Shown: one piece after another, positions 1-64,000 of the stretch | Layout of the letters: each line of letters starts with the position of its first letter | Numbering within the stretch: the stretch's first letter is position 1 | The notes under the pieces: generated by a model | What the model saw: the letters and a program-made list of their open reading frames with translations, nothing else | What the model was told of the DNA's origin: nothing | Databases searched by the model: none | Origin: Leucobacter sp. OLIS6 | GTDB taxonomy: Bacteria > Actinomycetota > Actinomycetes > Actinomycetales > Microbacteriaceae | Length of the DNA: 64,000 nucleotides | NCBI RefSeq assembly: GCF_002752355.1 | Contig: NZ_MRAV01000011.1 | Span: forward strand, 490,439 to 554,438 | Direction: 5' to 3' | Translations under genes and position numbers: made by a program

Positions 1-451
1 CCACCACGATCGCGGCGAGCACGGGGCCGGCGCAGGGTACGAACACCGTGCCGAGCGCCAGACCGGTGCCGAAGCCGGAGCCTCCCTCGTCGACCCGACG
101 GCGAGGGAGACGCTGGAACGGGCGTTCGAGCAACTGCTCGAACCCCGGGAAGAGCATGCCGACGCCGATCAGCAGGAGCACGGCGACGCCGGCCCAGCGG
201 ATCGTGCTCTGCGGCAGGCCGATCAGGCTCAGCAGCAGCGAACCGAGCAGCGTCACGACCGAGAAGCTCACGACCAGACCGGCGATGATCCAGTAGGGTC
301 TCGCCCGTTTCGCCGGGATCACCTCGGGCCGTTCGCCGGGACGCGCCGGTTTGGCGCCGGCCGTGAGGAAGATGACGGGGAGCACGGGAAGGATGCACGG
401 CGAGATCCCGGTGATGAGGCCGCCGAGCAGTCCGATGAGCACGATATCCAT
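1..451 (-). CDS. ccdA: CcdA/DsbD-type cytochrome c biogenesis membrane protein (partial, runs off left edge)
   Basis: The reading frame on the minus strand starts at ATG 451-449, behind a GGAGGAG ribosome binding site, and runs off the window, so only about 150 N-terminal residues are visible. They contain [14 protein letters not shown] near the start and [11 protein letters not shown] near residue 140, the paired Cys-Pro membrane motifs of the CcdA/DsbD family, plus at least three hydrophobic segments. The family passes electrons across the membrane from cytosolic thioredoxin to extracytoplasmic thiol partners. Whether a thioredoxin-like domain follows, as in DipZ-type fusions, cannot be seen. 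It is divergent from the fasciclin gene. Confidence 0.85.
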
Positions 452-610
452 GAGTTCTCCTCCTGTTGCCGAGCTATTCGGAGCGCCGGGTCGATCGGAT
501 TGGCGGAGCTCGCGAAAAAACTTCCACCGATCTCCCATCCGTTCCGCGATCCGCTCCGAACGACCTCACAAGCCGCGAAGAATCGCGGTCCCGAGACCCG
601 AGGAGGGGCC

Positions 611-1291
611 ATGTTCACTCAGAAGAAGACCGTCGGTGCCGCATTCGCACTGCTGCTGATCAGTGCCGCGACGCTCACCGGATGTTCCATGGGGGCGTCG
701 ACGGACAGCGGAGCGAAGACCGAGACGTCGCAGTCTCCGTCGAAGGAGAGCACGCCGAGCACGAGCAGCACGAAGATGGATCCCTCGGCGAACCTCGTCG
801 GGCCCGGATGCGCGGCTTACGCGAAGCAGGTGCCGTCCGGTGCCGGATCGATCCAGGGAATGTCGCAGGATCCGGTCGCGGTCGCGGCCTCGAACAACCC
901 GATGCTCAAGACCCTCGTCGCCGCGGTCAGCGGCAAGCTGAACTCGAAGGTGAACCTGGTCGACACGCTCAACGGGAGCGAGTTCACCGTGTTCGCCCCG
1001 GTCGACGACGCCTTCGGCAAGATCGATGCGGCGACCATCGACAAGCTCAAGACCGACGACGCGCTGCTGACCTCGATCCTGACCTACCACGTGGTGCCCG
1101 GCCAGATCGAGCCGTCGAAGATCGATGGCACGCACAAGACCGTGCAGGGCGGTGAGCTCACCGTCACCGGCTCGGGCGACAGCCTCAAGGTCAACGGCGC
1201 GAACGTGATCTGCGGCGGAGTGCAGACCGCCAACGCCGTGGTCTACCTGGTCGACGGCGTGCTGATGCCGCCGGCCGACGCCAAGCAGTAA
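611..1291 (+). CDS. Fasciclin (FAS1) domain lipoprotein
   Basis: 226 residues. The ATG at 611 directly follows AGGAGGGGCC; a start further upstream would bury the signal peptide. Residues 1-25 are a lipoprotein signal with lipobox LTGC, then a Ser/Thr/Lys-rich linker, then one FAS1 domain over about residues 75-225. FAS1 hallmarks are visible: [11 protein letters not shown] (H1 region) and LTYHVVPG (H2 region). Size and layout match the mycobacterial MPT70/MPB83 group of secreted or lipid-anchored fasciclin proteins. Role in this organism unknown; adhesion or cell-envelope interaction is inferred from the family. Confidence 0.9.
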
Positions 1292-1306
1292 CGCGGAAAC
1301 CGACGC

Positions 1307-1344
1307 GGAGGCCGGTGCTCGTCAGCTGACGGGCACCGGCCTCC
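1307..1344. terminator. Hairpin between convergent genes
   Basis: A perfect 12-bp stem (1307-1318 with 1333-1344) and a 14-nt loop lie between the convergent fasciclin and histidine phosphatase genes. There is no clear T tract, so it is a GC-rich bidirectional terminator candidate. Confidence 0.6.
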
Positions 1345-1384
1345 GGCGTGCTCGGTCCCGGAGCGGTTCGGCCGCCGGCGCCGC

Positions 1385-1993
1385 TCAGGCGGGTTCCACC
1401 AGCGGCACGACCCGCTCGACGAAGCGGATCGCGTTCGCCGGATCCTCCGTGTCCGGGCGCCAGGAGAGGTGCGTCACCGAACCGTTCGCCGCCGCACCCG
1501 GGTAGTCGGAGAGGTCGCGTCGGCAGGCCCGCTTCACGACGGCGTTGATGAGGGCGCCGTGGCTGACGGCGACCAGGACTCCGCCCGGGGCGATCGCGAC
1601 GGCGTGCGCCTGCAGCGCGCGGTGCGCGCGGGCGACGAGATCGAGCTTGGACTCCGCGCCGGGCACGTGGCCGTCGGGGAAGCGGCTCTCGAACTCCGGC
1701 CAGAGCATGCCCTCCGCGATCCCGAACCCCTGCTCGGTGAGGTCGGCGTCGAGCGCGGGCGTGGGGAGGCCGAGCGCGTCCGCGATCCGCTCCGCCGTGA
1801 CGGCGGCCCGGCGGAGGGGGCTCGAGACGATGCGGAGCGGCGCGTGCGCGCGGAGCAGTTCCGCTGCGAGCACCGCGTCCAGGCGGCCCTGCTCGTCGAG
1901 CTCGATGTCGGTGCGGCCCTGGATCCGGCCGGCGACGTTCCAGGGCGTGCGACCGTGCCGCACCAGCAGGATCGTGACCGGCGGTTCGCTCAT
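1385..1993 (-). CDS. Histidine phosphatase family (phosphoglycerate-mutase-like) protein
   Basis: 202 residues. The catalytic RHG motif is in ILLVRHGRTPWN near residue 12, followed by SSPLRRAAVTAE (second active-site arginine), and a C-terminal VSHGALINAV supplies the second catalytic histidine. This is the branch-2 histidine phosphatase fold typical of small metabolite or phosphosugar phosphatases; the substrate cannot be read from sequence. The ATG at 1993 is preceded by TACCGT at 2005-2000, leaving exactly six nucleotides, so the mRNA is probably leaderless. Confidence 0.88.
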   Translation of the reverse strand: MSEPPVTILLVRHGRTPWNVAGRIQGRTDIELDEQGRLDAVLAAELLRAHAPLRIVSSPLRRAAVTAERIADALGLPTPALDADLTEQGFGIAEGMLWPEFESRFPDGHVPGAESKLDLVARAHRALQAHAVAIAPGGVLVAVSHGALINAVVKRACRRDLSDYPGAAANGSVTHLSWRPDTEDPANAIRFVERVVPLVEPA

Positions 1994-1999
1994 GCTCCA

Positions 2000-2005
2000 A
2001 CGGTA
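2000..2005 (-). promoter_or_regulatory. -10 element (TACCGT) of a probable leaderless gene
   Basis: TACCGT ends six nucleotides before the ATG of the histidine phosphatase gene, which places the transcription start on the start codon. Confidence 0.5.
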
Positions 2006-2051
2006 GCGGGGGCCGGGGCCGATGTGCAGGCCCCGACCCCCGCTCCCCGGA

Positions 2052-4469
2052 TCAGACGTTCCGTCGACGGCGGAGCAGCAGCCCGCCGCCCGCCGAGGCG
2101 AGTGCGAGCGCGGCGCCCGCCGCGGGCAGCAGCGACTCGGCACCGGTCTTCGCGAGTCCGTCGCCCTCGCCCGTGCCGGAACCCGTTCCCGGCCCGGTGC
2201 TCGGCGGGGTGTTCGGACCCGTGGTGGGCTTCGGGGTCGGACGCTCGGTCGGCGTCGGCTTCGGCGTGGGCGTCCCGGCCGCGCGGTAGGCCTCGACTGC
2301 TGCATCGAGCTCGTTCGCCGCCGCGTCGATGCCGGTCTGGGGCACGTTCAGGCGCTCGGAGACGCCGGCTGCCGAGCGCTGCGCCGTGCGCAGGCGATCC
2401 GCGACCGCTCGGGTGTCGTCCTTCGCCCGGTCGACGACGGGCTTCGCGGCATCGAGCGCGGCGGTGAGCGGAGCGCGATCCACCGCCGTGACGAGCTGCC
2501 GCAGTGCCGAGGTGCCCTCGACGATCTGCGCGGCGGCCGCGTCGACCTCGTCCTGGGTCGCGGGCCCCGCGGCGGCGCGAGCGGCGGCGCCGTTCGCGCT
2601 CGCCGATGCACCGGCCGCGTCGATCTGCGCCGTCAGCTGGGAGATGCGGTCGCGCGCGGCAGCCGGGTCCGCGATCGCGAAGCCGAGGTCCGCGGCCTGC
2701 GCGGGGGTCTCGTCGCCGAGTACCCGCGACGCGGTGCCGATCAGCTCCTGCGCCTTCGGGATCGCGGCGTCGAGGGCGGCGCGGTCGAGCGCACCCGCCA
2801 CGAACCGGAAGGTGCGCGGTGCGCTCGCGTTGCGGTAGGAGTCGTAGGCGACGAGCGTGGCCTCGTACTCGCGACCCGCGACGAGCGGGCTCGGTGCGAC
2901 GGGCTGGTTCGTCTTGCCACCGCCGCGCAGCGCGAGCGGGATGTCGAGCGCGGCCGGACGAGGCGTGAACACGTAGTCGGCTGCGAGGCGGTCGTTCCCT
3001 CCGACGAGGTTCACGGTCGTCCCCGCGGCGACGTCCTTCAGCGCGAGGGAGTAGTCGTTCACGAACTGGTCGTCGGCGGCCTGCGGCAGACGGAGCACGG
3101 GGCCGGTCGCGGTCTGGCGCACGGTCGGCTGCTCGGTGCCCCAAGCCGGGGCCGAGGCGTTGCGATTCGCCCGGGTGTAGACGAACTTCGATTTGATCTC
3201 GGCAGGGGTCGCGCCGCGTCCGATGACCCAGCTGGGGCCCGCGAGGGTGCCGGTGGAGCGGAACGGCGGGTTCTGCTGGAAGCCCCACTTCCCGGCGTCG
3301 TCATAGGTGCGGCCGGCATCGGCGGCGTAGTTGATCCGGTCGACCTCGACGCGGTCGCCGTAGACCTCGACCAGCACGGACTGCGCGGTCGGGATCGTGT
3401 GCTCCTTCGCGAGCCCCGAGCCGAACGCCTGGTACATGCTGTCGATCTCCTCGTACGACATCGATCCCTCGTTGACCGAGGTGAAGGTGTCCTGGTGGAT
3501 CGACCGCTCGTCGGAGATGTTCAGGTGCGAGTGGCCCGAGAAGAAGACCACCTGCGGGAAGTCGTCGAGGTTGGTCTTGAGACCCGGGTTCGAGGTTTGC
3601 GCGCCGTCCCATACGGTGTTCGGGATCGGGCGGTGGCCGAAGACGAAGATCGGCTGGCCCTGCGTCGCGGGATCCTTCGAGATGGCGCTCAGGCGCCCGT
3701 ACAGCCAGGTGGCCTGCGCCGAGGTCCACGACTCCGTGTTCACGACGAACGCCGGGAAGCCGCCGATCTTCGTCTCGTAATAGCCCGTGCCGTCGAACTG
3801 CGGGAACCAGTCCTTCGGGTACTGCGCCGCCATGCGGTCCACGTAGTCGTCGTGATTGCCGAAGGTCACGAGCACGTTCGTGTCCGTCATGCCGGTGCGC
3901 GCGAGGTTCTGCTCGAGCATGGCGCGCGGGAACCGGTGGTCGGCGGCGGTGTCGTGGTTGTTGTCGTTGATCTGGTCGCCGTTCGACACGATCGCGTCGG
4001 GCCGCGGCGCGATCCGCTTGAGGGTGTCGAAGTAGCCCTCCCACTTCTTCACGAGAGCGGGGGAGTCGGACGAGAGGTGGATGTCGCTCATCACCGCGAA
4101 CTGCGCGAGCGGCTGCTCGGCGGTCTTGATCAGATAGCCGCGCACGGTCGGGGCGCTCGCCGTCGTCGGAGTGAACGCGATCGCCGTGAGGTTCGCGGAG
4201 CGATCGATGCGGATCGGGCCGGAGTATGCCGTGCTCGCCCGCGTCGGCATCGTGCCGTCCAGGGTGTATCGGATCTCGGCACCGGGCGCGGCGGTGAGGG
4301 TCACGGACTGCGCCCCCGTGTAGCGGCCGGTCTCGAGGCTCGCGGCCGGTCCCGCCGCCGCGGTCTCGGGCGCGGCCCACGCGACCGCGCCGGTTCCGGC
4401 GGTCGCGGTCCCCGCGGCGAGCAGGATCGCTCCTCCGAGTGCCAGTGTCGTTCCCCATCTGCTGCGCAT
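2052..4469 (-). CDS. Secreted, sortase-anchored calcineurin-like metallophosphoesterase
   Basis: 805 residues from ATG 4469. A start 34 codons upstream is possible, but MRSRWG begins a clean signal peptide behind GAGGCG. Order: signal peptide (1-35); a short chitobiase C-terminal-like beta domain (TGRYTGAQSVTLTA, IRYTLDGTMPT); a metallophosphoesterase domain with metal ligands in VMSDIHL, SNGDQI, FGNHDD, FGHRP and FSGHSH; a beta-rich region; an Ala-rich helical repeat region; a Pro/Thr-rich linker; and LAKTG (from residue 772), a hydrophobic helix and an Arg tail. The tail is a cell-wall sorting signal of the LAxTG type used by class E sortases. Role inferred: surface phosphodiesterase or nucleotidase; substrate unknown. 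Confidence 0.9.
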   Translation of the reverse strand: MRSRWGTTLALGGAILLAAGTATAGTGAVAWAAPETAAAGPAASLETGRYTGAQSVTLTAAPGAEIRYTLDGTMPTRASTAYSGPIRIDRSANLTAIAFTPTTASAPTVRGYLIKTAEQPLAQFAVMSDIHLSSDSPALVKKWEGYFDTLKRIAPRPDAIVSNGDQINDNNHDTAADHRFPRAMLEQNLARTGMTDTNVLVTFGNHDDYVDRMAAQYPKDWFPQFDGTGYYETKIGGFPAFVVNTESWTSAQATWLYGRLSAISKDPATQGQPIFVFGHRPIPNTVWDGAQTSNPGLKTNLDDFPQVVFFSGHSHLNISDERSIHQDTFTSVNEGSMSYEEIDSMYQAFGSGLAKEHTIPTAQSVLVEVYGDRVEVDRINYAADAGRTYDDAGKWGFQQNPPFRSTGTLAGPSWVIGRGATPAEIKSKFVYTRANRNASAPAWGTEQPTVRQTATGPVLRLPQAADDQFVNDYSLALKDVAAGTTVNLVGGNDRLAADYVFTPRPAALDIPLALRGGGKTNQPVAPSPLVAGREYEATLVAYDSYRNASAPRTFRFVAGALDRAALDAAIPKAQELIGTASRVLGDETPAQAADLGFAIADPAAARDRISQLTAQIDAAGASASANGAAARAAAGPATQDEVDAAAAQIVEGTSALRQLVTAVDRAPLTAALDAAKPVVDRAKDDTRAVADRLRTAQRSAAGVSERLNVPQTGIDAAANELDAAVEAYRAAGTPTPKPTPTERPTPKPTTGPNTPPSTGPGTGSGTGEGDGLAKTGAESLLPAAGAALALASAGGGLLLRRRRNV

Positions 4470-4561
4470 CGCGCCTCCTCGCTTTCGGCGACGGCGCACC
4501 GTCGCGGGTGCGGCGGTGCGCCGCGCCAGGGACCAGGTTCCTGAGCGGAGACCAACGAGTT

Positions 4562-4567
4562 GTATAT
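4562..4567 (-). promoter_or_regulatory. Possible -10 element of the metallophosphoesterase gene
   Basis: TATACA, read on the minus strand, lies about 93 nt upstream of the start codon in an otherwise GC-rich gap. No convincing -35 partner. The rest of 4470-4751 shows nothing else recognisable. Confidence 0.35.
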
Positions 4568-4751
4568 ACACCCTTCACGGGGCGCGAATTCTCGATGAAC
4601 GCGCAGCCGGGATGTTCACCGGCTGTTCCCGCTCCGCGGGTGGCGAAGTCGGGGCCGCGCCCTCGGGCTCGTGCGCGCGACGGCGGGACGCGGAGCGGTG
4701 CGAGGCTCAGGGGCGAGGCGGTCGGAGAACTCGGGCCGCAGGCGCCGGATC

Positions 4752-6215
4752 TCAGCTGCGTCCGGGGGCCGCGAAGGTCTGCTCCCGGCCGAAGGACGCC
4801 CGGGTCGCGAGCAGATCGGGCACGCGGATCGTGCTCGGCCCGGAGCCGTGCACCTCTCGGAACGCTCGTGAGAACGCGGGAAGGTGCGCGTACCCCAGCT
4901 CCCGTGAGAGCTCGCTCGGCGAGGCGCCGCGCCCGAGGCCGTTGCGGGCTCGGGTCATGCGAGACATGCGCCGCCAGGACGGCATCGGGGACCCGGCGCG
5001 TTCGCGCACGACGCTCGTCAGTTCGCGCTCGGTGCGCCCCAGCAGTTCTGCCGCGCTCGAGAGCTCGAGGTGCGGCTCGCGCGCGATCAGGCTGGCGAGG
5101 GCCGCCACCACGGCGTCGCGGTCGTCGGTCTCCGAACGCTGCGAGCCGTTCAGCACGGCATCGAATCCTCGCGATACGCCGATCCCCGGAGCTCCGATAG
5201 TCGTGTACGCCGCGAGCATCGACTCGACCGGTTCGAGGGTCTCGAGGCCTCCGAGACGGGCGGGGGCGACCGGTGCTCCCACGGCACCCGACTGCCCGGA
5301 GCGATAGCCGATCGGCAGCAGCAGGGAATCGGCCGGGATCCGGACCTCGTTGGGTACCCCGGCGGGGAGCACGACGGCCTCGCCCGGGTGGAGGGTCAGC
5401 GCCCGCCCGCCGACCGAGATCATCGACGAACCGACGGCGGCCCAGACGGCGACGTGCGCGCCGTTGACGCGTGACCAGGTGCGCCGTGCGACCGCCCCTG
5501 CGTCGGCCGGCAGCCGGAGTTCGCCCGGACCGGGATAGCCGGCGCCGCCGGACCGCCAACGGCCCGGGGTCCGGCCGGTGACCTCGGCGAAGCTCCGGAT
5601 GAACCCGGCGACGCTGCGGTACCCGACTCGGTGCGCCACCCACTCGAGGTCGCGTCCGTCGACCAGCAGCCGGGCGGCCTCGGCGATGCGCGCCCGGCGC
5701 AGCCATGCGGTGATGGTCAGACCGGTCTCGGTCGAGAAGCGCCGCTGCACGGTTCGGAGGCTCCAGCCTGCGACCGCCTCGGCCGGACGGAGCCGCGGAT
5801 CTGAGAGGAGCCGGTCGACCAGCTCGCGCAGATCGGAAGAACGCGGGTCGGGAGGCGGAGCAATGGGTGCCGGTCCGTGCGCGACGACCTCGGCGAGCGG
5901 ATTCCGGTCCCCGTCGAGGTGGCCGAGTGCCAGCGAGAAGTCCTGCAGCAGCCCGTGCAGCTGCGTGTCCGCGAACGGCGTGGTGATCGGGACCCCTGCG
6001 GTGCCCCGCACCCTCGGAACGGGGAGCAGGACCGCCCCGGGGTCCGGATGCACCTCCAGCCGGGTTCCCGCGGGGGCCCAGAGCGCCGTTCCCGCGTCGA
6101 CGTCGAATGCGACCCCCTCGGCGACGAATCGCGCCGATCCCCGCAGCGCCGCATAGAGCGAGGGCTCGGTCAGGCGGGTCGATAGGGCTGGTAACACGGT
6201 GTCGCTCTCGATCAA
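4752..6215 (-). CDS. Tandem-duplicated AraC family transcriptional regulator
   Basis: 487 residues, about twice the usual AraC length. Residues 1-225 carry a cupin-like sensor (LWAPAGTRLEVHP) and an AraC DNA-binding domain (about 127-222: WSLRTVQRRFSTETG, HRVGYRSVAGFIRSFAEVTGRTPG). Residues 240-487 repeat the plan: another cupin-like stretch (VVLPAGVPNEVRIPADS) and a more diverged AraC domain (GRTERELTSVVRERAG, LGYAHLPAFSRAFREVHGSGP). The start is uncertain: the longest frame uses TTG at 6215; a GTG seven codons further in is an alternative. It is divergent from the siderophore-uptake operon and shares its promoter region with an iron box, so it probably regulates that operon, perhaps in response to the siderophore. 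Confidence 0.85.
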   Translation of the reverse strand: MIESDTVLPALSTRLTEPSLYAALRGSARFVAEGVAFDVDAGTALWAPAGTRLEVHPDPGAVLLPVPRVRGTAGVPITTPFADTQLHGLLQDFSLALGHLDGDRNPLAEVVAHGPAPIAPPPDPRSSDLRELVDRLLSDPRLRPAEAVAGWSLRTVQRRFSTETGLTITAWLRRARIAEAARLLVDGRDLEWVAHRVGYRSVAGFIRSFAEVTGRTPGRWRSGGAGYPGPGELRLPADAGAVARRTWSRVNGAHVAVWAAVGSSMISVGGRALTLHPGEAVVLPAGVPNEVRIPADSLLLPIGYRSGQSGAVGAPVAPARLGGLETLEPVESMLAAYTTIGAPGIGVSRGFDAVLNGSQRSETDDRDAVVAALASLIAREPHLELSSAAELLGRTERELTSVVRERAGSPMPSWRRMSRMTRARNGLGRGASPSELSRELGYAHLPAFSRAFREVHGSGPSTIRVPDLLATRASFGREQTFAAPGRS

Positions 6216-6225
6216 CAGATGAAAG

Positions 6226-6244
6226 TAAGGGTTGGCTAACTTGA
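6226..6244. promoter_or_regulatory. DtxR/IdeR-type iron box
   Basis: The 19-bp site matches 14 of 19 positions of the IdeR/DtxR consensus TTAGGTTAGCCTAACCTAA when read on the minus strand. It sits in the 86-bp gap between the tandem AraC gene and the FepB-type lipoprotein gene, so it could repress both under iron sufficiency. Confidence 0.7.
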
Positions 6245-6301
6245 GGATATCGCGCGGCGAACCGTCTGCGCGTCGAACCAGCCCCTCCCGGAGGTCCCCG
6301 C

Positions 6302-7303
6302 ATGGCCGGACGCCTGTCTGCCCTCATCGCCGCCGCTGCCTGCGCGCTCCTGCTCGCAGCCTGCGGCTCACCCGCTTCGGAGAGCTCGAAGCCCGAGTCC
6401 TCCGCGGCCGCCGCGGAGTCCGGCTCCTGGCCTCGATCCGAGAAGCACGAACTCGGCACGACCGAGATCGCGAAGAAGCCGATGCGCATCGTCTCGACCT
6501 CGCCATCGATCACCGGAAGCCTGCTCGCGATCGACGCCCCCGTGATCGCCTCGGCCGCCACGACCGTGTCGCCGCTCACCGACGACCGGGGGTTCTTCAC
6601 CCAGTGGGCCGATGTCGCCGAGGAGCGCGGGGTCGAGATCGCCTACAAGAACCTCAAGATCGACATCGATCGCATCGACGCACTCGAGCCGGATCTCATC
6701 ATCGGCTCCGCGAACGGCGGTGATGCCACCGCGGACGCGTACGCGCAGCTCTCCGAGATCGCGCCGACCGTGATGCTCGACTACAGCAGCAGCACGTGGC
6801 AGGACCTCACGACCAGGCTGGCCGGGATCACGGGGCTCGAGCAGCAGGCGAAGGATCGCATCGCCGAGTACGACACGTGGGTCGCCGGACAGGCGAAGAA
6901 GATCGCTCTGCCGAAGCAGCCCGCCACCGCGCTCGTCTACATGGGTGCCGACGGCTCCTGGGCGTTCACCCCGGAGAGCCCGCAGGGCCAGCTGCTCACC
7001 GCTCTCGGGTTCACCTACCAGCCGGTCGCGAAGCAGTTCCGCAGCGACGGCCAGGGCGGCCGCGGCGTCGATGTGCTCACGAGCGAGAACTCCGCGGCGG
7101 GGCTCGCCGAGGCGCAGACCGTGCTGACGGTCGCGATGGGCGGCGGCGACCCGGTCGCCGATTTCACGGGGGACCCGCTGCTCGCGAACCAGCCGGCCGT
7201 CGCGGGGAAGCGCGTCTACTCGCTCGGAACCGAGGCCTTCCGGCTGGACTACTACAGCGCCAAGCGCACGGTCGAGCTGCTCGTCAAGACCTTCGCCGGC
7301 TGA
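6302..7303 (+). CDS. fepB: Ferric-siderophore ABC transporter substrate-binding lipoprotein (FepB-like)
   Basis: 333 residues behind GGAGG. Lipoprotein signal with lipobox LLAACG at residues 17-22, then a periplasmic-binding fold of the FecB/FepB class: MRIVSTSPSITGSLLAID, a TDDRGFFTQWADVA motif, LEPDLIIG and LSEIAPTVMLDYSS. It captures a ferric siderophore outside the membrane and hands it to the permeases encoded next. First gene of a five-gene operon (spacing 4 bp or overlapping throughout). The FepB assignment is family-level; catecholate versus other siderophore cannot be decided. Confidence 0.88.
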   Translation: MAGRLSALIAAAACALLLAACGSPASESSKPESSAAAAESGSWPRSEKHELGTTEIAKKPMRIVSTSPSITGSLLAIDAPVIASAATTVSPLTDDRGFFTQWADVAEERGVEIAYKNLKIDIDRIDALEPDLIIGSANGGDATADAYAQLSEIAPTVMLDYSSSTWQDLTTRLAGITGLEQQAKDRIAEYDTWVAGQAKKIALPKQPATALVYMGADGSWAFTPESPQGQLLTALGFTYQPVAKQFRSDGQGGRGVDVLTSENSAAGLAEAQTVLTVAMGGGDPVADFTGDPLLANQPAVAGKRVYSLGTEAFRLDYYSAKRTVELLVKTFAG

Positions 7304-7307
7304 GCCG

Positions 7308-8357
7308 ATGATCCCGTCCGTCCGTGAGAGCGGCGAGGCCCTCGGGTCCCGCCGCTCGGCGACCGGCCGCACCGCGGCACTGCTCCTCGGTGCGGCCGTG
7401 GTGCTCGGTGCGGCCGCGGTGCTCGGACTCGGGCTCGGCTCCCACCGGATCGATCCCGCGACCGTGGTCGCGGCGTTCGTCGCCTACGACCCGACGGACG
7501 ACGCGCACCTCATCGTCGTGCAGTCCCGGCTTCCCCGGATCGTGCTCGGGATCGCGGTCGGCGCAGCGCTGGGCCTGGCCGGAGCGCTCATGCAGTCGGT
7601 CACGCGCAACCCGCTCGCCGACCCCGGGATCCTCGGCGTCAACGCCGGTGCCTCCCTGCTGGTAGTGCTGGCCATCGCCTACCTGGGCATCGGAGACGTC
7701 GGCGGGTACATCTGGTTCGCGTTCGCGGGAGCGGCTGCCACCGCGGTGGTGGTGTACCTGCTCGGGACCGCACGCGGCGGAGCTGCGACGCCGGTGCGCA
7801 TCGCGCTCGCCGGAACCGCGGTCGCGATCGTGATCGGAGCGCTGACGCAGATGGTGCTCATCAGCAACGAGACCGTGTTCAACACGTACCGCTACTGGGC
7901 GATCGGCTCGCTGCAGGGGCGCGGCTTCGAGGTGATCCTCATCGTGCTGCCGTTCATCTCGGTCGGCGTGCTCGCCGCGCTCGCGCTCGCTCCCGCGCTC
8001 GATGCGCTGGCGCTCGGGGACGAGGCGGCCTCGGGCCTGGGCGCGCGCGTCGCCGGAACCCGGATCGGAGCCGCGCTCGCCGTCGTGCTTCTCGCGGGCT
8101 CCGCCACCGCTGCGGCGGGTCCGATCGGCTTCATCGGGCTGGGTGCGGCGCACATCGCGCGGCGCTTCACCGGGAATGAGCATCGCCGTCTGCTTCCCGC
8201 TTCGCTCGTGCTCGGAGCCGCGCTGCTCGTCGTCTCCGACACGATCGGGCGGGCGATCGTCGCACCGGCGGAACTGCAGACGGGGATCGCCGCTGCACTG
8301 TTCGGTGCACCGTTCTTCATCGCGATCGTGCGTTCGCGCCGGGTGGCCGCGCTGTGA
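7308..8357 (+). CDS. fepD: Ferric-siderophore ABC transporter permease (FecCD family)
   Basis: 349 residues, a typical FecCD length with about nine membrane segments. Diagnostic motifs are [37 protein letters not shown] and, near the end, GPIGFIGLGAAHIARR, the loop that contacts the ATPase. It begins 4 bp after the substrate-binding gene and overlaps the next permease by 4 bp, indicating translational coupling. It forms half of the membrane channel with the following gene. Confidence 0.93.
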   Translation: MIPSVRESGEALGSRRSATGRTAALLLGAAVVLGAAAVLGLGLGSHRIDPATVVAAFVAYDPTDDAHLIVVQSRLPRIVLGIAVGAALGLAGALMQSVTRNPLADPGILGVNAGASLLVVLAIAYLGIGDVGGYIWFAFAGAAATAVVVYLLGTARGGAATPVRIALAGTAVAIVIGALTQMVLISNETVFNTYRYWAIGSLQGRGFEVILIVLPFISVGVLAALALAPALDALALGDEAASGLGARVAGTRIGAALAVVLLAGSATAAAGPIGFIGLGAAHIARRFTGNEHRRLLPASLVLGAALLVVSDTIGRAIVAPAELQTGIAAALFGAPFFIAIVRSRRVAAL

Positions 8358-9385
8358 GCGCCGTGCTGCCCGGTCGCGTGCTCCGCGTCGGATCGCTGTC
8401 GCTGCGGATCCGTCCGCGCGCCGCGATCGTTGCGATCCTCGCGTTCGCGGTGCTGGCCGGGCTCCTCGGCGCTTCCCTGTCGGTCGGTTCCACCCGGATC
8501 GGGCTCGACGAGCTCGCCGCGGTCGCCTCCGGCGATGCTCGCCCGTCGCTCGTGCGCTCCGTGCTCGGTCGGCGCCTGCCCCGGGCGCTCACCGCGGCCC
8601 TGGTGGGCGCGCTGCTCGGCATGAGCGGGGCCGTGTTCCAGTCGCTGTCGCGCAATCCGCTCGGTTCGCCCGACATCATCGGGTTCACCTCGGGCGCCGC
8701 GACCGCCGCGGTCTTCCAGATCGTCGTGCTCGGCGGCGGGTTGATCGCGACCGCGGCGGCAGCGGTGCTCGGCGGGATCGCCACGGCGATCGTCGTCTAC
8801 CTGCTCGCCCGTCGCGACGGCGTGACGGGAGGCCTCCGGCTCGTACTGGTCGGCATCGGCGTGGGAGCGGTCGTGAGTGCGCTCTCATCGCTGCTCATCG
8901 CCCGTGCCGATGTCGACGATGCGCTGCTGGCGCAGCTCTGGAGCTCGGGCTCCCTCGTCGGACGCGGATGGCCGCACGTCTGGGCCCTGCTGATCGCCGC
9001 CGCGGTCACCGTGCCGCTCCTGGTGGCGCTCTGCCGGAGTCTCGCGATCATGGAGATGGGCGACGACACGGCGAGCGGCGTGGGCGTGGCAGCCGAACGC
9101 ACGCGCCTGGGCGCGATGCTCCTCGCGGTGGGCCTGGCGGCCGCCGCGACGGCCGCGGCCGGCCCGATCGCATTCATCGCGTTCGCTGCAGGGCAGATCG
9201 CGCGCAGGCTCGCACCGGTGCCCGGCGTCCTCATCGGCCTCTCCGCCCTGGTCGGTGCAGTGCTCCTCGTCGGCGCGGACCTGCTCGCACAGAACCTCGA
9301 CATCGGGCTGCGCACCCCGGTCGGCCTCGTCACGAGCGTCCTCGGCGGCGCCTATCTCCTCTGGCTCCTCGCCCGCCGCATCTGA
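8354..9385 (+). CDS. fepG: Ferric-siderophore ABC transporter permease, second subunit (FecCD family)
   Basis: 343 residues, starting at a GTG that overlaps the previous stop (GTGA). FecCD motifs: GRRLPRALTAALVGALLGMSGA, RNPLGSPDIIGFTSGA and GPIAFIAFAAGQIARRL. SPDIIG instead of DPGILG is typical of the second permease in FepD/FepG pairs. Works as a heterodimer with the preceding permease. Confidence 0.92.
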   Translation: MSAVLPGRVLRVGSLSLRIRPRAAIVAILAFAVLAGLLGASLSVGSTRIGLDELAAVASGDARPSLVRSVLGRRLPRALTAALVGALLGMSGAVFQSLSRNPLGSPDIIGFTSGAATAAVFQIVVLGGGLIATAAAAVLGGIATAIVVYLLARRDGVTGGLRLVLVGIGVGAVVSALSSLLIARADVDDALLAQLWSSGSLVGRGWPHVWALLIAAAVTVPLLVALCRSLAIMEMGDDTASGVGVAAERTRLGAMLLAVGLAAAATAAAGPIAFIAFAAGQIARRLAPVPGVLIGLSALVGAVLLVGADLLAQNLDIGLRTPVGLVTSVLGGAYLLWLLARRI

Positions 9386-9395
9386 AGGGACCCCG

Positions 9396-10322
9396 ATGAC
9401 GTTTCCTCGAACCTCCCGATCCGCGCCCGAACTGGCGACGGCGGACCTCACCCTTCGCTACGGCGACCGCACCGTCGTCTCGGATCTCGAACTCGTCCTG
9501 CCGAGCGGCGGATTCACGGTGATCATCGGCCCGAACGGATGCGGCAAGTCGACGCTGCTACGCTCCCTGGCGCGGGCCGTGCAGCCGAGCGAGGGCACCG
9601 TATCGCTCGATGGCCGCGACCTCGCCTCGTTCGGTCGAAAGGACCTCGCGAAGCGCATCGGGATCCTCGCGCAGTCCCCGGTCGCACCGGCGGCGATCAC
9701 CGTCGCCGATCTCGTGGCGAGAGGCCGGCATCCGCACCAGAGTCTGCTGCGGCAGTGGAGCCGAGCGGACGAGTCCGCGGTCGCCTCCGCGCTCGCCGAG
9801 GTCGGCATGGAAGAGCTCTCCGACCGGCTCGTCGAGGAGCTCAGCGGCGGGCAGCGGCAGCGGGCCTGGATCGCGATGGCGCTCGCACAGGAGACGCCGC
9901 TGCTGCTGCTCGACGAACCGACGACCTACCTCGACATCGCTCATCAGATCGAGGTGCTCGATCTGCTCTCGCGTCTGCACGCCGATGGACGCACGCTCGT
10001 CGCCGTGCTGCACGACCTCAATCTCGCGGCGCGCTACGCGAGCCACATCGTCGCGATGCGGGACGGCGTCATCGCCGCGCAGGGAAGCCCCGCCGAGGTG
10101 ATCACCCCCGATCTGCTGCGGCGCGTGTTCGACCTCGACGCGCTCGTGCTCGACGATCCCGAAACGGGGGCGCCGCTCATCGTCCCGCGCGACCGTCGCG
10201 GCGGCTCCCGCCCTCCCGTCCCCATTCCCGAACCGGACCGAGGACGCGCGGTCCCGATCGTACCGACCACCCCGATCGCCGCGGCCGGTTCCGCGGCAGA
10301 AACCAGGAGTATCCGCTCATGA
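9396..10322 (+). CDS. fepC: Ferric-siderophore ABC transporter ATP-binding protein
   Basis: 308 residues from ATG 9396; upstream in-frame codons belong to the permease gene. Walker A is GPNGCGKST, the signature is [17 protein letters not shown], Walker B is LLLLDEPTTYLD and the switch is VLHDLN. This is the FepC/FhuC group. A 40-residue Pro/Arg-rich tail follows the ATPase domain and is longer than usual. The stop overlaps the start of the SIP gene (ATGA). Confidence 0.93.
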   Translation: MTFPRTSRSAPELATADLTLRYGDRTVVSDLELVLPSGGFTVIIGPNGCGKSTLLRSLARAVQPSEGTVSLDGRDLASFGRKDLAKRIGILAQSPVAPAAITVADLVARGRHPHQSLLRQWSRADESAVASALAEVGMEELSDRLVEELSGGQRQRAWIAMALAQETPLLLLDEPTTYLDIAHQIEVLDLLSRLHADGRTLVAVLHDLNLAARYASHIVAMRDGVIAAQGSPAEVITPDLLRRVFDLDALVLDDPETGAPLIVPRDRRGGSRPPVPIPEPDRGRAVPIVPTTPIAAAGSAAETRSIRS

Positions 10323-11149
10323 CCGATTCCACCCCGATGCACCGCACCTCGGCGATCCGCTCCGCCGATCACAACCGGGGGCTGCAGCTCGCCACCGCGA
10401 CAGCGCGGGCGATCTCCGAGATCACCCCGCAGCTCGTGCGCATCGTGCTGCACATCCCCGGCCTGTCCGATGAGCCGCTCTGGCTGCGCCCGAATGTCGC
10501 GATCCGCTTCTACCTCGATGATCGTTTCGGTTCCACGTCACGTGTCTATACGGTGCGATCCGGCGATCCCGTGACCGAGACGATCGAGGTCGACGTGGTG
10601 CGGCACGGTGCATCGAGCCCGATGATGCAGTGGCTCGACACCCTCGCCATCGGCGACACCGTCGAGTTCGGCGGGCCGCGACCGCACTTCCCCATCCCCG
10701 AGCGTGCAGGCCGGGAAGCGGTGCTGTTCGCCGACGCCACCGCGATCCCCGCACTGTATGCGATTCTGCAGCAGGCCGACGCCTCGCTATCGGCCCGCGG
10801 TTGGATCGCCACCGACGACGACGTCGCGTTCGCCGAGCTGCCGGATCTGCCGGGCGTATCTCTCGAGCAGGTGCGGCCGGGGGACGGCTTCGACGCGCAG
10901 CTCGGGACGATCGAGGACCCGTCCGCGCTGGTCGTCTGGGGCGCCGGAGAGCGGGATGAGATGAAGCGGATCCGGTCCTTCTTCCGCAACGAGCACGGGC
11001 TCGGGAAGGACGACGTGGCCGTGTTCGGCTACTGGAAGCGCGGGACGACGAACTCCGAGATCGATGCCCAGCGTCTCGTCGCCTACGAGCAGGTCCTGGC
11101 CGACGGCGGGACCGTGGGCGACCTCGACGATCTCGCGCTCGCGATCTAG
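10319..11149 (+). CDS. Siderophore-interacting protein (SIP), FAD-dependent ferric-siderophore reductase
   Basis: 276 residues. The N-terminal half is an FAD-binding beta-barrel (SRVYTVRS is the FAD-contact motif, followed by VDVVRHG and MMQWLDTLAIGDTVEFGGPRPHF), and the C-terminal half is the SIP NAD(P)H-binding fold (LFADATAIPALYAIL, VWGAGERDEMKRIRSFFRNEHGL, GYWKRGTTN). The ViuB/YqjH family releases iron in the cytosol by reducing the imported ferric siderophore. Last gene of the operon; overlaps the ATPase stop by 4 bp. Confidence 0.92.
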   Translation: MTDSTPMHRTSAIRSADHNRGLQLATATARAISEITPQLVRIVLHIPGLSDEPLWLRPNVAIRFYLDDRFGSTSRVYTVRSGDPVTETIEVDVVRHGASSPMMQWLDTLAIGDTVEFGGPRPHFPIPERAGREAVLFADATAIPALYAILQQADASLSARGWIATDDDVAFAELPDLPGVSLEQVRPGDGFDAQLGTIEDPSALVVWGAGERDEMKRIRSFFRNEHGLGKDDVAVFGYWKRGTTNSEIDAQRLVAYEQVLADGGTVGDLDDLALAI

Positions 11150-11153
11150 GCGG

Positions 11154-11205
11154 CGCGAACCCGTCGGGCCCCGCAGCGAATGCTTCGGAGCCCGACGGGT
11201 TCGCG
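11154..11205. terminator. Strong hairpin between convergent genes
   Basis: A perfect 16-bp stem (11154-11169 with 11190-11205) and a 20-nt loop fill the gap between the SIP gene and the DUF2076 gene, placed to stop transcription from both sides. Confidence 0.8.
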
Positions 11206-11212
11206 GAACGGG

Positions 11213-11857
11213 TCAGACGTCCCAGCCGCCTCCGGCGTCCCAACCACCGGCATCCCAGCCGCCGCCGTCCGGGGCCGCCTGGTCGGCGGCGCCCTGGTCG
11301 TACGCAGCCTGCTCGGCATCGCCCTGGGGCTCGCCCGGCGCGTCGGTGTTCTGCGCGCCGTCGCCGGCGAACAGGTTCGAGATGCTCGACGCGAGCAGCA
11401 CGCCCCCGGCGACGCCGAGCGCTCCGGCCGCCGCGGTGCGGAGGAAACTGCCGCCTCCGCTCGCGGCGGGGGCGCCCAGAACGGGGCCGGAGGCACCCGG
11501 ATGCGGCTGGGCGGGCGCGGCGGCGCCCGGGGGAGCCTGCTGAGCGTACGCGGCACCCCGGCTCGGTGCCGGTGTCTCCGGCTCGCCTCCGCCGAACAGG
11601 CTGTCGAGGAACCCGCGGCGCGGTGCCGGCTCGGCACGCGACTCGAGTTCGTGCTCGAGCTCGGCGATCCGATCCTGCGAGCCGCGCAGCGCCTGCTCCT
11701 GCAGCAGCACGGCCTGGACGAGGACGTACAGTGAGTCCGGGATGCGACCGATCTGCTCGAAGATCAACCGTTCGGCATCAGGATCCTTGGCGGGGGGTCC
11801 TGCAGCGCGGATGCGGTCGGCCAGGTCGGTGATGAGGCGGGCGTCTGCGGCGTCCAT
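11213..11857 (-). CDS. DUF2076 family protein
   Basis: 214 residues from ATG 11857, behind AGAAAGGACC. An N-terminal helical segment (residues 1-75: DARLITDLADRIR, KDPDAERLIFEQIG, YVLVQAVLLQEQAL) is the DUF2076 signature. A low-complexity Ala/Pro region follows, then a hydrophobic Gly/Ala segment (about 135-160) and an acidic tail ending in repeated GGWDAGG-like units, another family trait. Function unknown. No signal peptide is visible. Confidence 0.75.
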   Translation of the reverse strand: MDAADARLITDLADRIRAAGPPAKDPDAERLIFEQIGRIPDSLYVLVQAVLLQEQALRGSQDRIAELEHELESRAEPAPRRGFLDSLFGGGEPETPAPSRGAAYAQQAPPGAAAPAQPHPGASGPVLGAPAASGGGSFLRTAAAGALGVAGGVLLASSISNLFAGDGAQNTDAPGEPQGDAEQAAYDQGAADQAAPDGGGWDAGGWDAGGGWDV

Positions 11858-12056
11858 GAGGGTCCTTTCTCGGCGGCGGCCCGTGCGCTTGCACGCTCCG
11901 GGTGCTCTCGTCGGTGGACTTCCCACGCTAGGAACCGCCGCATTGCCCGAGCCGGGAGGATGCTGCGGAGCGGCTGCGAGCCGCACGAAGACTGGAGTTC
12001 TCCACTGTTCAGCGGGACCGCCGCGTCGCTCCCGCACCGCGCGGGGGCGGCGGTGC

Positions 12057-12377
12057 TCAGCGCGAGAGCGCCCGGTCGATCTGCGCCGCGAACTCAACCG
12101 GGGGCATCGCGCCGGTGAGTCCGTCGAGCACGCGATCGCCCCGCTGCACGACGAACGATGGCACCGCGGTCACCCGGTAGTTCGCCGCGAGCCCGGGGTG
12201 CGCGTCGATGTCGACGCGAGCGACCTCGACCCGATCCTCGTTCTCGGCCGCGAAGCGGTCGACGACGGGGATCATGGCGCGGCAGGGGGCGCACCACTCG
12301 GCCCAGAACTGGATGAGGACGGGGCGGTCGCCGTCGAGCGCGGTCTGCAGCGTGGTCGCGGTGGCTTCGATGGTCAT
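12057..12377 (-). CDS. Thioredoxin
   Basis: 106 residues, the normal length of a single thioredoxin domain. The active site is FWAEWCAPCRAM around residue 30 (WCAPC, a variant of the classical WCGPC) and the cis-proline loop is TAVPSFVV. It reduces disulfides in cytosolic proteins. ATG 12377 was chosen because it opens directly before the first beta strand; an upstream in-frame start would add an unrelated Arg-rich leader. Lies 105 bp downstream of the MarR gene on the same strand. Confidence 0.9.
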   Translation of the reverse strand: MTIEATATTLQTALDGDRPVLIQFWAEWCAPCRAMIPVVDRFAAENEDRVEVARVDIDAHPGLAANYRVTAVPSFVVQRGDRVLDGLTGAMPPVEFAAQIDRALSR

Positions 12378-12482
12378 GGGATCTTCCCTCCGGTCGGTGT
12401 CGGAGGTTCCAGGTTCCCGGGGGGCCGGAGAGCGCAGCAAGCGGTTCTGCCGTATCGGCAAAGGGGTCGACCGGACGGAATA

Positions 12483-13004
12483 TCAGCCGGCCATGCGGCG
12501 CTGTTCTTCGGCCAGATCATCGAGGGAGGCTGCGATCCGGGCGATGACCGAGGCGGCGAGTTCGGCATCCCGATCGTCCAGCTCGTCGATCTGCTCGACG
12601 AGGCGCGCGTGATGCGAGCCGATGGCGAGATCGACCTGCTGCACGGCCGCGGGGGTGGGGACGAGGACGCTGGCGCGCCGATCGCTCGGGTGCTTCATCC
12701 GTTCCACGTATCCGCGTCCGACGAGCCGATCGATGACGTTGGTGATGTTGGCGCTCGAGGTGCCGAGCATGACGATGAGGTCCTTCGCCCCGATACTGCG
12801 CTCGTCGCGTTGCGCCTGGACCAGGTAGCGGAGGGCGCGGAGGTCGAGGTTGGACAGGCTCGAGGAGGTGAGCGCGCGGTGTTCCTGCACGTGCTCCGCG
12901 CGGCGCAGGCGAAGCAGCGCCGATGCGAGTTCGCGGCCGGCGTCGGACCTCGGCGGCTCGGCGTAGAGGTGCTCCTGCTCGTGGCGAATGATGTTCTGCG
13001 GCAT
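12483..13004 (-). CDS. MarR family transcriptional regulator
   Basis: 173 residues. The winged-helix core lies at about residues 50-115, with IGAKDLIVMLGTSSANITNVIDRLVGRG as recognition helix region and VERMKHPSDRRASVLV as the wing containing the conserved DRR motif. Followed by a thioredoxin gene and preceded by a small conserved gene, Dps and stress-type membrane genes on the same strand, so oxidative-stress or envelope-stress control is a reasonable inference. Confidence 0.88.
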   Translation of the reverse strand: MPQNIIRHEQEHLYAEPPRSDAGRELASALLRLRRAEHVQEHRALTSSSLSNLDLRALRYLVQAQRDERSIGAKDLIVMLGTSSANITNVIDRLVGRGYVERMKHPSDRRASVLVPTPAAVQQVDLAIGSHHARLVEQIDELDDRDAELAASVIARIAASLDDLAEEQRRMAG

Positions 13005-13028
13005 CTCACCCTCCGATGAGAATAGGGA

Positions 13029-13259
13029 CTAGTGGTTGGTGGGGCGGGCGATGCGCTTCTGGGCGTCCGCGAGCGTCAGGAACACCCCGAGCGGCCGATG
13101 GAGCGCGTCGAAGGCGATGAAGCCCTGACGGTGCTCCTCGATGGTTCCGAGGAACTCGCCGGGGCGGTTCCCGGCCCAGAAGCCGGGCTCCACCTCGGTC
13201 CACACCTCCGCCTGCGGCGGGGATTCTGCCGATGCCCGTTCCGGAGCGATCAACGTCAT
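13029..13259 (-). CDS. Small hypothetical protein
   Basis: 76 residues with an ordered-looking core (VWTEVEPGFWAGNRPGEFLG, GFIAFDALHRPLGVF) and no signal or membrane segment. Lies 24 bp upstream of the MarR gene on the same strand. I do not recognise a named family. Codon usage and spacing support it being real. Confidence 0.6.
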   Translation of the reverse strand: MTLIAPERASAESPPQAEVWTEVEPGFWAGNRPGEFLGTIEEHRQGFIAFDALHRPLGVFLTLADAQKRIARPTNH

Positions 13260-13395
13260 TGTGGGTCTCCAGTATAAAAGTTCGCTGCTCGTGGGATCCG
13301 TTCGAGCCGCTGCAGCAGCGAAGAGTCGAGGGAGGGACAGGGGGTCGCTGCGGGGCCGGGAGTCTGTGCACCCGGCCCCGCCCGAGGTCCACGGT

Positions 13396-13938
13396 TCAGC
13401 GGCCGCCGGGGGTGCGGAGTTCCGCCCCCATGAACCAGGCCTGCTGCTCGAGCTTCACGATGAACTCGTGCAGCACGTCCGCCGAAGCCGGGTCGGCCTC
13501 GTCGACGACGTCATGGACCTCGCGCATCGTGCGTACGGCGGCTTCGGTGGCGCGCACCATCTCCCGGATCGCGTCGTGCGTCAGGATCTCGCCGTCCGGG
13601 AACTCGGGGAGCGAGGTCTGCCCGGCCATCACGCTGGGGCGGCCGTCCGGGGCCGCGTGCAACGCCCGCATGCGCTCCGCGACCGTGTCGGCACCGTCCC
13701 GTGCCACGCTCACCAGTTCGTCCAGATTGAGGTGGAGGTCACGGAAGTTCGGCCCGACGATGTTCCAATGGGCCTGCTTGCCGACTGTGTGCAGTGCGAT
13801 CAGGTCGACCAGTACCTTCTGGAGCGCGTCGCGCAGGGCGCGCGGCGCGATGAACCCGGTCTCCGCCTCCTGGAGGTCGGTCGCCCGGTCCCCCCGAGGG
13901 TTCGGGAGGGTGATCGTGTCGACGTTCTCGGCAGTCAT
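13396..13938 (-). CDS. dps: Dps-family DNA-binding ferritin-like protein
   Basis: 180 residues. The ferroxidase ligands typical of Dps sit in KQAHWNIVGPNFRDLHLNLDEL (His and Asp/Glu positions) around residues 55-75. The four-helix bundle continues to the end. The family forms 12-mers that oxidise and store Fe(II) and protect DNA from peroxide. No DtxR-like box was seen directly upstream. Neighbouring GlsB-like and CsbD genes suggest a general stress context. Confidence 0.93.
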   Translation of the reverse strand: MTAENVDTITLPNPRGDRATDLQEAETGFIAPRALRDALQKVLVDLIALHTVGKQAHWNIVGPNFRDLHLNLDELVSVARDGADTVAERMRALHAAPDGRPSVMAGQTSLPEFPDGEILTHDAIREMVRATEAAVRTMREVHDVVDEADPASADVLHEFIVKLEQQAWFMGAELRTPGGR

Positions 13939-13977
13939 GTCGTTCCCTTCGCTCGTCTCAGTTTCGGCTGTCGCGCG

Positions 13978-14241
13978 TCACTCGCGCTTGCGGCCGGTGA
14001 CCAGTCCGTAGATCAGCAGCACCACGATGGAGCCGACGATCGCCAGGATCCAGGTCTGGAAGGAGAAGAAGTCCTGCAGCGGAGCGTTGAACAGCAAGCT
14101 GCCCAACCAGCCGCCCAGGAGCGCTCCGACGACGCCCAGCAGCAGCGTCGCGAACCAGCCGCCGCCCTGCCGCCCGGGCAGGATCGCCTTTGCGATCGCG
14201 CCTGCGATCAGGCCCAGCAGCAGAAATCCAAGAAATCCCAT
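13978..14241 (-). CDS. GlsB/YeaQ/YmgE family stress-response membrane protein
   Basis: 87 residues with three hydrophobic segments. The family pattern is clear: GLIAGAIAKAILPGRQGGGW, LLLGVVGALLGGWLG and a short basic C-terminus. Members are small inner-membrane proteins induced by stress (transglycosylase-associated family) with no settled biochemical function. Sits between Dps and CsbD genes in the same orientation. Confidence 0.92.
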   Translation of the reverse strand: MGFLGFLLLGLIAGAIAKAILPGRQGGGWFATLLLGVVGALLGGWLGSLLFNAPLQDFFSFQTWILAIVGSIVVLLIYGLVTGRKRE

Positions 14242-14304
14242 GATCGTTCTCCTCGTGCGTCGGTGGGGGAATCACCGGTGCCCGCGGCACCGGATCTCGG
14301 GCGC

Positions 14305-14490
14305 TCAGTTGTCGAACGCGTCCTTGACGGCATCCTTCGCCTTCTCGGCGGTCTGCTTGAGGTCGCCCTTGGCCTGGGTCGCCTTGCCCTCCGCGACCTT
14401 CGCGTCGTCGCCGGTGGCCTTGCCGACCAGTTCCTCCGCCTTGCCCTTCAGCTTGTCCATGCCGGCCGAAATCTTGTTCTCGGTGCTCAT
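14305..14490 (-). CDS. CsbD family stress protein
   Basis: 61 residues from ATG 14490 with an AGAGGA ribosome binding site. Sequence is the usual CsbD helical pattern: SAGMDKLKGKAEELVGKATGD, EGKATQAKGDLKQTAEKAKDAVKDAF. Family members are abundant, highly charged general-stress proteins of unknown mechanism (sigma-B regulated in Bacillus). Confidence 0.92.
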   Translation of the reverse strand: MSTENKISAGMDKLKGKAEELVGKATGDDAKVAEGKATQAKGDLKQTAEKAKDAVKDAFDN

Positions 14491-14529
14491 GTCCGGGTCC
14501 TCTCGTTGTGGCAGTGATTGGAATACAAG

Positions 14530-14550
14530 CTCAGTAAGTATCTCACTGAG
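14530..14550. promoter_or_regulatory. Inverted repeat in CsbD/GNAT divergent promoter
   Basis: CTCAGT (14530-14535) and ACTGAG (14545-14550) flank a 9-bp AT-richer spacer 40-60 bp upstream of the CsbD start. Possible operator for an unknown regulator. Confidence 0.4.
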
Positions 14551-14632
14551 TGTCATAAACGTTATGGCAATTCTTTCGAGACCGCAACCCGAGCGCGCAT
14601 GAACGGCGCGAACGCGCTGAGAGACTGGGGGC

Positions 14633-15127
14633 ATGGGCATTGAAACGGTGACTGTGCGACCTGACGACGCCGAGGCGGTCGCCCTGATCCGCGAGTACCT
14701 GGGCGATGTCGTCGCGCGCTGGTGGGGGCGGCCCGCCGAAGCGCACGAGGTCGATCGCGCCGTCCGCGAGGAGCCGGCGGACGAACTCCGGGAACCGACC
14801 GGGATCCTGGTGATCGCGCGTGTCGACGGAGCGGCCGCAGGCATGGCGAGCCTGAGGTTCCCGAGCGATGGGACCGCAGAGCTCACGAAGGTGTTCGCCC
14901 GTCCCTCCGTGCGCGGTCGCGGGGTGGCGTCCGCACTGCTCGACCGTCTCGAAGCGGAAGCTCGGGAACGCGGGCTGCGGGAGGTGCGGCTCGAGACTCG
15001 GAGCGACCTCGTCGAGGCCTGCCGGATGTACGAGCGTCGCGGGTATGAGCCCGTCGCGCCGTTCAGCGATTCGCCGTACTGCGATCGCTGGTACGCGCTG
15101 CAGCTCGCGGCGGCGCCGGAGCGGTGA
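14633..15127 (+). CDS. GNAT family N-acetyltransferase
   Basis: 164 residues. The acetyl-CoA binding motif A is VFARPSVRGRGVASALLDRLEAEAR (R-x-x-G-x-G/A) in the centre, with GIETVTVRPDD as first strand and ACRMYERRGYEPVAPF as the usual C-terminal motif. Acyl acceptor unknown. Preceded by a weak -10-like GAGACT that would put the transcript start on the ATG. Confidence 0.9.
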   Translation: MGIETVTVRPDDAEAVALIREYLGDVVARWWGRPAEAHEVDRAVREEPADELREPTGILVIARVDGAAAGMASLRFPSDGTAELTKVFARPSVRGRGVASALLDRLEAEARERGLREVRLETRSDLVEACRMYERRGYEPVAPFSDSPYCDRWYALQLAAAPER

Positions 15128-15186
15128 CCCGGGGTCGGGCTACGCCTCCTGGCATCCGCCGTTCGGCACGAGCCTGAGGCTCGTCC

Positions 15187-15246
15187 CACGCGCAAACGGG
15201 GAGGCCCCCACCGCCGAAGCGGTGGGGGCCTCCCCGTTTGCGCGTG
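15187..15246. terminator. 28-bp perfect hairpin, bidirectional terminator
   Basis: 15187-15214 and 15219-15246 are exact reverse complements with only a CGAA tetraloop between them. It sits between the convergent GNAT and DUF4190 genes. Confidence 0.85.
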
Positions 15247-15253
15247 CGAATGC

Positions 15254-15769
15254 TCAGTAGGAGCTGTTCATCACGCTCGTCATGATGATGACGCCGATGA
15301 TCGAGCTCGACAGCGAGCAGAGGATGCCGATGGCGCCGGTGATGATGCCGGTGAGCGCCATCCCCTTCGACTGGCCCTTGCGCAGGGCGAGGATGCCGAG
15401 GACGAGCGCGGTGATGCTCGCTCCCCAGCCGAGGATCGCGATGATCCAAGCGACGAGCAGCGAGACGATGCCGAGGATCATGCTCGTGATCGCCATGCCG
15501 TTCGAAGCCGAAGCGGGTGCCGTGTAGGACGCGGTGTAGGTCGGAGCCTGCGGGGCCGCGGGCGCGCCGTAGGCGGGGGCCCCGGTCGCGGGTGCGCCGT
15601 AGGCGGGAGCCGCCGGTGCCGTGGGTGCCTGGTGCGCGGGGGTCGGGGTTCCGGGTGCCTGCGGCGCTGAGGTCTCCTGCGGCGCTGAAGTCTCCTGCGG
15701 CTGCGGGGCGGCCGAGGGAACCTGGGGCTGATCTGCGGGCTGCTGGCCGTTCGGCTGCGTGTCTGACAT
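15254..15769 (-). CDS. DUF4190-type membrane protein with Pro/Ala-rich N-terminus
   Basis: 171 residues. The first 85 are a disordered Pro/Gln/Ala tail containing repeated APAYGAPA units. The rest has two membrane helices (MAITSMILGIVSLLVAWIIAILGWG and MALTGIITGAIGILCSLSSSIIGVII), with the ALRKGQSKGMALTGI loop typical of DUF4190. Function unknown; family is common in Actinobacteria envelope proteomes. The region just before its ribosome binding site contains a 14-base homopolymer. Confidence 0.82.
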   Translation of the reverse strand: MSDTQPNGQQPADQPQVPSAAPQPQETSAPQETSAPQAPGTPTPAHQAPTAPAAPAYGAPATGAPAYGAPAAPQAPTYTASYTAPASASNGMAITSMILGIVSLLVAWIIAILGWGASITALVLGILALRKGQSKGMALTGIITGAIGILCSLSSSIIGVIIMTSVMNSSY

Positions 15770-15781
15770 GTTCGCTCTTTC

Positions 15782-15795
15782 GGGGGGGGGGGGGG
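15782..15795. repeat. Homopolymer of 14 G (C on the coding strand of the DUF4190 gene)
   Basis: An uninterrupted run of 14 G starts 12 bp beyond the start codon of the minus-strand DUF4190 gene, immediately upstream of its GAAAGAG ribosome binding site. Length may vary by slippage or may be a sequencing artefact. Confidence 0.85.
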
Positions 15796-15921
15796 TAGGT
15801 GGCGGTGCCCGCCTCGGTGCCGGCGTAGATCCGCGCGAGGTCGGGCGCTTCCATTATTCCCCGACTGCACGCACCGCCGCCGACCGTCGTTGCCGGCCCT
15901 GGGTGAGCGAAGCGGTCGGCG

Positions 15922-16686
15922 TCATCCTCTCGACGGCGAAGGGCCGGTGGGGCGCTTCGCCCGGCCGAGGAGCCCGGCGATGTCATCGGCGGGCACTTCC
16001 CGCTCAAGCGCTTTCACCAGGCCGGAACGGGTTCGGTATCCGGCGGTCCGAGCGACCTGGCCGACGGACTGGCCGCCGCGCATTCCGGCGATCGCGACGT
16101 TCAGTCGTGCGAGAGCCCGCCATCGTTGGAACGGCATGCCCGTCTCGTCCTGGAATACGCGTTGGACGTGCCGCACGCTCAGCCCCTGCTCGCTGGCGAG
16201 CTCGGCGAGAGTCCGGGTCGAACGCACTGCGGCTCGTGCGATGGGAGCTACAGCGGGATGTGAGGGGGTCTTCAGCGCGAAATAGGTGGAGCTGACGCCT
16301 CGGAGGACGTTCCCGATCGCATCGCGCAGCACGGCGACCTGCGCGCTGGAGTGCGGGGCGACTCCGAGGACCGTCGTCATGACCGCAGCGATCTCGGGGA
16401 CGACCCCGAGTTTCAGTACCGAGATCGGCGGAGAATCGGAGACGTTCAGGAAGGGGCCCAGGACGAGGCTTCCGTGCTCGTAACGCGCGGAATGGGGCAC
16501 GCCTGACGCGAGCCATACCGACTCCCGAGCCCGCAACGTCATCGGAGCATCGTTGACCACAAGGTGGGCGACACCGGTGGCCACGTAAATCAGATGGGGC
16601 ACATCGTGGGTGTGCATCGGGTGTCCGAGGAACCGGATCACGTTCTCGGGCTCCAGATGCTGCAATCGCAGCGTCGACACGGTCAT
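15922..16686 (-). CDS. AraC family transcriptional regulator
   Basis: 254 residues behind GGAGGGAGCTC. N-terminal cupin sensor with metal/ligand-type motif HPMHTHDVPHLIYVATG and WLASGVPHSARYEHGS; C-terminal AraC domain with LASEQGLSVRHVQRVFQDETGMPFQRWRA split over two helix-turn-helix motifs and VARTAGYRTRSGLVKALEREV. Divergent from the second siderophore uptake operon, with an iron box between; its regulator role there is inferred from position, as for the AraC gene beside the first uptake operon. Confidence 0.88.
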   Translation of the reverse strand: MTVSTLRLQHLEPENVIRFLGHPMHTHDVPHLIYVATGVAHLVVNDAPMTLRARESVWLASGVPHSARYEHGSLVLGPFLNVSDSPPISVLKLGVVPEIAAVMTTVLGVAPHSSAQVAVLRDAIGNVLRGVSSTYFALKTPSHPAVAPIARAAVRSTRTLAELASEQGLSVRHVQRVFQDETGMPFQRWRALARLNVAIAGMRGGQSVGQVARTAGYRTRSGLVKALEREVPADDIAGLLGRAKRPTGPSPSRG

Positions 16687-16768
16687 GAGCTCCCTCCGTG
16701 TAGCCGCCGAATGTCGTGTGGGTCTCGAGGTCGCGTCGCCTCGGGAGTTTCGGCCGCGAAAAGCAAGC

Positions 16769-16787
16769 TTAGGCTACCCTTACCAAA
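16769..16787. promoter_or_regulatory. DtxR/IdeR-type iron box
   Basis: The 19-bp site matches 15 of 19 positions of TTAGGTTAGCCTAACCTAA on the plus strand. It is 45 bp upstream of the FecB-type lipoprotein gene and 83 bp from the divergent AraC start. Confidence 0.75.
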
Positions 16788-16831
16788 TTTCCATCCGGTG
16801 CTGCCAGAGCACCGTCCCCGGAGAGGTGAAC

Positions 16832-17842
16832 ATGCGCTCACGTCCTTTCTCACTTTCCGCGCTCGTCGTGGCCCTGCTCGTATCCGGCGTCGGCCTCAGC
16901 GGATGCGCGGCTCCCTCGGACTCGGCCTCCGGCCAGAGCCCGAGTGCGAGCGTCGAAGCGGGCACGCGCGTCGTGAAAACGGACCAGGGGGACGTCACCA
17001 TTCCCGCGAAGCCGAAGAAGGTCGTCCTCTTGAACTATGCGCTCGCCGGATATCTCTACGATCTGGACGCGCCCGTCGCCGGCGTGACCTCCGAGGCGAC
17101 GAACACCGATGCGTCCTACTCCGAGTTCTGGGAGAAGGATGCCCGCGCTCAGGGGACGGAATTCGTGTCCTGGAGTCCTGAGGGCTTCGACCTGCAGGAG
17201 ATCCTGGCGATGAAGCCCGACCTCATCATCGCCGGCGGGCTCGGCTACCCGCTCATGCTCGCCACGAAACAGTACAAGCAGCTCAGCGAGATCGCTCCGA
17301 CCGTGATCGTCTCGGGCAAGCTGACCGAATGGCAGCAGCAGTACGAGTTCCTCGCCGGAGATGTGTTCGGAAAGCCGAAGGTCTATCAGGACGCGCTCGC
17401 CCGCTACGAGGCGAAGGCGAAGAAGGTGCGTGATTCGATCGCTCCTCCTGCGGGGGAGTCGGTGTTCCTGAGCTTCACCGCGGACCAGCGCCCGTACGTG
17501 CTCATCGAGGACCGCGGTCTGCCCCGGGTCTTCAGCGATCTCGGCTTCCGCCCCGCCCCGCTGTTCGCGACCGGGGACTTCAAGCCGTACACCGCCGGTG
17601 GAGATTCGTTCGAGATCTCGACCGAGCAGGCCGGTCAGCTCCTGACCCAGGAATCGGTCTTCGTCTTCGGCTTCAACGCCGAGACGGTCGACCTCAAGAC
17701 GCTCCGTGGCAACCCCGTCTACGCAGCGCTGCCGGCGTTCACGAAGAATCAGGCGTACCAGTTCCCCTACTGGGCCCAGCGTGCCGACTTCGACGAGTCG
17801 ATGGCGCTCCTCGACCTCATCCAGAAGCAGTTCGCGAAGTAG
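16832..17842 (+). CDS. Ferric-siderophore ABC transporter substrate-binding lipoprotein
   Basis: 336 residues from ATG 16832 behind GGAGAGG. Lipobox LSGC at about residue 22-25, then the class III binding-protein fold: VVLLNYALAGYLYDLDAPVAG, MKPDLIIAGG, YKQLSEIAPTVIV and a long inter-lobe helix rich in Lys/Ala. FecB/FhuD-like; only distantly related in sequence to the lipoprotein at 6.3 kb, so it probably binds a different siderophore. First gene of a five-gene operon. Confidence 0.9.
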   Translation: MRSRPFSLSALVVALLVSGVGLSGCAAPSDSASGQSPSASVEAGTRVVKTDQGDVTIPAKPKKVVLLNYALAGYLYDLDAPVAGVTSEATNTDASYSEFWEKDARAQGTEFVSWSPEGFDLQEILAMKPDLIIAGGLGYPLMLATKQYKQLSEIAPTVIVSGKLTEWQQQYEFLAGDVFGKPKVYQDALARYEAKAKKVRDSIAPPAGESVFLSFTADQRPYVLIEDRGLPRVFSDLGFRPAPLFATGDFKPYTAGGDSFEISTEQAGQLLTQESVFVFGFNAETVDLKTLRGNPVYAALPAFTKNQAYQFPYWAQRADFDESMALLDLIQKQFAK

Positions 17843-17851
17843 GGTCGGCGC

Positions 17852-19603
17852 GTGGCGATTCGGCGGTTCACACCGCATCCTCTCGTGCTGCGTCGTCTGA
17901 CCGTGGTCCGCGTGGTCGACATCACGCCGCGCATGCGTCGGGTGACTCTCGGCGGAGCGCAGGTGGGCGGTTTTGAACGGGACGGACTCCGGCACCCGCC
18001 CTTCGCCAGCCCGATGTTCGACGATCACGTCAAACTGCTCTTCTCGACGGACGGGCCCGTGGAAGCGGTCCTCCCGAAGCAGCTCGCCCACGGCATCGAG
18101 TGGCCGATCGCCGCGGCTCGCGAGGGGCGCGACTACACCCCGCGTCGCGTCGGAGACGGTGAGATCGACCTGGATTTCGTGGTGCATTCGGGGCCCGTTG
18201 AAGCCGGCCCCGCAGAAGCGTGGGCGGGTGCCGCGAAGCCCGGTGACGTGCTCTGGACGGTGGGCCCGAAATCCTCCACCGTCCTTCCGGACGACATCGA
18301 CCGTCTGATCCTGATCGGCGACGAGACGGCGCTGCCAGCGATCGGGCGGTGCTTCGAGGAACGACCCGTTTCCGCGCCCGTCCACGCGATCATCACGGTT
18401 GCGGACGAGAGCGCCAGACAGGAGCTCGCGTTGCGGCCCGAGGACCGGATCACCTGGGTGGTCGCGGAGCCCGGAGACGCCCGAGCCTTGGCGCGGGCGG
18501 TGGCGGAATCGGGGGCGATGGACTCCGCGACCCACCCCTACGTCTGGGCGGCTGCGGAGTCGCAGGCGCTGCTCCCGCTCCGGCGTGCGCTCACCCGGGA
18601 ACACGGCATCCCCCGTTCGCATCTCGACATCACGGGCTACTGGCATGCTCGCGTCCCCGCGCGCGATCCGTCCGATCCGAAAGCCGCGCCCTCGGAGAAG
18701 CAAGTGGCCGGCGCGGCGGCCCCGGCCGACTCCCCGGTGGCGTGGTTCGCCGTACGTGCCGCCCTGCAGCTGCACCTGTTCGAGGCGCTCGAACCGCGGC
18801 CGCTGCCGGCGTCGTCGCTCGCGACACGGATCGGTCTGAAGCGCGCTGAACTCGATCCGCTTGTCGCCGTGCTCGCGGATCGCGCCTATCTGGTGGTGGA
18901 GGGACAGCGTCTTCGGATCAGCGGACGAGGTATGCAACTGCTCTCGGACGACCACGCACGGGAGGCGTTCGACGGCTTCGAGGCCTCGCAGATCCTGGCG
19001 CTCCAGAATCTCCCGGAGGCCCTGCGCGACGGCGGCACGGCCTGGGAACGGACGAACGGCGCGTCCGTCATCGCCCAGGCGGCGACCGACGCCGAACTGC
19101 ACGATGAACTGCTCGAGCGAGCCGAGGGGCTCGCCTACCTCATGCCGGCCCTGCTTGCGGCTCGGCCGTGGGGTGAGAAGGCCGCCGTCGCGGTGCGCGG
19201 TCCGGGAGCGGCCGTGGTCGGGGATGCGCTCCGGAAGGGTGGTGAGGGATCCGCTTGCCGGGTGGTGGAGCAGGGAGCGGACACGGAGGTCCATGCTCAC
19301 GCGCTCGCCCACCTCACCGACGCGGAGGCGCGAGCGTACCTCTCCGGGGAGATCCCCGTCGCATCGATGCTGCTGATCGAATCGACCCGGGCAGACGCGC
19401 TCGACCCGCGGACGTCGGAGCATGAGCTCCTGCGCCTGGCGACGACGGGTGCACCGACGCGCAGCGCGGAGCGGTTGATCGAGCTCGCCGCAGAATGCGG
19501 TTGGACGGCTGCCGGCACGACCGAGCTCGGGTGGGGCGTGTCGTGCCTGGCGTTCACCGCCGGGCCGGGGGCGTCGTCCGCACGGATTCCCCGCGGCTCG
19601 TGA
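17852..19603 (+). CDS. Fusion of siderophore-interacting reductase with a methyltransferase-like domain
   Basis: 583 residues from GTG 17852, 9 bp after the lipoprotein gene. Residues 1-275 form a SIP reductase: an FAD-binding beta-barrel start (VRVVDITPRMRRVTLGG), LILIGDETALPAIGRC, WAAAESQALLPLRRALTREHG and ITGYWHAR. Residues about 295-583 resemble the winged-helix dimerisation region of small-molecule O-methyltransferases (FAVRAALQLHLFEALEP, LATRIGLKRAELDPLVAVLADRAYL) followed by a Rossmann-like part. The SAM-binding glycine motif is degenerate (AVAVRGPGAAVVGDAL), so the second half may bind ligand without methylating. Ferric-siderophore reduction is inferred from the first half; the second half's role is unknown. 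Confidence 0.82.
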   Translation: MAIRRFTPHPLVLRRLTVVRVVDITPRMRRVTLGGAQVGGFERDGLRHPPFASPMFDDHVKLLFSTDGPVEAVLPKQLAHGIEWPIAAAREGRDYTPRRVGDGEIDLDFVVHSGPVEAGPAEAWAGAAKPGDVLWTVGPKSSTVLPDDIDRLILIGDETALPAIGRCFEERPVSAPVHAIITVADESARQELALRPEDRITWVVAEPGDARALARAVAESGAMDSATHPYVWAAAESQALLPLRRALTREHGIPRSHLDITGYWHARVPARDPSDPKAAPSEKQVAGAAAPADSPVAWFAVRAALQLHLFEALEPRPLPASSLATRIGLKRAELDPLVAVLADRAYLVVEGQRLRISGRGMQLLSDDHAREAFDGFEASQILALQNLPEALRDGGTAWERTNGASVIAQAATDAELHDELLERAEGLAYLMPALLAARPWGEKAAVAVRGPGAAVVGDALRKGGEGSACRVVEQGADTEVHAHALAHLTDAEARAYLSGEIPVASMLLIESTRADALDPRTSEHELLRLATTGAPTRSAERLIELAAECGWTAAGTTELGWGVSCLAFTAGPGASSARIPRGS

Positions 19604-20658
19604 CCGCGACCACTGCGCTTCTCGGAGCATCGGCCAGCCGGAATCGGCGTCGGGCCGGTTTCTCCGGGCTTGCGCGCGCCGCGGGATTGGCCGTTTCGGC
19701 GGTCGTCCTCCTCGCTGCTGCGCTCGCGAGCGTCATGATCGGTTCCGCGCTGCTGTCTCCCGGCGCAGTGCTGAGCGCTCTCGTGTCTCCGAACGGATCG
19801 ATCTCCCAGATCACCGTCACGGATGTCCGGGTTCCTCGGACGCTGCTCGGGATCGCCGTCGGCGTAGCGCTCGGCCTGGCCGGCGCGCTCATGCAAGCCG
19901 TCTCCCGCAATCCGCTCGCCGACCCCGGACTGCTCGGCGTCAATGCAGGGGCCTCGCTGGCGGTCTCGATCGGCGTGGCCGCCTTCGGACTCGTGCACAT
20001 CGGCGACTACATCTGGTGGGCGTTCGCGGGCGCGGGCGTCGCGTCGATCCTAGTGTTCGCGATCGCCTCGCGCGGGCGGACCGGGGCGACACCGGTGCGC
20101 CTCACGCTCGTGGGGATGGCCTTGAGCTCGGTGTTCCTGGGGGCATCGACGCTGCTCACGCTCATCGATCCCCGCACGTTCGATCGAATGCGGTTCTGGG
20201 GGGTCGGCTCGATCACCGACCGTCCGGACGGAACGCTGACGACGATCCTGCCGTTCATCGCGACCGGAACGGCCGTCGCGCTGCTCCTTGCCCGGGCCCT
20301 CAACGCGCTCGCACTCGGCGATGACGTCGCGAGGTCGGTCGGCGTCCGGATCGGGGCGACGCGAGGCGCAGGATTCATCGCGATCCTGCTGCTCTGCGGC
20401 GCAGCGACCGCTGCGGCGGGCCCGATCGCGTTCGTCGGGTTGATGATTCCCCATGCGGTGCGCCGCATCACCGGTCCGGACCAGCGGTGGATCTTCGCCT
20501 ACGCCCTCGTGCTGGCACCGGCTCTCGTCCTCGTGTCCGACGTCCTGGGGCGGCTCATGGTCTGGCCCGCGGAGCTCCAGCTCGGTGTGGTGACCGCGTT
20601 GGTCGGAGGGCCGGTGCTGATCGCGCTCGTGCGATCGTCGAAGAAGGTGGTGTGGTGA
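19600..20658 (+). CDS. Ferric-siderophore ABC transporter permease (FecCD family)
   Basis: 352 residues from GTG 19600, which overlaps the preceding stop (GTGA); an earlier in-frame start would add a hydrophilic stretch. Motifs: RVPRTLLGIAVGVALGLAGA, RNPLADPGLLGVNAGAS, GPIAFVGLMIPHAVRRITG. It is more similar in these motifs to the first permease of the 7-kb operon than to its own partner, as expected for the first of two subunits. Confidence 0.93.
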   Translation: MTATTALLGASASRNRRRAGFSGLARAAGLAVSAVVLLAAALASVMIGSALLSPGAVLSALVSPNGSISQITVTDVRVPRTLLGIAVGVALGLAGALMQAVSRNPLADPGLLGVNAGASLAVSIGVAAFGLVHIGDYIWWAFAGAGVASILVFAIASRGRTGATPVRLTLVGMALSSVFLGASTLLTLIDPRTFDRMRFWGVGSITDRPDGTLTTILPFIATGTAVALLLARALNALALGDDVARSVGVRIGATRGAGFIAILLLCGAATAAAGPIAFVGLMIPHAVRRITGPDQRWIFAYALVLAPALVLVSDVLGRLMVWPAELQLGVVTALVGGPVLIALVRSSKKVVW

Positions 20659-21686
20659 GGAACCGCACGCTCGTGCTGCGCATCGGCGAGGTGAGCGTCC
20701 GGTTCCGCGAACGCCACGCGCTGAGCGGAGGCGCCGTGCTCGCTGCGGCGCTCGCCACGGTCTTCCTCGCGTTGACGATCGGGGACGGCGGAATCCAGCC
20801 GAACTCGATCCTGCACGCGCTCGCCCCGGACGCATCCGGTTCGGAGCGTCTCGTGTTCGAGTGGCGGGGGGCCCGTGCGATCGCGGCCCTCCTATTCGGA
20901 GCCTGCCTGGCGATCGGCGGCGCGATCTTCCAGACCCTGACGCGCAATCCTCTGGGGAGCCCGGACATCATCGGGCTGGGTGCGGGATCGTACGCGGGCG
21001 TCGTGGTCGTGCTGATGGCCGGCGGGTCGGGTCTGCTCACCATGGCACTCGGGGCGGTCGCGGGCGGACTCGGCGCTGCAGCGCTCGTCTACGTGCTGGC
21101 GTTCAGAAGAGGCATGCACGGGTTCCGCTTCATCGTGGTCGGAATCGCGCTCGGCGCCATGCTCAGGGCGCTGACGAGCTGGTTCAGCGTGAAGGCAGAC
21201 CTGGACGCCGCACTCCGTGCGGCGATCTGGGACGCCGGCACGCTCGCGGGCATGACCTGGGAGCAACTCGGCGGCGCATCGATCGTCGCTGCGGTCCTCT
21301 TCTGCTCCCTCCCGTTCGTGGCTCGTGTGCTTCCGCAGCTCGAACTCGGAGAGGACGCCGCAGCATCTCTCGGACTGCGAACGGAGAGCGCAAAAGCGAT
21401 GCTGGTGCTCGCGGGGGTCGGGTTCACCGCACTGGTCACCGCGATCACCGGACCGATCTCGTTCATCGCGCTCGCCGCACCGCAGATCGCGAAGAGACTC
21501 ACCGCACACGGGCAGCGCGCCGGCCTGATCCTCTCGGCGCTCGTCGGCGCGGCGCTGCTGGGTGCAGCCGACCTGGCGGCCCAGCACCTGCTGGCCGGGG
21601 TGAGCCTGCCGGTCGGCGGCGTGACCGTGGTGATCGGAGGCCTCTACCTCGTCTGGCTCCTGATCCGGGAAGGGAATCGAACATGA
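20655..21686 (+). CDS. Ferric-siderophore ABC transporter permease, second subunit (FecCD family)
   Basis: 343 residues from GTG 20655, overlapping the previous stop by 4 bp. FecCD motifs: RNPLGSPDIIGLGAGSYAG and GPISFIALAAPQIAKRLT. The SPDIIG variant matches the second permease of the other uptake operon. About nine predicted membrane helices. Confidence 0.92.
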   Translation: MRNRTLVLRIGEVSVRFRERHALSGGAVLAAALATVFLALTIGDGGIQPNSILHALAPDASGSERLVFEWRGARAIAALLFGACLAIGGAIFQTLTRNPLGSPDIIGLGAGSYAGVVVVLMAGGSGLLTMALGAVAGGLGAAALVYVLAFRRGMHGFRFIVVGIALGAMLRALTSWFSVKADLDAALRAAIWDAGTLAGMTWEQLGGASIVAAVLFCSLPFVARVLPQLELGEDAAASLGLRTESAKAMLVLAGVGFTALVTAITGPISFIALAAPQIAKRLTAHGQRAGLILSALVGAALLGAADLAAQHLLAGVSLPVGGVTVVIGGLYLVWLLIREGNRT

Positions 21687-22498
21687 ACGAAGCGGGCGGG
21701 GCCGCCGGGCCGTTCGGTCTGCGCGCCGAGGGGCTCACCGCGGGGTACGGGAGGAATCCGCTGTTGACTGATCTGGATGTTCGGATTCCCGGAGGTTCGT
21801 TCACCGCGATCATCGGCCCCAACGCCTGCGGCAAATCGACGCTGCTGCGCGCACTGGCGCGCCTGCTGCCGGCGCGATCGGGCGCGGTGCTCCTCGACGG
21901 TACGGACATCCGCGAGTTCTCGACCCGAGAACTGGCCAGGCGGATCGCGTTGCTGCCGCAGTCTCCGATCAGCCCCGAGGGCATCACGGTCGAGGACCTC
22001 GTGAGCCGCGGCCGTTACGCGCATCAGAGCGTGCTGAGCCAGTGGTCCCGGGAGGACGAGCGCGCGGTCGCCGCGGCGCTCGCCGCTGCCGGCGTCTCGG
22101 AACTCGCCGAGCGCCATCTGGAAGAACTGTCCGGGGGGCAGCGACAGCGGGCCTGGATCGCGCTGGCGCTCGCGCAGGAGACCGACGTACTGCTGCTGGA
22201 CGAACCGACGACCTTCCTCGACATCACGCACCAGGTCGATGTGCTCGAACTCGCAGTGGACCTGCAGGATGCCGGGCGCACGGTCGTCGCCGTGCTGCAC
22301 GAGCTCGCGATGGCCGGACGCTATGCGACGCATCTCATCGCCATGCGGGACGGGCAGATCGTCGCGGAGGGACCTCCGCGCGAGATCGTCACCGCGGAGC
22401 TGGTCCGTGAGGTCTTCGACCTCGATGCGCAGGTGATCCCCGACCCGGAAACCGGGGCCCCGGTCGTCCTGCCCCGCGGGGTCCGACGGGGGCGATGA
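21683..22498 (+). CDS. Ferric-siderophore ABC transporter ATP-binding protein
   Basis: 271 residues from ATG 21683, overlapping the permease stop (ATGA). Walker A GPNACGKST (Ala replaces the Gly seen in the other operon), signature [17 protein letters not shown], Walker B LLLDEPTTFLD, switch VLHELA. The ITVEDLVSRGRYAHQS segment parallels that of the 9.4-kb ATPase, showing that the two operons are paralogous. It lacks the long tail of that protein. Confidence 0.93.
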   Translation: MNEAGGAAGPFGLRAEGLTAGYGRNPLLTDLDVRIPGGSFTAIIGPNACGKSTLLRALARLLPARSGAVLLDGTDIREFSTRELARRIALLPQSPISPEGITVEDLVSRGRYAHQSVLSQWSREDERAVAAALAAAGVSELAERHLEELSGGQRQRAWIALALAQETDVLLLDEPTTFLDITHQVDVLELAVDLQDAGRTVVAVLHELAMAGRYATHLIAMRDGQIVAEGPPREIVTAELVREVFDLDAQVIPDPETGAPVVLPRGVRRGR

Positions 22499-22549
22499 TC
22501 TCCGCTGCGCGGGTGGCCGCCCCGTCTCCGCCTGAAGCGTGCGGGCGCC

Positions 22550-23734
22550 TCAGGCCGCAGCAGCGCCTTCGCGTCCACCCCCGATCAATCGTGCCCGTTG
22601 CTCGGGATCCATCGCTGCGGTCGCTGCGGTCGCAGCGAGACCGAAGGCGGCATCGAGCACCGCTCGGTCCGCCGACGGAGAGGCGCCGTGAGCTGCGAAC
22701 TCCGCGGTGTGATGAGCGGCGCCGCCGACGTCGTACCCGATCATGGGATGCAGGCTCGGGACGAGGAGCGAGACGTCCCCGAAGTCGGTCGATGCGATCG
22801 GGGCGCTCGCCTGGGGTACGGTGCGGCCCCGCAGTTCCATCGCCGCTCGGTAAGCGGCGCAGAGGCGGGCATCCTGCTCGAGGTGCGAGAAGCTGTTCCC
22901 GGGTTCGAAAGTGCTCAGGGAGCAGCCGGTCGCGAGCGCTCCGGCTTCCAGGCACTTCCGGATTCGCGCCGTGATGACCTCGAGCGCATCTCGGGTCGGG
23001 GCGCGCATCTCGACTCGTCCGCGAGTGCGCCCGGGGATGACGTTCACCGCTGATCCGCCCTCGTCGATGACGATCGAGACGATAGCGCCTCGGGGGAGCT
23101 GCTGCCTGGCGAGCGCGATCGCGGTCTGGGCGACGACCGCCGCGTCCAACGCATTGATCCCCTCATCGGGAGCGGCGGCGCTGTGCGCAGCCCGCCCGAC
23201 GTACTCGAAGGACCACATGGTCATCGCGAGGGAGGAATTCCCCACGGAGTCCTCACCCGAAGCGTGCGCCATCATGGCGAAATGGACGCCATCGAAGGAG
23301 CCCTCCCGGATGAGGTCGATCTTCCCTCCGCGGGTCTCCTCGGCCGGAGTGACGAGCGCCAGTACGGTCAGCCCGGCCTCCTCCGCGATCTCGGCGAGCG
23401 CCAGAGCGGCGCCGAGCGTCGATGCGGCGTTGACGTTGTGCCCGCACGCATGGCCGATGCCGGGGAGGGCGTCGACCTCGATGCAGCAGGCGACGACCAG
23501 TTCTCCGTCTCCGAACCTCGCGGAAAGAGCGGTCGGTGCACTCGGCTGCCGCGAGCCGCATACGAACCCCGCAGCGGTGAGCAATTGCTGGATGCGTCCG
23601 CGTGCGCGGTGCTCTTCGCCGCCGAGCTCCGGATCCTGGTGCAGCGCATGGCTGAGCTCCAGCAATCGGGGCGACCAGCGCTCGAGAGACTCTGCGATCC
23701 GTGCTCCGGTTCCGGGATCGAGCGGCGCGCTCAC
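22550..23734 (-). CDS. M20-family amidohydrolase / peptidase
   Basis: 394 residues. The start is GTG 23734, overlapping the MFS stop (GTGA). M20 motifs: HALHQDPELGGEE (substrate end), CIEVDALPGIGHACGHNVNAAS (metal ligands Asp and His), TPAEETRGGKIDLI (catalytic Glu), a dimerisation domain at about 170-280 (YVGRAAHSAAAPDEGINALDA) and the C-terminal SADRA region. The amidohydrolase subgroup (IAA-amino-acid hydrolase, aminobenzoyl-glutamate hydrolase) removes acyl or amino-acid groups from amides; the substrate here is probably what the coupled MFS protein transports. Confidence 0.88.
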   Translation of the reverse strand: MSAPLDPGTGARIAESLERWSPRLLELSHALHQDPELGGEEHRARGRIQQLLTAAGFVCGSRQPSAPTALSARFGDGELVVACCIEVDALPGIGHACGHNVNAASTLGAALALAEIAEEAGLTVLALVTPAEETRGGKIDLIREGSFDGVHFAMMAHASGEDSVGNSSLAMTMWSFEYVGRAAHSAAAPDEGINALDAAVVAQTAIALARQQLPRGAIVSIVIDEGGSAVNVIPGRTRGRVEMRAPTRDALEVITARIRKCLEAGALATGCSLSTFEPGNSFSHLEQDARLCAAYRAAMELRGRTVPQASAPIASTDFGDVSLLVPSLHPMIGYDVGGAAHHTAEFAAHGASPSADRAVLDAAFGLAATAATAAMDPEQRARLIGGGREGAAAA

Positions 23735-25173
23735 TCCGTCACTCCAATCGTCCCGGTCGGGCTCACCTCGTAGGCAGGCTTCCGATAGCGGACCCCGGCG
23801 AGCCCTGCGACTACCGCCGAGGCCGTCATGACGGCCCAGATGGACCACAGACCGGTTTCCGATATCTTGCCGGCGTCGGTCACGGACGCCGCGGAGATCA
23901 TGCGGATCGTCGCGGCCCCGATCGCGATGCCGACCGACAGTGCGAGTTCGTTGAGACCCGCGGCCGAAGACGTCTGATGGATGGGGACTCCTTCCACGGA
24001 GAGCGCGCGAGTGGCCGCCTGGTACATCCCGAGGGCGATGCTGAACAGCGTGAAACCCGCGCAGTACATCGTGAAACTGGAGTGCCCGAACGCCATGGTC
24101 AGGAAGCCGGCTCCCAGAATCGCGCCGGCGGCGAGCAGCACGGCGCGCTCCCCGAAGAGCGACATGAGCCGCATCGTGGACAGGGAAGAGGCGAAGGAGG
24201 CGATCGACGTGAGCGCGAGGACGAGGGCGACGCCGAACGGCGACAGCGCGAACCCGTACCCGACCTCGGCCGGGTCGGCATGCAGGAAGATCCCGTTCGT
24301 GCCGAAGTAGCTGATCGTCGCGAAGCCGAAGAAGAAGGTCGACAGGGTGATGGACCTGATCTGCGGGATCTGCAGCATCTGCAGATCGAGGAAGGTCCGG
24401 CGCTTCTTCGTCTTCCGGCTGTCGACCCGCACCCAGATCGCCAGGAATGCAAGTCCGAGCAACCCGATGCCGAGCGTGCGGACATCGAACCAGCCCCATT
24501 CCGGGCCCATCGCGAGGGCGACCACGAAACCGATCAGACCGAACGAGCACAGCGCGAGCGGCATGATCGCGAGCGGCTGGCGCGTCGGGGTTCCGGCGTC
24601 GGGCAGTACGAACGTCGCCGCGAGCGCGAGCGCCGCGATCGGAACCGCGATCCAGAATCCTCGCAGCGGATCCTCGGCACCGATGAGACCCGCGATGAGC
24701 CCGCCGAACCCGACCGTGATCATCAGTACGCCGATCATCACGCTGACGCCCTTGCGGGTGTGGGCCGGGCTGGTCGTGCGCAGGATCCCCATCATGAGCG
24801 GGATGAATCCGACCACGCAGGTGAGCAGCACCACGCCGACGGTGATGGTCGCGAGCGACGGAGCCCAGGCCATCGCCAGCGCCCCCGCCGTCACCGCGAC
24901 GGTCGACCAGCGCAGCACCAATCGATAGCCGTAGCTGTCGCCGAGCCGCGAGACGATCGGTGTCATCACTGCGAACGAGACGTTGGAGATGAGGAAGAGG
25001 CCGTTGATCCCGGGATCGTCGATACCGATCACCGGTCCGAGGGCGGGGAGCAGCGGAGGCAGGTAGCCCTGCGTGACCCCGCTGAGCATCTCGACGACCG
25101 CCATGGCCAGGATGACCAGGACCGCGGATGGGGTGCGAGACGGTCTCGGGCCGGGAGGGATGTGCCTGATCAT
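23731..25173 (-). CDS. Major facilitator superfamily transporter (14-helix drug-exporter type)
   Basis: 480 residues from ATG 25173 with a GAGGA ribosome binding site. Many hydrophobic helices; the loop between helices 2 and 3 reads SRLGDSYGYRLVLRW, the family's conserved D-x-x-G-R/Y-R/K loop. Length fits 14 helices (DHA2-like). It is translationally coupled to the amidohydrolase, and the divergent Lrp-type regulator faces it, so the three probably form one substrate-responsive module. Confidence 0.88.
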   Translation of the reverse strand: MIRHIPPGPRPSRTPSAVLVILAMAVVEMLSGVTQGYLPPLLPALGPVIGIDDPGINGLFLISNVSFAVMTPIVSRLGDSYGYRLVLRWSTVAVTAGALAMAWAPSLATITVGVVLLTCVVGFIPLMMGILRTTSPAHTRKGVSVMIGVLMITVGFGGLIAGLIGAEDPLRGFWIAVPIAALALAATFVLPDAGTPTRQPLAIMPLALCSFGLIGFVVALAMGPEWGWFDVRTLGIGLLGLAFLAIWVRVDSRKTKKRRTFLDLQMLQIPQIRSITLSTFFFGFATISYFGTNGIFLHADPAEVGYGFALSPFGVALVLALTSIASFASSLSTMRLMSLFGERAVLLAAGAILGAGFLTMAFGHSSFTMYCAGFTLFSIALGMYQAATRALSVEGVPIHQTSSAAGLNELALSVGIAIGAATIRMISAASVTDAGKISETGLWSIWAVMTASAVVAGLAGVRYRKPAYEVSPTGTIGVTE

Positions 25174-25198
25174 GTGGTGTCCTCTGTTGGAACTCAGC

Positions 25199-25228
25199 CG
25201 CAGCGTTGCGGCGCGACGCAACGCTGCG
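25199..25228. promoter_or_regulatory. Inverted repeat, probable operator of the Lrp-type regulator
   Basis: Perfect 12-bp arms CGCAGCGTTGCG and CGCAACGCTGCG with a 6-bp spacer lie in the 99-bp gap between the MFS gene and the divergent regulator gene, 26 bp from the former's ATG. Confidence 0.6.
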
Positions 25229-25272
25229 AAGCAGGATCAGGATAGGAAGCGAAGTGCAGATACGCTCAGAAT

Positions 25273-26316
25273 GTGCATGATTCTGAATCGAAGTTGCGAT
25301 CCGTGCAAGATACTGACGAACTATCGGAGTTCGACCTCGAACTGATCAATGCGCTGCAGATCGATCCGCGGGTGAGCTGGCAGCGCCTCGCGGGCATTCT
25401 CGACGTCGCACCGTCCACGCTGTCACGCCGGTGGCAGAGCCTGGTTTCCGCGGGCCTCGCATGGGTGACGACGTCGCCCGGGACACGCCATCTGGATATC
25501 GGGGCGACGGCGTTCCTCCTACTGGACGTCGTACCTGGGCGGATCTCCGCGGTCATGTCCCGCCTCGCTTCGGAGCCCATGTTCTCAACGGTCTCGCAAC
25601 TCGCGGGGTCGAGCGATCTGCTCATCGACTGCCATGCCCCCACCGCGGAGGAACTGACGCAGCTGCTGACGGCCGGTGACCTCCTCGGAGCGGATACGAA
25701 CCGCCGCGAGGTGCTGGTCGCGACGCGCATGCACCGTGAAGCGAACTGGTGGCGCGCGGGGGCGCTCGAACCGCTGAAGGCCCGACGGATCCACGAGCAG
25801 AGCTCAGCTCGGAGCAGAGGGGCGGCATTCGACGGCATTGATGCGTCCATCATCGCCGCGCTCGGCGAGGACGGTCGGATGAGCTGGGCAGAGGTCGGGG
25901 CTCGAAGCGGTGTGGCCGCAGCGACCGCTCGACGCAGGGCCGAGGCCATGCTGGCGTCTGGGGCGTTCTCGCTGCGCTGCGATGCGGCGGCGGCGCTCCG
26001 GCAGGGGCGGCACGGGGTGACCCTGCTGCTCGACGTGCCTGCGCCGCAGTTGGACGACATCGGACGTTGGTTCGGCAAGCGCAACGACTGCCGGGTGTGC
26101 GTCGAGGTGATCGGGCGAGCGAACCTGCTCGTCACCCTGTGGGTTCAGGACTGGACGGAGTTGCGGGCTTGCGAGCGAGAGGTCGCCGTGATCGCGCCGG
26201 GGACGAGAACCGTCGGCCGTCACACCGAGCTGCGGACGACGAAGCGTCTGGGGGTCCTGCTCGACGAGCGCGGCAGGAGACGCGGACGGCAGCCGCTCAG
26301 GCTGGTGAGCGGCTGA
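25273..26316 (+). CDS. Lrp/AsnC family regulator with two DNA-binding domains
   Basis: 347 residues from GTG 25273 (a second GTG ten codons later is possible). Two AsnC-type helix-turn-helix units are visible: LSEFDLELINALQIDPRVSW with LAGILDVAPSTLSRRWQSLV (about 17-57) and FDGIDASIIAALGEDGRMSW with GARSGVAAATARRRAEAML (about 185-230). Each is followed by a ligand-binding RAM-like segment (AFLLLDVVPGRISAVMSRLA; GVTLLLDVPAPQLDDI). Tandem Lrp proteins of this kind are known in Actinobacteria. Expected to control the divergent MFS/amidohydrolase pair in response to an amino-acid-like ligand. Confidence 0.85.
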   Translation: MHDSESKLRSVQDTDELSEFDLELINALQIDPRVSWQRLAGILDVAPSTLSRRWQSLVSAGLAWVTTSPGTRHLDIGATAFLLLDVVPGRISAVMSRLASEPMFSTVSQLAGSSDLLIDCHAPTAEELTQLLTAGDLLGADTNRREVLVATRMHREANWWRAGALEPLKARRIHEQSSARSRGAAFDGIDASIIAALGEDGRMSWAEVGARSGVAAATARRRAEAMLASGAFSLRCDAAAALRQGRHGVTLLLDVPAPQLDDIGRWFGKRNDCRVCVEVIGRANLLVTLWVQDWTELRACEREVAVIAPGTRTVGRHTELRTTKRLGVLLDERGRRRGRQPLRLVSG

Positions 26317-26343
26317 GCCGAGGAACGGAGCGGTGCAGTCGAC

Positions 26344-26375
26344 GGGTCGCCGGACGGAGGAACCTCCGGCGACCC
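26344..26375. terminator. Bidirectional terminator hairpin
   Basis: An 11-bp perfect stem (26344-26354 with 26365-26375) with a 10-nt loop separates the convergent Lrp-type and Cthe_2159-like genes. Confidence 0.7.
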
Positions 26376-26391
26376 GGACCAGGGACGGGGC

Positions 26392-27759
26392 CTACTGCCC
26401 GGGGGCACCGCCACCGGGACCGCCCATCCCGCCGCCACCGGGACCCGCGTTCGCCTGCGAGGCGTCGTAGGGCGAGCCGTTCGCGGTGATCGTCGCACCC
26501 GTCACCGAAACCTCGCCGTTGCCGTCGAGGGGAGCGTCGCCGCCGTTGTCGGCGCTCGTGATGTCGAGCGTGCCACTGCTCACGGTGATCGTGCCGTTCG
26601 AATCGAGGCCGTCGAAGCCTGCGTGCACGGTGATCGTGCCGCCCGAGATTTCGAGGCGTTCTCCGGTGTCCGTCTCGCGGTCCTCGCCGCCGGTGTTCAG
26701 GCCCGCGGCGTTGATCCCGTCGTCGGCCGCGGTGATGTCGAGCGTGCCGTCGAAGATCGCGACATTGATCGCCTCGATGCCTTCGTCCGACTCGGAGATC
26801 GTGATCGTGCCACCGCCGATCGAGACGATCTGCTCGGCCTTCACGCCGTCGCCCGTCGCGGCAGCGGTGATCTCGCCGCCCGTGATGATGGTGTCGGTCT
26901 GGCCCTGGATGCCGTCATCGCCGGCGGTGATGTCGATGGCGCCGTCAGTGATGAGGATGTAGCCCTTGGTCCCGTCGTCCTCCTGATCGCTCTTCAACCC
27001 ATCGCCGCCGGTCGCGGTCAGACGCAACGCGCCGCCTTCGACCACGAGCGAGTCCTTGCCGCGGAGCGCGTCGTCAGCGGCCGTGACGGCGATATCGCCC
27101 GAGAGGACGACGAGGTCGTCCTTGCTCGTGATGCCGTCGTTGCCGTTCGCGGTGACGGTGAGCGCGCCCTCGCCGCTGATGGTGAGATCGCTCGACGCGG
27201 AGATCGCCGCGTTCGCTTCGGCGTCGTCGGCATAGCTGGAGGCGTCGGAGACGCTGTTCTTCGTGCCGTCGGCGAGATGGATGGCGACGTCGTCAGCGGT
27301 CTGCACGTCGATGGCCGGACCTGCGCTGTTCGTGATCTCGGCGGCGTTCAAGATCAGCACGACCTGCGCGTCCTCGGGCGCCGCGACGACGACGCCGCCG
27401 GTGAGCGAGCCCGAGAGCTCGTACACGCCGGCTTCGGTGATGGTGACGGTTCCGTCTGCGGCCGTGACGCCCGAGGCACCGGACGCGAGGGTCGCCGAGT
27501 CGCCCGAGAGCTTCACCCGGACGGCGTCGTCGGCCGACCACTCGTCGGTGTTGACGGTCGTGTATTCCGCGTTGGCCGCGAGCACCTCATCCGGGCTGAG
27601 ATCACCCGTGAAGGCGGACAGCGCTTCGGCGCTGCTGCCACCGGTGGTGGCGGCCTTCGCGGTCGAGGCGCCGCTCGCCTCGGTCACTGCGGTGGAGCAT
27701 CCGGCGAGCAGCGAGGCTGCGAGCACGAGGGCGGCGGGAAGGATGATGCGTCGTTTCAT
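26392..27759 (-). CDS. Cthe_2159-like carbohydrate-binding lipoprotein
   Basis: 455 residues. Lipobox LLAGCS at residues 17-22, then about 330 residues of parallel beta-helix made of short acidic repeats (GNDGITSKDDLVV, ADDALRGKDSLVV, GGDGLKSDQ, GDDGIQGQTDTIITGG, GDGVKAEQIVSIGG, SDEGIEAINVAIFDG, ADDGINAAG, GFDGLDSNG), ending in a Gly-rich tail (PGGGGMGGPGGGAPGQ). The D-D/E-G-I turns look like calcium sites. Cthe_2159 of Clostridium thermocellum binds cellulose and acidic polysaccharides. Last gene of the seven-gene operon; inferred role is to bind the operon's surface polymer. Confidence 0.85.
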   Translation of the reverse strand: MKRRIILPAALVLAASLLAGCSTAVTEASGASTAKAATTGGSSAEALSAFTGDLSPDEVLAANAEYTTVNTDEWSADDAVRVKLSGDSATLASGASGVTAADGTVTITEAGVYELSGSLTGGVVVAAPEDAQVVLILNAAEITNSAGPAIDVQTADDVAIHLADGTKNSVSDASSYADDAEANAAISASSDLTISGEGALTVTANGNDGITSKDDLVVLSGDIAVTAADDALRGKDSLVVEGGALRLTATGGDGLKSDQEDDGTKGYILITDGAIDITAGDDGIQGQTDTIITGGEITAAATGDGVKAEQIVSIGGGTITISESDEGIEAINVAIFDGTLDITAADDGINAAGLNTGGEDRETDTGERLEISGGTITVHAGFDGLDSNGTITVSSGTLDITSADNGGDAPLDGNGEVSVTGATITANGSPYDASQANAGPGGGGMGGPGGGAPGQ

Positions 27760-27769
27760 GGGATGCCTC

Positions 27770-28543
27770 CTAGGCGATGTGAGCGGAAGTACGGAAGGGG
27801 CCGTTGAGCGTGCGAGACCACTTGTTGCTCGGCAGCTCCGGGTGGAGCGCCGCGGTGCCGGTGCCGAACTTGCTGATGCCGCTCGGGCGATGACCGGCTC
27901 GCCACAGGGCCCGATCGAGCCGGCTCGGGCTGCCGAGCGACTTCGACTCGATGATGAGGTGCTCGGGGAGGGCGATCGTGGTGTCGTCTCGATCGTGCCA
28001 ACGGAGCCTCTGGTCGATGGTGACGCGGCTTCCGTCGGTCATGAGGAGTGTGGTTCGCTCGTACTGGCTGATGAGCGACGGGCGCAGGTCGTCGACGAGG
28101 GCCGCATCGTGCGCGTGCTGGGTGAGGAGCGAGGCGAGGAAATCTCGGCCCTCCCGCGTGAGTTCCTCTCGGTGCGATGGCCGGTACTCCATCCGCTCCT
28201 TCACGGTGCTCCCGCGGCCGCTCTTCGTCTTGAGCTCGAGGTAGGCGGAGCCCGTGTCGACGTAGGTGCGGGTCCGGATCTTGAACCGGCGGCGGCGGCG
28301 CTGGGCCGTGAGCCGGTAACTCAGGTGATCCTCGGTGTCGAAGTAGACCGAGTCGTAGGCGAAGGATCGCCGGCCGCAGATCTCCAGGATCCGGGCGCCC
28401 CGGGTCCCTTCCTCGATCGCGTCCCGAGCCTCCGCGAAGGGGAGGAGGTACTTGCGGTCCATCCGGGTGAGGAGTGCAGCCTCCGAGACGACCTCATCGA
28501 GCGAGGCGCGCGGGTACCGGTCGAGGTCCAGGCGGCCGTTCAT
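27770..28543 (-). CDS. VTC-domain (polyphosphate polymerase-like) protein
   Basis: 257 residues. Conserved basic and acidic tunnel residues of the VTC/TTM fold are visible: RMDRKYLLP, SVYFDTEDHLSYRL, RRRRRFKIRTRTY, AYLELKTKSG, STVKERMEY, ISQYERTTLL, RVTIDQRLRW, HLIIESKS and SKFGTGTA. In yeast Vtc4 this fold makes polyphosphate from ATP; bacterial relatives beside DUF4956 and CotH/Cthe_2159 proteins have no established product. Start ATG overlaps the DUF4956 stop (ATGA). Cytosolic: no membrane segment. Confidence 0.87.
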   Translation of the reverse strand: MNGRLDLDRYPRASLDEVVSEAALLTRMDRKYLLPFAEARDAIEEGTRGARILEICGRRSFAYDSVYFDTEDHLSYRLTAQRRRRRFKIRTRTYVDTGSAYLELKTKSGRGSTVKERMEYRPSHREELTREGRDFLASLLTQHAHDAALVDDLRPSLISQYERTTLLMTDGSRVTIDQRLRWHDRDDTTIALPEHLIIESKSLGSPSRLDRALWRAGHRPSGISKFGTGTAALHPELPSNKWSRTLNGPFRTSAHIA

Positions 28544-29193
28544 CGTACGAGCCCGACTTCGCCGGCCTCTGCGACGCGGGGTGCTCCCTGTGCCTGCGGC
28601 GAGGTCCGTGCGGCACGGACGCCGGGGCGCCCGTGCGCGCCGCTGCGTGCGACCCGGTAACGCACGTCCACGAGCACCGAATCGTTCACGAGATCGAGTT
28701 GCTGCACGGTGACCTGGTGCACGGTTCCGCCGAGGCGACGGCCGAGCTCGTCGCGGAGTTCGTCCTCGTTCGCGATCGCGCGATCGAGGCGCACCACCTG
28801 GTGACGGGCGTGCGAGAGGAACGCCGGGTGGTCAGCGATCCACATGGTGAGGAGGATCAAGCCGATGAGCGCGGCCGGAATGAGGGGGCCCGACGAGGAG
28901 AGACCCCCGATGAGGCCCATCGCGAGCGCCGCGAAGTAGTAGGCCACCTCGCGTTGCGAGATCTCCGATGAACGCAGACGGATGATCGACAGGACACCGA
29001 AGAGGCCGAGGCCGAGACCTGCGGCGATCTCGGCGGTGCTGAGCACCGAGGTCACTGCGAGGACACCGACGTTCACTCCGATGAAGGCGACGACGAGGTC
29101 GCGCCGGCGATGGCGCGGGTAGTACAGGCCGAGCGCGAGGATCGTCGCCGCGACGAGGTCGATGCCTGCGATGATGAGGCCGTTCGTGGTCAA
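28540..29193 (-). CDS. DUF4956 membrane protein
   Basis: 217 residues, starting at TTG 29193 within the stop of the upstream glycosyltransferase gene (TTGA overlap). Four membrane helices in the first 120 residues, with the family's signature LGLGLFGVLSIIRLRSSEIS and QREVAYYFAALAMGL. The C-terminal half is a soluble ferredoxin-like domain. DUF4956 proteins nearly always sit next to VTC-domain genes, as here, and may form the membrane partner for export of the polymer. The function is unproven. Confidence 0.85.
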   Translation of the reverse strand: MTTNGLIIAGIDLVAATILALGLYYPRHRRRDLVVAFIGVNVGVLAVTSVLSTAEIAAGLGLGLFGVLSIIRLRSSEISQREVAYYFAALAMGLIGGLSSSGPLIPAALIGLILLTMWIADHPAFLSHARHQVVRLDRAIANEDELRDELGRRLGGTVHQVTVQQLDLVNDSVLVDVRYRVARSGAHGRPGVRAARTSPQAQGAPRVAEAGEVGLVR

Positions 29194-30368
29194 GATTCGC
29201 TCCTGAAGTCTCGGTTTCGGGTCTGGGTGTCGAGCGTGCGGACGGGGTCCGTCGTCCCCGTGATTACGAGTAGATCCGGAACGTCTAAGCCGTTCTTATG
29301 CGGAATCTGTACGGAGGCTTCAGGCTCGGTGCGGAAGACCGTGCGGCGCTGCACCCGGTAGCTCATGATGAAGAGCACGAGCTCGGTGATGATCTTGGCG
29401 GCGAGGAGCGGGACACCGATCCCGGTGAGGTACGACATCCATGCGATGTTCGAGAGCAGGAGGACGCCCGCGAGCAGCGCGTAGGAGACCGCCTGCCGGG
29501 CCGCTCCATCGCGGCCGCGGTGCAGGAACACGACGCGGCGGTTGACCCAGAAGTTCACGCTCGAACTCAGGAGCCGGGCGAGCACGATCGAGAGGGTGAG
29601 CATGCCCGTGAGCGCATCGAACACGAACAGCGCCGCGGCATCCACGAGGAACGACGCGAACGAGGATGCGGCGAACGCGAGCACCGGGGCGAGGACCCGG
29701 ATCGAATCGAGGAGCGGTCTGAAGTGGCTCGACGCGTTGTCATCGAGATACACGGTCCGGATCGGCACCTCCTCGGCTCGGAGGCCGGCGCCGCGGAGCT
29801 CGAGCAGCGTTCGCTGCTCGTACTCGAAGCGATCGCCTTTCACGGTGAGGAGCCATCGCAGCGCTTCCGGCGGAAACCCGCGGAGCCCGGTCTGGGTATC
29901 GCTCAGCGACCATCCGGCGGCGAGCCGGAAGAGACCGCGAGAGGCCATGTTGCCGAACCGGCTGCGGAACGGGACCTCGCCGGAGAAGTCCCGGCAGCCG
30001 AGCACGATGGTCTGCGGCCGCTTCTGCCGCTCTGCCCCGACACGGTCGGCGACCGCGAGGATGTCGGCGACGGCGTGCTGTCCGTCGCCGTCCGCGGTCA
30101 CCACCTCGTGGCCCGGATACCTCTCGAGCACCCGACGGAAGCCCGTCTTGAGCGCCGCGCCCTTGCCCCGGTTCTCGGAGTGTGCGACGACATCGGCACC
30201 CGCGCGGGAGCACTCGGCGAAGAGCGGTGCGAAGCCGGCGCCGGAGCCGTCATCCACGACGAGGACCCGGGACATCGAATCGCCCCGCTCGGACAGGGCG
30301 TGCACGAGCCGTCCGACGAGCGCGGGGAGCTGCTCGTTCGGCTCGTAGGAGGGGATGAGGATGATCAT
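29190..30368 (-). CDS. GT2 glycosyltransferase fused to GtrA membrane domain
   Basis: 392 residues. Residues 1-225 are a GT-A dolichyl-phosphate-sugar-synthase-like domain: ILIPSYEPNEQL, VLVVDDGSGAGF, NRGKGAALKTGF, VTADGDGQH (metal-binding Asp) and SDTQTGLRGFP. Residues 232-350 are a four-helix GtrA flippase-type domain (SFASFLVDAAALFVFDALTG, NFWVNRRVVF, IMSYRVQRRTVF). Such fusions make a lipid-linked sugar and translocate it for surface glycosylation. Overlaps both neighbours by 4 bp. A 35-residue polar tail follows the last helix. Confidence 0.9.
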   Translation of the reverse strand: MIILIPSYEPNEQLPALVGRLVHALSERGDSMSRVLVVDDGSGAGFAPLFAECSRAGADVVAHSENRGKGAALKTGFRRVLERYPGHEVVTADGDGQHAVADILAVADRVGAERQKRPQTIVLGCRDFSGEVPFRSRFGNMASRGLFRLAAGWSLSDTQTGLRGFPPEALRWLLTVKGDRFEYEQRTLLELRGAGLRAEEVPIRTVYLDDNASSHFRPLLDSIRVLAPVLAFAASSFASFLVDAAALFVFDALTGMLTLSIVLARLLSSSVNFWVNRRVVFLHRGRDGAARQAVSYALLAGVLLLSNIAWMSYLTGIGVPLLAAKIITELVLFIMSYRVQRRTVFRTEPEASVQIPHKNGLDVPDLLVITGTTDPVRTLDTQTRNRDFRSES

Positions 30369-31462
30369 GATTCCGCTCCTGCGATGTAGAGGATGTCGCT
30401 CGTGCCGCGCTCTCCTCCGTTCGACGGGCGGTTGATGACCTCGCCGTTGAAGTACATGGTCGATGAGCCGCCGCCGTCGAGGTTGTACGCCGTCGTCGCG
30501 CCGAGGCTCTGCATGATCTTCGCGAGTTCGGTCATCGTGACGCCGCGGCTGTAGCCGGTGTCCCGGCCATCGACGACCACGAACACGAGGTGGTTGTCAT
30601 CGATCACGCCGACGGCGGTTCGCGGCTGTTCGCCCTGGATCGAATGGTTGCCGAAGTTCGTGTCGACCTCCGTGGCGTCGATCCCGTCGAGGATCTGGCT
30701 GTCCTCGATGAGTGCCGGTCCGAAGCTCAGCGTGTTCCACACGCCGTCGGCGACAAGCTCGTCGGCGTCGGTGCCGGTCTCGTCGTAGATCTTCACCGAG
30801 CCGTCGGAGGAGAACGCGAGTCCGGTGCGGGCGGGCTCGTCGCGATACACGACGCCGTTCCGGATGACGATGCCGGTGTCGCGGAAGCCGTAGTAGTCGC
30901 CGTTGATCGCGAACACGGCGCCGTTGTCTTCGGCGATCCCGCTCGTCGTCTCGGTGATGTTCTCACCGAACTGGTTGTTCGCGAAAGCGGAACGGAGCTC
31001 CGTCGCATCGCCGAGGGTGACGTCGGCGACGTAGTAGGTGACCGTGTCATCGCCCGACCCGGTCGTCACCTGCTTCACGGCGACCGAGGTATCGCCCTTC
31101 GTGTACGAGTCGTCGCCGAGGGTCGCGGTGTCATCGGCGCCGTCGGCGTTCGCGGTGGTCGACGAGCGGGCCGTGCCTGCGTTCGCCGCCTCGTAGCTCG
31201 CGACATCCGAGATCTCGACCTTCGGGATGAGGAAGCGATCGACGGCCCAGGCCGCACCGCCGCCCATGCTGAGCATGACGACGAGTCCTCCTGCGAGGAG
31301 CGCGCTGCGGCGGTTCTTGCGTCGACGCTGACGGTCCGCGTCCGCTGCGCTGCGGGACGCCGGGGGATCGGGTCGGGGCTCCGTGGGGACGTCCGCGGCA
31401 TCCGGAACGTTCTCATTTCGCGTCGGTTCGGAGTCGGGGTGGGAGCGATGCTGCGGGTTCAT
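30365..31462 (-). CDS. Membrane-anchored NAGPA-type phosphodiester glycosidase
   Basis: 365 residues. Disordered Arg/Pro-rich cytoplasmic tail (1-50), one membrane helix (about 53-75), then an extracellular domain of the phosphodiester glycosidase family (uncovering enzyme NAGPA): VFAINGDYYGFRDTGIVIRNG, TNFGNHSIQGEQPRTAVGV, DGRDTGYSRGVTMTELAKIM and NLDGGGSSTMYFNGEV. The family cleaves sugar-phosphodiester bonds, as in teichoic-acid-like or phosphoglycan chains, so it could trim the operon's product. Confidence 0.9.
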   Translation of the reverse strand: MNPQHRSHPDSEPTRNENVPDAADVPTEPRPDPPASRSAADADRQRRRKNRRSALLAGGLVVMLSMGGGAAWAVDRFLIPKVEISDVASYEAANAGTARSSTTANADGADDTATLGDDSYTKGDTSVAVKQVTTGSGDDTVTYYVADVTLGDATELRSAFANNQFGENITETTSGIAEDNGAVFAINGDYYGFRDTGIVIRNGVVYRDEPARTGLAFSSDGSVKIYDETGTDADELVADGVWNTLSFGPALIEDSQILDGIDATEVDTNFGNHSIQGEQPRTAVGVIDDNHLVFVVVDGRDTGYSRGVTMTELAKIMQSLGATTAYNLDGGGSSTMYFNGEVINRPSNGGERGTSDILYIAGAES

Positions 31463-31485
31463 GCCCCCAGGAAACGGGACGGGAC

Positions 31486-31491
31486 TAAGCG
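31486..31491. promoter_or_regulatory. TAAGCG motif upstream of the NAGPA gene
   Basis: TAAGCG with flanking GGGAC/ACTGTT lies in the 33-bp gap between the kinase and NAGPA genes. A very similar element precedes the response-regulator gene at 33779, so both may be sites for that regulator. Confidence 0.3.
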
Positions 31492-31495
31492 ACTG

Positions 31496-33007
31496 TTATG
31501 GGGAAGCCGGTTGTTCGCCGTGGACGCGCCCGGGGGCCGTCGCGGCCGGCAGGCGGATCCGGAACACGGTCTCACCCGGCCGGCTCTCGAGCGAGAGTTC
31601 ACCGTCGTGCGCGTCTACGATGGCGGAGGCGATCGCGAGCCCGAGCCCGGTGCCTCCGGTGTGCCTGGCACGCGACGCATCACCGCGCACGAAGCGTTCG
31701 AACACCGCTGCAGCGAGGGCCTCGTCGATTCCCGGTCCGTCGTCGCGGATCTCCACGATCGTCGTGTCGGCCTCCAGACGAAGGGCTGCGGTCACAACGG
31801 TTCCGGCGGGCGTATGCACGCGGGCGTTGTTCAGGAGATTCATGAGCACCTGATGGAGACGCATCGAATCGCCTGTGATCGTCACCCCGGTCTCCGGGAC
31901 GTCGAGCAGCCACTCGTGGTCGCCTCCGGCGGCGCTCGCGTCGCTCACGGCATCGACGATGAGCTGCGTGAGGTTGACCGGTTCGGTGCGTACTTCGGTG
32001 CCTTCGTCGAGACGGGCGAGAAGCAGGAGGTCCTCGACGATCTTCGTCATTCGTACCGACTCCGACTCGATCCTGCCGAGCGTGTGCACCGCGCTCTCGG
32101 GCAGCTGCTCGGGAGACCGGCGCGTCAGCTCGGCGTATCCGCGGATCGAGGCGATCGGGGTGCGCAACTCGTGGCTTGCGTCGGCCACGAACTGGCGGAG
32201 CTTCTCCTCGCTCTCCTGCCGTGCGGAGAGCGCGCCGGAGACATGGTCAAGGAGGATGTTCAACGCCTGGCCGACCTGGCCGACCTCGCTCTCGGGCCGT
32301 GCATCACGCTGTTCGACACGCACGGGAAGCGCGACGTCCCCCTGGTGCAGCGGGATCTCGGCGACCTGCGTCGCGGCCTCGGCGATCCGGTCGAGCGGGC
32401 GCAGCGCTGCGCGTACGAACAGCGTGCCGGCGAACGCGGTGAGCACGATGCCGGCGAGGCCCGCCGCTCCGATGAGGAGCGAGAGCTGAAGCACCGTCGC
32501 GTTCGTGTCTGCGAGCGGGAGACCCATGATGAGGGCGCTGCTCCCGGTATTCGACGTGCCCCCGGCCTGCTGAGCGGTGCGCATGATCATCCGGTAGCTG
32601 CCGAGACCGCTGACCTCCACCGTTCTCGGGGTCCCGTCTTCGAAGCCCGCGTTCAACGCCGCGAGCTCCTCGTCGGTGAGGTTCCGCACCTTCCCGTCGC
32701 TTGCGATCACCTGCGCCGAGGTGGCCTCGCCGTTCCTGGACAGGCCGGCGATGGTTCCCTCGCGCTGCCCGGGCATTCCGAGTACTTCGGCGCCTGGCGG
32801 GGCGCCCCGACTCCCGGGGGGCTTGCCGTTCGGGGCGAACTGGTCGAAGGAGCGATCGGTCGCGGTGGCCAACTGCGTATCGAGGCGTTCGATGAGGTCG
32901 TTCCTCAACGCGATCGTGCTGAAGGTACCGACCGCGGCCGTGAGCACCGTGACGAGGACGATGATCCCGACCACGAGGGTGCGCCGGAGCGGCTGAGCCC
33001 GAGTCAC
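31496..33007 (-). CDS. Sensor histidine kinase (OmpR-system partner)
   Basis: 503 residues from GTG 33007, overlapping the response regulator stop by 4 bp. Membrane helix 1 (10-33), extracytoplasmic sensor about 34-170, helix 2 (172-198), HAMP, then HisKA with FVADASHELRTPIASIRG (phospho-acceptor His 279) and HATPase with NLLNNARVHTPAG (N box), DDGPGIDEALAAAVFERF and GGTGLGLAI. Classic PhoR/BaeS architecture. Located upstream of and collinear with the surface-polymer genes, which it presumably controls. Confidence 0.93.
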   Translation of the reverse strand: MTRAQPLRRTLVVGIIVLVTVLTAAVGTFSTIALRNDLIERLDTQLATATDRSFDQFAPNGKPPGSRGAPPGAEVLGMPGQREGTIAGLSRNGEATSAQVIASDGKVRNLTDEELAALNAGFEDGTPRTVEVSGLGSYRMIMRTAQQAGGTSNTGSSALIMGLPLADTNATVLQLSLLIGAAGLAGIVLTAFAGTLFVRAALRPLDRIAEAATQVAEIPLHQGDVALPVRVEQRDARPESEVGQVGQALNILLDHVSGALSARQESEEKLRQFVADASHELRTPIASIRGYAELTRRSPEQLPESAVHTLGRIESESVRMTKIVEDLLLLARLDEGTEVRTEPVNLTQLIVDAVSDASAAGGDHEWLLDVPETGVTITGDSMRLHQVLMNLLNNARVHTPAGTVVTAALRLEADTTIVEIRDDGPGIDEALAAAVFERFVRGDASRARHTGGTGLGLAIASAIVDAHDGELSLESRPGETVFRIRLPAATAPGRVHGEQPASP

Positions 33008-33756
33008 TGCGCGGGCCTCAAGGCATAGCCCATGCCGTGGACCGTGTGGATCATCGGCGGACCCAGCCGGTTGATCTTCTTCCGGAGGTACGAGATGTAG
33101 AGCTCGACGACGTTGCTGCGCTCGTCGAGCTCATCGTTCCAGACGCGGCTGAGGAGCTGCGCCTTGCTCATCAGGTGCGACGGATTGTGCATGAGGAAGC
33201 TCAGCAGCTTGAACTCGGTGGCCGTCAGACTGATCGGAGTGTTCGCGCGACTGCACTCGAACGTCTCCTCGTTGAGCACGAGATCGCCCACGCGGAGCTC
33301 CGCTGCACCGCTCGAGACGAGAGTGAGGTTCGACCGGCGGAGCAGCGCGCGCAGGCGGGCGATGAGCTCTTCGAGACTGAAGGGCTTCGTGAGGTAGTCG
33401 TCTCCTCCGATCCCGAGGCCGGTGACGCGGTCGGATACGGCGTCCTTCGCGGTCAGCAGAAGAATCGGCATGAACAAGCCGTCGGCGTGCAGTCGCTGCA
33501 CCACTCGGAGGCCGTCGATATGCGGCATCATGATGTCGAGCACCACGATGTCCGGCGTGACCTCACGGATCACGCTGAGCGCTTCCTGGCCATCCTTCGC
33601 GGTGCTGACGTCCCAGCCTTCGTAGCCGAGCGCGGTCGAGATCACCTCGACGAGCGACTCCTCGTCGTCGACCACGACCGCCCGGATCGGCGACCCGTCG
33701 GCGCGCGTGAGGACCGCCCAGTCGATCGCCGGGTCGGGGTACTGCTCGCAGCTCAT
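33004..33756 (-). CDS. OmpR/PhoB family response regulator
   Basis: 250 residues. Receiver domain: acidic pair in AVVVDDEESL, phospho-acceptor Asp 74 in VVLDIMMPHIDG, switch LLTAKD and Lys in YLTKPF. The C-terminal winged helix carries SLTATEFKLLSFLMHNPSHLMSK and ERSNVVELYISYLRKKI, the latter being the recognition helix. It has an unusually long 24-residue segment before the receiver. The ATG is preceded at exactly six nucleotides by AATACT (33768-33763), so the mRNA is likely leaderless. Confidence 0.93.
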   Translation of the reverse strand: MSCEQYPDPAIDWAVLTRADGSPIRAVVVDDEESLVEVISTALGYEGWDVSTAKDGQEALSVIREVTPDIVVLDIMMPHIDGLRVVQRLHADGLFMPILLLTAKDAVSDRVTGLGIGGDDYLTKPFSLEELIARLRALLRRSNLTLVSSGAAELRVGDLVLNEETFECSRANTPISLTATEFKLLSFLMHNPSHLMSKAQLLSRVWNDELDERSNVVELYISYLRKKINRLGPPMIHTVHGMGYALRPAQ

Positions 33757-33762
33757 ACTCCC

Positions 33763-33768
33763 AGTATT
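33763..33768 (-). promoter_or_regulatory. -10 element (AATACT) of the response regulator gene
   Basis: Ends six nucleotides before the ATG; a TAAGCG element (33779-33784) adjoins it upstream and could be an autoregulatory site. Confidence 0.4.
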
Positions 33769-33834
33769 CGAGCGGAGTTAAGCGGAAGCTGTGCGCGGTC
33801 CCGCGAGGGAACGCGTCGACGAAGCGCGCGCGGG

Positions 33835-33874
33835 GTAAGAAGAAACCCCCGCCGCTTCCGCGACGGGGGTTTCT
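33835..33874 (-). terminator. Rho-independent terminator of tRNA-Arg
   Basis: An 11-bp stem (33841-33851 with 33864-33874) is followed on the minus strand by TTTCTTCTT. It lies directly downstream of the minus-strand tRNA. Confidence 0.8.
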
Positions 33875-33880
33875 GGTGAG

Positions 33881-33957
33881 TGGCGCGCCCCGAGGGATTC
33901 GAACCCCCGACCTTCTGATCCGTAGTCAGATGCTCTATCCAGCTGAGCTAGGGGCGC
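33881..33957 (-). tRNA. tRNA-Arg (anticodon ACG)
   Basis: 77 nt including an encoded CCA end. Acceptor stem GCGCCCC/GGGGCGC, D arm GCTC-AGCTGGATA-GAGC, anticodon stem TCTGA/TCAGA around loop CTACGGA (anticodon ACG), T arm GGGGG-TTCGAAT-CCCTC, discriminator G. Reads CGN arginine codons after A34 deamination to inosine. Confidence 0.97.
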
Positions 33958-34123
33958 ACTGTTGATCTCTCAACCCGGAAAACATTACCCGAAGTCCCGG
34001 GGAATGTGAAATCGGGTCGAGGATCCCGGGCGTGTTCGGCTCGGTGGCGCCGCGAGCGGTCACGCGAAAGCGCCTGCGGTGGGTCGCCCGGGCCGGTGCG
34101 CTGCGCGCCGTCGCGACAGCGGT

Positions 34124-34129
34124 TACGCT
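34124..34129 (+). promoter_or_regulatory. -10 element (TACGCT) of apt
   Basis: Ends six nucleotides before the GTG of apt and therefore decides that start; no ribosome binding site is present. Confidence 0.5.
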
Positions 34130-34135
34130 TGCTCC

Positions 34136-34669
34136 GTGTCTACCGAACTTCCGGCCGATCTGCAGCGAGCCGAGTCCCTGATCCGTGACGTCCCGGGCTT
34201 CCCGAAGCCCGGCATCGTCTTCCGCGATATCGCGCCCCTGCTGGCCGACGGGCCGGCGCTGCACGCGACCGCCGCGGCGCTCGTGGAGCCGTTCCGCGGT
34301 CAGTTCGACGTGGTCGCCGGGGTCGAGGCCCGCGGCTTCATCCTCGGCACGGCCGCCGCGGCGGTCGAGGGCGTCGGTTTCGTGCCGGTGCGCAAAGCGG
34401 GCAAGCTGCCGCGGCCGGCGGCATCGGAGGACTTCGCGCTCGAATACGGCACCGCCACGATCGAGGTGCATGACGACCTGCCGCGCGGTACCCGCGTGCT
34501 GCTCGTCGACGACGTGCTGGCCACGGGTGGCACGCTGGCGGCCGGACGCCGCCTGCTGGCGCGCGTCGGCTACGAGGTGATCGGCACCGCGGTGCTGTTC
34601 GAGATCGACGAACTCGGCGGCCGGGCGGTCGTCGGCGACGATCATCTGCACACGGTGTTCCGCGGCTGA
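34136..34669 (+). CDS. apt: Adenine phosphoribosyltransferase
   Basis: 177 residues from GTG 34136, chosen because a -10 element ends six nucleotides upstream and the protein then begins just before the family's first helix. Conserved segments: VPGFPKPGIVFRDIAPLL (adenine-recognition region), GVEARGFILG, KAGKLPRP and the PRPP loop VLLVDDVLATGGT. Converts adenine and PRPP to AMP and pyrophosphate in purine salvage. Stand-alone; in other Actinobacteria apt often sits near relA, not seen here. Confidence 0.95.
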   Translation: MSTELPADLQRAESLIRDVPGFPKPGIVFRDIAPLLADGPALHATAAALVEPFRGQFDVVAGVEARGFILGTAAAAVEGVGFVPVRKAGKLPRPAASEDFALEYGTATIEVHDDLPRGTRVLLVDDVLATGGTLAAGRRLLARVGYEVIGTAVLFEIDELGGRAVVGDDHLHTVFRG

Positions 34670-34744
34670 GGGGCTCCGTTCCGCGACCCGCGAGACGGGC
34701 GCGCATGCTGCGCTGCGCAGGGGTCGCGCGGCAGAATAGCCGCT

Positions 34745-36475
34745 ATGACCGAGAACGATGCCACCGCCGCCTTCTTCGCCGCACGCGATCAGCTGCTCGA
34801 CCTGGCGGGGGATCCGGCGCGGGCCCGCTCCGAGTTCCGGTGGCCCGATGTCGGGCCGTCGTTCAACTGGGCCCACGACGTGTTCGACCGGATCGCCGAG
34901 GGTAACGAGATGACCGCGCTGCGGATCGCCGAGGAGGACGGGACCGAGCAGGCGCTGAGCTTCGCCGAACTGCGGCGCCGCAGTGATCAGGTCGCGAACT
35001 GGCTGCTGCGCATCGGTGCGCGCCCGGGCGACGTCGCGATGCTCATGCTCGGCAACCGGGTCGAGCTCTGGGAGCTCATGCTCGCGGCCATGAAGGTCGG
35101 CGTCGTGATCCTGCCGACCTCGGTGGTCCTGAGCGCGCACGAGCTCGCGGATCGGGTGGAACGCGGCCGAGTGCGCTTCGTCTTCGCCGGGCCGGAGGAC
35201 GCGGTGAAGTTCGCCGAGGTCCCGGGCGACTACCGCGGCGTGGGAGTGGGCCTCGACGCGGGAAGTCAGGATCAGCGTGCGGCCCTCTACGATTGGCTGC
35301 GTTTCGAGGAGTCTCGCGCCGGCTCCGATGCGCCCGTGGCGAAGACCACCGCGAGCGATGATCCGGCGCTGCTCTATTTCACGAGCGGCACGACGAGCCT
35401 GCCGAAGATCGTGGTGCACACGCACACGAGCTATCCGCTGGGCCACCTCACCACCATGTCGTGGATCGGCGTGCGGCCGGGTGACGTGCACCTGGTGATC
35501 AGCGCACCGGGGTGGGCGAAGCACGCCTGGTCGAGCTTCTTCGGTCCGTGGCACGTCGGCGCCACGATCTTCGTCGCGAACTACGCGCGCTTCGAGCCGG
35601 CGCGTCTCGTCGCCGAGCTCGACCGGGCCGGCGTCACCTCGTTCTGCGCGCCTCCGACGGTGTGGCGCATGCTGATCCAGCAGAGGCTCGACCAGAAGCC
35701 CCGTGCGCTGCGCGAGCTGGTCTCGGCGGGAGAGCCGTTGAACCCCGAGGTGATCGCCCGGATCCGCGAGTGGTGGGGGCTCGAGATCCGCGACGGCTAC
35801 GGCCAGACCGAGACCACCGCGCTGATCGGCACCATGCCGGGCGAGGCCGTGGTGCCCGGCGCCATGGGTCGGCCCCTGCCCGGGGTCGACGTGGTGCTCG
35901 TCAACCCCGCGACGGGCGAGCGCGGCGACGAGGGCGAGATCTGCCTGCCGATGGAGCCGCGTCCCACGAACCTCATGCCGGGCTACTTCGGCAACGACAA
36001 GGCGACCGCGAAGGCCACGAGCGGGGGCCTGTTCCACACGGGCGACGTCGCCCAGCGCGATGCCGACGGGATGCTCACCTTCGTCGGGCGCACCGATGAC
36101 ATCTTCAAGTCCAGCGACTTCAAGGTGTCCCCCTTCGAGGTCGAGAGCGCGCTGCTCGAGCACGCGGCGGTGGCCGAGGCCGCGGTCGTCGGGGCTCCCG
36201 ACGACACTCGGCTCAACGTGACGAAGGCCTATGTCGCCCTCGCCGCTGGCTGGGACGAGAGCGCGGAGACGGCGCGGGCGATCCTGGCGCACGCGCGCGT
36301 CGCCCTGCCGCCCTACATGCGGGTGCGCCGCGTCGAGTTCTTCGAGCTGCCCAAGACGACCTCGGGGAAGATCCGTCGCGTGGAGCTGCGGCAGCGCGAA
36401 GAGGCGGCGCACGCCGCCGGCGAGCGGCCTGCAGGCGAATGGCGGGAGGGTGACTTTTCCGATCTGAAGGGGTAG
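34745..36475 (+). CDS. Medium-chain-type acyl-CoA synthetase (AMP-binding enzyme)
   Basis: 576 residues. AMP-forming motifs in order: P-loop LYFTSGTTSLPKIVVHTH (about 215-232), GYGQTETTALIGTMPG (adenine motif), LFHTGDVAQRDADG (ribose Asp), GRTDDIFKSSDFKVSPFEVE (hinge) and the catalytic Lys in TTSGKIRRVEL near the C-terminus. The pattern and length fit the MACS group activating acetate, propionate, medium-chain or aryl acids. Substrate not determined. A CAGAAT element lies seven nucleotides before the ATG, without a ribosome binding site. Confidence 0.85.
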   Translation: MTENDATAAFFAARDQLLDLAGDPARARSEFRWPDVGPSFNWAHDVFDRIAEGNEMTALRIAEEDGTEQALSFAELRRRSDQVANWLLRIGARPGDVAMLMLGNRVELWELMLAAMKVGVVILPTSVVLSAHELADRVERGRVRFVFAGPEDAVKFAEVPGDYRGVGVGLDAGSQDQRAALYDWLRFEESRAGSDAPVAKTTASDDPALLYFTSGTTSLPKIVVHTHTSYPLGHLTTMSWIGVRPGDVHLVISAPGWAKHAWSSFFGPWHVGATIFVANYARFEPARLVAELDRAGVTSFCAPPTVWRMLIQQRLDQKPRALRELVSAGEPLNPEVIARIREWWGLEIRDGYGQTETTALIGTMPGEAVVPGAMGRPLPGVDVVLVNPATGERGDEGEICLPMEPRPTNLMPGYFGNDKATAKATSGGLFHTGDVAQRDADGMLTFVGRTDDIFKSSDFKVSPFEVESALLEHAAVAEAAVVGAPDDTRLNVTKAYVALAAGWDESAETARAILAHARVALPPYMRVRRVEFFELPKTTSGKIRRVELRQREEAAHAAGERPAGEWREGDFSDLKG

Positions 36476-36483
36476 CTTCGGGC

Positions 36484-36512
36484 TTGAAACCGGATGGGCG
36501 TTACTGTAGCGT
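36484..36512 (+). promoter_or_regulatory. Promoter of the SipW cassette
   Basis: TTGAAA (36484-36489), a 17-bp spacer and TAGCGT (36507-36512) form a good housekeeping-type promoter. It predicts a leader of about 47 nt before the first exported protein. Confidence 0.65.
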
Positions 36513-36565
36513 TCAACTAAATCCGGGTGGCAACGGTGCTCCCCGGAGTTGCATGGGGGAAAACA

Positions 36566-37135
36566 ATGACCGTTTCCAGTCAGACCGAATCCATTGACAC
36601 CGACCGCCGGGCCGCGAAGCGGCGCAAGATCGGCGCCCTGCTCGCGGGCGGGCTCGTGCTCGGCGTGGGCGCCGCAGTCACACTCGCATCGTGGAACGAT
36701 TCCGAGTTCGCGAAGGCCAACCTGACGGCGGGTACCTTCGTATTCCAGGGCTCCATCGACGGCACCACCTTCGCCGATCACGCCAGCTCCGGCGGTGCGG
36801 CCTCGTTGACCTTCAGCACGGGCTTCGACAAGCTCAGCCCGAACGCCGTGGTCTACGCGCCCTACGCGCTCAAGCTCACCGGCTCGTCGCCGGCGACGCT
36901 CACCCCCGCCACTCCGACGGTGACGGGTGCGCTCAGCGGCAAGGCGACCTTCGCCGCGGTGCAGACGACGACCTTCGGGTGCAACGCCGGCGCGTTCACG
37001 GGCGGCACCGCTCTGGTGACGACGATGTCTCCCGGCGACACGGTGAACCTCTGCCTCCAGGTGACGGCGGGATCCACCATCGCGCAGGGCGATACCGGAA
37101 CCGTCGTCTGGCAGTGGGACGCCGTCTCGCAGTAG
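36566..37135 (+). CDS. SipW-dependent (TasA/camelysin-like) exported protein 1
   Basis: 189 residues from ATG 36566. Basic N-terminus (AAKRRKIG), hydrophobic stretch ALLAGGLVLGVGAAVTLASW, then the hallmark NDSEFAKANLTAGTF. This is the "alternate signal" arrangement in which a SipW-type peptidase cuts just before the aromatic residue and a W-T/N-D-x-E motif. The mature part is beta-rich with two Cys (GCNAG, LCLQV) that may pair. The C-terminal VVWQWDAVSQ is typical of the family. Likely a surface or fibre subunit by analogy to TasA; first gene of the cassette. Confidence 0.85.
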   Translation: MTVSSQTESIDTDRRAAKRRKIGALLAGGLVLGVGAAVTLASWNDSEFAKANLTAGTFVFQGSIDGTTFADHASSGGAASLTFSTGFDKLSPNAVVYAPYALKLTGSSPATLTPATPTVTGALSGKATFAAVQTTTFGCNAGAFTGGTALVTTMSPGDTVNLCLQVTAGSTIAQGDTGTVVWQWDAVSQ

Positions 37136-37828
37136 GTGCGGAGCACTGCTGTGACTGCGCCTGCGCCGAACGGGTCGGGGCGGTCGCGCCGAGCGCGCCG
37201 CCTCGACCTCGTCGCGCGCCGACGCGGCCTGACCTTCCGCCGAGTCCGCGCGCTCATGGCCGGGGCGCTCGTGCTGGGCGTCGGCGCGACCGCGACGCTC
37301 GCCGCCTGGACCGATCAGGAGAACGCGAAGACCACCCTCACCGCGGGCACCTTCGCGTTGGAATCCCTCGTCTCGGGCGGCAGCTGGACCGAAACGACGG
37401 CGCCGGCCGCGGCCGCGGTGCTCCCGCTCGCGGCGACCGGCATGATGCCGGGAACGAGCAAGGCCGCCTGGATCCAGATCCGGACCAAGGCCGGCAGCGG
37501 AGCCGGCACCGTGAACCTCACCGGCGTCACGCTCGCGACGACACCCGCCGACCCGGCCGTCGACCCGAACAAGTCGTTCGGCGACGCGCTCACGGTGCGC
37601 ATCGGCACGGTCGCGACGACGGGCGACTGCGTTCCGACCTGGACCGGCGGCTCCCTCGCGACCAAGATCAGCACGTTGCCGACCGGGCTCGCCCCGGCGA
37701 CCGTCGGTGCGAACTCCGCCACCGTCGCGATCTACTGCGTCGTGGTCACGCTCCCCACGAACGCGGCGAACACGGCGCAGGGCGGCAGCGTGACCCCGAC
37801 CTGGGCGTTCACGGGAACCTCGAGCTGA
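37136..37828 (+). CDS. SipW-dependent exported protein 2
   Basis: 230 residues from GTG 37136, immediately after the previous stop; a GTG five codons in is an alternative. Arg-rich N-terminus, hydrophobic ALMAGALVLGVGATATLAAW, then TDQENAKTTLTAGTF, the same post-signal motif as its two relatives. The mature domain is Thr/Ala-rich beta sequence with Cys in GDCVPTW and IYCVVV. It is a paralogue of protein 1 but diverged beyond the signal, so subunits with different roles are likely. Confidence 0.85.
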   Translation: MRSTAVTAPAPNGSGRSRRARRLDLVARRRGLTFRRVRALMAGALVLGVGATATLAAWTDQENAKTTLTAGTFALESLVSGGSWTETTAPAAAAVLPLAATGMMPGTSKAAWIQIRTKAGSGAGTVNLTGVTLATTPADPAVDPNKSFGDALTVRIGTVATTGDCVPTWTGGSLATKISTLPTGLAPATVGANSATVAIYCVVVTLPTNAANTAQGGSVTPTWAFTGTSS

Positions 37829-37838
37829 GCGGGCACCG

Positions 37839-39113
37839 ATGACTCAGGAACGCGCGGGCTGGGGGCGGGCGGCGCGGACGACGGGACGCGTCGTCCGCGA
37901 GACGCTGCTCACCGTCGCGGCGCTCGGGGGCGCCGCGTGCATCGTGCTCGTGATCCTCGCGTTCACGGGCGGCTACTCGCTCATCATGTTCAAGACCGGA
38001 TCGATGTCGCCGACGATCCCGACCGGTTCCGTCGCGCTGGTGCGCGAGATCCCGGCCGCGGAGGCGAAGGTCGGCGACGTGCTCACGGTCGACCGGCCGG
38101 GCAAGCTCCCGGTGACCCACCGCGTCACCTCGGTCGCGCCCGCCGACGGCGACCCGAGCGAGCGCGTGATCACCCTGAAGGGCGACGCGAACCAGACCGA
38201 GGACCCCGAGCCCTACCGGATCGCCCACGCCCGGGTCGTGATCGGTTCGGTGCCGGGGCTGGCGACCGTGATCGTCTGGTTCGGCAGCCCGTGGATCATG
38301 GGCGGGATCACCGTCGCCGCCGCGATCCTCGTCACCTGGGCGTTCTGGCCACGCGAGCGGGAGTACCGCGATCGGAGGTCGACGAAGCGATCCGCTGCTC
38401 CGGTGGTGAGCGGCGCCCTGGCGCTCGCGGCGGTGCTGGGGGCCGGCGGCTCGGTGCTCCTCTCGGCCCCGACTCCGGCCGGCGCTGCTCCGATCGTGGC
38501 TGCTCCATCGAGCGCCTCGGACATCCTGAGCCTGAGGTCCGACCTCGCGCCCGACGCTGTGCTGCAGCTGAGCCGTGATCGTCCGGTGTACTGGCACGTG
38601 GACGCCGACGCATCGCGGGCGCCCGGCGACGGGTCTCTCTCGATCTCGCTCGCCGGGGCGGGTGACTCGTCGCTCGGCCTGCGCGCAGAGGTGCGGACCT
38701 GCGCGGCGGCCTGGACCTCGGATGGATGCCGCGCGGGGGAGCAGCTGCTCCGGGCCGATGGACCGGTGCTGCTCGACGGGCGGTTCTCGCGCGTGCTCAC
38801 GGTCGCCACGCCGTTCGATGCGCACCTGCGGATCGCGCTCACCGCAGACCCGCGGCCCGGAGCCGGGGCGGACGGCGCCGAAGCCGGTCCGCTCGCGCGC
38901 GGCAGCCTCACACTGCGCGCCGACGCGGGCGAAGATACCGAACAGGTCGGGATCGGCGGGGAGGGCCCGCTCGCCCGCACCGGCTGGGAACCCGCACGCC
39001 TGATTGCGGCACCGGCCGCCGCCGCTGTGGGCCTCGGGATCGCGCTGCTCGCGCGACGTCGGGTTCGAGATTCTGCGGGCGATGCCGTCTCCGCCGAAGG
39101 GATCGCCCAGTGA
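37839..39113 (+). CDS. sipW: SipW-type signal peptidase I fused to a LARTG-anchored surface domain
   Basis: 424 residues. Residues 1-165 are an archaeal/ER-type (S26B) signal peptidase: helix 22-42, catalytic Ser 55 in FKTGSMSPTIPTGS, His 94 in VTHRVTSV, where bacterial type I enzymes use Lys, GDANQTEDPEPYRI, and a second helix (about 140-170). After a third hydrophobic stretch (about 190-212) comes a 165-residue extracellular beta-type domain (VYWHVDADAS, CAAAWTSDGC), then LARTG at 378-382, a hydrophobic helix and Arg tail, a sortase-like sorting signal. Ordinary SipW is under 200 residues, so the tail is an extra module. It presumably processes the three neighbouring exported proteins. Confidence 0.88.
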   Translation: MTQERAGWGRAARTTGRVVRETLLTVAALGGAACIVLVILAFTGGYSLIMFKTGSMSPTIPTGSVALVREIPAAEAKVGDVLTVDRPGKLPVTHRVTSVAPADGDPSERVITLKGDANQTEDPEPYRIAHARVVIGSVPGLATVIVWFGSPWIMGGITVAAAILVTWAFWPREREYRDRRSTKRSAAPVVSGALALAAVLGAGGSVLLSAPTPAGAAPIVAAPSSASDILSLRSDLAPDAVLQLSRDRPVYWHVDADASRAPGDGSLSISLAGAGDSSLGLRAEVRTCAAAWTSDGCRAGEQLLRADGPVLLDGRFSRVLTVATPFDAHLRIALTADPRPGAGADGAEAGPLARGSLTLRADAGEDTEQVGIGGEGPLARTGWEPARLIAAPAAAAVGLGIALLARRRVRDSAGDAVSAEGIAQ

Positions 39114-39664
39114 TGCGCCGACGAAACCCGGGGTGGAGCAGGGGGATCGCCGCGATCCTGTCGCTCGGCCTGCTCACCGGGCTCGCGGTCGGAACTCCCA
39201 CGGTGTTGCGTCCCCAGCCCGTCGCCGCAGCGTGGACGGATCAGGAGAACGGGAAAACGACGATCACCGCCGGCACGGTGCCGAACCCAACCAATCTGAC
39301 GTGCACGCTGAACGGAGTCCTGGGCCTGGGCGGGCTCCTGCAATCCATCACGCTGACCTGGAAGTCGGCTCTCCCGCCGACCGCATCCTTCCGAATCGGA
39401 ATCGTGAACGGCGCGAACGGGACGCCGACGACGGGCAACGTCACGGTGACCCCGACCCTCGTCGGAGGGACGCAGGACACCTACACCGCGACGATTCCGA
39501 TCGGATTGCTCACCGGCCTGCTCGCGAGTCTCATCGGAGGAACTGCGACCATCGGAGTGTCGGGAACCGCCGGCGATCACTGGGTCTCTCCGGGGTGGGC
39601 TCGAGCCGAGATCAAGGTCGCCCTGCTCGGCCTCCTCCTGGGCTCCAGCTGCACGCCGCTCTGA
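39113..39664 (+). CDS. SipW-dependent exported protein 3
   Basis: 183 residues from ATG 39113 that shares one base with the peptidase stop (TGATG). Signal IAAILSLGLLTGLAVG, then AAAWTDQENGKTTITAGTV, the same cleavage motif as the other two proteins. The mature part is short and beta-like, with a Gly/Leu-rich hydrophobic stretch (GLLTGLLASLIGG) and paired Cys (LTCTLNG, SSCTPL). It is the most divergent of the three and may be a minor or capping subunit. Confidence 0.82.
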   Translation: MRRRNPGWSRGIAAILSLGLLTGLAVGTPTVLRPQPVAAAWTDQENGKTTITAGTVPNPTNLTCTLNGVLGLGGLLQSITLTWKSALPPTASFRIGIVNGANGTPTTGNVTVTPTLVGGTQDTYTATIPIGLLTGLLASLIGGTATIGVSGTAGDHWVSPGWARAEIKVALLGLLLGSSCTPL

Positions 39665-39673
39665 TCCAACCGC

Positions 39674-40675
39674 TCACCCGAGCAGCGCGGCGCAGCGCGC
39701 GATCCGCTCCCGCCACCAGCGTTCGCGCTCGACGGGCGCGCGGAACCGTTCGAGGGCAGCGGCGTCGAGGTCCGGGCGGCGTACGGCGATCGCGCCGTCG
39801 ATCGGGAGGAGCGGGTCGGCGGCCACATCGCCGTCGAGCAGCGCGACCGTGCCGAGTCCGCAGGCGCCCGCGAGCATCCCGTCGGGGAGCGCCGCGGCGA
39901 GGTGCAGACCCATCGAGATGCCGACCGAGGTGTCGAGAGCGCTCGACACGACCACCGGCAGCCCCGCCTCGGTCACGATGTCGAGCGCCCGGCCGATTCC
40001 GCCGAGCGGTTGCGCCTTCACGATCAGCAGATCGGCGGCACCGGCGCGGGCCACCGCGAGCGGATCCTCGGCCTTGCGCACGCTCTCGTCGGCCGCGATG
40101 CGGACCGGGGTGCCGTTCGCGGCGAGCCGCCGGCGCACCTCGGCGAGCTCGGGAACGGTGGCGCAGGGCTGCTCTGCATAGTCCAGGTCGAACTCGGCGA
40201 GCGCGGTGAGCGCGAAGACCGCCTCGTCGACGCTCCACCCCGTGTTGGCGTCGACGCGCACGCGCGCATCGGGTCCCATCTCCGCGCGCACGGCGCGCAC
40301 CCGCGCGGTGTCATCCGCGAGGGATCGACCCCGTTCGGCGACCTTGACCTTCGCGGTGCGGCAGCCGGGGAAGCGCGCGAGGATTTCGGGCACTTCAGCG
40401 GCGGGTACGGCGGGCACCGTGGCGTTGACGTCGATCGACTCCCGCAGCGGTGCCGGGCTGCCGCCCCAGCCGAAATCGACGGCGGCACGCAGCCAGTGCG
40501 CGGCCTCGGCGTCGCCGTACTCGACGAAGGGCGAGAACTCGCTCGCGCCCAGGGGCGCGTCGAACAGCACGGCCTCGCGCACCGCGATGCCCCGGAACCG
40601 GGTGCGGGTCGGGATCGCGACCACGCGAGCGCTGGCGAGGAGCTCGTCGACGGGCACGTGCGGGATCTGTTCCAT
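39674..40675 (-). CDS. menC: o-Succinylbenzoate synthase
   Basis: 333 residues. Enolase-superfamily motifs: TAKVKVAERG (first Lys, K-x-K), VRVDANTGWSVDEA (Asp), DYAEQPC (Glu), ADES (Asp) and LIVKAQPLGG (second Lys). It dehydrates SHCHC to o-succinylbenzoate in menaquinone synthesis. ATG 40675 is preceded at six nucleotides by GAGAAT (40687-40682), consistent with a leaderless mRNA. Divergent from menB across a 72-bp gap. Confidence 0.93.
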   Translation of the reverse strand: MEQIPHVPVDELLASARVVAIPTRTRFRGIAVREAVLFDAPLGASEFSPFVEYGDAEAAHWLRAAVDFGWGGSPAPLRESIDVNATVPAVPAAEVPEILARFPGCRTAKVKVAERGRSLADDTARVRAVRAEMGPDARVRVDANTGWSVDEAVFALTALAEFDLDYAEQPCATVPELAEVRRRLAANGTPVRIAADESVRKAEDPLAVARAGAADLLIVKAQPLGGIGRALDIVTEAGLPVVVSSALDTSVGISMGLHLAAALPDGMLAGACGLGTVALLDGDVAADPLLPIDGAIAVRRPDLDAAALERFRAPVERERWWRERIARCAALLG

Positions 40676-40681
40676 GCCCCC

Positions 40682-40687
40682 ATTCTC
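40682..40687 (-). promoter_or_regulatory. -10 element (GAGAAT) of menC
   Basis: Six nucleotides separate it from the menC ATG. Confidence 0.4.
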
Positions 40688-40735
40688 GCGGGTGCGCATC
40701 CGCTCGGAGTGCAATCAAATTGCAAGCGGCCTGCG

Positions 40736-40741
40736 TAGGCT
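40736..40741 (+). promoter_or_regulatory. -10 element (TAGGCT) of menB
   Basis: Six nucleotides separate it from the menB ATG, so the transcript probably begins at the start codon. Confidence 0.5.
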
Positions 40742-40747
40742 TGAGCC

Positions 40748-41689
40748 ATGAGTGATCCCGCAGCGTCCGGTGCAGCAGCGAACCCGGTCTCCGACATCTT
40801 CGAACCCGCCGAGTGGGAGCTCGCTCCCGGCGCGGAGCGCTATACCGACATCACCGCGCACCTGAGCCGCGACGGGCGGATCGCCCGCGTCGCCTTCGAC
40901 CGGCCCGAGGTGCGCAACGCCTTCCGTCCGCACACCGTCGACGAGCTGTACGACGCGCTCGAGCGGGTCCGCGTTAATCCCCGGGTCGGCGTCGTGCTGC
41001 TCACGGGTAACGGGCCGAGCCCGAAGGACGGCGGCTGGGCGTTCTGCTCGGGCGGCGACCAGCGGATCCGCGGTCGCGACGGCTACAAGTACTCGGACGA
41101 TGAAGCGAGCGTGGGTCCCGAAGGCCTGGCGCGGGCAGGCCGGCTGCACATCCTCGAGGTGCAGCGGCTCATCCGCTTCATGCCGAAGGTCGTCATCGCC
41201 CTGGTGCCCGGATGGGCCGCGGGCGGCGGGCACTCGCTGAACGTGATCTGCGACCTGTCGATCGCGAGCGAGGAGCACGCGCGGTTCAAGCAGACCGATG
41301 CCGACGTGGGATCGTTCGACGCGGGCTACGGCAGCGCCTACTTCGCGCGGCAGATCGGCCAGAAGAACGCGCGCGAGGTGTTCTTCCTCGCCCGCGAGTA
41401 CTCGGCGCAGCGCGCCTACGAGATGGGGGCCGTCAACGCGGTCGTGCCGCACGCCGAGCTCGAGCGCACCGGGATCGAGTGGGCGCGCGAGATCCTCGGC
41501 AAGTCGCCGACGGCGATCCGCATGCTGAAGTACGCCTTCAACGCGGTCGACGACGGGCTCGTCGGGCAGCAGCTGTTCGCGGGGGAGACCACCCGTCTCG
41601 CCTACGGCACCGACGAGGCCGTCGAGGGTCGCGACTCGTTCCTCGAGAAGCGCGAGCCCGACTGGTCGCCGTTCCCGTACCACTACTGA
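40748..41689 (+). CDS. menB: 1,4-Dihydroxy-2-naphthoyl-CoA synthase
   Basis: 313 residues. Crotonase fold with MenB-specific features: RVAFDRPEVRNAFRPHTVDEL, WAFCSGGDQRIRGRDGYKY (oxyanion hole and the MenB SGGDQ signature), WAAGGGHSLNVICDLSIAS, TDADVGSFDAGYGSAYFAR (catalytic Asp loop) and the C-terminal FLEKREPDWSPFPYHY found in all MenB. Cyclises o-succinylbenzoyl-CoA to dihydroxynaphthoyl-CoA. Confidence 0.96.
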   Translation: MSDPAASGAAANPVSDIFEPAEWELAPGAERYTDITAHLSRDGRIARVAFDRPEVRNAFRPHTVDELYDALERVRVNPRVGVVLLTGNGPSPKDGGWAFCSGGDQRIRGRDGYKYSDDEASVGPEGLARAGRLHILEVQRLIRFMPKVVIALVPGWAAGGGHSLNVICDLSIASEEHARFKQTDADVGSFDAGYGSAYFARQIGQKNAREVFFLAREYSAQRAYEMGAVNAVVPHAELERTGIEWAREILGKSPTAIRMLKYAFNAVDDGLVGQQLFAGETTRLAYGTDEAVEGRDSFLEKREPDWSPFPYHY

Positions 41690-41708
41690 GCGGTCGGGCC
41701 GGCGCGGC

Positions 41709-43877
41709 CTACGCGGCCTGCTCGGCCTTCTTCGCGCGGCGCAGTTCGTGCAGCAGCGGCTCGGTGTAGCCGCTCGGCTGCACCGCGCCCTCGACGATCA
41801 GTCGTCGGGCCGCGGTGAACGCGAGCCCCGGCGTCGCGCCGTCGGCGCCGAGCAGCGGTTCGTAGGAGTGGTCGGCGGCGTTCTGCCGGTCCACGACAGC
41901 CGCGAACTCGACGAGCGCCGCGTCCACCTGCTCCTCGGTGATGACGCCGTGCAGCAGCCAGTTGGCGAGCAGCTGCGCCGAGATGCGCAGGGTGGCGCGA
42001 TCCTCCATGAGCGCGACGTCGTGGATGTCGGGCACCTTCGAGCATCCGATGCCCTGATCGATCCAGCGCACCACGTAGCCGAGGATCGACTGCGCGTTGT
42101 TCTCCAGCTCGGCCCGCACCGTCTCGGGGTCGAGGTCAGAGGGGGCGGCGAGCGGGATGTCGAGCAGCCGGTCGAGACTGTCGGCACCCGCCGGGGGCAG
42201 CGCAGCCCGCTCGGCGAAGGCGTCGGCGAGGTGGTAGTGGATCGCGTGCAGCGTGCCGGCGGTGGGCGACGGCACCCAGGCGGTCGAGGCGCCCGCGCGC
42301 ACGTGGCCGATCTTCTGCTCGAGCATGTCGTGCATGAGGTCGGGCATCGCCCACATGCCCTTGCCGATCTGGGCGTGCCCGGTCAGGCCGCAGGCGACGC
42401 CGATCTCGACGTTGCGCGCCTCGTACGCGGGGAGCCAGGGACGGGTGCGGACCGCGGCCTTCGGCAGGAACGGCCCCGCGTGCATGGAGGTGTGGATTTC
42501 GTCGCCGGTGCGGTCGAGGAAGCCGGTGTTGATGAAGACGACCCGATCCTGCGCCTCGGCGATGCAGGCTGCGAGATTCGCGGAGGTGCGGCGTTCCTCG
42601 TCCATGATCCCGATCTTGAGGGTGCGCTCCGGGAGTCCCAGCAGCTCCTCGACCCGGGAGAACAGGGCGACGGTGAACGCGACCTCGTCGGGGCCGTGCA
42701 TCTTGGGCTTCACGATGTAGACGGAGCCGGTACGCGAGTTGGCACGGTCGCCGCGCAGGTCGTCGAGGGATCCGAGCGCGGTCATGATCGCGTCGACGAT
42801 CCCCTCGGGCACCTCCCGGCCGTCGCGGTCCAGGATCGAGTCGCCGGTCATGAGGTGACCGACGTTGCGCACGAACAGTACCGAGCGGCCGGGCAGCGAG
42901 AGCTCGCCTCCGCCGGGCGCCGTGTAGACGCGGTCGGGGTTCATCGAGCGGACGAAGGTCTCTCCGCCCTTCTCGATCCGCTCGGCGAGCGAGCCGTCCA
43001 TCAGTCCGCGCCAGTTGCGGTAGCCGAGCGCCTTGTCCTCGGCGTCGACCGCGGCGACGGAGTCCTCGAGATCCATGATCGTCGTGAGCGCCGATTCGAG
43101 CACGATGTCCTGCACCCCGGCGGCATCGCCGGTGCCGATGCGGCCGGAGCGATCGATCAGGATCTCCACGTGCAGGCCGTGGTGCGCGAGCAGGATCGAG
43201 TCGGGCGCCCCGGGTGCACCCGTGTACCCGACGAACCCGGCGGGATCCGCGAGGCCGACCGCGCCGCCGGCGGTCGCGACTGCGAGCGCGCCGTCGCGCA
43301 CCGAATAGCTCGTCGAGTCGGTGTGGGATCCCGAGGCGAGCGGGGCGACCGTGTCGAGGAGTTCGCGACCGCGGGCGATGACGGCGGCGGCGCGCGTCGT
43401 GTTGAAGGAGGAACCCGGGGCCAGGTCCCCGTCGCGGGGGATCGCATCGGTGCCGTAGAGCGCGTCGTAGAGGGAACCCCAGCGGGCGTTGGCCGCGTTC
43501 AGCGCGAAGCGCGCGTTCAGGATCGGCACGACGAGCTGGGGGCCGGCGAGCCGGGCGATCTCGGGTGCGACGTCGGCGGTGCTCGCGGAGACCGCCGCAG
43601 GTTCGGGGCGCAGGTAGCCGATCTCGGCGAGGAACGCGCGGTACGCCGTCGGCTCCGGGGTGCCCGGCGCGGCGCGGTGGTAGTCGTCGATCCGTTGCTG
43701 CAGTTCGGCGCGCACCCGCAGCAGTTCGGCGTTGCGCGGGGCCAGTTCGTGCACGAGGTCGCTCACCCCGGCCCAGAATGCGGCGCGGTCAATGCCGTGC
43801 CGGTCGAGGGATTCCTCAGCGAAGGCGGCGATGGGCTCCGCGACGGAGAGGTCTGCGCGGGTGGCGTGAACGGTCAT
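41709..43877 (-). CDS. glcB: Malate synthase G
   Basis: 722 residues, the normal length for the monomeric G isoform, from ATG 43877 with an AGGAGT ribosome binding site. Motifs: [23 protein letters not shown] (G-type N-terminal), [63 protein letters not shown] (catalytic and metal-binding region) and [27 protein letters not shown]. Condenses glyoxylate and acetyl-CoA to malate in the glyoxylate route. No isocitrate lyase in the window. Divergent from an IclR-type gene, the usual regulator of glyoxylate genes. Confidence 0.96.
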
Positions 43878-43958
43878 GCGGGACTCCTGTGTCTGGCCGA
43901 CTCCGGGTCGGGGCGATGCGGTCAACGATAGCGACTTGATCCACGATTCGGAGTAAGC

Positions 43959-43975
43959 ATTCCGTATAGTGGAAT
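43959..43975. promoter_or_regulatory. Palindromic IclR-type operator overlapping the -10
   Basis: ATTCC-N7-GGAAT lies immediately before the IclR-type start codon and contains the -10 hexamer TATAGT (43965-43970), so binding would block that promoter. It could also act on divergent glcB 82 bp away. Confidence 0.55.
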
Positions 43976-43976
43976 C

Positions 43977-44759
43977 ATGATCGACAGTGGGCAGAGTGGA
44001 GCCGGTCCGTCCGGACAGGTGCAGTCGGTGGCCCGCGCCTTCGGGCTGCTCGAGGAGCTCGCGGCCGCGGCGGTCACGGCCCACGACGGGGCGATGCAGC
44101 TGGCCGAACTCGCATCGCGGACGGGGCTCGCCGTCCCCACCGCGCACCGCCTGCTCCGCACGCTCCAGGGGCTCGGGTACGTGCGGCAGCTCGAATCGCG
44201 CGCGTACGCGCTGGGCCCCGGACTCATCGGCCTGGGCGAACGCGCCACGCCGCGCCTCGCCGAGCGGGCCCGCGCGACGCTCGTCCGTATGGAGGAGGCG
44301 GCGCAGGAGACCGCGAACCTTGCGATCCTCGACGGCGACGACGTCGCATACATCGCGCAGGTGCCGTCGCGGCATCGGATGCGCATGTTCACCGAGGTCG
44401 GGCGCCGCGTACTGCCGCACGCGAGCGGCGTCGGCAAGGCCATGCTCGCGACCCTGCCGGAGACGCGGGTGCGCGAGATCGTGGCGCGCACCGGCCTGCC
44501 CGGGTACACGCCGACGACGCTCACGACGGTGGACGCGCTGCTCGCCGATCTCCGCGGGATCCAGCACCGGGGCTTCTCCATCGACGACGGCGAGCAGGAG
44601 GTCGGGGTGCGCTGCATCGCGGTCGCGGTCCCCGGGGCGCACCCGCCCGCCGCGCTCTCGATCTCGGGACCGGCAGCCCGCATGACGGACGCCATCGTCC
44701 GCACGGCCGTCGACGAGTTGCTTCGCGGAGCGCGGAGCCTCGGCGACTCGGCGGGCTGA
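43977..44759 (+). CDS. IclR family transcriptional regulator
   Basis: 260 residues. N-terminal winged helix ([45 protein letters not shown]; about 15-70) and a C-terminal effector domain with [51 protein letters not shown] and the final helix. By position it likely controls glcB and itself. The -10 hexamer ends six nucleotides before the ATG, so the transcript is leaderless. Confidence 0.92.
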
Positions 44760-44798
44760 ACGGGCTCCGGTGTTCGGCCCGGATCCTGCGACGGCCGG

Positions 44799-44804
44799 TA
44801 TCCT
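44799..44804 (+). promoter_or_regulatory. -10 element (TATCCT) of menE
   Basis: Seven nucleotides separate it from GTG 44812. The GGAGGG between them is too close to the start for a normal ribosome binding site. Confidence 0.4.
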
Positions 44805-44811
44805 GGAGGGT

Positions 44812-46086
44812 GTGACTTCGAAAGCTCCGATCCGAGCGATCCCCACCGGTGATCGGGCCTGGCTGCTGGCCGCGCTCGCCGACGCGCTCGACGGCGGAAC
44901 CCCCGTGCTCCCCGTTCCCGACGGCTCCGAGAGCGCGGCGCTGGGGGCGCTGCAGCAGCTGCCGGAGAACGAGCTGCTCGAGGGCACCGCGCTCGTGATC
45001 CTGACCTCGGGGTCGAGCGGAATTCCCAAGGCCGTCGCGCTGTCGGCGTCCGCGCTGCGGGCCAGCGCCGAGGCGACGCACGAGCGGCTCGGCGGGCCGG
45101 GCCAGTGGATCGTGGCGCTGCCGACGCACCTGATCTCGGGCGTGCAGATGCTCGTCCGGTCGATCGTGTGCGGCACCGAGCCGGTGTTCTTCGACGACCC
45201 GAGCGGCCGCCCCTTCGACCCCGCCGCCTTCCTCGACGCCTGCGACGCGGCCGACGGCGGTTCGACGGGCCGTCGCTACGTCTCGCTCGTGCCGGTGCAG
45301 TTCGCGCGGTTGCTCGAGCTCGCCGAGCAGGATCCGGACGCTGCCGAGCGGCTGCGCGCCATCGACGGCGTGCTCGTCGGCGGGCAGGCCGTGACCCTCG
45401 AGGTGCGTCGTCGCGCCCACGCTCTCGGCGTGCGGCTGCGCCGCAGCTACGGCATGACCGAGACCGCGGGCGGCTGCGTGTACGACGGCGTCGAGATCGG
45501 CGACACCCGGGTGCGGATCCGTGCCGGGGAGGTGCAGCTCGCGGGGCCGAGCCTCGCGCTCGGGTACATCGGGGACCCGGTGCTCACCGCCGAGAAGTTC
45601 GCCGAGGAGGTCGGCCGTGACGGCGTGCCGACGCGCTGGTACCGCACGGGGGACGCCGGCGAACTGCTCGGCGGCATGCTGACCGTGACCGGTCGTCTCG
45701 ACCGCGTCCTCGTCTCGGGCGGCGTCAACGTGTCGCTCGACGAGATCGAGCGGATCGCACGCGAGCACGCCGGATGGGACTCCGCCGTCGCGGTACGGGT
45801 GCCCGACGCCGAGTGGGGCGAACGGCCCGGGCTCGTGGTCGAGATCGCCGATTCGGCGGGTGCCGCGCGCGCCGACTTCGACGCGATCCGCGCCGTGATC
45901 CGCGAACGGCTGGGCGCGGCGGCCGCCCCCGAGTGGTCGACCGAGATCGACCGCATGCCGCGCCTGCCGGGCGGCAAGCCCGATCTGCGGGCGATCGACG
46001 AGTGGATCGGCCGGCTCCGCGCGAGCTTCGCCGAGACCCGCGCGGCAGGCAGCGCCGCCGCGCACAGCCAGGAGGACGACGCATGA
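44812..46086 (+). CDS. menE: o-Succinylbenzoate-CoA ligase
   Basis: 424 residues from GTG 44812, about the size of compact actinobacterial MenE. AMP-forming motifs: [18 protein letters not shown] (P-loop), [16 protein letters not shown] (adenine motif), [10 protein letters not shown] (ribose Asp), [20 protein letters not shown] (hinge) and catalytic Lys in [12 protein letters not shown]. Activates o-succinylbenzoate before MenB. Stop overlaps the menA start (ATGA). Confidence 0.93.
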
Positions 46087-47042
46087 ACCAGCACGCCAAG
46101 GACCCCCGCCACTCGGGCAACCCCGCGGTGCGCGCCGCAGCGGAGCGCCTCGAGCGCGAGGGGCACCGCGCGGCCATCACCTGGCGGGACTGGGTGGGCG
46201 GTGCGCGTCTGCGCACGCTGCCGCTCGCGATCGCGCCGGTCGCGGCCGGCGCCGGCGTCGCCCACATGGTGCGCGGCTTCTCACTGCCGCTGACGCTGCT
46301 CGCGCTCGCCGTCGCGGTGTTCCTGCAGATCGGCGTGAACTACGCGAACGACTACTCCGACGGGATCCGCGGCACCGACGCGTTCCGGGTGGGCCCGGCC
46401 CGCCTCACCGGCTCCGGCCTCGTCGACCCGAAGCGGGTGCTGCGCACCGCGCTCGTGTTCTTCGGCCTCGCCGCGGTCGCGGGTCTCGCCGCGGTGATCA
46501 TCAGCGGCCGCTGGTGGTTCCTGGCGCTCGGCGTTGTCGCGATCCTCGCCGCCTGGTTCTACACGGGCGGCAAGCGGCCCTACGGCTACGCCGGTCTCGG
46601 CGAGCTCATGGTGTTCATCTTCTTCGGTCTCGTCGCGACCGTCGGCACGGTGTACCTGCAGACCGACGTGCAGACGCAGGAGGCCTGGATCGCGGGCGCC
46701 GGTGTCGGGCTGTTCGCCGTCGCGGTGCTCGTGGCCAACAACCTGCGCGACATCCCGACCGACACGCTCGCGGGCAAGAAGACGCTGTCGGTGCGGATCG
46801 GCGACCGCGCGTCGCGGATCCTCTACGTCGTCTGCGTGCTGCTGCCGTTCGTGGTCCCGGCGCTCTACGTCGTGGTCGACCCCGGCATGGTGCTCGTCTG
46901 GTTCGTGCTCTTCCTCGCGGTGCCCTGCGCGGTCATCGTGCTGTTCGCCAAGACGGCGAAGGAACTGGTGCTGGTGCTGGCGCTCACGAGCTTCGCGGCG
47001 CTCGCCTACGGCGTGCTGGTCGGCGTCGCCTTCGCCTTCTGA
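46083..47042 (+). CDS. menA: 1,4-Dihydroxy-2-naphthoate polyprenyltransferase
   Basis: 319 residues. UbiA-superfamily prenyltransferase with seven to nine membrane helices and two Asp-rich Mg-diphosphate motifs, NYANDYSDGIRGTD (about 90) and NNLRDIPTDTLAGK (about 220). WRDWVGGARLRTLPLAIAPV is the usual MenA N-terminus. Attaches the isoprenoid tail to dihydroxynaphthoate. Its last 37 bp overlap the convergent acyltransferase gene. Confidence 0.95.
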   Translation: MNQHAKDPRHSGNPAVRAAAERLEREGHRAAITWRDWVGGARLRTLPLAIAPVAAGAGVAHMVRGFSLPLTLLALAVAVFLQIGVNYANDYSDGIRGTDAFRVGPARLTGSGLVDPKRVLRTALVFFGLAAVAGLAAVIISGRWWFLALGVVAILAAWFYTGGKRPYGYAGLGELMVFIFFGLVATVGTVYLQTDVQTQEAWIAGAGVGLFAVAVLVANNLRDIPTDTLAGKKTLSVRIGDRASRILYVVCVLLPFVVPALYVVVDPGMVLVWFVLFLAVPCAVIVLFAKTAKELVLVLALTSFAALAYGVLVGVAFAF

Positions 47043-48367
47043 ACCGGACGGCCCGTCGCCGGGGCTCTACCGGTGCGGCTGGCGATCAGACCCGCGCCCA
47101 TGAGCGCGGCGCCGACGATCCAGGCCCAGAGCGCTCCCGTGCCGACGAGCACGGTCAGCACGCCCGCCGCCCCGGCGACGGTGCCGAGCACGGCACGTGC
47201 GAGCGGTGACCGCTCGGCCGCTCGGGCCGCAGCGGTCCCGGCCACGGTGACCGGCGCCCGCTTCGGCCCGCGCTCGAAGCGGGCGAGCGCGAGGACGACC
47301 GGGGCGACGGCCAGGCCTGCGGCCACCAGCCAGGCGGGTCGGGTCGCCCACCACTCGATCGACAGCGGGACGGGGAGCGCGGAGCCGCCGACGAGCAGCA
47401 GCCCGGCGAGCAGCACGACGACGGGCATGTGCCAGGAGTACACCGTCATCGCGCGCGAGTTCAGCGCGTCCGATGCCCGCTGGACCGCGGGCAGCTCGGC
47501 CCAGCGCGCGAGCGTCGGGCGGACCGCCGCGAACAGGGCGCACTGCGCGATCCCGAGCAGCGCGAGCGCCGCGGTGGGCGGGTTGAGCGCCTCGAAGAGG
47601 TTCGCCGGGGACGCGCCGATCGCGACCAGGGCGACGATCCCGCCGATCGCGATCGCCGCGGTGCGCGGGCTCGGTGCGATGCCGTCGGCGAGGCGGTAGC
47701 CCAGCTGCTGCACGAACACCCAGACGAGCAGCAGGTTCGCGAAGCCGATCGCGTCGACGCCGGTCAGCAGGCGCAGGCCGTCGACGGCGCCGATCGCCAG
47801 GCCGAGCCCGAGCAGCGTCGCGCGAGGGGCGCGCTCGTGCAGGCGGAGGGTGAGCGGGACGAGCGCCGAGCAGAGCACGTAGACCCCGAGGAACCACAGC
47901 GGCTGGCTGATCCGCCACCCCGCGGTCGCGACCATCGCGGGGTCGAGCCCGGCGGCGCTCAGACCGGCGAGCGCGAGCGCGGTGGCGGCCGCCGCCAGGA
48001 GCGGCACGGGAAGCAGGCGCCGCAGTCGCGCGGAGACGTAACCGGCGGCGGATGCTCCCCGTGCGCGCATGCGGCGGGAGTGCAGGGCCGAAGCGAACCC
48101 TCCCATGATGAAAAACAGCGGCATCATCTGCGCGACCCACGAGAACACGGTGAAGCCGTCCCAGCGTTCGAGCGCGTTCTCGAGCACGACGGTGCCGTCC
48201 GAGACGCTCACACCCACCATGAGCGCGTGCACGCCGACGACCGCGAGCAGGCAGGCCGCGCGCACGAGGTCCACGGCGCGGTCCCGCCCGCTCGGCGCGG
48301 CGGCGGGGGCGGAACGGGCGATGCGATGGGCGGTCGCGGTGCGCGGAGCCGGAGCGATGATGGCCAT
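47006..48367 (-). CDS. Acyltransferase-3-like multi-pass membrane protein
   Basis: 453 residues from ATG 48367, chosen for its GGAAG-type ribosome binding site and because it starts before the RAVDLVRAACLLAVVGVHAL helix. About ten to twelve membrane helices; the first contains the conserved DLVR...H pattern of the acyltransferase-3 family, with VAQMMPLFFIMGGFA and YSWHMPVVVLL following. Family members O-acylate surface sugars or lipids. Shares 37 bp of 3' end with menA on the opposite strand. Confidence 0.8.
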   Translation of the reverse strand: MAIIAPAPRTATAHRIARSAPAAAPSGRDRAVDLVRAACLLAVVGVHALMVGVSVSDGTVVLENALERWDGFTVFSWVAQMMPLFFIMGGFASALHSRRMRARGASAAGYVSARLRRLLPVPLLAAAATALALAGLSAAGLDPAMVATAGWRISQPLWFLGVYVLCSALVPLTLRLHERAPRATLLGLGLAIGAVDGLRLLTGVDAIGFANLLLVWVFVQQLGYRLADGIAPSPRTAAIAIGGIVALVAIGASPANLFEALNPPTAALALLGIAQCALFAAVRPTLARWAELPAVQRASDALNSRAMTVYSWHMPVVVLLAGLLLVGGSALPVPLSIEWWATRPAWLVAAGLAVAPVVLALARFERGPKRAPVTVAGTAAARAAERSPLARAVLGTVAGAAGVLTVLVGTGALWAWIVGAALMGAGLIASRTGRAPATGRPVQKAKATPTSTP

Positions 48368-48477
48368 GGGGCGGTCCTTCCGATGGGGTCGGAAGAAACG
48401 GTCCCGCGCAGGGTCTGCGGCCGGCATCGCCCCCGGGCGCCAAACCGACCCCCTACCGCGGTGCTACCCCGCCTCGT

Positions 48478-49149
48478 TCAGCGGTCGGGCTGCACGAGGC
48501 CCGCATCGTAGGCGAGGATCACGGCCTGCACCCGATCGCGCAGCCCGAGCTTCGCGAAGATCCGCGTCACGTGGGTCTTCACGGTCTGCTCGGCGATGAA
48601 CAGCTCCGCCGCGATCTCGGTGTTCGACCGCCCGCGCGCGATCCGCTCCAGGATCTCGCGCTCCCGCTCGGTCAGACCCGCGAGCCGGAGGGCGTGGCGG
48701 TCGCTCGGCGGTCGCTGCTCGGCGAAGCGTTCCAGCAGCCGACGGGTCACGCTCGGGGCGAGCAGGGCATCGCCCGAGGCGACGACGCGCACGGCCTGCA
48801 CCAGGTCCGCGGGAGGCGCGTCCTTCAGCAGGAACCCGCTCGCCCCGGCGGCGAGGGCGTCGTGCACGTACTCGTCGATGTCGAACGTGGTGAGGATCAC
48901 CACGCGCGGGCGGTGGTCGACCCGAGGCGGTGGATCCATGAGGCGGCGGGTGGCCTCGAGCCCGTTCGTGCCGGGCATGCGCACGTCCATCAGCACGACA
49001 TCGGGGCGCAGCCGTTGCGCGAGCGCGACGCCCTCCTCGCCGTCGGCGGCCTGCCCCACCACCTCGATGTCGGGCTGCGCGTCGAGGATCGCCGCGAAGC
49101 CGGCGCGAACCATGGCCTGGTCGTCGACGATGAGCACGGAAACGGTCAT
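48478..49149 (-). CDS. NarL/LuxR-type response regulator
   Basis: 223 residues. Receiver with VLIVDDQAMVRAGF, phospho-acceptor Asp 55 in VVLMDVRMPG, TTFD and LLKDAP; C-terminal LuxR helix-turn-helix LTEREREILERIARGRSNTEIAAELFIAEQTVKTHVTRI. Coupled to the kinase upstream by a 4-bp overlap. Target genes unknown; the acyltransferase gene downstream and the ABC exporter divergent from the kinase are candidates. Confidence 0.95.
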   Translation of the reverse strand: MTVSVLIVDDQAMVRAGFAAILDAQPDIEVVGQAADGEEGVALAQRLRPDVVLMDVRMPGTNGLEATRRLMDPPPRVDHRPRVVILTTFDIDEYVHDALAAGASGFLLKDAPPADLVQAVRVVASGDALLAPSVTRRLLERFAEQRPPSDRHALRLAGLTEREREILERIARGRSNTEIAAELFIAEQTVKTHVTRIFAKLGLRDRVQAVILAYDAGLVQPDR

Positions 49150-50339
49150 GGGGTTCGAGCCTCCGGGGGCTGGGGGTGCAGGGGGACGAGCGCGGTGACC
49201 GCGAACCCGCCATCGGGCGAGGGCTCCGCGGTCAGGACTCCGCCGAGCGCGACCACGCGTTCGCGCATCCCGCGGATCCCGTGACCGCTCGGGTCGGCCG
49301 CGGGCACGGCGCGACCCGGCAGTGTCGTGTTGCGGACCCGGACGATCAGCGCGTCGGCCTCGGGGTCGAGGTCGAGCTCGACGACGGCGTCGGCGCCGGG
49401 GGCGTGCCGAGCGACGTTGCCGAGCGATTCCTGCACGACGCGGTACACGGTGAGCGCAGGGAAGCGATCCACCGACTGCCGTACCTCGGCCGGCAGTCGG
49501 TCGAGCAGCTCGGCCCGCGACCGCGAGACGAGCTCCGGCAGCTCGGCCAGGCCCGGCTGGGGCGCGTCCTCGGCATCGCCGTCGGCGCGCAGCACGCCGA
49601 GCAGCGTGCGCATCTCGCCGAGCGCGAGCCGCGCGGTCGCGGCGAGCTCGTCGAACTCTGTGGCGACCTCGTCGGAGATCCCCGAGTGCCGGTAGCGCGC
49701 GCTCGCGGCCTGCACCTGGATCACCGACATCCCGTGCGCGACCACGTCGTGCATCTCGCGTGCGATCCGGGTCCGCTCCTCGGCGACCTGTCTGCGGGCG
49801 AGCGATAGCTCGGAGGCCTCTTCGGCCTCGGCCAGACGTTGCCGGTTGCGGATCCAGGACCGGGTGAAGAGCGCGATCAGGATCGCGAGGCCCGCGAGTG
49901 CGACGAAGACGATCAGGTCGGCGATGACGGGCCCGACGGCGAGGCGCTGGCCGCGTGCCAGCGTCACTGCGAGCGCGGTGCCCGCCGTGAGGATCCCGCC
50001 TCCCGCGGACATGAGCCACTGGCCCTGCAGCGCGGCGATGCCGAGGGTCGCGGCGAAGCCGATCGTGGTGGCGACCGGGACCGGCCACGGCGCGGCGCCC
50101 GTCGCCGCGAGCGCGTTCAGCTCCGAGACGGCTCCGACGACGGCGACGGCGACGCCGAGCACGGGGAACCGGACCGACAGGAGCAGCCCGGCGGAATGGA
50201 GCAGCGCCACGACGATGCTCACGACGGGCGGGACCCCGTAGACGGTCGCACCCAGCGAGGCGCTGACGGCGAGCAGCGCGAGCGCGAGCGCCGAGACGGC
50301 CGCCCAGGCGAGGAGCGGGATGCGAGGCCGGGCGGTCAT
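49146..50339 (-). CDS. DesK-type sensor histidine kinase
   Basis: 397 residues. Five to six membrane helices over residues 8-160 with almost no extracellular loop, then a HisKA_3 domain with [18 protein letters not shown] (phospho-His 197) and a HATPase domain ([35 protein letters not shown]). This intramembrane-sensing architecture is typical of kinases responding to envelope stress or antibiotics. ATG 50339 is preceded at six nucleotides by TACCCT (50351-50346): probably leaderless. Confidence 0.93.
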
Positions 50340-50345
50340 GCGGCA

Positions 50346-50351
50346 AGGGTA
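50346..50351 (-). promoter_or_regulatory. -10 element (TACCCT) of the DesK-type kinase gene
   Basis: Ends six nucleotides before the ATG. Confidence 0.45.
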
Positions 50352-50450
50352 CCGCGCGGGGTGCGCGGGATTCCGAGGTCACTTCGAACGGGGGCGGCGT
50401 AGCGCGGCGGGCTCGGTGCGGGAATCCGTCGCCCGATTCGAAATCGACCC

Positions 50451-50480
50451 TTGCCTCCGGCTCCGCGGCGGCGATAGGCT
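50451..50480 (+). promoter_or_regulatory. Promoter of the leader ORF and ABC exporter operon
   Basis: TTGCCT (50451-50456), an 18-bp spacer and TAGGCT (50475-50480). It predicts a transcript starting near 50487, about 195 nt before the first ABC gene. Confidence 0.55.
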
Positions 50481-50518
50481 GACTTCCGGTATCCCACGAC
50501 CCGGAAAGGAGCAGGCAC

Positions 50519-50581
50519 ATGGTACGCATCATCCCGTCCCAGTTCGCAGCTCTTCCGGGCATCGCGCTGTCCGGACGCTAG
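50519..50581 (+). CDS. 20-codon leader ORF upstream of the ABC exporter
   Basis: ATG 50519 follows a strong AAAGGAG (50505-50511) with 7-nt spacing, and the frame runs [20 protein letters not shown] to TAG. It lies between a good promoter and the exporter gene, 102 nt before its ATG, and that spacer holds one GCTGGC (50594-50599) and two alternative GCCAGC partners (50614-50619, 50626-50631). This layout is that of translation-controlled leaders of actinobacterial antibiotic-resistance genes. Peptide function unknown; regulation by ribosome stalling is inferred. Confidence 0.6.
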
Positions 50582-50683
50582 TTCCGCCGCTCCGCTGGCC
50601 GCTCCAAGAGCCCGCCAGCAGCAGAGCCAGCCGCACGACTCCAGCTCACGCGCATCTTCGCGCACGCACGCACCTCAGGGAAC

Positions 50684-52492
50684 ATGACCACTTCACACGC
50701 CGACACGGCACCTCAGTCCCAGCGACTCTCGACGCTGCGCGCACTCGCGCGGCTCCTGCCCTTCGCGAAGCCCGCCCTGCCCCGCCTCATCGGCGGGCTG
50801 ATCGTCGGCCTCGCCGCGGCAGTCACCAGCCTGCTCATCCCGCTCGCGCTCCAGTACGTGATCGACGGCCCCCTCACCTCGGGCGACCGCACGGCGTTCC
50901 TCTGGGCGGCCTTCGGCGTGCTCGCGCTCGGAGTCGGCGAGGCGCTGTTCGTCTTCCTGCGCCGCACCCTCGTCCTGACGCCCGCCGCCGCGGTCGAGTA
51001 CTCGGTCCGGCAGGCCTTCTACCGACGACTGCAGCGCCTGCAGGTCGCCTTCCACGACCGGTGGCAGTCCGGGCAGCTGCTCAGCCGAATGATGCAGGAC
51101 ATCGGCCTCATCAGGCGCTGGCTGGCCTTCGGCTCCATCCTGCTCGTCATCAACGTGACCACCATGATCATCGGGATGGCGCTGCTGTTCCGCTGGCACT
51201 GGGCGCTGGGCGTCGGCTTCGTCGTCTGCAGCATCCCGATCTGGGTGGTCGGCTGGCGCTTCGAACAGCGCTACGGCGCGCTCACGCGCACCAGTCAGGA
51301 CCAGGCGGGCGATCTCGCGACCGCGGTCGAGGAGAGCGTCCACGGCATCCGCGTGCTGAAGGCCTTCGGGCGCGGCGGCCACGCGCTCGGCGACTTCGAG
51401 CGCAAGGCCGAGACGCTGCGCGCGACCGAGATGAGCAAGGCGCGCGAGATGGGCGTGATCTGGTTCTGGTACGAGCTGGTGCCGATCATGGCGCAGAGCA
51501 CGTGCTTCATCATCGGGGTCGTGCTGGCCGCGCAGGGGCAGCTCACCGTCGGCGAGCTGTTCGCCTTCTTCGCGCTGGCCGCCGCGATGCTCTGGCCGAT
51601 GGGATCCCTCGGCTTCCTGTTCTCGTTCCTCATCGACACCCGCACTGCGACCGATCGCGTCTTCGAGGTGTTCGATGCGCCGATCCTCATCGAGGACCCC
51701 GCCGAGCCGCGCACGATCGCGGAGCCGAACGGCGCGCTGGCGTTCCGCGGGGTGCACTTCCGCTATCCGGATGCGAAGGAGCCCGAGGCCGATCTGATCG
51801 ACGGGCTCGACCTCGTGCTGCGCCCGGGCGAGACGATGGCGCTCGTCGGTGCGACCGGCAGCGGCAAGACGACCCTCACCGCGCTGCCGACCCGGCTCTA
51901 CGACGTCACCGCCGGATCGGTCGAGATCGATGGCGTCGACGTGCGCGAACTGCGGCTCGAAGAACTGCGCAGCCTCATCGGCGTCGCGTTCGAGGAACCG
52001 ATCCTGTTCTCGGCCAGCGTGCGCGAGAACGTGCTGCTCGGGCGCCACGATCTCGCCCCGGGAAGCGCCGAGGCGGACTCGGTGCTGCGCGAAGCGCTCG
52101 ACGTCGCGCAGGCCGGTTTCGTCCACGATCTGCCCGACGGGGTCGATACCGAGGTGGGGGAGGAGGGGCTCAGCCTCTCCGGTGGTCAGCGGCAGCGCCT
52201 CGCGCTCGCCCGCGTGGTCGCGGCCAACCCGTCCGTGATGGTGCTCGACGACCCGCTGTCCGCGCTCGACGTCGACACCGAGGCGCTCGTCGAGGCCGCG
52301 CTCCGGCGCGTGCTCTCCGGCACCACCGCGCTGATCGTCGCGCACCGGCCGTCGACGGTCGCCCTCGCCGACCGCGTCGCGGTCATGCGCGACGGCCGCA
52401 TCGACGCGGTCGGTACCCACGGCGAACTGCTCCGCAGCAGCGAGCACTACCGCTATCTGATCTCCAGCATCGAAGAGGAGGGCCGGCGATGA
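50684..52492 (+). CDS. ABC exporter half-transporter, subunit 1 (multidrug type)
   Basis: 602 residues. Six-helix export domain (about 20-310), then ATPase: Walker [13 protein letters not shown]-loop region [21 protein letters not shown], signature [17 protein letters not shown], Walker [13 protein letters not shown]. Note Asp at the catalytic position after Walker B (LDD) instead of Glu, which marks the degenerate subunit of heterodimeric exporters (BmrC/TM287-like). Overlaps the next gene by 4 bp. Confidence 0.93.
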
Positions 52493-54321
52493 GCCCCGAG
52501 ACCGTCCGCGGAACCCGCGGAGAGGATCGCGAGCACTACACCCGTGCCGAGAGCCGCGCGATCCGGCGGCGTTCGCTGCGCCTGCTCGGTTCGATCCTGA
52601 AACCGTTGCGCCGGCTCGTCCTCCTCACGATGGTCGTCGTGATCGCGTCGACCGCGCTGCGGGCCGTCGGGCCCACGCTGCTCGCCTTCGGCATCGACGA
52701 GGCGCTGCCGCGCGCCGTGGACCAGGGCGACTGGTGGCCGGCGATCGGCATCGGTGCCGCGTTCCTCGCGACCGGCGGCATCGGCGCGGCACTCGTCGGC
52801 TGGTACGTGATCCTCATCGCCCGGGTCACCCAGGCGGTCATGCTCGAGCTGCGCATGCGGATCTTCCGGCATACCCAGCGACTCAGCCTGGAGTTCCACG
52901 AGGGCTACACCTCGGGCCGCATCATCTCGCGCCAGACGAGCGACCTCGAGTCGATCCAGGAACTGCTGCACGGCAGCCTGAACGAGCTCGTGGACGCCGT
53001 GCTGCTGGGCACGTTCACCCTGATCGCGCTGTTCCTGCTCGACTGGCGCTCCGGTCTCGTGCTGCTCGGCTTCGGCCTGCCGCTCGTCGCGCTCATGTGG
53101 TGGTTCGTGCGCGAGTCCCAGAAGGGCTTCCGTTCGACGCGCGTCGTCAGCGCCCGGCTCATCGTCCAGTTCGTCGAGACCATGACGGGCATCCGCGCTG
53201 TGCAGGCGTTCCGTCGTGAGAAGCGGAACGATGCGGTGTTCGGCAGGGTGTCCGACGACTACCGCCGGGCGAACGTCCGCGTGATCCGGCTGTTCGGCGC
53301 GCTCGATCCGGGCCTGATCCTGCTCGCGAACCTGACCATCGCGGTCGTGCTGCTCTGGGGCGGCCTGCGGGTGATGGATGCCGGCCTCGCGATCGGCGTG
53401 CTGCTCGCGGCGGTGCTGTACGTCCGCAACTTCTTCGGGCCGATCGAGGACGTGGCGATGTTCCTCAACTCCTACCAGTCCGCGGCGGCGGCGCTCGAGA
53501 AGGTGTCGGGCGTACTCGAGGAGGAACCGACCGTGCGCGATCCGGAGGCGCCGGTGCGGCTGTCCGCCGCTCACGGTGCGCTCTCCTTCGAGAGCGTGCG
53601 CTTCGGGTACGCGAGCGGGCGCACGGTGCTCGACCTCATCGGTCCCGAGCAGCGCGATCTCGTGCTGCCTGCGGGGCAGACGGTCGCGCTCGTCGGCACC
53701 ACGGGAGCCGGCAAGTCGACCCTGGCCAAGCTGGTGGCGCGCTTCTACGATCCGAGCGAGGGCCGGGTCGCGCTCGACGGCGTCGACCTGCGCGACCTCG
53801 CGCCGGCGGACCTGCGGCGCGCGATCGTCATGGTGACGCAGGAGGCCTACCTGTTCAGCGGAACCGTGGCAGACAACATCGCGCTGGGCAAGCCCGACGC
53901 GACACCGGATGAGATCCGGGCGGCGGCGCGGGCGGTCGGGGCCGATGCCTTCATCGAGTCCCTGCCCGACGGTTATGCCACGGACGTCAACAAGCGCGGC
54001 GGCCGCGTGTCCGCGGGGCAGCGCCAGCTGATCTCGTTCGCGCGCGCGTTCCTCGCGGATCCCGCGGTGCTGATCCTCGACGAGGCGACCGCGTCGCTCG
54101 ACCTGCCGAGCGAGCGCCAGGTGCAGGACGCGCTGCAGCGCCTGCTCGCCGACCGCACGGCGATCATCATCGCGCACCGGCTGTCGACGGTCGCGATCGC
54201 GGATCGGGTGCTCGTGATGGAGCACGGACGTGTGATCGAGGACGGGGCCCCGAGCGAGCTCATCGCTTCGGGGGGCAAGTTCGCCGGTCTGCACGCGGCG
54301 TGGGAGGACTCTCTGGCGTAG
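52489..54321 (+). CDS. ABC exporter half-transporter, subunit 2 (multidrug type)
   Basis: 610 residues from ATG 52489, overlapping the previous stop (ATGA). Charged N-terminus, six-helix domain (about 40-330; [18 protein letters not shown] is the coupling region), then ATPase with Walker [32 protein letters not shown], a signature in the segment [16 protein letters not shown] (SAGQR instead of SGGQR) and Walker [13 protein letters not shown] with the catalytic Glu. Canonical Glu here and Asp in subunit 1 indicate an asymmetric heterodimer. Substrate unknown; drug or lipid export inferred. Confidence 0.93.
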
Positions 54322-54430
54322 CGGGAGGCGGAGTTATCCACAGATCAGGGGATCCGGGCCCACCGCCTCGGCTCCCCTGACAGCATGGGTACTCCACCCC
54401 CTTCCCACCTCGAGAACGGAGCCCCGTGGC

Positions 54431-54928
54431 ATGACCGAACCCCAGATCTGGACCATCATCGGCGTGCTCGCGGCGAGTACGGTCGGCCTGGCGGCCTTCA
54501 TGACGCAGACGCTGCAGCGCAGCGTCGCGGGACTGCGCGACGAGATGGTGGGTCGGTTCACCGCACTCGACGGGCGCATGGATCAGTTCGACGGCCGTGT
54601 CGAGCGACTCGAGCGCAAGGTCGACGGTCTCGATCGAGATATGCGTCAGTTGTCGGGCAAGGTCGATGGTCTGGAACGCGATATGCGGGTGGTGTCCGAG
54701 AAGGTCGATGGTCTGGACCGGGACATGCGGGTGGTGTCCGAGAAGGTCGATGGTCTGGAACGGGACATGCGGGTGGTGTCCGAGAAGGTCGATGGTCTGG
54801 ACCGGGACATGCGGGTGGTGTCCGAGAAGGTCGATGGTCTGGACCGGGACATGCGCGTGCTCTCCGGCAAGGTCGACGGTCTGGAACGGGATGTCCGCGT
54901 GATCTCGGAGCAGATACTTCCGGAGTGA
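54431..54928 (+). CDS. Membrane-anchored coiled-coil protein with 14-residue repeats
   Basis: 165 residues. One membrane helix near the N-terminus (IWTIIGVLAASTVGLAAFM, 6-24), a helical linker, then seven repeats of K-V-D-G-L-D/E-R-D-M-R-V-V-S-E from residue 63 to 160, ending QILPE. Fourteen residues equal two heptads, so the region should form a long, continuous coiled coil. The hydrophobic pattern and near-identical DNA repeats point to recent repeat expansion. No known family recognised; a spacer or membrane-tethered scaffold is possible. Confidence 0.75.
   Translation: MTEPQIWTIIGVLAASTVGLAAFMTQTLQRSVAGLRDEMVGRFTALDGRMDQFDGRVERLERKVDGLDRDMRQLSGKVDGLERDMRVVSEKVDGLDRDMRVVSEKVDGLERDMRVVSEKVDGLDRDMRVVSEKVDGLDRDMRVLSGKVDGLERDVRVISEQILPE
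54617..54910 (+). repeat. Seven 42-bp tandem repeats inside the coiled-coil gene
   Basis: Units of 42 bp starting AAGGTCGA. The central copies are almost identical at DNA level and alternate between GATGGTCTGGACCG and GATGGTCTGGAACG, so pairs of units (84 bp) look like the duplicating block. In frame, so copy-number change would shorten or lengthen the coiled coil without frameshift. Confidence 0.9.
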
Positions 54929-54935
54929 ACTGTGG

Positions 54936-55250
54936 CTACTGCTCGCGAGGTGCGGAAGACGCTGCAGAATCCGAAGAGTCGTCTGCAATGCGCGGCTCGG
55001 CGGCGTCCACCGCATCGTCCTCGATCACATCGTCCTCGGTGCGCTCCTTGGTGCGCCAGGCGTAGATGCTCTCCGACGCGGCCGACCGCTGGCGGTTCAG
55101 GAAGATGACCGAGAGGCTCACCGCAGCGAGCGTCGCCACGATCGCCGACAGCCACCACGTCCATCCGATGAGCATGAGAGCGGCGAAGGGCACCACGAAG
55201 AACAAGAGGCGCAGCACGATGTAGACGAGCCAGGCAGAGCGGGATTTCAC
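54936..55250 (-). CDS. DUF4229-type small membrane protein
   Basis: 104 residues from GTG 55250. Two membrane helices (LVYIVLRLLFFVVPFAALMLIGW and WWLSAIVATLAAVSLSVIFL) are followed by a charged segment, with RQRSAASESIYAWRTKER typical of DUF4229, and an acidic tail. Found in Actinobacteria, often beside menaquinone genes, as here; function unknown. TACACT (55262-55257) ends six nucleotides before the GTG, which supports this start. Confidence 0.75.
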   Translation of the reverse strand: MKSRSAWLVYIVLRLLFFVVPFAALMLIGWTWWLSAIVATLAAVSLSVIFLNRQRSAASESIYAWRTKERTEDDVIEDDAVDAAEPRIADDSSDSAASSAPREQ

Positions 55251-55256
55251 CCTTCG

Positions 55257-55262
55257 AGTGTA
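55257..55262 (-). promoter_or_regulatory. -10 element (TACACT) of the DUF4229 gene
   Basis: Ends six nucleotides before GTG 55250, and no properly spaced ribosome binding site exists. Confidence 0.5.
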
Positions 55263-55322
55263 CGCGGGCCGGCTGGGCCGCCCCTCAACGGGCGGATCCA
55301 GCGCACCGACAGCCGGGCTGGG

Positions 55323-55328
55323 TACGAT
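55323..55328 (+). promoter_or_regulatory. -10 element (TACGAT) of the PLDN gene and menD
   Basis: Ends six nucleotides before ATG 55335; likely drives both coupled genes from a leaderless transcript. Confidence 0.5.
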
Positions 55329-55334
55329 GGATGC

Positions 55335-55829
55335 ATGGTACGAGTGGCGATCATCGGAGTGGTCGTCGCCGTTGCATTCACGCTCTATGCGCTGATCGAC
55401 GCGGCGATGTCGGAACCGTCGCGGGCCCGTGGCGTGAGCAAGCCGGTCTGGGTGGTGCTCACCGTCGTCCTGCCGGTGATCGGAGGCATCCTCTGGTTCA
55501 CGATCGGCAAGGGCCAGCCGCAGCCCGCGCGTCCGGCTGCACGCCCCGACGACGATCCCCGCTTCACAGCGACGCGGCTCACCCACGATCAGCTCGACGA
55601 CCACATGCGGGAGCTTGAAGACCGCCTGCGCGAACTCGACGCCGAGACCTTCCCCGGCGAAGGCCCCGCAACCGACATTCCGGATCCTCCCCGAGGCGCC
55701 GAGCCCGAACGGAACGGGGATCGGGCCGCGGATGCACCGGAGTCGGGCACCGACGATCCGCGGCATCCGCAGGATCGGCTGAGCGGGACGGACCGCCGGC
55801 CCGACGACCCCGAGCCGGGTCGGAAGTGA
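55335..55829 (+). CDS. PLD-nuclease N-terminal (PLDN) domain membrane protein
   Basis: 164 residues. Helix 1 (VAIIGVVVAVAFTLYALIDAA) and helix 2 (VWVVLTVVLPVIGGILWFTIGKG) form a PLDN domain like that at the start of cardiolipin synthases, without any phosphodiesterase domain. The cytoplasmic tail is Pro/Asp-rich and disordered with a short helix (LDDHMRELEDRLRELDAETF). Directly upstream of and overlapping menD by 4 bp; the same pair occurs in related Actinobacteria. Function unknown. Confidence 0.8.
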   Translation: MVRVAIIGVVVAVAFTLYALIDAAMSEPSRARGVSKPVWVVLTVVLPVIGGILWFTIGKGQPQPARPAARPDDDPRFTATRLTHDQLDDHMRELEDRLRELDAETFPGEGPATDIPDPPRGAEPERNGDRAADAPESGTDDPRHPQDRLSGTDRRPDDPEPGRK

Positions 55830-57640
55830 GCACGGCGCCCGCTGCCGAATTCTCGATCGCGCTGCTCGCGGACCTGATCCGCGGCGGAGTGCGCGACCTG
55901 GTGGTTTGCCCCGGATCCCGGTCGCAGGCGCTCGCGCTGGCCGCCGCAGCCGCGGAGTCCGGTGACGCGGTTCGCCTGCACGTGCGCGTCGACGAGCGCT
56001 CGGCCGGGTTCTTCGCACTGGGCGTTGCACGTGAAACGGGCGTTCCTGCGCCGATCATCGTGACGAGCGGCACCGCGGTCGCCAACCTCGTGCCTGCCGC
56101 CCTCGAAGCGCACGAAGCTCGGGTGCCCATGCTGCTGCTGACCGCGGACCGGCCGGACGAACTCCGGGGTATCCGGAGCAATCAGACCACCCGGCAGGGG
56201 GAACTGATCAGCACGTTCGCCCGGCTGGTGCTCGAGGTGCCGGCCCCCACCGCAGCGCCGGCCTCGACGGAACCGCCCTGGATCGCCGGTTTCGAGCCGG
56301 ATCGTCTGGCTCGGACAGCGCTGCAGGCCGCCCGCGGAACATCCGAGCGACCGGCGGGTCCCGTGCAGCTCAACCTCGCGTTCCGCGAGCCGCTCTCCGG
56401 TCCTCCGCTCGGCGGGAACGTGTCTTTCGGAACTGAGACGATGACTGTTCCCGAACTCTTCGGTGCTGCGCGGGCGGAGTCGGAACGCGGGACGGAGCTC
56501 GCCGTGCCTCCCGGCATGGGCGCCTCGGCGCTCGACGGCCCGAATCCCGAGATCTACGTGCACGACGATGACGTCCGCACGGTGGTCATCGCGGGTGCTG
56601 ACGCCGGAGATCGGGCCGAGGCCTTCGCTCACGACGCCGGTCTGCCGCTGCTCGCCGAGGTTGTCAGCGGCGTGCGGTTCGGACGCGAGGCGGTGACCGC
56701 CTACGCCACGCTGCTCGACGATCCCGAGCTCGGAGGCGCGGTGGAGCGGGCGATCGTCTTCGGACACCCGACACTGACTCGACACGTGCCGGCGCTGCTG
56801 AAGCGCGATGGCGTCGAAGTCGTCGTCGTCGACCCGCACCTCGGCCGCGGAGTGGAACACTACGATCCGAGCGGCGCTGCGCGAGTGGTGCGCACCGTGA
56901 GCGTGGGCGAGGCCCACGATCCGCGGGCGGGCAGGCAGTGGCTCGGTGCCTGGATCGTCGCCGATCGTGCATTGCGCGAGGCGCGGAGCACGGTGCACGA
57001 GCCCGACCTGGCGGCTGCGCTCGCCCCCGGATACCGGGAGCGCAGCGACTACGCGCGCGCCGAGGTCGCCGTCATGCGCGAACCCGTCACGCGCGAGCTG
57101 CTCGCCGAATCCGTGTGGCGGGCGACCTGGCCGCACGACCGTCTGGTGGTCGCCGCTTCGCGGCTCGTGCGCGTGCTCGACGGGATCGCCCCACCCCGAC
57201 GGATCCGGGTGGTCGCCAACCGCGGCCTCGCCGGGATCGACGGGACCGTGGCGACCGCGCTCGGCGTCGCCGCCGTGAGCCAGTCCGCGGACGATCCGCG
57301 GCAGGCGGCGGGAACCACGCGCGTGCTGATCGGTGATCTTGCGCTGATGCACGACGCGGGGTCCCTGCTCCTCGACCCCGAAGAGCCCCGCCCGCGGATC
57401 CAGGTGTTCGTCGGCGTCGACGGCGGCGGCACGATCTTCGACGGGCTCGAGGTCGCGGCAACCGCGGATCGCGACTCCTACCGCAGAGTCATGACGGTGC
57501 CGCGTTCGATCGGGTTGCGCGAGCTCGCCGAGGCCTACGGGTGGGCCTACGAGCGGGCTGCGACGCGCAGCGAACTCGACCGGATCTTCACCGCTCCTGT
57601 GATGGGTCCGACGATCGTCGAGGTTCCGCTGGTCGAGTAG
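55826..57640 (+). CDS. menD: SEPHCHC synthase
   Basis: 604 residues from GTG 55826, overlapping the preceding stop. Thiamine-diphosphate enzyme with MenD hallmarks: GVRDLVVCPGSRSQALALAAA, VDERSAGFFALGVARETG (activating Glu), VTSGTAVANLVPAALEA, LLTADRPDELRGIRSNQTTRQ, ANRGLAGIDGTVATALGVA, IGDLALMHDAGSLL and VGVDGGGTIFDGLE. Adds 2-oxoglutarate to isochorismate, the committed step of menaquinone synthesis. Confidence 0.95.
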   Translation: MSTAPAAEFSIALLADLIRGGVRDLVVCPGSRSQALALAAAAAESGDAVRLHVRVDERSAGFFALGVARETGVPAPIIVTSGTAVANLVPAALEAHEARVPMLLLTADRPDELRGIRSNQTTRQGELISTFARLVLEVPAPTAAPASTEPPWIAGFEPDRLARTALQAARGTSERPAGPVQLNLAFREPLSGPPLGGNVSFGTETMTVPELFGAARAESERGTELAVPPGMGASALDGPNPEIYVHDDDVRTVVIAGADAGDRAEAFAHDAGLPLLAEVVSGVRFGREAVTAYATLLDDPELGGAVERAIVFGHPTLTRHVPALLKRDGVEVVVVDPHLGRGVEHYDPSGAARVVRTVSVGEAHDPRAGRQWLGAWIVADRALREARSTVHEPDLAAALAPGYRERSDYARAEVAVMREPVTRELLAESVWRATWPHDRLVVAASRLVRVLDGIAPPRRIRVVANRGLAGIDGTVATALGVAAVSQSADDPRQAAGTTRVLIGDLALMHDAGSLLLDPEEPRPRIQVFVGVDGGGTIFDGLEVAATADRDSYRRVMTVPRSIGLRELAEAYGWAYERAATRSELDRIFTAPVMGPTIVEVPLVE

Positions 57641-57649
57641 ACCGCGGGC

Positions 57650-58522
57650 TCAGGCCGGCCAGCGCAGGTCGATCGAGTCCTCGATCCGCGCGCGTTCGGC
57701 TGCGACATCGAAGTCCGGTTGCGGCCATTCCGGGGCCATGCGGTGCAGCTCCGAGATGACGATTCGCTGCACCGCGGCACGGGCGTACCACTTGGCGTTC
57801 GCCGGGACGACGTACCAGGGCGCGTGCTCGGCGTTGGTGCGCTCGATCGCGATCTCGAAGGCAGCCATGTAGTCGGGCCAGAGCAGACGCTCGTCGACAT
57901 CGCCCGGGTTGTACTTCCAGTGCTTCTCGGGGTCGTCGAGGCGTGAGAGGAGCCGGGCGGCCTGCTCCTCGGGGGAGATGTGCAGCATGATCTTGACGAT
58001 CCGCACGCCGGCGTCCGCGATGCGGCGCTCGAAATCGACGATGGCGCTGTAACGCCGCTCGATCTCCGCCGGGGGTGCGAAGGCGCGGACGCGTTGAATG
58101 AGCACGTCCTCGTAGTGGGACCGATCGAAGAGCCCGATGACTCCGGGGCCGGGGACCCGGGGCTCCACGCGCCAGAGGAAGTCGTGCGTGCGTTCCTCCG
58201 GCGTCGGACCCTTGAACGCGGTGAGGGCGAGCCCGTACGGCTCGAGCTGGGAGAACACGTGGTTCACGATCCCGCCCTTGCCGGCGGCATCCATGGCTTG
58301 GAGCACGACGAGCAGCCGATCCTCGGCTCCGAGGCGGCTCTGCGCGAAGAGCTTCTCCTGCAGGCCGCGCAGTTCCTGTGCGGACGCGGCGAGCTCGGCC
58401 GCTCCCGCGCGCTTGTCGGCGGCGGTTCCGGGAGTCGCGGAGGGATCCACCCGCCGCAGATCGAAGCCGGGGCCGACGCGCAGCAGCGCCGAGACGTCGT
58501 CGGTCCAGAAGTGCTTCGTCAT
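57650..58522 (-). CDS. Polyphosphate kinase 2 family protein
   Basis: 290 residues from ATG 58522 with GAAGGAGG. PPK2 motifs: LLVVLQAMDAAGKGGIVNHV (Walker A), FLWRVEPRVPGPGVIGLFDRSHYEDVLIQRV (lid and Walker B) and HISPEEQAARLLSRLDDPEKHWKYNPGDVDER. Family transfers phosphate between polyphosphate and nucleotides, usually AMP/ADP for this single-domain length. Lies between menF and the 3' end of menD. A -10-like TAGCGT (58566-58561) precedes it. Confidence 0.93.
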   Translation of the reverse strand: MTKHFWTDDVSALLRVGPGFDLRRVDPSATPGTAADKRAGAAELAASAQELRGLQEKLFAQSRLGAEDRLLVVLQAMDAAGKGGIVNHVFSQLEPYGLALTAFKGPTPEERTHDFLWRVEPRVPGPGVIGLFDRSHYEDVLIQRVRAFAPPAEIERRYSAIVDFERRIADAGVRIVKIMLHISPEEQAARLLSRLDDPEKHWKYNPGDVDERLLWPDYMAAFEIAIERTNAEHAPWYVVPANAKWYARAAVQRIVISELHRMAPEWPQPDFDVAAERARIEDSIDLRWPA

Positions 58523-58599
58523 GGGGGCCTCCTTCGGCCTGGGGCGCGGACGTTCAGCCAACGCTACCCCCGAACCGCTGAGAACCGCCGAAGTCGCGA

Positions 58600-59886
58600 T
58601 CAGGCGGAGAAGGCCTCGACGACGGGGCGGAACTTCGAGACGGTCTCGACGAACTCGTGCTCGGGATCCGAGCCGGCCACGATCCCGCCCCCGGCGGTCG
58701 CGGTCAGGGTCCGGGTGCCGTCGGGTGCGGATTCGAGCTGTCCGCAGCGCAGCGCGATCACCCATTCGCCGTCGCCGGCGGCGTCGATCCACCCAACCGC
58801 TCCCGAGTACCGTCCGCGGTCGAACGGTTCGAGCTCCGCGATCGTCTCGATCGCCGTGCCGGTCGGCGTGCCCGCGACCGCTGCGGTCGGATGCAGTGCT
58901 CCGACGAGTTCCAGCGCGCCGCGGTCGGCGCCGAGCCCGGCGCCCAGATCGGTCGCGAGGTGCCAGACGTTGGGCAGGCGCAGCGCGAACGGCTCCTCGC
59001 TCGTGTGCAGCGATCGCACGTGCGGGGCGAGCGCCGTCACGACGCTCTGCACGGCGAAGGCGTGCTCGTGCTGGTCCTTCGCGCTCGTCAGCAGTTCGTC
59101 GCGCGCGCGTCCATCGGCGGCGGCGTCCCCGGCGACCCGTGCGCGTGTGCCGGCGAGCACCCGCGCCGAGACGGCGCCGCCGGTGGACCGGATGAGCGTC
59201 TCGGGGCTCGCGCCGATCAGGCCGTCGACCGCGAAGGTCCAGCAGTCGTCGTAGCGCTCGGCGAGGCGGCCGAGCGGCACGCGCAGGTCGTCTCCGGCGG
59301 GGATCTCGGCCACGGTCTGCCGGGCCAGCACCACCTTCTCGAGCGCTCCGTCGTCGATGCGGCGGACGGCCTCGCGGACTCCCGCGAAATATGCGTCGGT
59401 CTGCGGTCCCCGCGCAGTGACGTCGAGCGCGGCTCCGCGCCACCCGCCGGCGGGGCATGCCTCGGGCAGCTCGGGATCGAGCGCGGTCGCGGTGGCGTCA
59501 GCGCCGGTCGGAGCGACCGTCACCTCGGTGATCCATGCGAGGCCGCGGTGCCGTGCGATGAGTAGGCGGGGGACCACGAGCACGCTCTGCGCACCGCTCG
59601 TCGCGGCGAACGCGAAGGTGCCGAGGGCGACCAGGCCGCTGCCCGGCAGGCGCACCGGGTCGTGGATCTCGGCCGCGGTCGCGATCTCGCGCCAGGCGGC
59701 CGCGGCGCGGTCGAAGCGGTCGGGGCCCGAGAATACGAGGCGCAGTGCTTCGCCGACGCCGACGCAGCCGCGATCCCCGCGGGTCCAGACGAGCGGCTCG
59801 GCCGGATCGGCGAACGCAAGGAGGTCGGGGAGCTCGGCGAGGGGTCGCGTGACGGCACGAAGGCTCGGAACGGACACGCTGCTCAC
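58600..59886 (-). CDS. menF: Isochorismate synthase
   Basis: 428 residues from GTG 59886. Chorismate-binding-fold motifs: KVVLARQTVAEIP, GASPETLIRSTGG, RVLAGTRARV, KDQHEHAFAVQSVVTAL, LHPTAAVAGTPTG, GRYSGAVGWID and VALRCGQLE, with the C-terminal AGGGIVAGSDPEHEF (metal-binding Glu). Converts chorismate to isochorismate, feeding MenD. The start is supported by TAGATT (59898-59893), ending six nucleotides upstream. A salicylate-making relative is possible, but the menaquinone neighbourhood argues for MenF. Confidence 0.9.
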   Translation of the reverse strand: MSSVSVPSLRAVTRPLAELPDLLAFADPAEPLVWTRGDRGCVGVGEALRLVFSGPDRFDRAAAAWREIATAAEIHDPVRLPGSGLVALGTFAFAATSGAQSVLVVPRLLIARHRGLAWITEVTVAPTGADATATALDPELPEACPAGGWRGAALDVTARGPQTDAYFAGVREAVRRIDDGALEKVVLARQTVAEIPAGDDLRVPLGRLAERYDDCWTFAVDGLIGASPETLIRSTGGAVSARVLAGTRARVAGDAAADGRARDELLTSAKDQHEHAFAVQSVVTALAPHVRSLHTSEEPFALRLPNVWHLATDLGAGLGADRGALELVGALHPTAAVAGTPTGTAIETIAELEPFDRGRYSGAVGWIDAAGDGEWVIALRCGQLESAPDGTRTLTATAGGGIVAGSDPEHEFVETVSKFRPVVEAFSA

Positions 59887-59892
59887 CCTGAC

Positions 59893-59898
59893 AATCTA
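59893..59898 (-). promoter_or_regulatory. -10 element (TAGATT) of menF
   Basis: Six nucleotides separate it from GTG 59886. Confidence 0.5.
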
Positions 59899-60018
59899 CT
59901 CTCCCGCGATGCGTGAGCCGTGCGAGGCCCGCGCGCGGAGCCGTCCGCCCGCGCCCGCGCAGGAAGAGGCGCGTCCGGGCGCGCGGAAAGCCCATGCGAT
60001 GCGTCCAGCGGAACGGGC

Positions 60019-60024
60019 TAGCAT
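60019..60024 (+). promoter_or_regulatory. -10 element (TAGCAT) of menG
   Basis: Six nucleotides separate it from GTG 60031. Confidence 0.5.
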
Positions 60025-60030
60025 GGTGGG

Positions 60031-60930
60031 GTGACCCGCCCCGATACCGCCACGAAGCTTGCAGCCGATGTTTCCGCGATGTTCGACGAGGTGTCACCGC
60101 GCTACGACCTCATCAACGATGTGCTCTCCGTCGGCAACTCCCGGCTGTGGCGCGTCGCCATGACCAAGGCGCTGCAGCCTCGCAAGGGCATGCGGATCCT
60201 CGACCTCGCGGCCGGCACCGGAACGGCGAGCGCCGCGATCGCGAAGCATGGCGCCCACGTCACGGCCGCGGATTTCTCCGAGGGCATGCTCGCCGAGGGG
60301 CGGATCCGCCAGGCCGGCAACGACCTCATCGACTTCGTCTGGGCCGATGCCACGCAGCTGCCCTTCGAGGACGACAGCTTCGACGCGGCGACCATCTCCT
60401 TCGGCCTCCGCAACGTCGAGGGGCCCGAACGGGCGCTCGCCGAGATGTTCCGGGTGGTGAAGCCCGGGGGCCGCGTGGTCATCTGCGAGTTCTCACGGCC
60501 GACCTCGTCCCTCATGCGCGGTCCCTACACGGCGTACTCGCGAGCGGTGCTGCCGCGCATCGCGGGACTCATCAACAAGTCGGCGGCCGAGGCCTACCGC
60601 TATTTGAACGAGTCCATCGAAGCGTGGCCCGCGCAGGACCGCCTGGCCGCCATGCTGCGCGAGGTGGGCTTCGAGCGGGTGGCCTATCGCAATCTGACCG
60701 GCGGGATCGTCGCACTGCACCGCGGCTTCGTGCCGCGCGAGCCCGTTGAGATCCCGACCGCGGAGCCTGCGGCGAAGACGCCTGCGCGGGCGAAGAGCAC
60801 CTCGAAGCCGAAGGTCGCCGCGTCGAAACCGAAGGCGGCTGCCCGGACGAAGTCCCCGGCCGAGCCGAAGACCGCGCCGGCGAAGCCCGCACCGAAGCGC
60901 ACCGACGCACCGTCAGAGGAAGAGGCATGA
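60031..60930 (+). CDS. menG: Demethylmenaquinone methyltransferase with basic tail
   Basis: 299 residues from GTG 60031. UbiE/MenG motifs: MFDEVSPRYDLINDVLSVG, LDLAAGTGTASAAI (SAM motif I), FVWADATQLPFEDDSFDAAT, SFGLRNVE and VICEFSRPTS, ending LTGGIVALHRGF at about residue 235. The remaining 60 residues are a Lys/Ala/Pro-rich tail (KTPARAKSTSKPKVAASKPK-like units) absent from the basic family. Performs the last methylation of menaquinone. Overlaps the polyprenyl synthase start (ATGA). Confidence 0.93.
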   Translation: MTRPDTATKLAADVSAMFDEVSPRYDLINDVLSVGNSRLWRVAMTKALQPRKGMRILDLAAGTGTASAAIAKHGAHVTAADFSEGMLAEGRIRQAGNDLIDFVWADATQLPFEDDSFDAATISFGLRNVEGPERALAEMFRVVKPGGRVVICEFSRPTSSLMRGPYTAYSRAVLPRIAGLINKSAAEAYRYLNESIEAWPAQDRLAAMLREVGFERVAYRNLTGGIVALHRGFVPREPVEIPTAEPAAKTPARAKSTSKPKVAASKPKAAARTKSPAEPKTAPAKPAPKRTDAPSEEEA

Positions 60931-61985
60931 AGCTGACGAACGCCGCAGACACCGCAACTCAGGCCCTGCCCATGCGGCTGTTCCGCGGGGCGCAGGACCG
61001 GAGGCACGCGCAGCGCGTGCAGGAGCAGCTCGAGCTGGTCGAGGCCGGGCTCATCGAGCACCTCGGCTTCGCCTCCGATGTCGCGGACGCGCCCGCCCGG
61101 TACCTCATGGAGGCCGGCGGCAAGCGGATCCGACCGATGCTCACGCTGCTCACGAGCGAGCTCGGCACGGGCCCGAACGAGCTCGTGCGCCGTGCTGCGC
61201 AGGCCGTCGAGATGACCCACCTGGCCTCGCTCTACCACGACGACGTGATGGACGACGCGAAGCTCCGCCGGGGCGTTCCTGCCGCACAGACGGTCTGGTC
61301 GAACTCGGTCGCGATCCTCGCGGGCGATCTCCTGTTCGCCCGCGCGTCCAGCCTGGTATCGGGCATGGGCGAAGAGGCGATCCTGCTGCAGGCGCAGACC
61401 TTCGAACGGCTGTGCCTCGGGCAGTTGCACGAGACGGTCGGCCCGAAGGCGGGCGACGACCCGATCGGGCATTACATCCAGGTGCTCGCCGACAAGACGG
61501 GCGCGCTGATCGCGACCGCCGCGCGCATGGGCGTGATGTTCGGCGAGGCCGCGGCCGAGTACGCAGACCCCGTGACCGAGTACGGCGAGCGCATCGGCGT
61601 CGCGTTCCAGCTCGTCGACGACGTGATCGATCTGTCGCCGAAGAAGGAGGCGACGGGCAAGCGGGCCGGCACCGATCTGCGCGCCGGCGTCGCCACGCTG
61701 CCGGTGCTGCTGCTCCGCCGTCGGGCCGAGAACGGCGATGCTGCCGCGAGCGAGCTCCTGGCGCGCATCGACGCGGGCGTGGCCCGCATCGCCGCGGGCG
61801 AGGATCCCGCGCTGCTCGACGCCGAGGTCGAGGCGCTGCGCGAGCACGAGGTGACTCGTGAGACCGAGGCCGAAGCGAAGCGGTGGGCGTCCGAGGCGGT
61901 GGCGCAGCTCGATGCGCTGCCCAAGTCCTCGGTGCGCCGTGCGCTCGAGCGCATGGCCGATTCGATCGTGAACCGCGAAGGCTAG
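60927..61985 (+). CDS. Polyprenyl diphosphate synthase
   Basis: 352 residues. First Asp-rich motif in LASLYHDDVMDDAKLRRG, second in AFQLVDDVIDLSPKKEATGK, plus GGKRIRPML near the N-terminus: a trans long-chain prenyl transferase. The residue pattern before the first motif (LASL) fits products longer than farnesyl diphosphate. Coupled to menG, it most likely makes the menaquinone side chain; chain length cannot be read directly. Confidence 0.92.
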   Translation: MKLTNAADTATQALPMRLFRGAQDRRHAQRVQEQLELVEAGLIEHLGFASDVADAPARYLMEAGGKRIRPMLTLLTSELGTGPNELVRRAAQAVEMTHLASLYHDDVMDDAKLRRGVPAAQTVWSNSVAILAGDLLFARASSLVSGMGEEAILLQAQTFERLCLGQLHETVGPKAGDDPIGHYIQVLADKTGALIATAARMGVMFGEAAAEYADPVTEYGERIGVAFQLVDDVIDLSPKKEATGKRAGTDLRAGVATLPVLLLRRRAENGDAAASELLARIDAGVARIAAGEDPALLDAEVEALREHEVTRETEAEAKRWASEAVAQLDALPKSSVRRALERMADSIVNREG

Positions 61986-62028
61986 ATTCCGCGAGCGTGC
62001 GGAGGCGACTGGAAGAGATAGAGGGCTG

Positions 62029-63405
62029 ATGGAGAAGATGCGACTGGCGATCGTCGGCGCCGGGCCGGCGGGTATCTACGCCGCCGACCTGCTGATCAAG
62101 GCCGAGCGCGACTTCGAGGTCGAGATCGACCTGTTCGAACAGCTGCCCGCCCCGTACGGGCTGGTGCGCTACGGCGTCTCTCCCGACCACCCCCGCATCA
62201 AGGGCATCATCACCGCCCTCCGCGAGGTGCTCGATCGGGGCGATATCCGCTACTTCGGCAACGTCCGCTACGGCACCGACATCACGCTCGACGACCTCAA
62301 GAAGCACTACAACGCGGTGATCTTCTCGACGGGCGCGATCCGGGACGCCTCGCTGAGCATCCCGGGGATCGACGCCGAGGGCTCCTACGGAGCCGCGGAC
62401 TTCGTGAGCTGGTTCGACGGGCATCCCGATGTGCCGCGCACCTGGCCGCTCGAGGCCGAGCAGGTCGCCGTGATCGGCAACGGCAACGTGGCGCTCGACA
62501 CCTCCCGCATGCTGATCAAGCACGCGGACGACCTGCTGCCCACCGAGATCCCGTCGAACGTCTACGAGGGGCTCAAGGCGAGCCCGATCCAGGAACTCCA
62601 CCTGTTCGGGCGTCGCGGTCCGAAATACGTGAAGTTCACCCCGCTCGAGCTGCGCGAACTCGGCGAGGTGCGCGATGTCGACATGGTCGTCGACGAGCGG
62701 GACTTCGACGTCGACGACGCCTACGCCGACGAGACCCTGGCGAAGAACAAGCAGGTCATCGTGATGTCCCGAATCATGGACAAGTGGCGCCAGGAGCAGC
62801 GTGACCGCGAGGCCGGCGAAGTCGCTCCCGCGTCGCGACGCCTGCACTTCCACTTCTGGTCGAAGCCCGTCGAGGTCGTGACCGAGGATGGACGGGTCGC
62901 CGGTCTGAAGATCGAGCGCACCGCACCCGACGGCAACGGCGGGACGATCGACACCGGCGAGTTCGAGGTGATCCCGGTGCAGTCGCTCTACCGCGCGATC
63001 GGCTACTTCGGGTCCCCGCTCGACGAGATCCCCTTCGACGACCGCCGCGGAGTGATCCCCAACGAGGCGGGCCGAGTGCTCGATGCCGCGGGGGAGCGCG
63101 TGCACGGGGTGTACGCCACGGGCTGGATCAAGCGCGGCCCCGTTGGCCTCATCGGCCACACCAAGTCCGACGCGATGGAGACGCTCGAGTGCCTCATGGA
63201 GGATCGCGGCACGTGGTGGAGTCCCGAGGACGCGTCGCTCGAGGCGATTCCCGCGCTGCTGTCGGCACGCGAGGTGCCGTACACGACGATCGAGGGATGG
63301 CACCGGCTCGACGAGCACGAGCTGGGACTCGGCGAGGCCGAAGGGCGCACCCGCATCAAGGTGGTTCCGCGCGATGAGATGACGCGCATCGCCCGGGGCG
63401 AGTAG
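62029..63405 (+). CDS. FAD-dependent ferredoxin-NADP reductase (adrenodoxin-reductase type)
   Basis: 458 residues from ATG 62029 (an ATG three codons later is also possible). FAD-binding IVGAGPAGIYAADLL at the start, PAPYGLVRYGVSPDHPRIKGI (family signature), NADPH-binding VIGNGNVALDTSRML, FGRRGPKYVKFTPLELREL, and the C-terminal FAD contact VYATGWIKRGPVGLIGHTKSDAMET. Like FprA of mycobacteria; passes electrons from NADPH to ferredoxin. Follows the polyprenyl synthase by 43 bp in the same direction. Confidence 0.95.
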   Translation: MEKMRLAIVGAGPAGIYAADLLIKAERDFEVEIDLFEQLPAPYGLVRYGVSPDHPRIKGIITALREVLDRGDIRYFGNVRYGTDITLDDLKKHYNAVIFSTGAIRDASLSIPGIDAEGSYGAADFVSWFDGHPDVPRTWPLEAEQVAVIGNGNVALDTSRMLIKHADDLLPTEIPSNVYEGLKASPIQELHLFGRRGPKYVKFTPLELRELGEVRDVDMVVDERDFDVDDAYADETLAKNKQVIVMSRIMDKWRQEQRDREAGEVAPASRRLHFHFWSKPVEVVTEDGRVAGLKIERTAPDGNGGTIDTGEFEVIPVQSLYRAIGYFGSPLDEIPFDDRRGVIPNEAGRVLDAAGERVHGVYATGWIKRGPVGLIGHTKSDAMETLECLMEDRGTWWSPEDASLEAIPALLSAREVPYTTIEGWHRLDEHELGLGEAEGRTRIKVVPRDEMTRIARGE

Positions 63406-63473
63406 TCCCCCGTCCGCTCCCGCGGACGCGCCGAACCCAGGCCGCTCGGCATCGCCGTCCTCCGCTCCGGAGG

Positions 63474-63517
63474 CGCGAAGCCGGGCGGCTTTCGTCGTAT
63501 CCGGAGACGGCTTCGCG
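63474..63517 (+). terminator. Possible terminator after the ferredoxin reductase gene
   Basis: Arms CGCGAAGCCG (63474-63483) and CGGCTTCGCG (63508-63517), loop of 24 nt, no T tract. A stop signal is expected here because a strong rRNA promoter region follows. Confidence 0.4.
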
Positions 63518-63705
63518 GCCGCGGCATCGGCCGAACAACGGGCAAACGGCGGAAACATGCGGAGACACGCGCGAGATACGGTCTCGTGTTGCGGGTGGGG
63601 TGGGGTGCGCGTAATGTATTCCCTTGTCAGCGCGACAGTGCGAGACGCGGAAGCGGCTCGGGCGGTTGGCGCGGATGGATCCCTCTGGATCATCGAAACC
63701 CCGAC

Positions 63706-63735
63706 TTGTTGTGTCGGCAGGCGCGGTGCTAGAGT
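63706..63735 (+). promoter_or_regulatory. rRNA operon promoter P1
   Basis: TTGTTG (63706-63711), 18-bp spacer, TAGAGT (63730-63735). Lies in a 595-bp protein-free stretch directly before a conserved rRNA leader. Confidence 0.6.
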
Positions 63736-63840
63736 GAGGATCCGCTTCTTACCACTACCGGGTGGTTCTGGTTCCTTCGGGGGCTGGGGTTCTGCAGGGC
63801 TGTTGTCGTGTGGGTTCTGGTGCTGGCTCGTTTGGGTTGG

Positions 63841-63869
63841 TTGCTGGTTCGGTTTTGGTGTGGTAAGTT
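63841..63869 (+). promoter_or_regulatory. rRNA operon promoter P2
   Basis: TTGCTG (63841-63846), 17-bp spacer, TAAGTT (63864-63869), at the end of a G/T-rich, A-poor stretch (about 63765-63865). Confidence 0.55.
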
Positions 63870-63875
63870 GGAGAG

Positions 63876-64000
63876 GTTGTCTTTCGGAAAGCTTTGGCGA
63901 GTACGGGGGGCGTCTGGTCCTTGAGAACTCAATAGTGTGCACTTGATTGTCAAATGCCAATTTATTATCCCGTCCATCTGCGCCCTTTGGGGTGTGGGTG
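63876..64000 (+). other. rRNA operon leader (16S rRNA gene expected beyond the right edge)
   Basis: The sequence TTGAGAACTCAATAGTGTGC at 63921-63940 is the leader element found before 16S genes in Microbacteriaceae and related Actinobacteria (antitermination/processing region). A TCTTTCGGAAAG hairpin precedes it. The 16S rRNA 5' end itself is not in the window. Confidence 0.75.

Follow-up and report, generated by a model that had tools for sequence, protein, structure and literature searches.

A seven-gene operon of Leucobacter sp. OLIS6 encodes a predicted Vtc4-type polyphosphate polymerase beside DUF4956 and a Cthe_2159-family lipoprotein

Why an actinobacterial operon should place a VTC domain protein among signalling, sugar-handling and surface proteins is the question raised by a locus of Leucobacter sp. 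OLIS6. In the window, by which we mean the whole 64,000-nucleotide stretch of DNA that was analysed, seven open reading frames lie on the minus strand at 26392..33756 and encode, from the first gene on, an OmpR-type response regulator, a membrane histidine kinase, a phosphodiester glycosidase with a NAGPA domain, a GT2-GtrA fusion, a DUF4956 membrane protein, a VTC domain protein and a lipoprotein of the Cthe_2159 beta-helix family. Frame coordinates and Pfam domains, with matches defined as scores above the curated cut-off, agree with the gene set, strand and span given by an earlier reading of the letters (the sequence-only reading). Its count of five junctions that overlap or lie within 10 bp was also right, since four of the six junctions (regulator/kinase, NAGPA/GT2-GtrA, GT2-GtrA/DUF4956 and DUF4956/VTC) overlap by 4 bp and the VTC and Cthe_2159 genes are 10 bp apart; the remaining junction, between the kinase and NAGPA genes, measures 33 bp.

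The VTC domain protein (27770..28543, minus strand; PF09359, 84.6 bits against a cut-off of 23) was compared with solved structures. Its model has the TTM tunnel fold and lies nearest to Vtc4, Vtc proteins filled the first 13 rows with Foldseek and the first 8 with VIA-align, and a profile search of the PDB matched Vtc chains alone. Note that Vtc4 was found by the profile search alone and not by the single-sequence PDB search. Residues R264, R266 and E426 of Vtc4 correspond to R90, R92 and E199 of the window protein and were kept in 63/63 relatives, in an alignment and tree that omitted L027, L107 and L108 (long or read-through frames) and L042 and L043 (partial). The conserved Lys/Arg/Glu tunnel, on which the sequence-only reading had staked its proposal, is kept except for K455 (G222 in the window protein), and a Vtc4-type R-x3-K is found on the N-terminal strand. 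We therefore predict, with high confidence, that the protein is a Vtc4-type polyphosphate (polyP) polymerase. The likeness to the yeast VTC complex (Vtc4/Vtc3/Vtc1) covers the modelled TTM fold, R264/R266/E426 with other tunnel residues, and the pairing with a membrane protein. It does not cover K455 or the domain make-up, as neither an SPX nor a Vtc1-type domain was found by Pfam in the seven operon proteins, and the partner is a separately encoded DUF4956. Because the Pfam scan gave no SPX domain, the operon is predicted to resemble the VTC complex in its working, yet it is no VTC complex. A role of VTC as replacement for PPK1 was rejected, since PPK1 is present in 149/150 genomes, that of OLIS6 included.

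The DUF4956 protein (28540..29193, minus strand; PF16316, 211 bits) has five predicted helices followed by a beta-alpha-beta-beta tail (AlphaFold2 pLDDT 85). Four arginines (Arg 27, 30, 72 and 74) are conserved, and the invariant columns L51, G59, G61, R72, R74, S75 and G93 fall in the helical part, outside the tail domain. No trustworthy PDB match was obtained for the protein, whether by single sequence, by profile, with Foldseek or with VIA-align, and its topology is uncertain; the Vtc channel and MgtC were absent among the structure matches listed, which excludes neither, and sub-threshold MgtC matches were seen in the DUF4956 relatives L094 and L096. DUF4956 is predicted to partner the polymerase and to serve as its channel, and we think it likely that VTC and DUF4956 form a working pair.

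The genomic neighbourhood of VTC was surveyed in 68 loci, namely the window, 27 loci from a scan with peptides of the window VTC, and 40 stretches from sample genomes, which take in every one of the 15 other VTC genomes in the family sample and, of the 39 further ones in the phylum sample, 22. The 27-locus scan favours close kin because of its queries, the counts depend on author-chosen bit-score thresholds and a 7-kb limit, and the loci include near-duplicates (L034/L037/L041; L031/L033/L036/L038; L097/L100); Fisher p-values do not correct for kinship. DUF4956 adjoins VTC in 66 of the 68 loci, on the same strand in 66/66, and chance neighbourhood was thus rejected for DUF4956-VTC-Cthe_2159. 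The gene-neighbourhood check of DUF4956-VTC pairs proposed in the sequence-only reading therefore bears out that these genes co-occur in other genomes. At one locus (L091), VTC and CotH were found with no DUF4956, although the four long flanking frames there, which have no Pfam match, are possibly shadow frames, so that a DUF4956 may have been missed. The whole order from response regulator to Cthe_2159 is repeated in genome G119 (L086), and genome G107 keeps DUF4956, Cthe_2159 and NAGPA with no VTC match. The DUF4956-VTC core recurs across actinobacteria, usually with one of two alternative surface partners.

The predicted surface partner in the window is the Cthe_2159 protein (26392..27759, minus strand; PF14262, 255 bits against a cut-off of 25.8; PDB 4peu, E 6e-35), which carries the lipobox LAGC and is strongly acidic, with 47 Asp and 23 Glu against 16 Lys/Arg. 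It belongs to the same Pfam family as Cthe_2159 itself (4peu/4phb). The cited part of PMC6712302 gives cellulose and polygalacturonic acid as ligands of that family; the known protein is described as a binder of cellulose and acid sugars, whereas the present one lies in a polyP-type operon. The other partner is CotH (PF08757), with no match in the operon or in the OLIS6 genome. Its absence had been pointed out before, and this holds; however, CotH is not simply missing, as Cthe_2159 occupies the place beside DUF4956-VTC. Linked Cthe_2159 alternates with CotH beside VTC-DUF4956, an alternation that concerns the linked gene only, both being present genome-wide in G018, G058, G082, G180, G262 and G353. 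CotH lies on the strand opposite to VTC in 8/28 loci. Neither gene was found at six loci: in L028 and L042 the contig edge is close to VTC, L030 has a partial Cthe_2159 match, and L074, L079 and L083 have none within 7 kb. Among 11 CotH frames without a signal call, seven have 20 or fewer residues before the profile match and are unjudgeable, and the four that were judged gave none; note that the signal-peptide counts were made with an in-house hydropathy rule that left the start codon free and had no control set.

A related gene set is already in print. According to the cited part of PMC7112168 (cf. PMC12345266), CotH, a polyP polymerase and DUF4956 form a set of accessory genes at Pel loci of Gram-positive bacteria, so that the core is not new, contrary to the sequence-only reading. 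The polymerase-DUF4956 core with a secreted partner is common to that cassette (SIR_1592-1594 in PMC12345266) and the present operon, but here CotH is replaced by Cthe_2159, and NAGPA/GT2-GtrA and two-component genes are added. A Pel accessory locus was rejected for the OLIS6 genome, which has no match to the marker PelG. PelG, as one marker gene, exceeded its cut-off in 0/53 genomes (52 of the 55 VTC genomes plus G107), with one sub-cut-off match in G501. The view in the cited part of PMC12345266 that the arrangement of CotH, polymerase and membrane protein had not been seen beyond Pel loci is thereby widened. In C. perfringens NELoc-2, as far as PMC2879425 is cited here, VTC genes are likewise each followed by a membrane gene and accompanied by CotH, but the locus make-up is different and the follower is named tubulin/FtsZ.

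Taken as a whole, the operon may be a system in which polyP is made by a Vtc4-type enzyme, exported with DUF4956 and held by a surface lipoprotein, a reading to which we give slightly less than an even chance. It is based on the Vtc4-like model fold and residues, the near-obligate DUF4956-VTC pair, the co-occurrence of Cthe_2159 and NAGPA, and the alternation of linked Cthe_2159 with CotH. The enzyme would likely polymerise ATP phosphate into polyP in the cytosol; DUF4956 would take the place of a Vtc1-type channel, its conserved arginines lying at the mouth on the cytosolic side, and would thread the chain to the cell surface; for this export step we put the chances at even. The lipoprotein, whether Cthe_2159 or CotH, would act on the exported polymer. 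Since Cthe_2159 is acidic, it would have to bind polyP through a bridging cation, probably bound calcium, and a role of the lipoprotein as polyP handler is tentative. GT2-GtrA would make a polyprenyl-phosphate sugar, which is itself a phosphodiester, and flip it across the membrane. NAGPA, as a third component on the outer face, might use the flipped sugar for capping or decorating the polymer or its carrier, which we consider doubtful. The two-component system would switch the operon in response to a signal from the wall or from phosphate.

Several observations count against this reading, including the loss of K455, the lack of an SPX or Vtc1-type domain by Pfam, the lack of a clear DUF4956 fold match, G107 without VTC, the acidity of Cthe_2159 and the ligands published for its family, the genome-level presence of both Cthe_2159 and CotH, and opposite-strand CotH in 8/28 loci. 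In addition, the cited part of PMC12345266 names no effect for deletion of the S. intermedius polyP polymerase gene SIR_1593. A bolder version, rather unlikely in our view, is that VTC-DUF4956 is a polyP synthase/translocase supplying energy-rich phosphate to the outer side of the membrane, which lacks ATP. Exchangeable lipoproteins would then either take it as phosphoryl donor (the CotH kinase) or scaffold it as a calcium-polyphosphate surface layer (Cthe_2159), with NAGPA capping by the flipped polyprenyl-phosphate sugar. If true, secreted CotH kinases would have a donor, and Cthe_2159 would be recast from plant-fibre binder to polyphosphate partner. Where the spore-coat kinase CotH obtains the ATP for its phosphorylation is, according to the cited part of PMC7821199, an unanswered question, to which exported polyP would be a testable answer. 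In bacteria, polyP is attributed mostly to PPK1, and in some to PPK2 (PMC10657179, in the part cited); an additional polymerase of Vtc4 type in PPK1 genomes, linked both to a membrane protein and to a surface lipoprotein, would mean dedicated polyP export. Partners would also be assigned to Cthe_2159 and to DUF4956, the latter named in few of the papers searched.

Among the alternatives, the one that survives best, though still unlikely, is that VTC-DUF4956 is a cytosolic phosphate-status device, in which VTC makes a small polyP pool, an ACT-like or MgtC-like DUF4956 senses or relays it to tune a surface glycan, and the lipoprotein acts on that glycan. In the cited part of PMC12345266, S. intermedius without SIR_1592 makes more Pel and without the CotH gene SIR_1594 less; the rise on loss of SIR_1592 fits regulation as well as export. 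The sub-threshold MgtC matches, the terminal small alpha-beta domain of the DUF4956 model, which could bind a ligand, and the acidic polysaccharide bound by Cthe_2159 relatives (PMC6712302, in the part cited) also point this way. However, Pfam found no polysaccharide polymerase among the seven operon proteins, the genome has no PelG match, the invariant DUF4956 columns lie in the helical part rather than the tail, and PPK1 is already present in all but one of the 150 genomes.

The sugar genes bear on a second alternative, the phosphate-containing glycan of the sequence-only reading, here taken as teichoic-acid-like, with VTC acting on a sugar or glycan acceptor instead of making free polyP. 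NAGPA cleaves sugar phosphodiesters, and its presence with GT2-GtrA in the operon favours such a product. The NAGPA protein (30365..31462, minus strand; PF09992, 146 bits; solved relatives 6ozd, 3ohg, and NAGPA 6pku and 6pky by PDB search) has a weak hydrophobic segment at 56-74, a predicted N-terminal-side membrane anchor, and is predicted to lie on the outside face; the signal rule was positive in 4/7 relatives, not in the window copy. The fusion (29190..30368, minus strand; PF00535, 33.7 bits, and PF04138, 45.3 bits, in one protein), whose best NCBIfam lead is PpgS (59.5 bits against a cut-off of 370), is predicted to be a polyprenyl-phosphate-sugar synthase joined to its own flippase. Cytosolic GT2 and GtrA-type flippase are shared with three-component GtrA/GtrB/GtrX-type glycosylation (GtcA, CsbB, YfhO; PMC7389260, in the part cited), but are fused here, and Pfam found no third, outer-face glycosyltransferase among the seven proteins. 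NAGPA lies directly upstream. That position recurs in 10/10 places where both genes occur together. NAGPA was near VTC in only 7/68 loci, and strong NAGPA was missing from 9/16 VTC genomes of the family, so that it is an add-on; as a pair, the sugar genes are optional and separable. With no phosphoglycan polymerase among the seven proteins by Pfam, and with polyP-polymerase residues kept in VTC, the glycan is unneeded and improbable, while a signal-linked surface phosphate system stands as a fair reading.

It is similarly improbable that the unit is DUF4956-VTC-Cthe_2159 only, with the two-component and NAGPA/GT2-GtrA genes as unrelated neighbours. The response regulator (33004..33756, minus strand; Response_reg 99 bits, Trans_reg_C 87 bits) reached the cut-off of none of the 25 NCBIfam models listed, of 95 (PhoB, 194.5 against 296.2). 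The kinase (31496..33007, minus strand; HisKA and HATPase_c by Pfam) has hydrophobic segments at 11-29 and 175-193 and a HAMP score of 24.8 bits, just below the cut-off of 25, and its best NCBIfam names are PnpS/PhoR, well under cut-off (PnpS, 181.5 against 400). Regulator and kinase genes were near VTC in 19/68 and 20/68 loci, respectively, so that the term signal-controlled, taken from the sequence-only reading, fits the window locus but may not hold for such systems in general. Kinase homologues at E ≤1e-40 occur in 19/19 genomes searched but near VTC in three only, plus a fourth, more distant one in G085 (L083), and the case for the kinase as specific partner is weak. Against a three-gene unit stand the 4-bp overlaps within the operon, the seven-gene order repeated in G119, and the finding that all eight strong-NAGPA genomes (of 150) have DUF4956 and Cthe_2159, even when unlinked. 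Least probable is that VTC is an ordinary TTM-fold enzyme, e.g., a triphosphatase, without polymer product, given the Vtc proteins at the top of its structure matches, its Vtc-only profile matches, its R-x3-K strand and its tie to a membrane partner.

With regard to the surroundings, a promoter scan of the locus found no promoter, and the AsnC-type neighbour gene, taken as an empty-site marker, gave matches just 28 to 31% identical in two same-genus genomes without VTC. In GC content, the block (0.67-0.69) differs little from its surroundings (0.66-0.74). A tRNA-Arg gene (33957-33881) lies on the same strand just upstream of the operon.

The seven-gene operon proposed in the sequence-only reading was confirmed: all seven genes lie on the minus strand (33756-26392), in the order response regulator, histidine kinase, phosphodiester glycosidase (NAGPA), GT2-GtrA fusion, DUF4956, VTC and Cthe_2159, with a tRNA-Arg gene immediately upstream. 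Four of the six junctions are 4-bp overlaps, and the others measure 10 bp and 33 bp. Some 3 kb from these genes, at 36527-39113, a signal peptidase I gene follows two genes whose products bear SipW-dependent-type signal peptides, an arrangement that we read as a small secretion cluster for matrix or fibre proteins.

DUF4956, the predicted membrane partner, adjoins VTC, the predicted Vtc4-type polyphosphate polymerase, in 66 of 68 VTC loci, sharing its strand in all 66; the order is DUF4956-VTC in 53 and VTC-DUF4956 in 13. The two remaining loci are L042, where the contig ends at VTC, and L091. When 10 divergent DUF4956 copies (nine adjoining VTC and one from the VTC-less locus L134) were searched against Pfam, all scored above the cut-off, two of them narrowly, and sub-threshold MgtC matches were seen in the copies of L094 and L096. 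At the genome level, VTC was found in 16 of 150 Microbacteriaceae genomes, spanning 15 genera, DUF4956 (E below 1e-50) in 17, namely the same 16 and G107, and Cthe_2159 in 15, namely 14 of the 16 and G107. Strong NAGPA matches occurred in eight of the 150 genomes, all with DUF4956 and Cthe_2159 and seven with VTC; three more NAGPA matches were weak and partial. Fisher tests on these genomes, which ignore kinship, gave p values of 1e-20 for VTC-DUF4956, 1e-16 for VTC-Cthe_2159 and 5e-9 for DUF4956-NAGPA. Among 396 genomes of the phylum, VTC was present in 42, Cthe_2159 in 23 and both in 21 (p 3e-21), and the only genomes with Cthe_2159 but not VTC, G161 and G518, had partial or weak Cthe_2159 matches. 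Weak extra DUF4956 matches were seen in two family genomes, G091 and G100. The G100 gene (46 bits; L134, 9602-6590) shares a single base with the beginning of a regulator gene, which is followed by a kinase gene resembling that of the window; this genome has no VTC match, and we read the locus as a DUF4956 protein linked to signalling alone. In G107, Cthe_2159 directly follows DUF4956 (L125, 9263-11167) and VTC is unmatched, either because the polymerase was lost naturally or because the assembly has a gap.

The surface partner coded near VTC alternates. Within 7 kb of VTC, 33 of the 68 loci have Cthe_2159 only, 28 CotH only, one (L021) both and six neither; the strand is that of VTC for 34 of 34 Cthe_2159 genes and 20 of 28 CotH genes. 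On a quick VTC tree, the partner changes at least four times, three of the changes being forced by starred branches. G353 has three VTC copies, two beside CotH and one beside Cthe_2159, and both families also occur together in G018, G058, G082, G180 and G262; the alternation applies to the linked gene, not to the whole genome. CotH was found in four of the 16 family genomes with VTC and in four of the other 134, and is therefore not exclusive to the system. Both partners look exported, as judged by home-made rules that gave a signal-like N-terminus in 32 of 34 Cthe_2159 and 20 of 31 CotH frames, and a lipobox in 25 and 11, respectively. The linked CotH of L034 matched the solved spore-coat CotH (E 4e-8), and two aspartates, either of which may correspond to D228, are kept in 28 and 27 of 30 linked CotH proteins.

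Wherever NAGPA and GT2-GtrA were found together (10 places), NAGPA is the gene next upstream; in G018, the contig ends immediately past NAGPA. This pair is distant from VTC in G058, G082 and G093, and on a different contig from DUF4956 in G107; its neighbours include CotH in G058 and a second Cthe_2159 in G107. Since the pair co-occurs with VTC/DUF4956 despite this lack of linkage, there is good evidence for a shared pathway. NAGPA has relatives of solved structure. In three-component glycosylation, as described in the available text of PMC7389260, GT2-GtrA would supply the first two parts, and NAGPA may be the third because polyprenyl-phosphate sugar is itself a phosphodiester. In G085, a lone GT2-GtrA-like frame (L083, 12759-13361; 247 bits) lies near VTC without NAGPA or Cthe_2159, and in G093 the GT2-GtrA match (L131, 11120-12298) consists of two in-frame blocks with about 50 additional residues between.

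The predicted DUF4956 structure (pLDDT 85), which comprises five helices with a beta-alpha-beta-beta tail, gave no clear match among solved structures. Invariant columns include G59, G61, R72, R74, S75 and G93, and R27 and R30 are nearly invariant. Should the tail be cytosolic, as stated for the Streptococcus intermedius protein in the accessible part of PMC12345266, the arginines would lie on the cytosolic side by this inferred topology. In yeast, the polymerase tunnel leads into a membrane channel, an arrangement suited to coupling synthesis with translocation (PMC9911596); the mechanism we infer is that the bacterial pair would couple the two likewise, by different membrane parts.

The core is already known in part. 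The available text of PMC7112168 lists CotH, polyphosphate polymerase, DUF4956 and DUF4832 as accessory genes of streptococcal and clostridial Pel clusters, and a bifidobacterial version. According to the portion of PMC12345266 at hand, S. intermedius aggregation falls upon loss of SIR_1592 or SIR_1594 (CotH), and Pel amount rises without the former and falls without the latter. Pel production persists in each of the four accessory mutants, and that portion mentions no change for the mutant in SIR_1593 (the polymerase). SIR_1592 is probably the DUF4956 protein, because of its position and architecture. The authors did not find the CotH/polymerase/membrane-protein arrangement beyond Pel loci, as that portion states. 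PelG was above the cut-off in none of 53 genomes, including 13 with CotH near DUF4956-VTC. A literature search for Cthe_2159 with VTC, CotH or DUF4956, mostly of papers open without subscription, found no bacterial Cthe_2159-VTC link; the accessible text of PMC6712302 places Cthe_2159 and CotH among the domains that are new for rumen fungi. We regard the Pel-free Cthe_2159 form, with its alternating partners and its unlinked yet co-occurring sugar pair, as a new version of this partly known core. In Clostridium perfringens NELoc-2, CP4_0461 and CP4_0464, membrane proteins named tubulin/FtsZ GTPase in the available text of PMC2879425, one beside each VTC gene, match DUF4956 in size and place and may be misnamed.

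Response regulator and kinase genes are near VTC in 19 and 20 of the 68 loci, respectively. All 19 family genomes having VTC or DUF4956 encode a kinase homologue (E 1e-40 or better), linked to VTC only in G000, G040 and G119, the last of which (L086) repeats the entire gene order of the window; a looser profile adds G085 (L083). The best-scoring names, PnpS/PhoR for the kinase and RpaB/PhoB for the regulator, were all under the cut-off, which makes a phosphate signal no more than a lead.

The nearest named VTC relatives are from Leucobacter (top identity 66%). VTC, DUF4956 and Cthe_2159 are all absent from two sampled genomes of the genus, and the unit is therefore accessory. On the VTC tree, the copy of an uncultured Arachnia, which belongs to a different family, nests within the Leucobacter set (99*), which suggests horizontal transfer. 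The VTC of L033 and L038, labelled Euryarchaeota and Marinimicrobia, lie very near Acidimicrobiia copies on the tree, reflecting mis-binned contigs or recent transfer.
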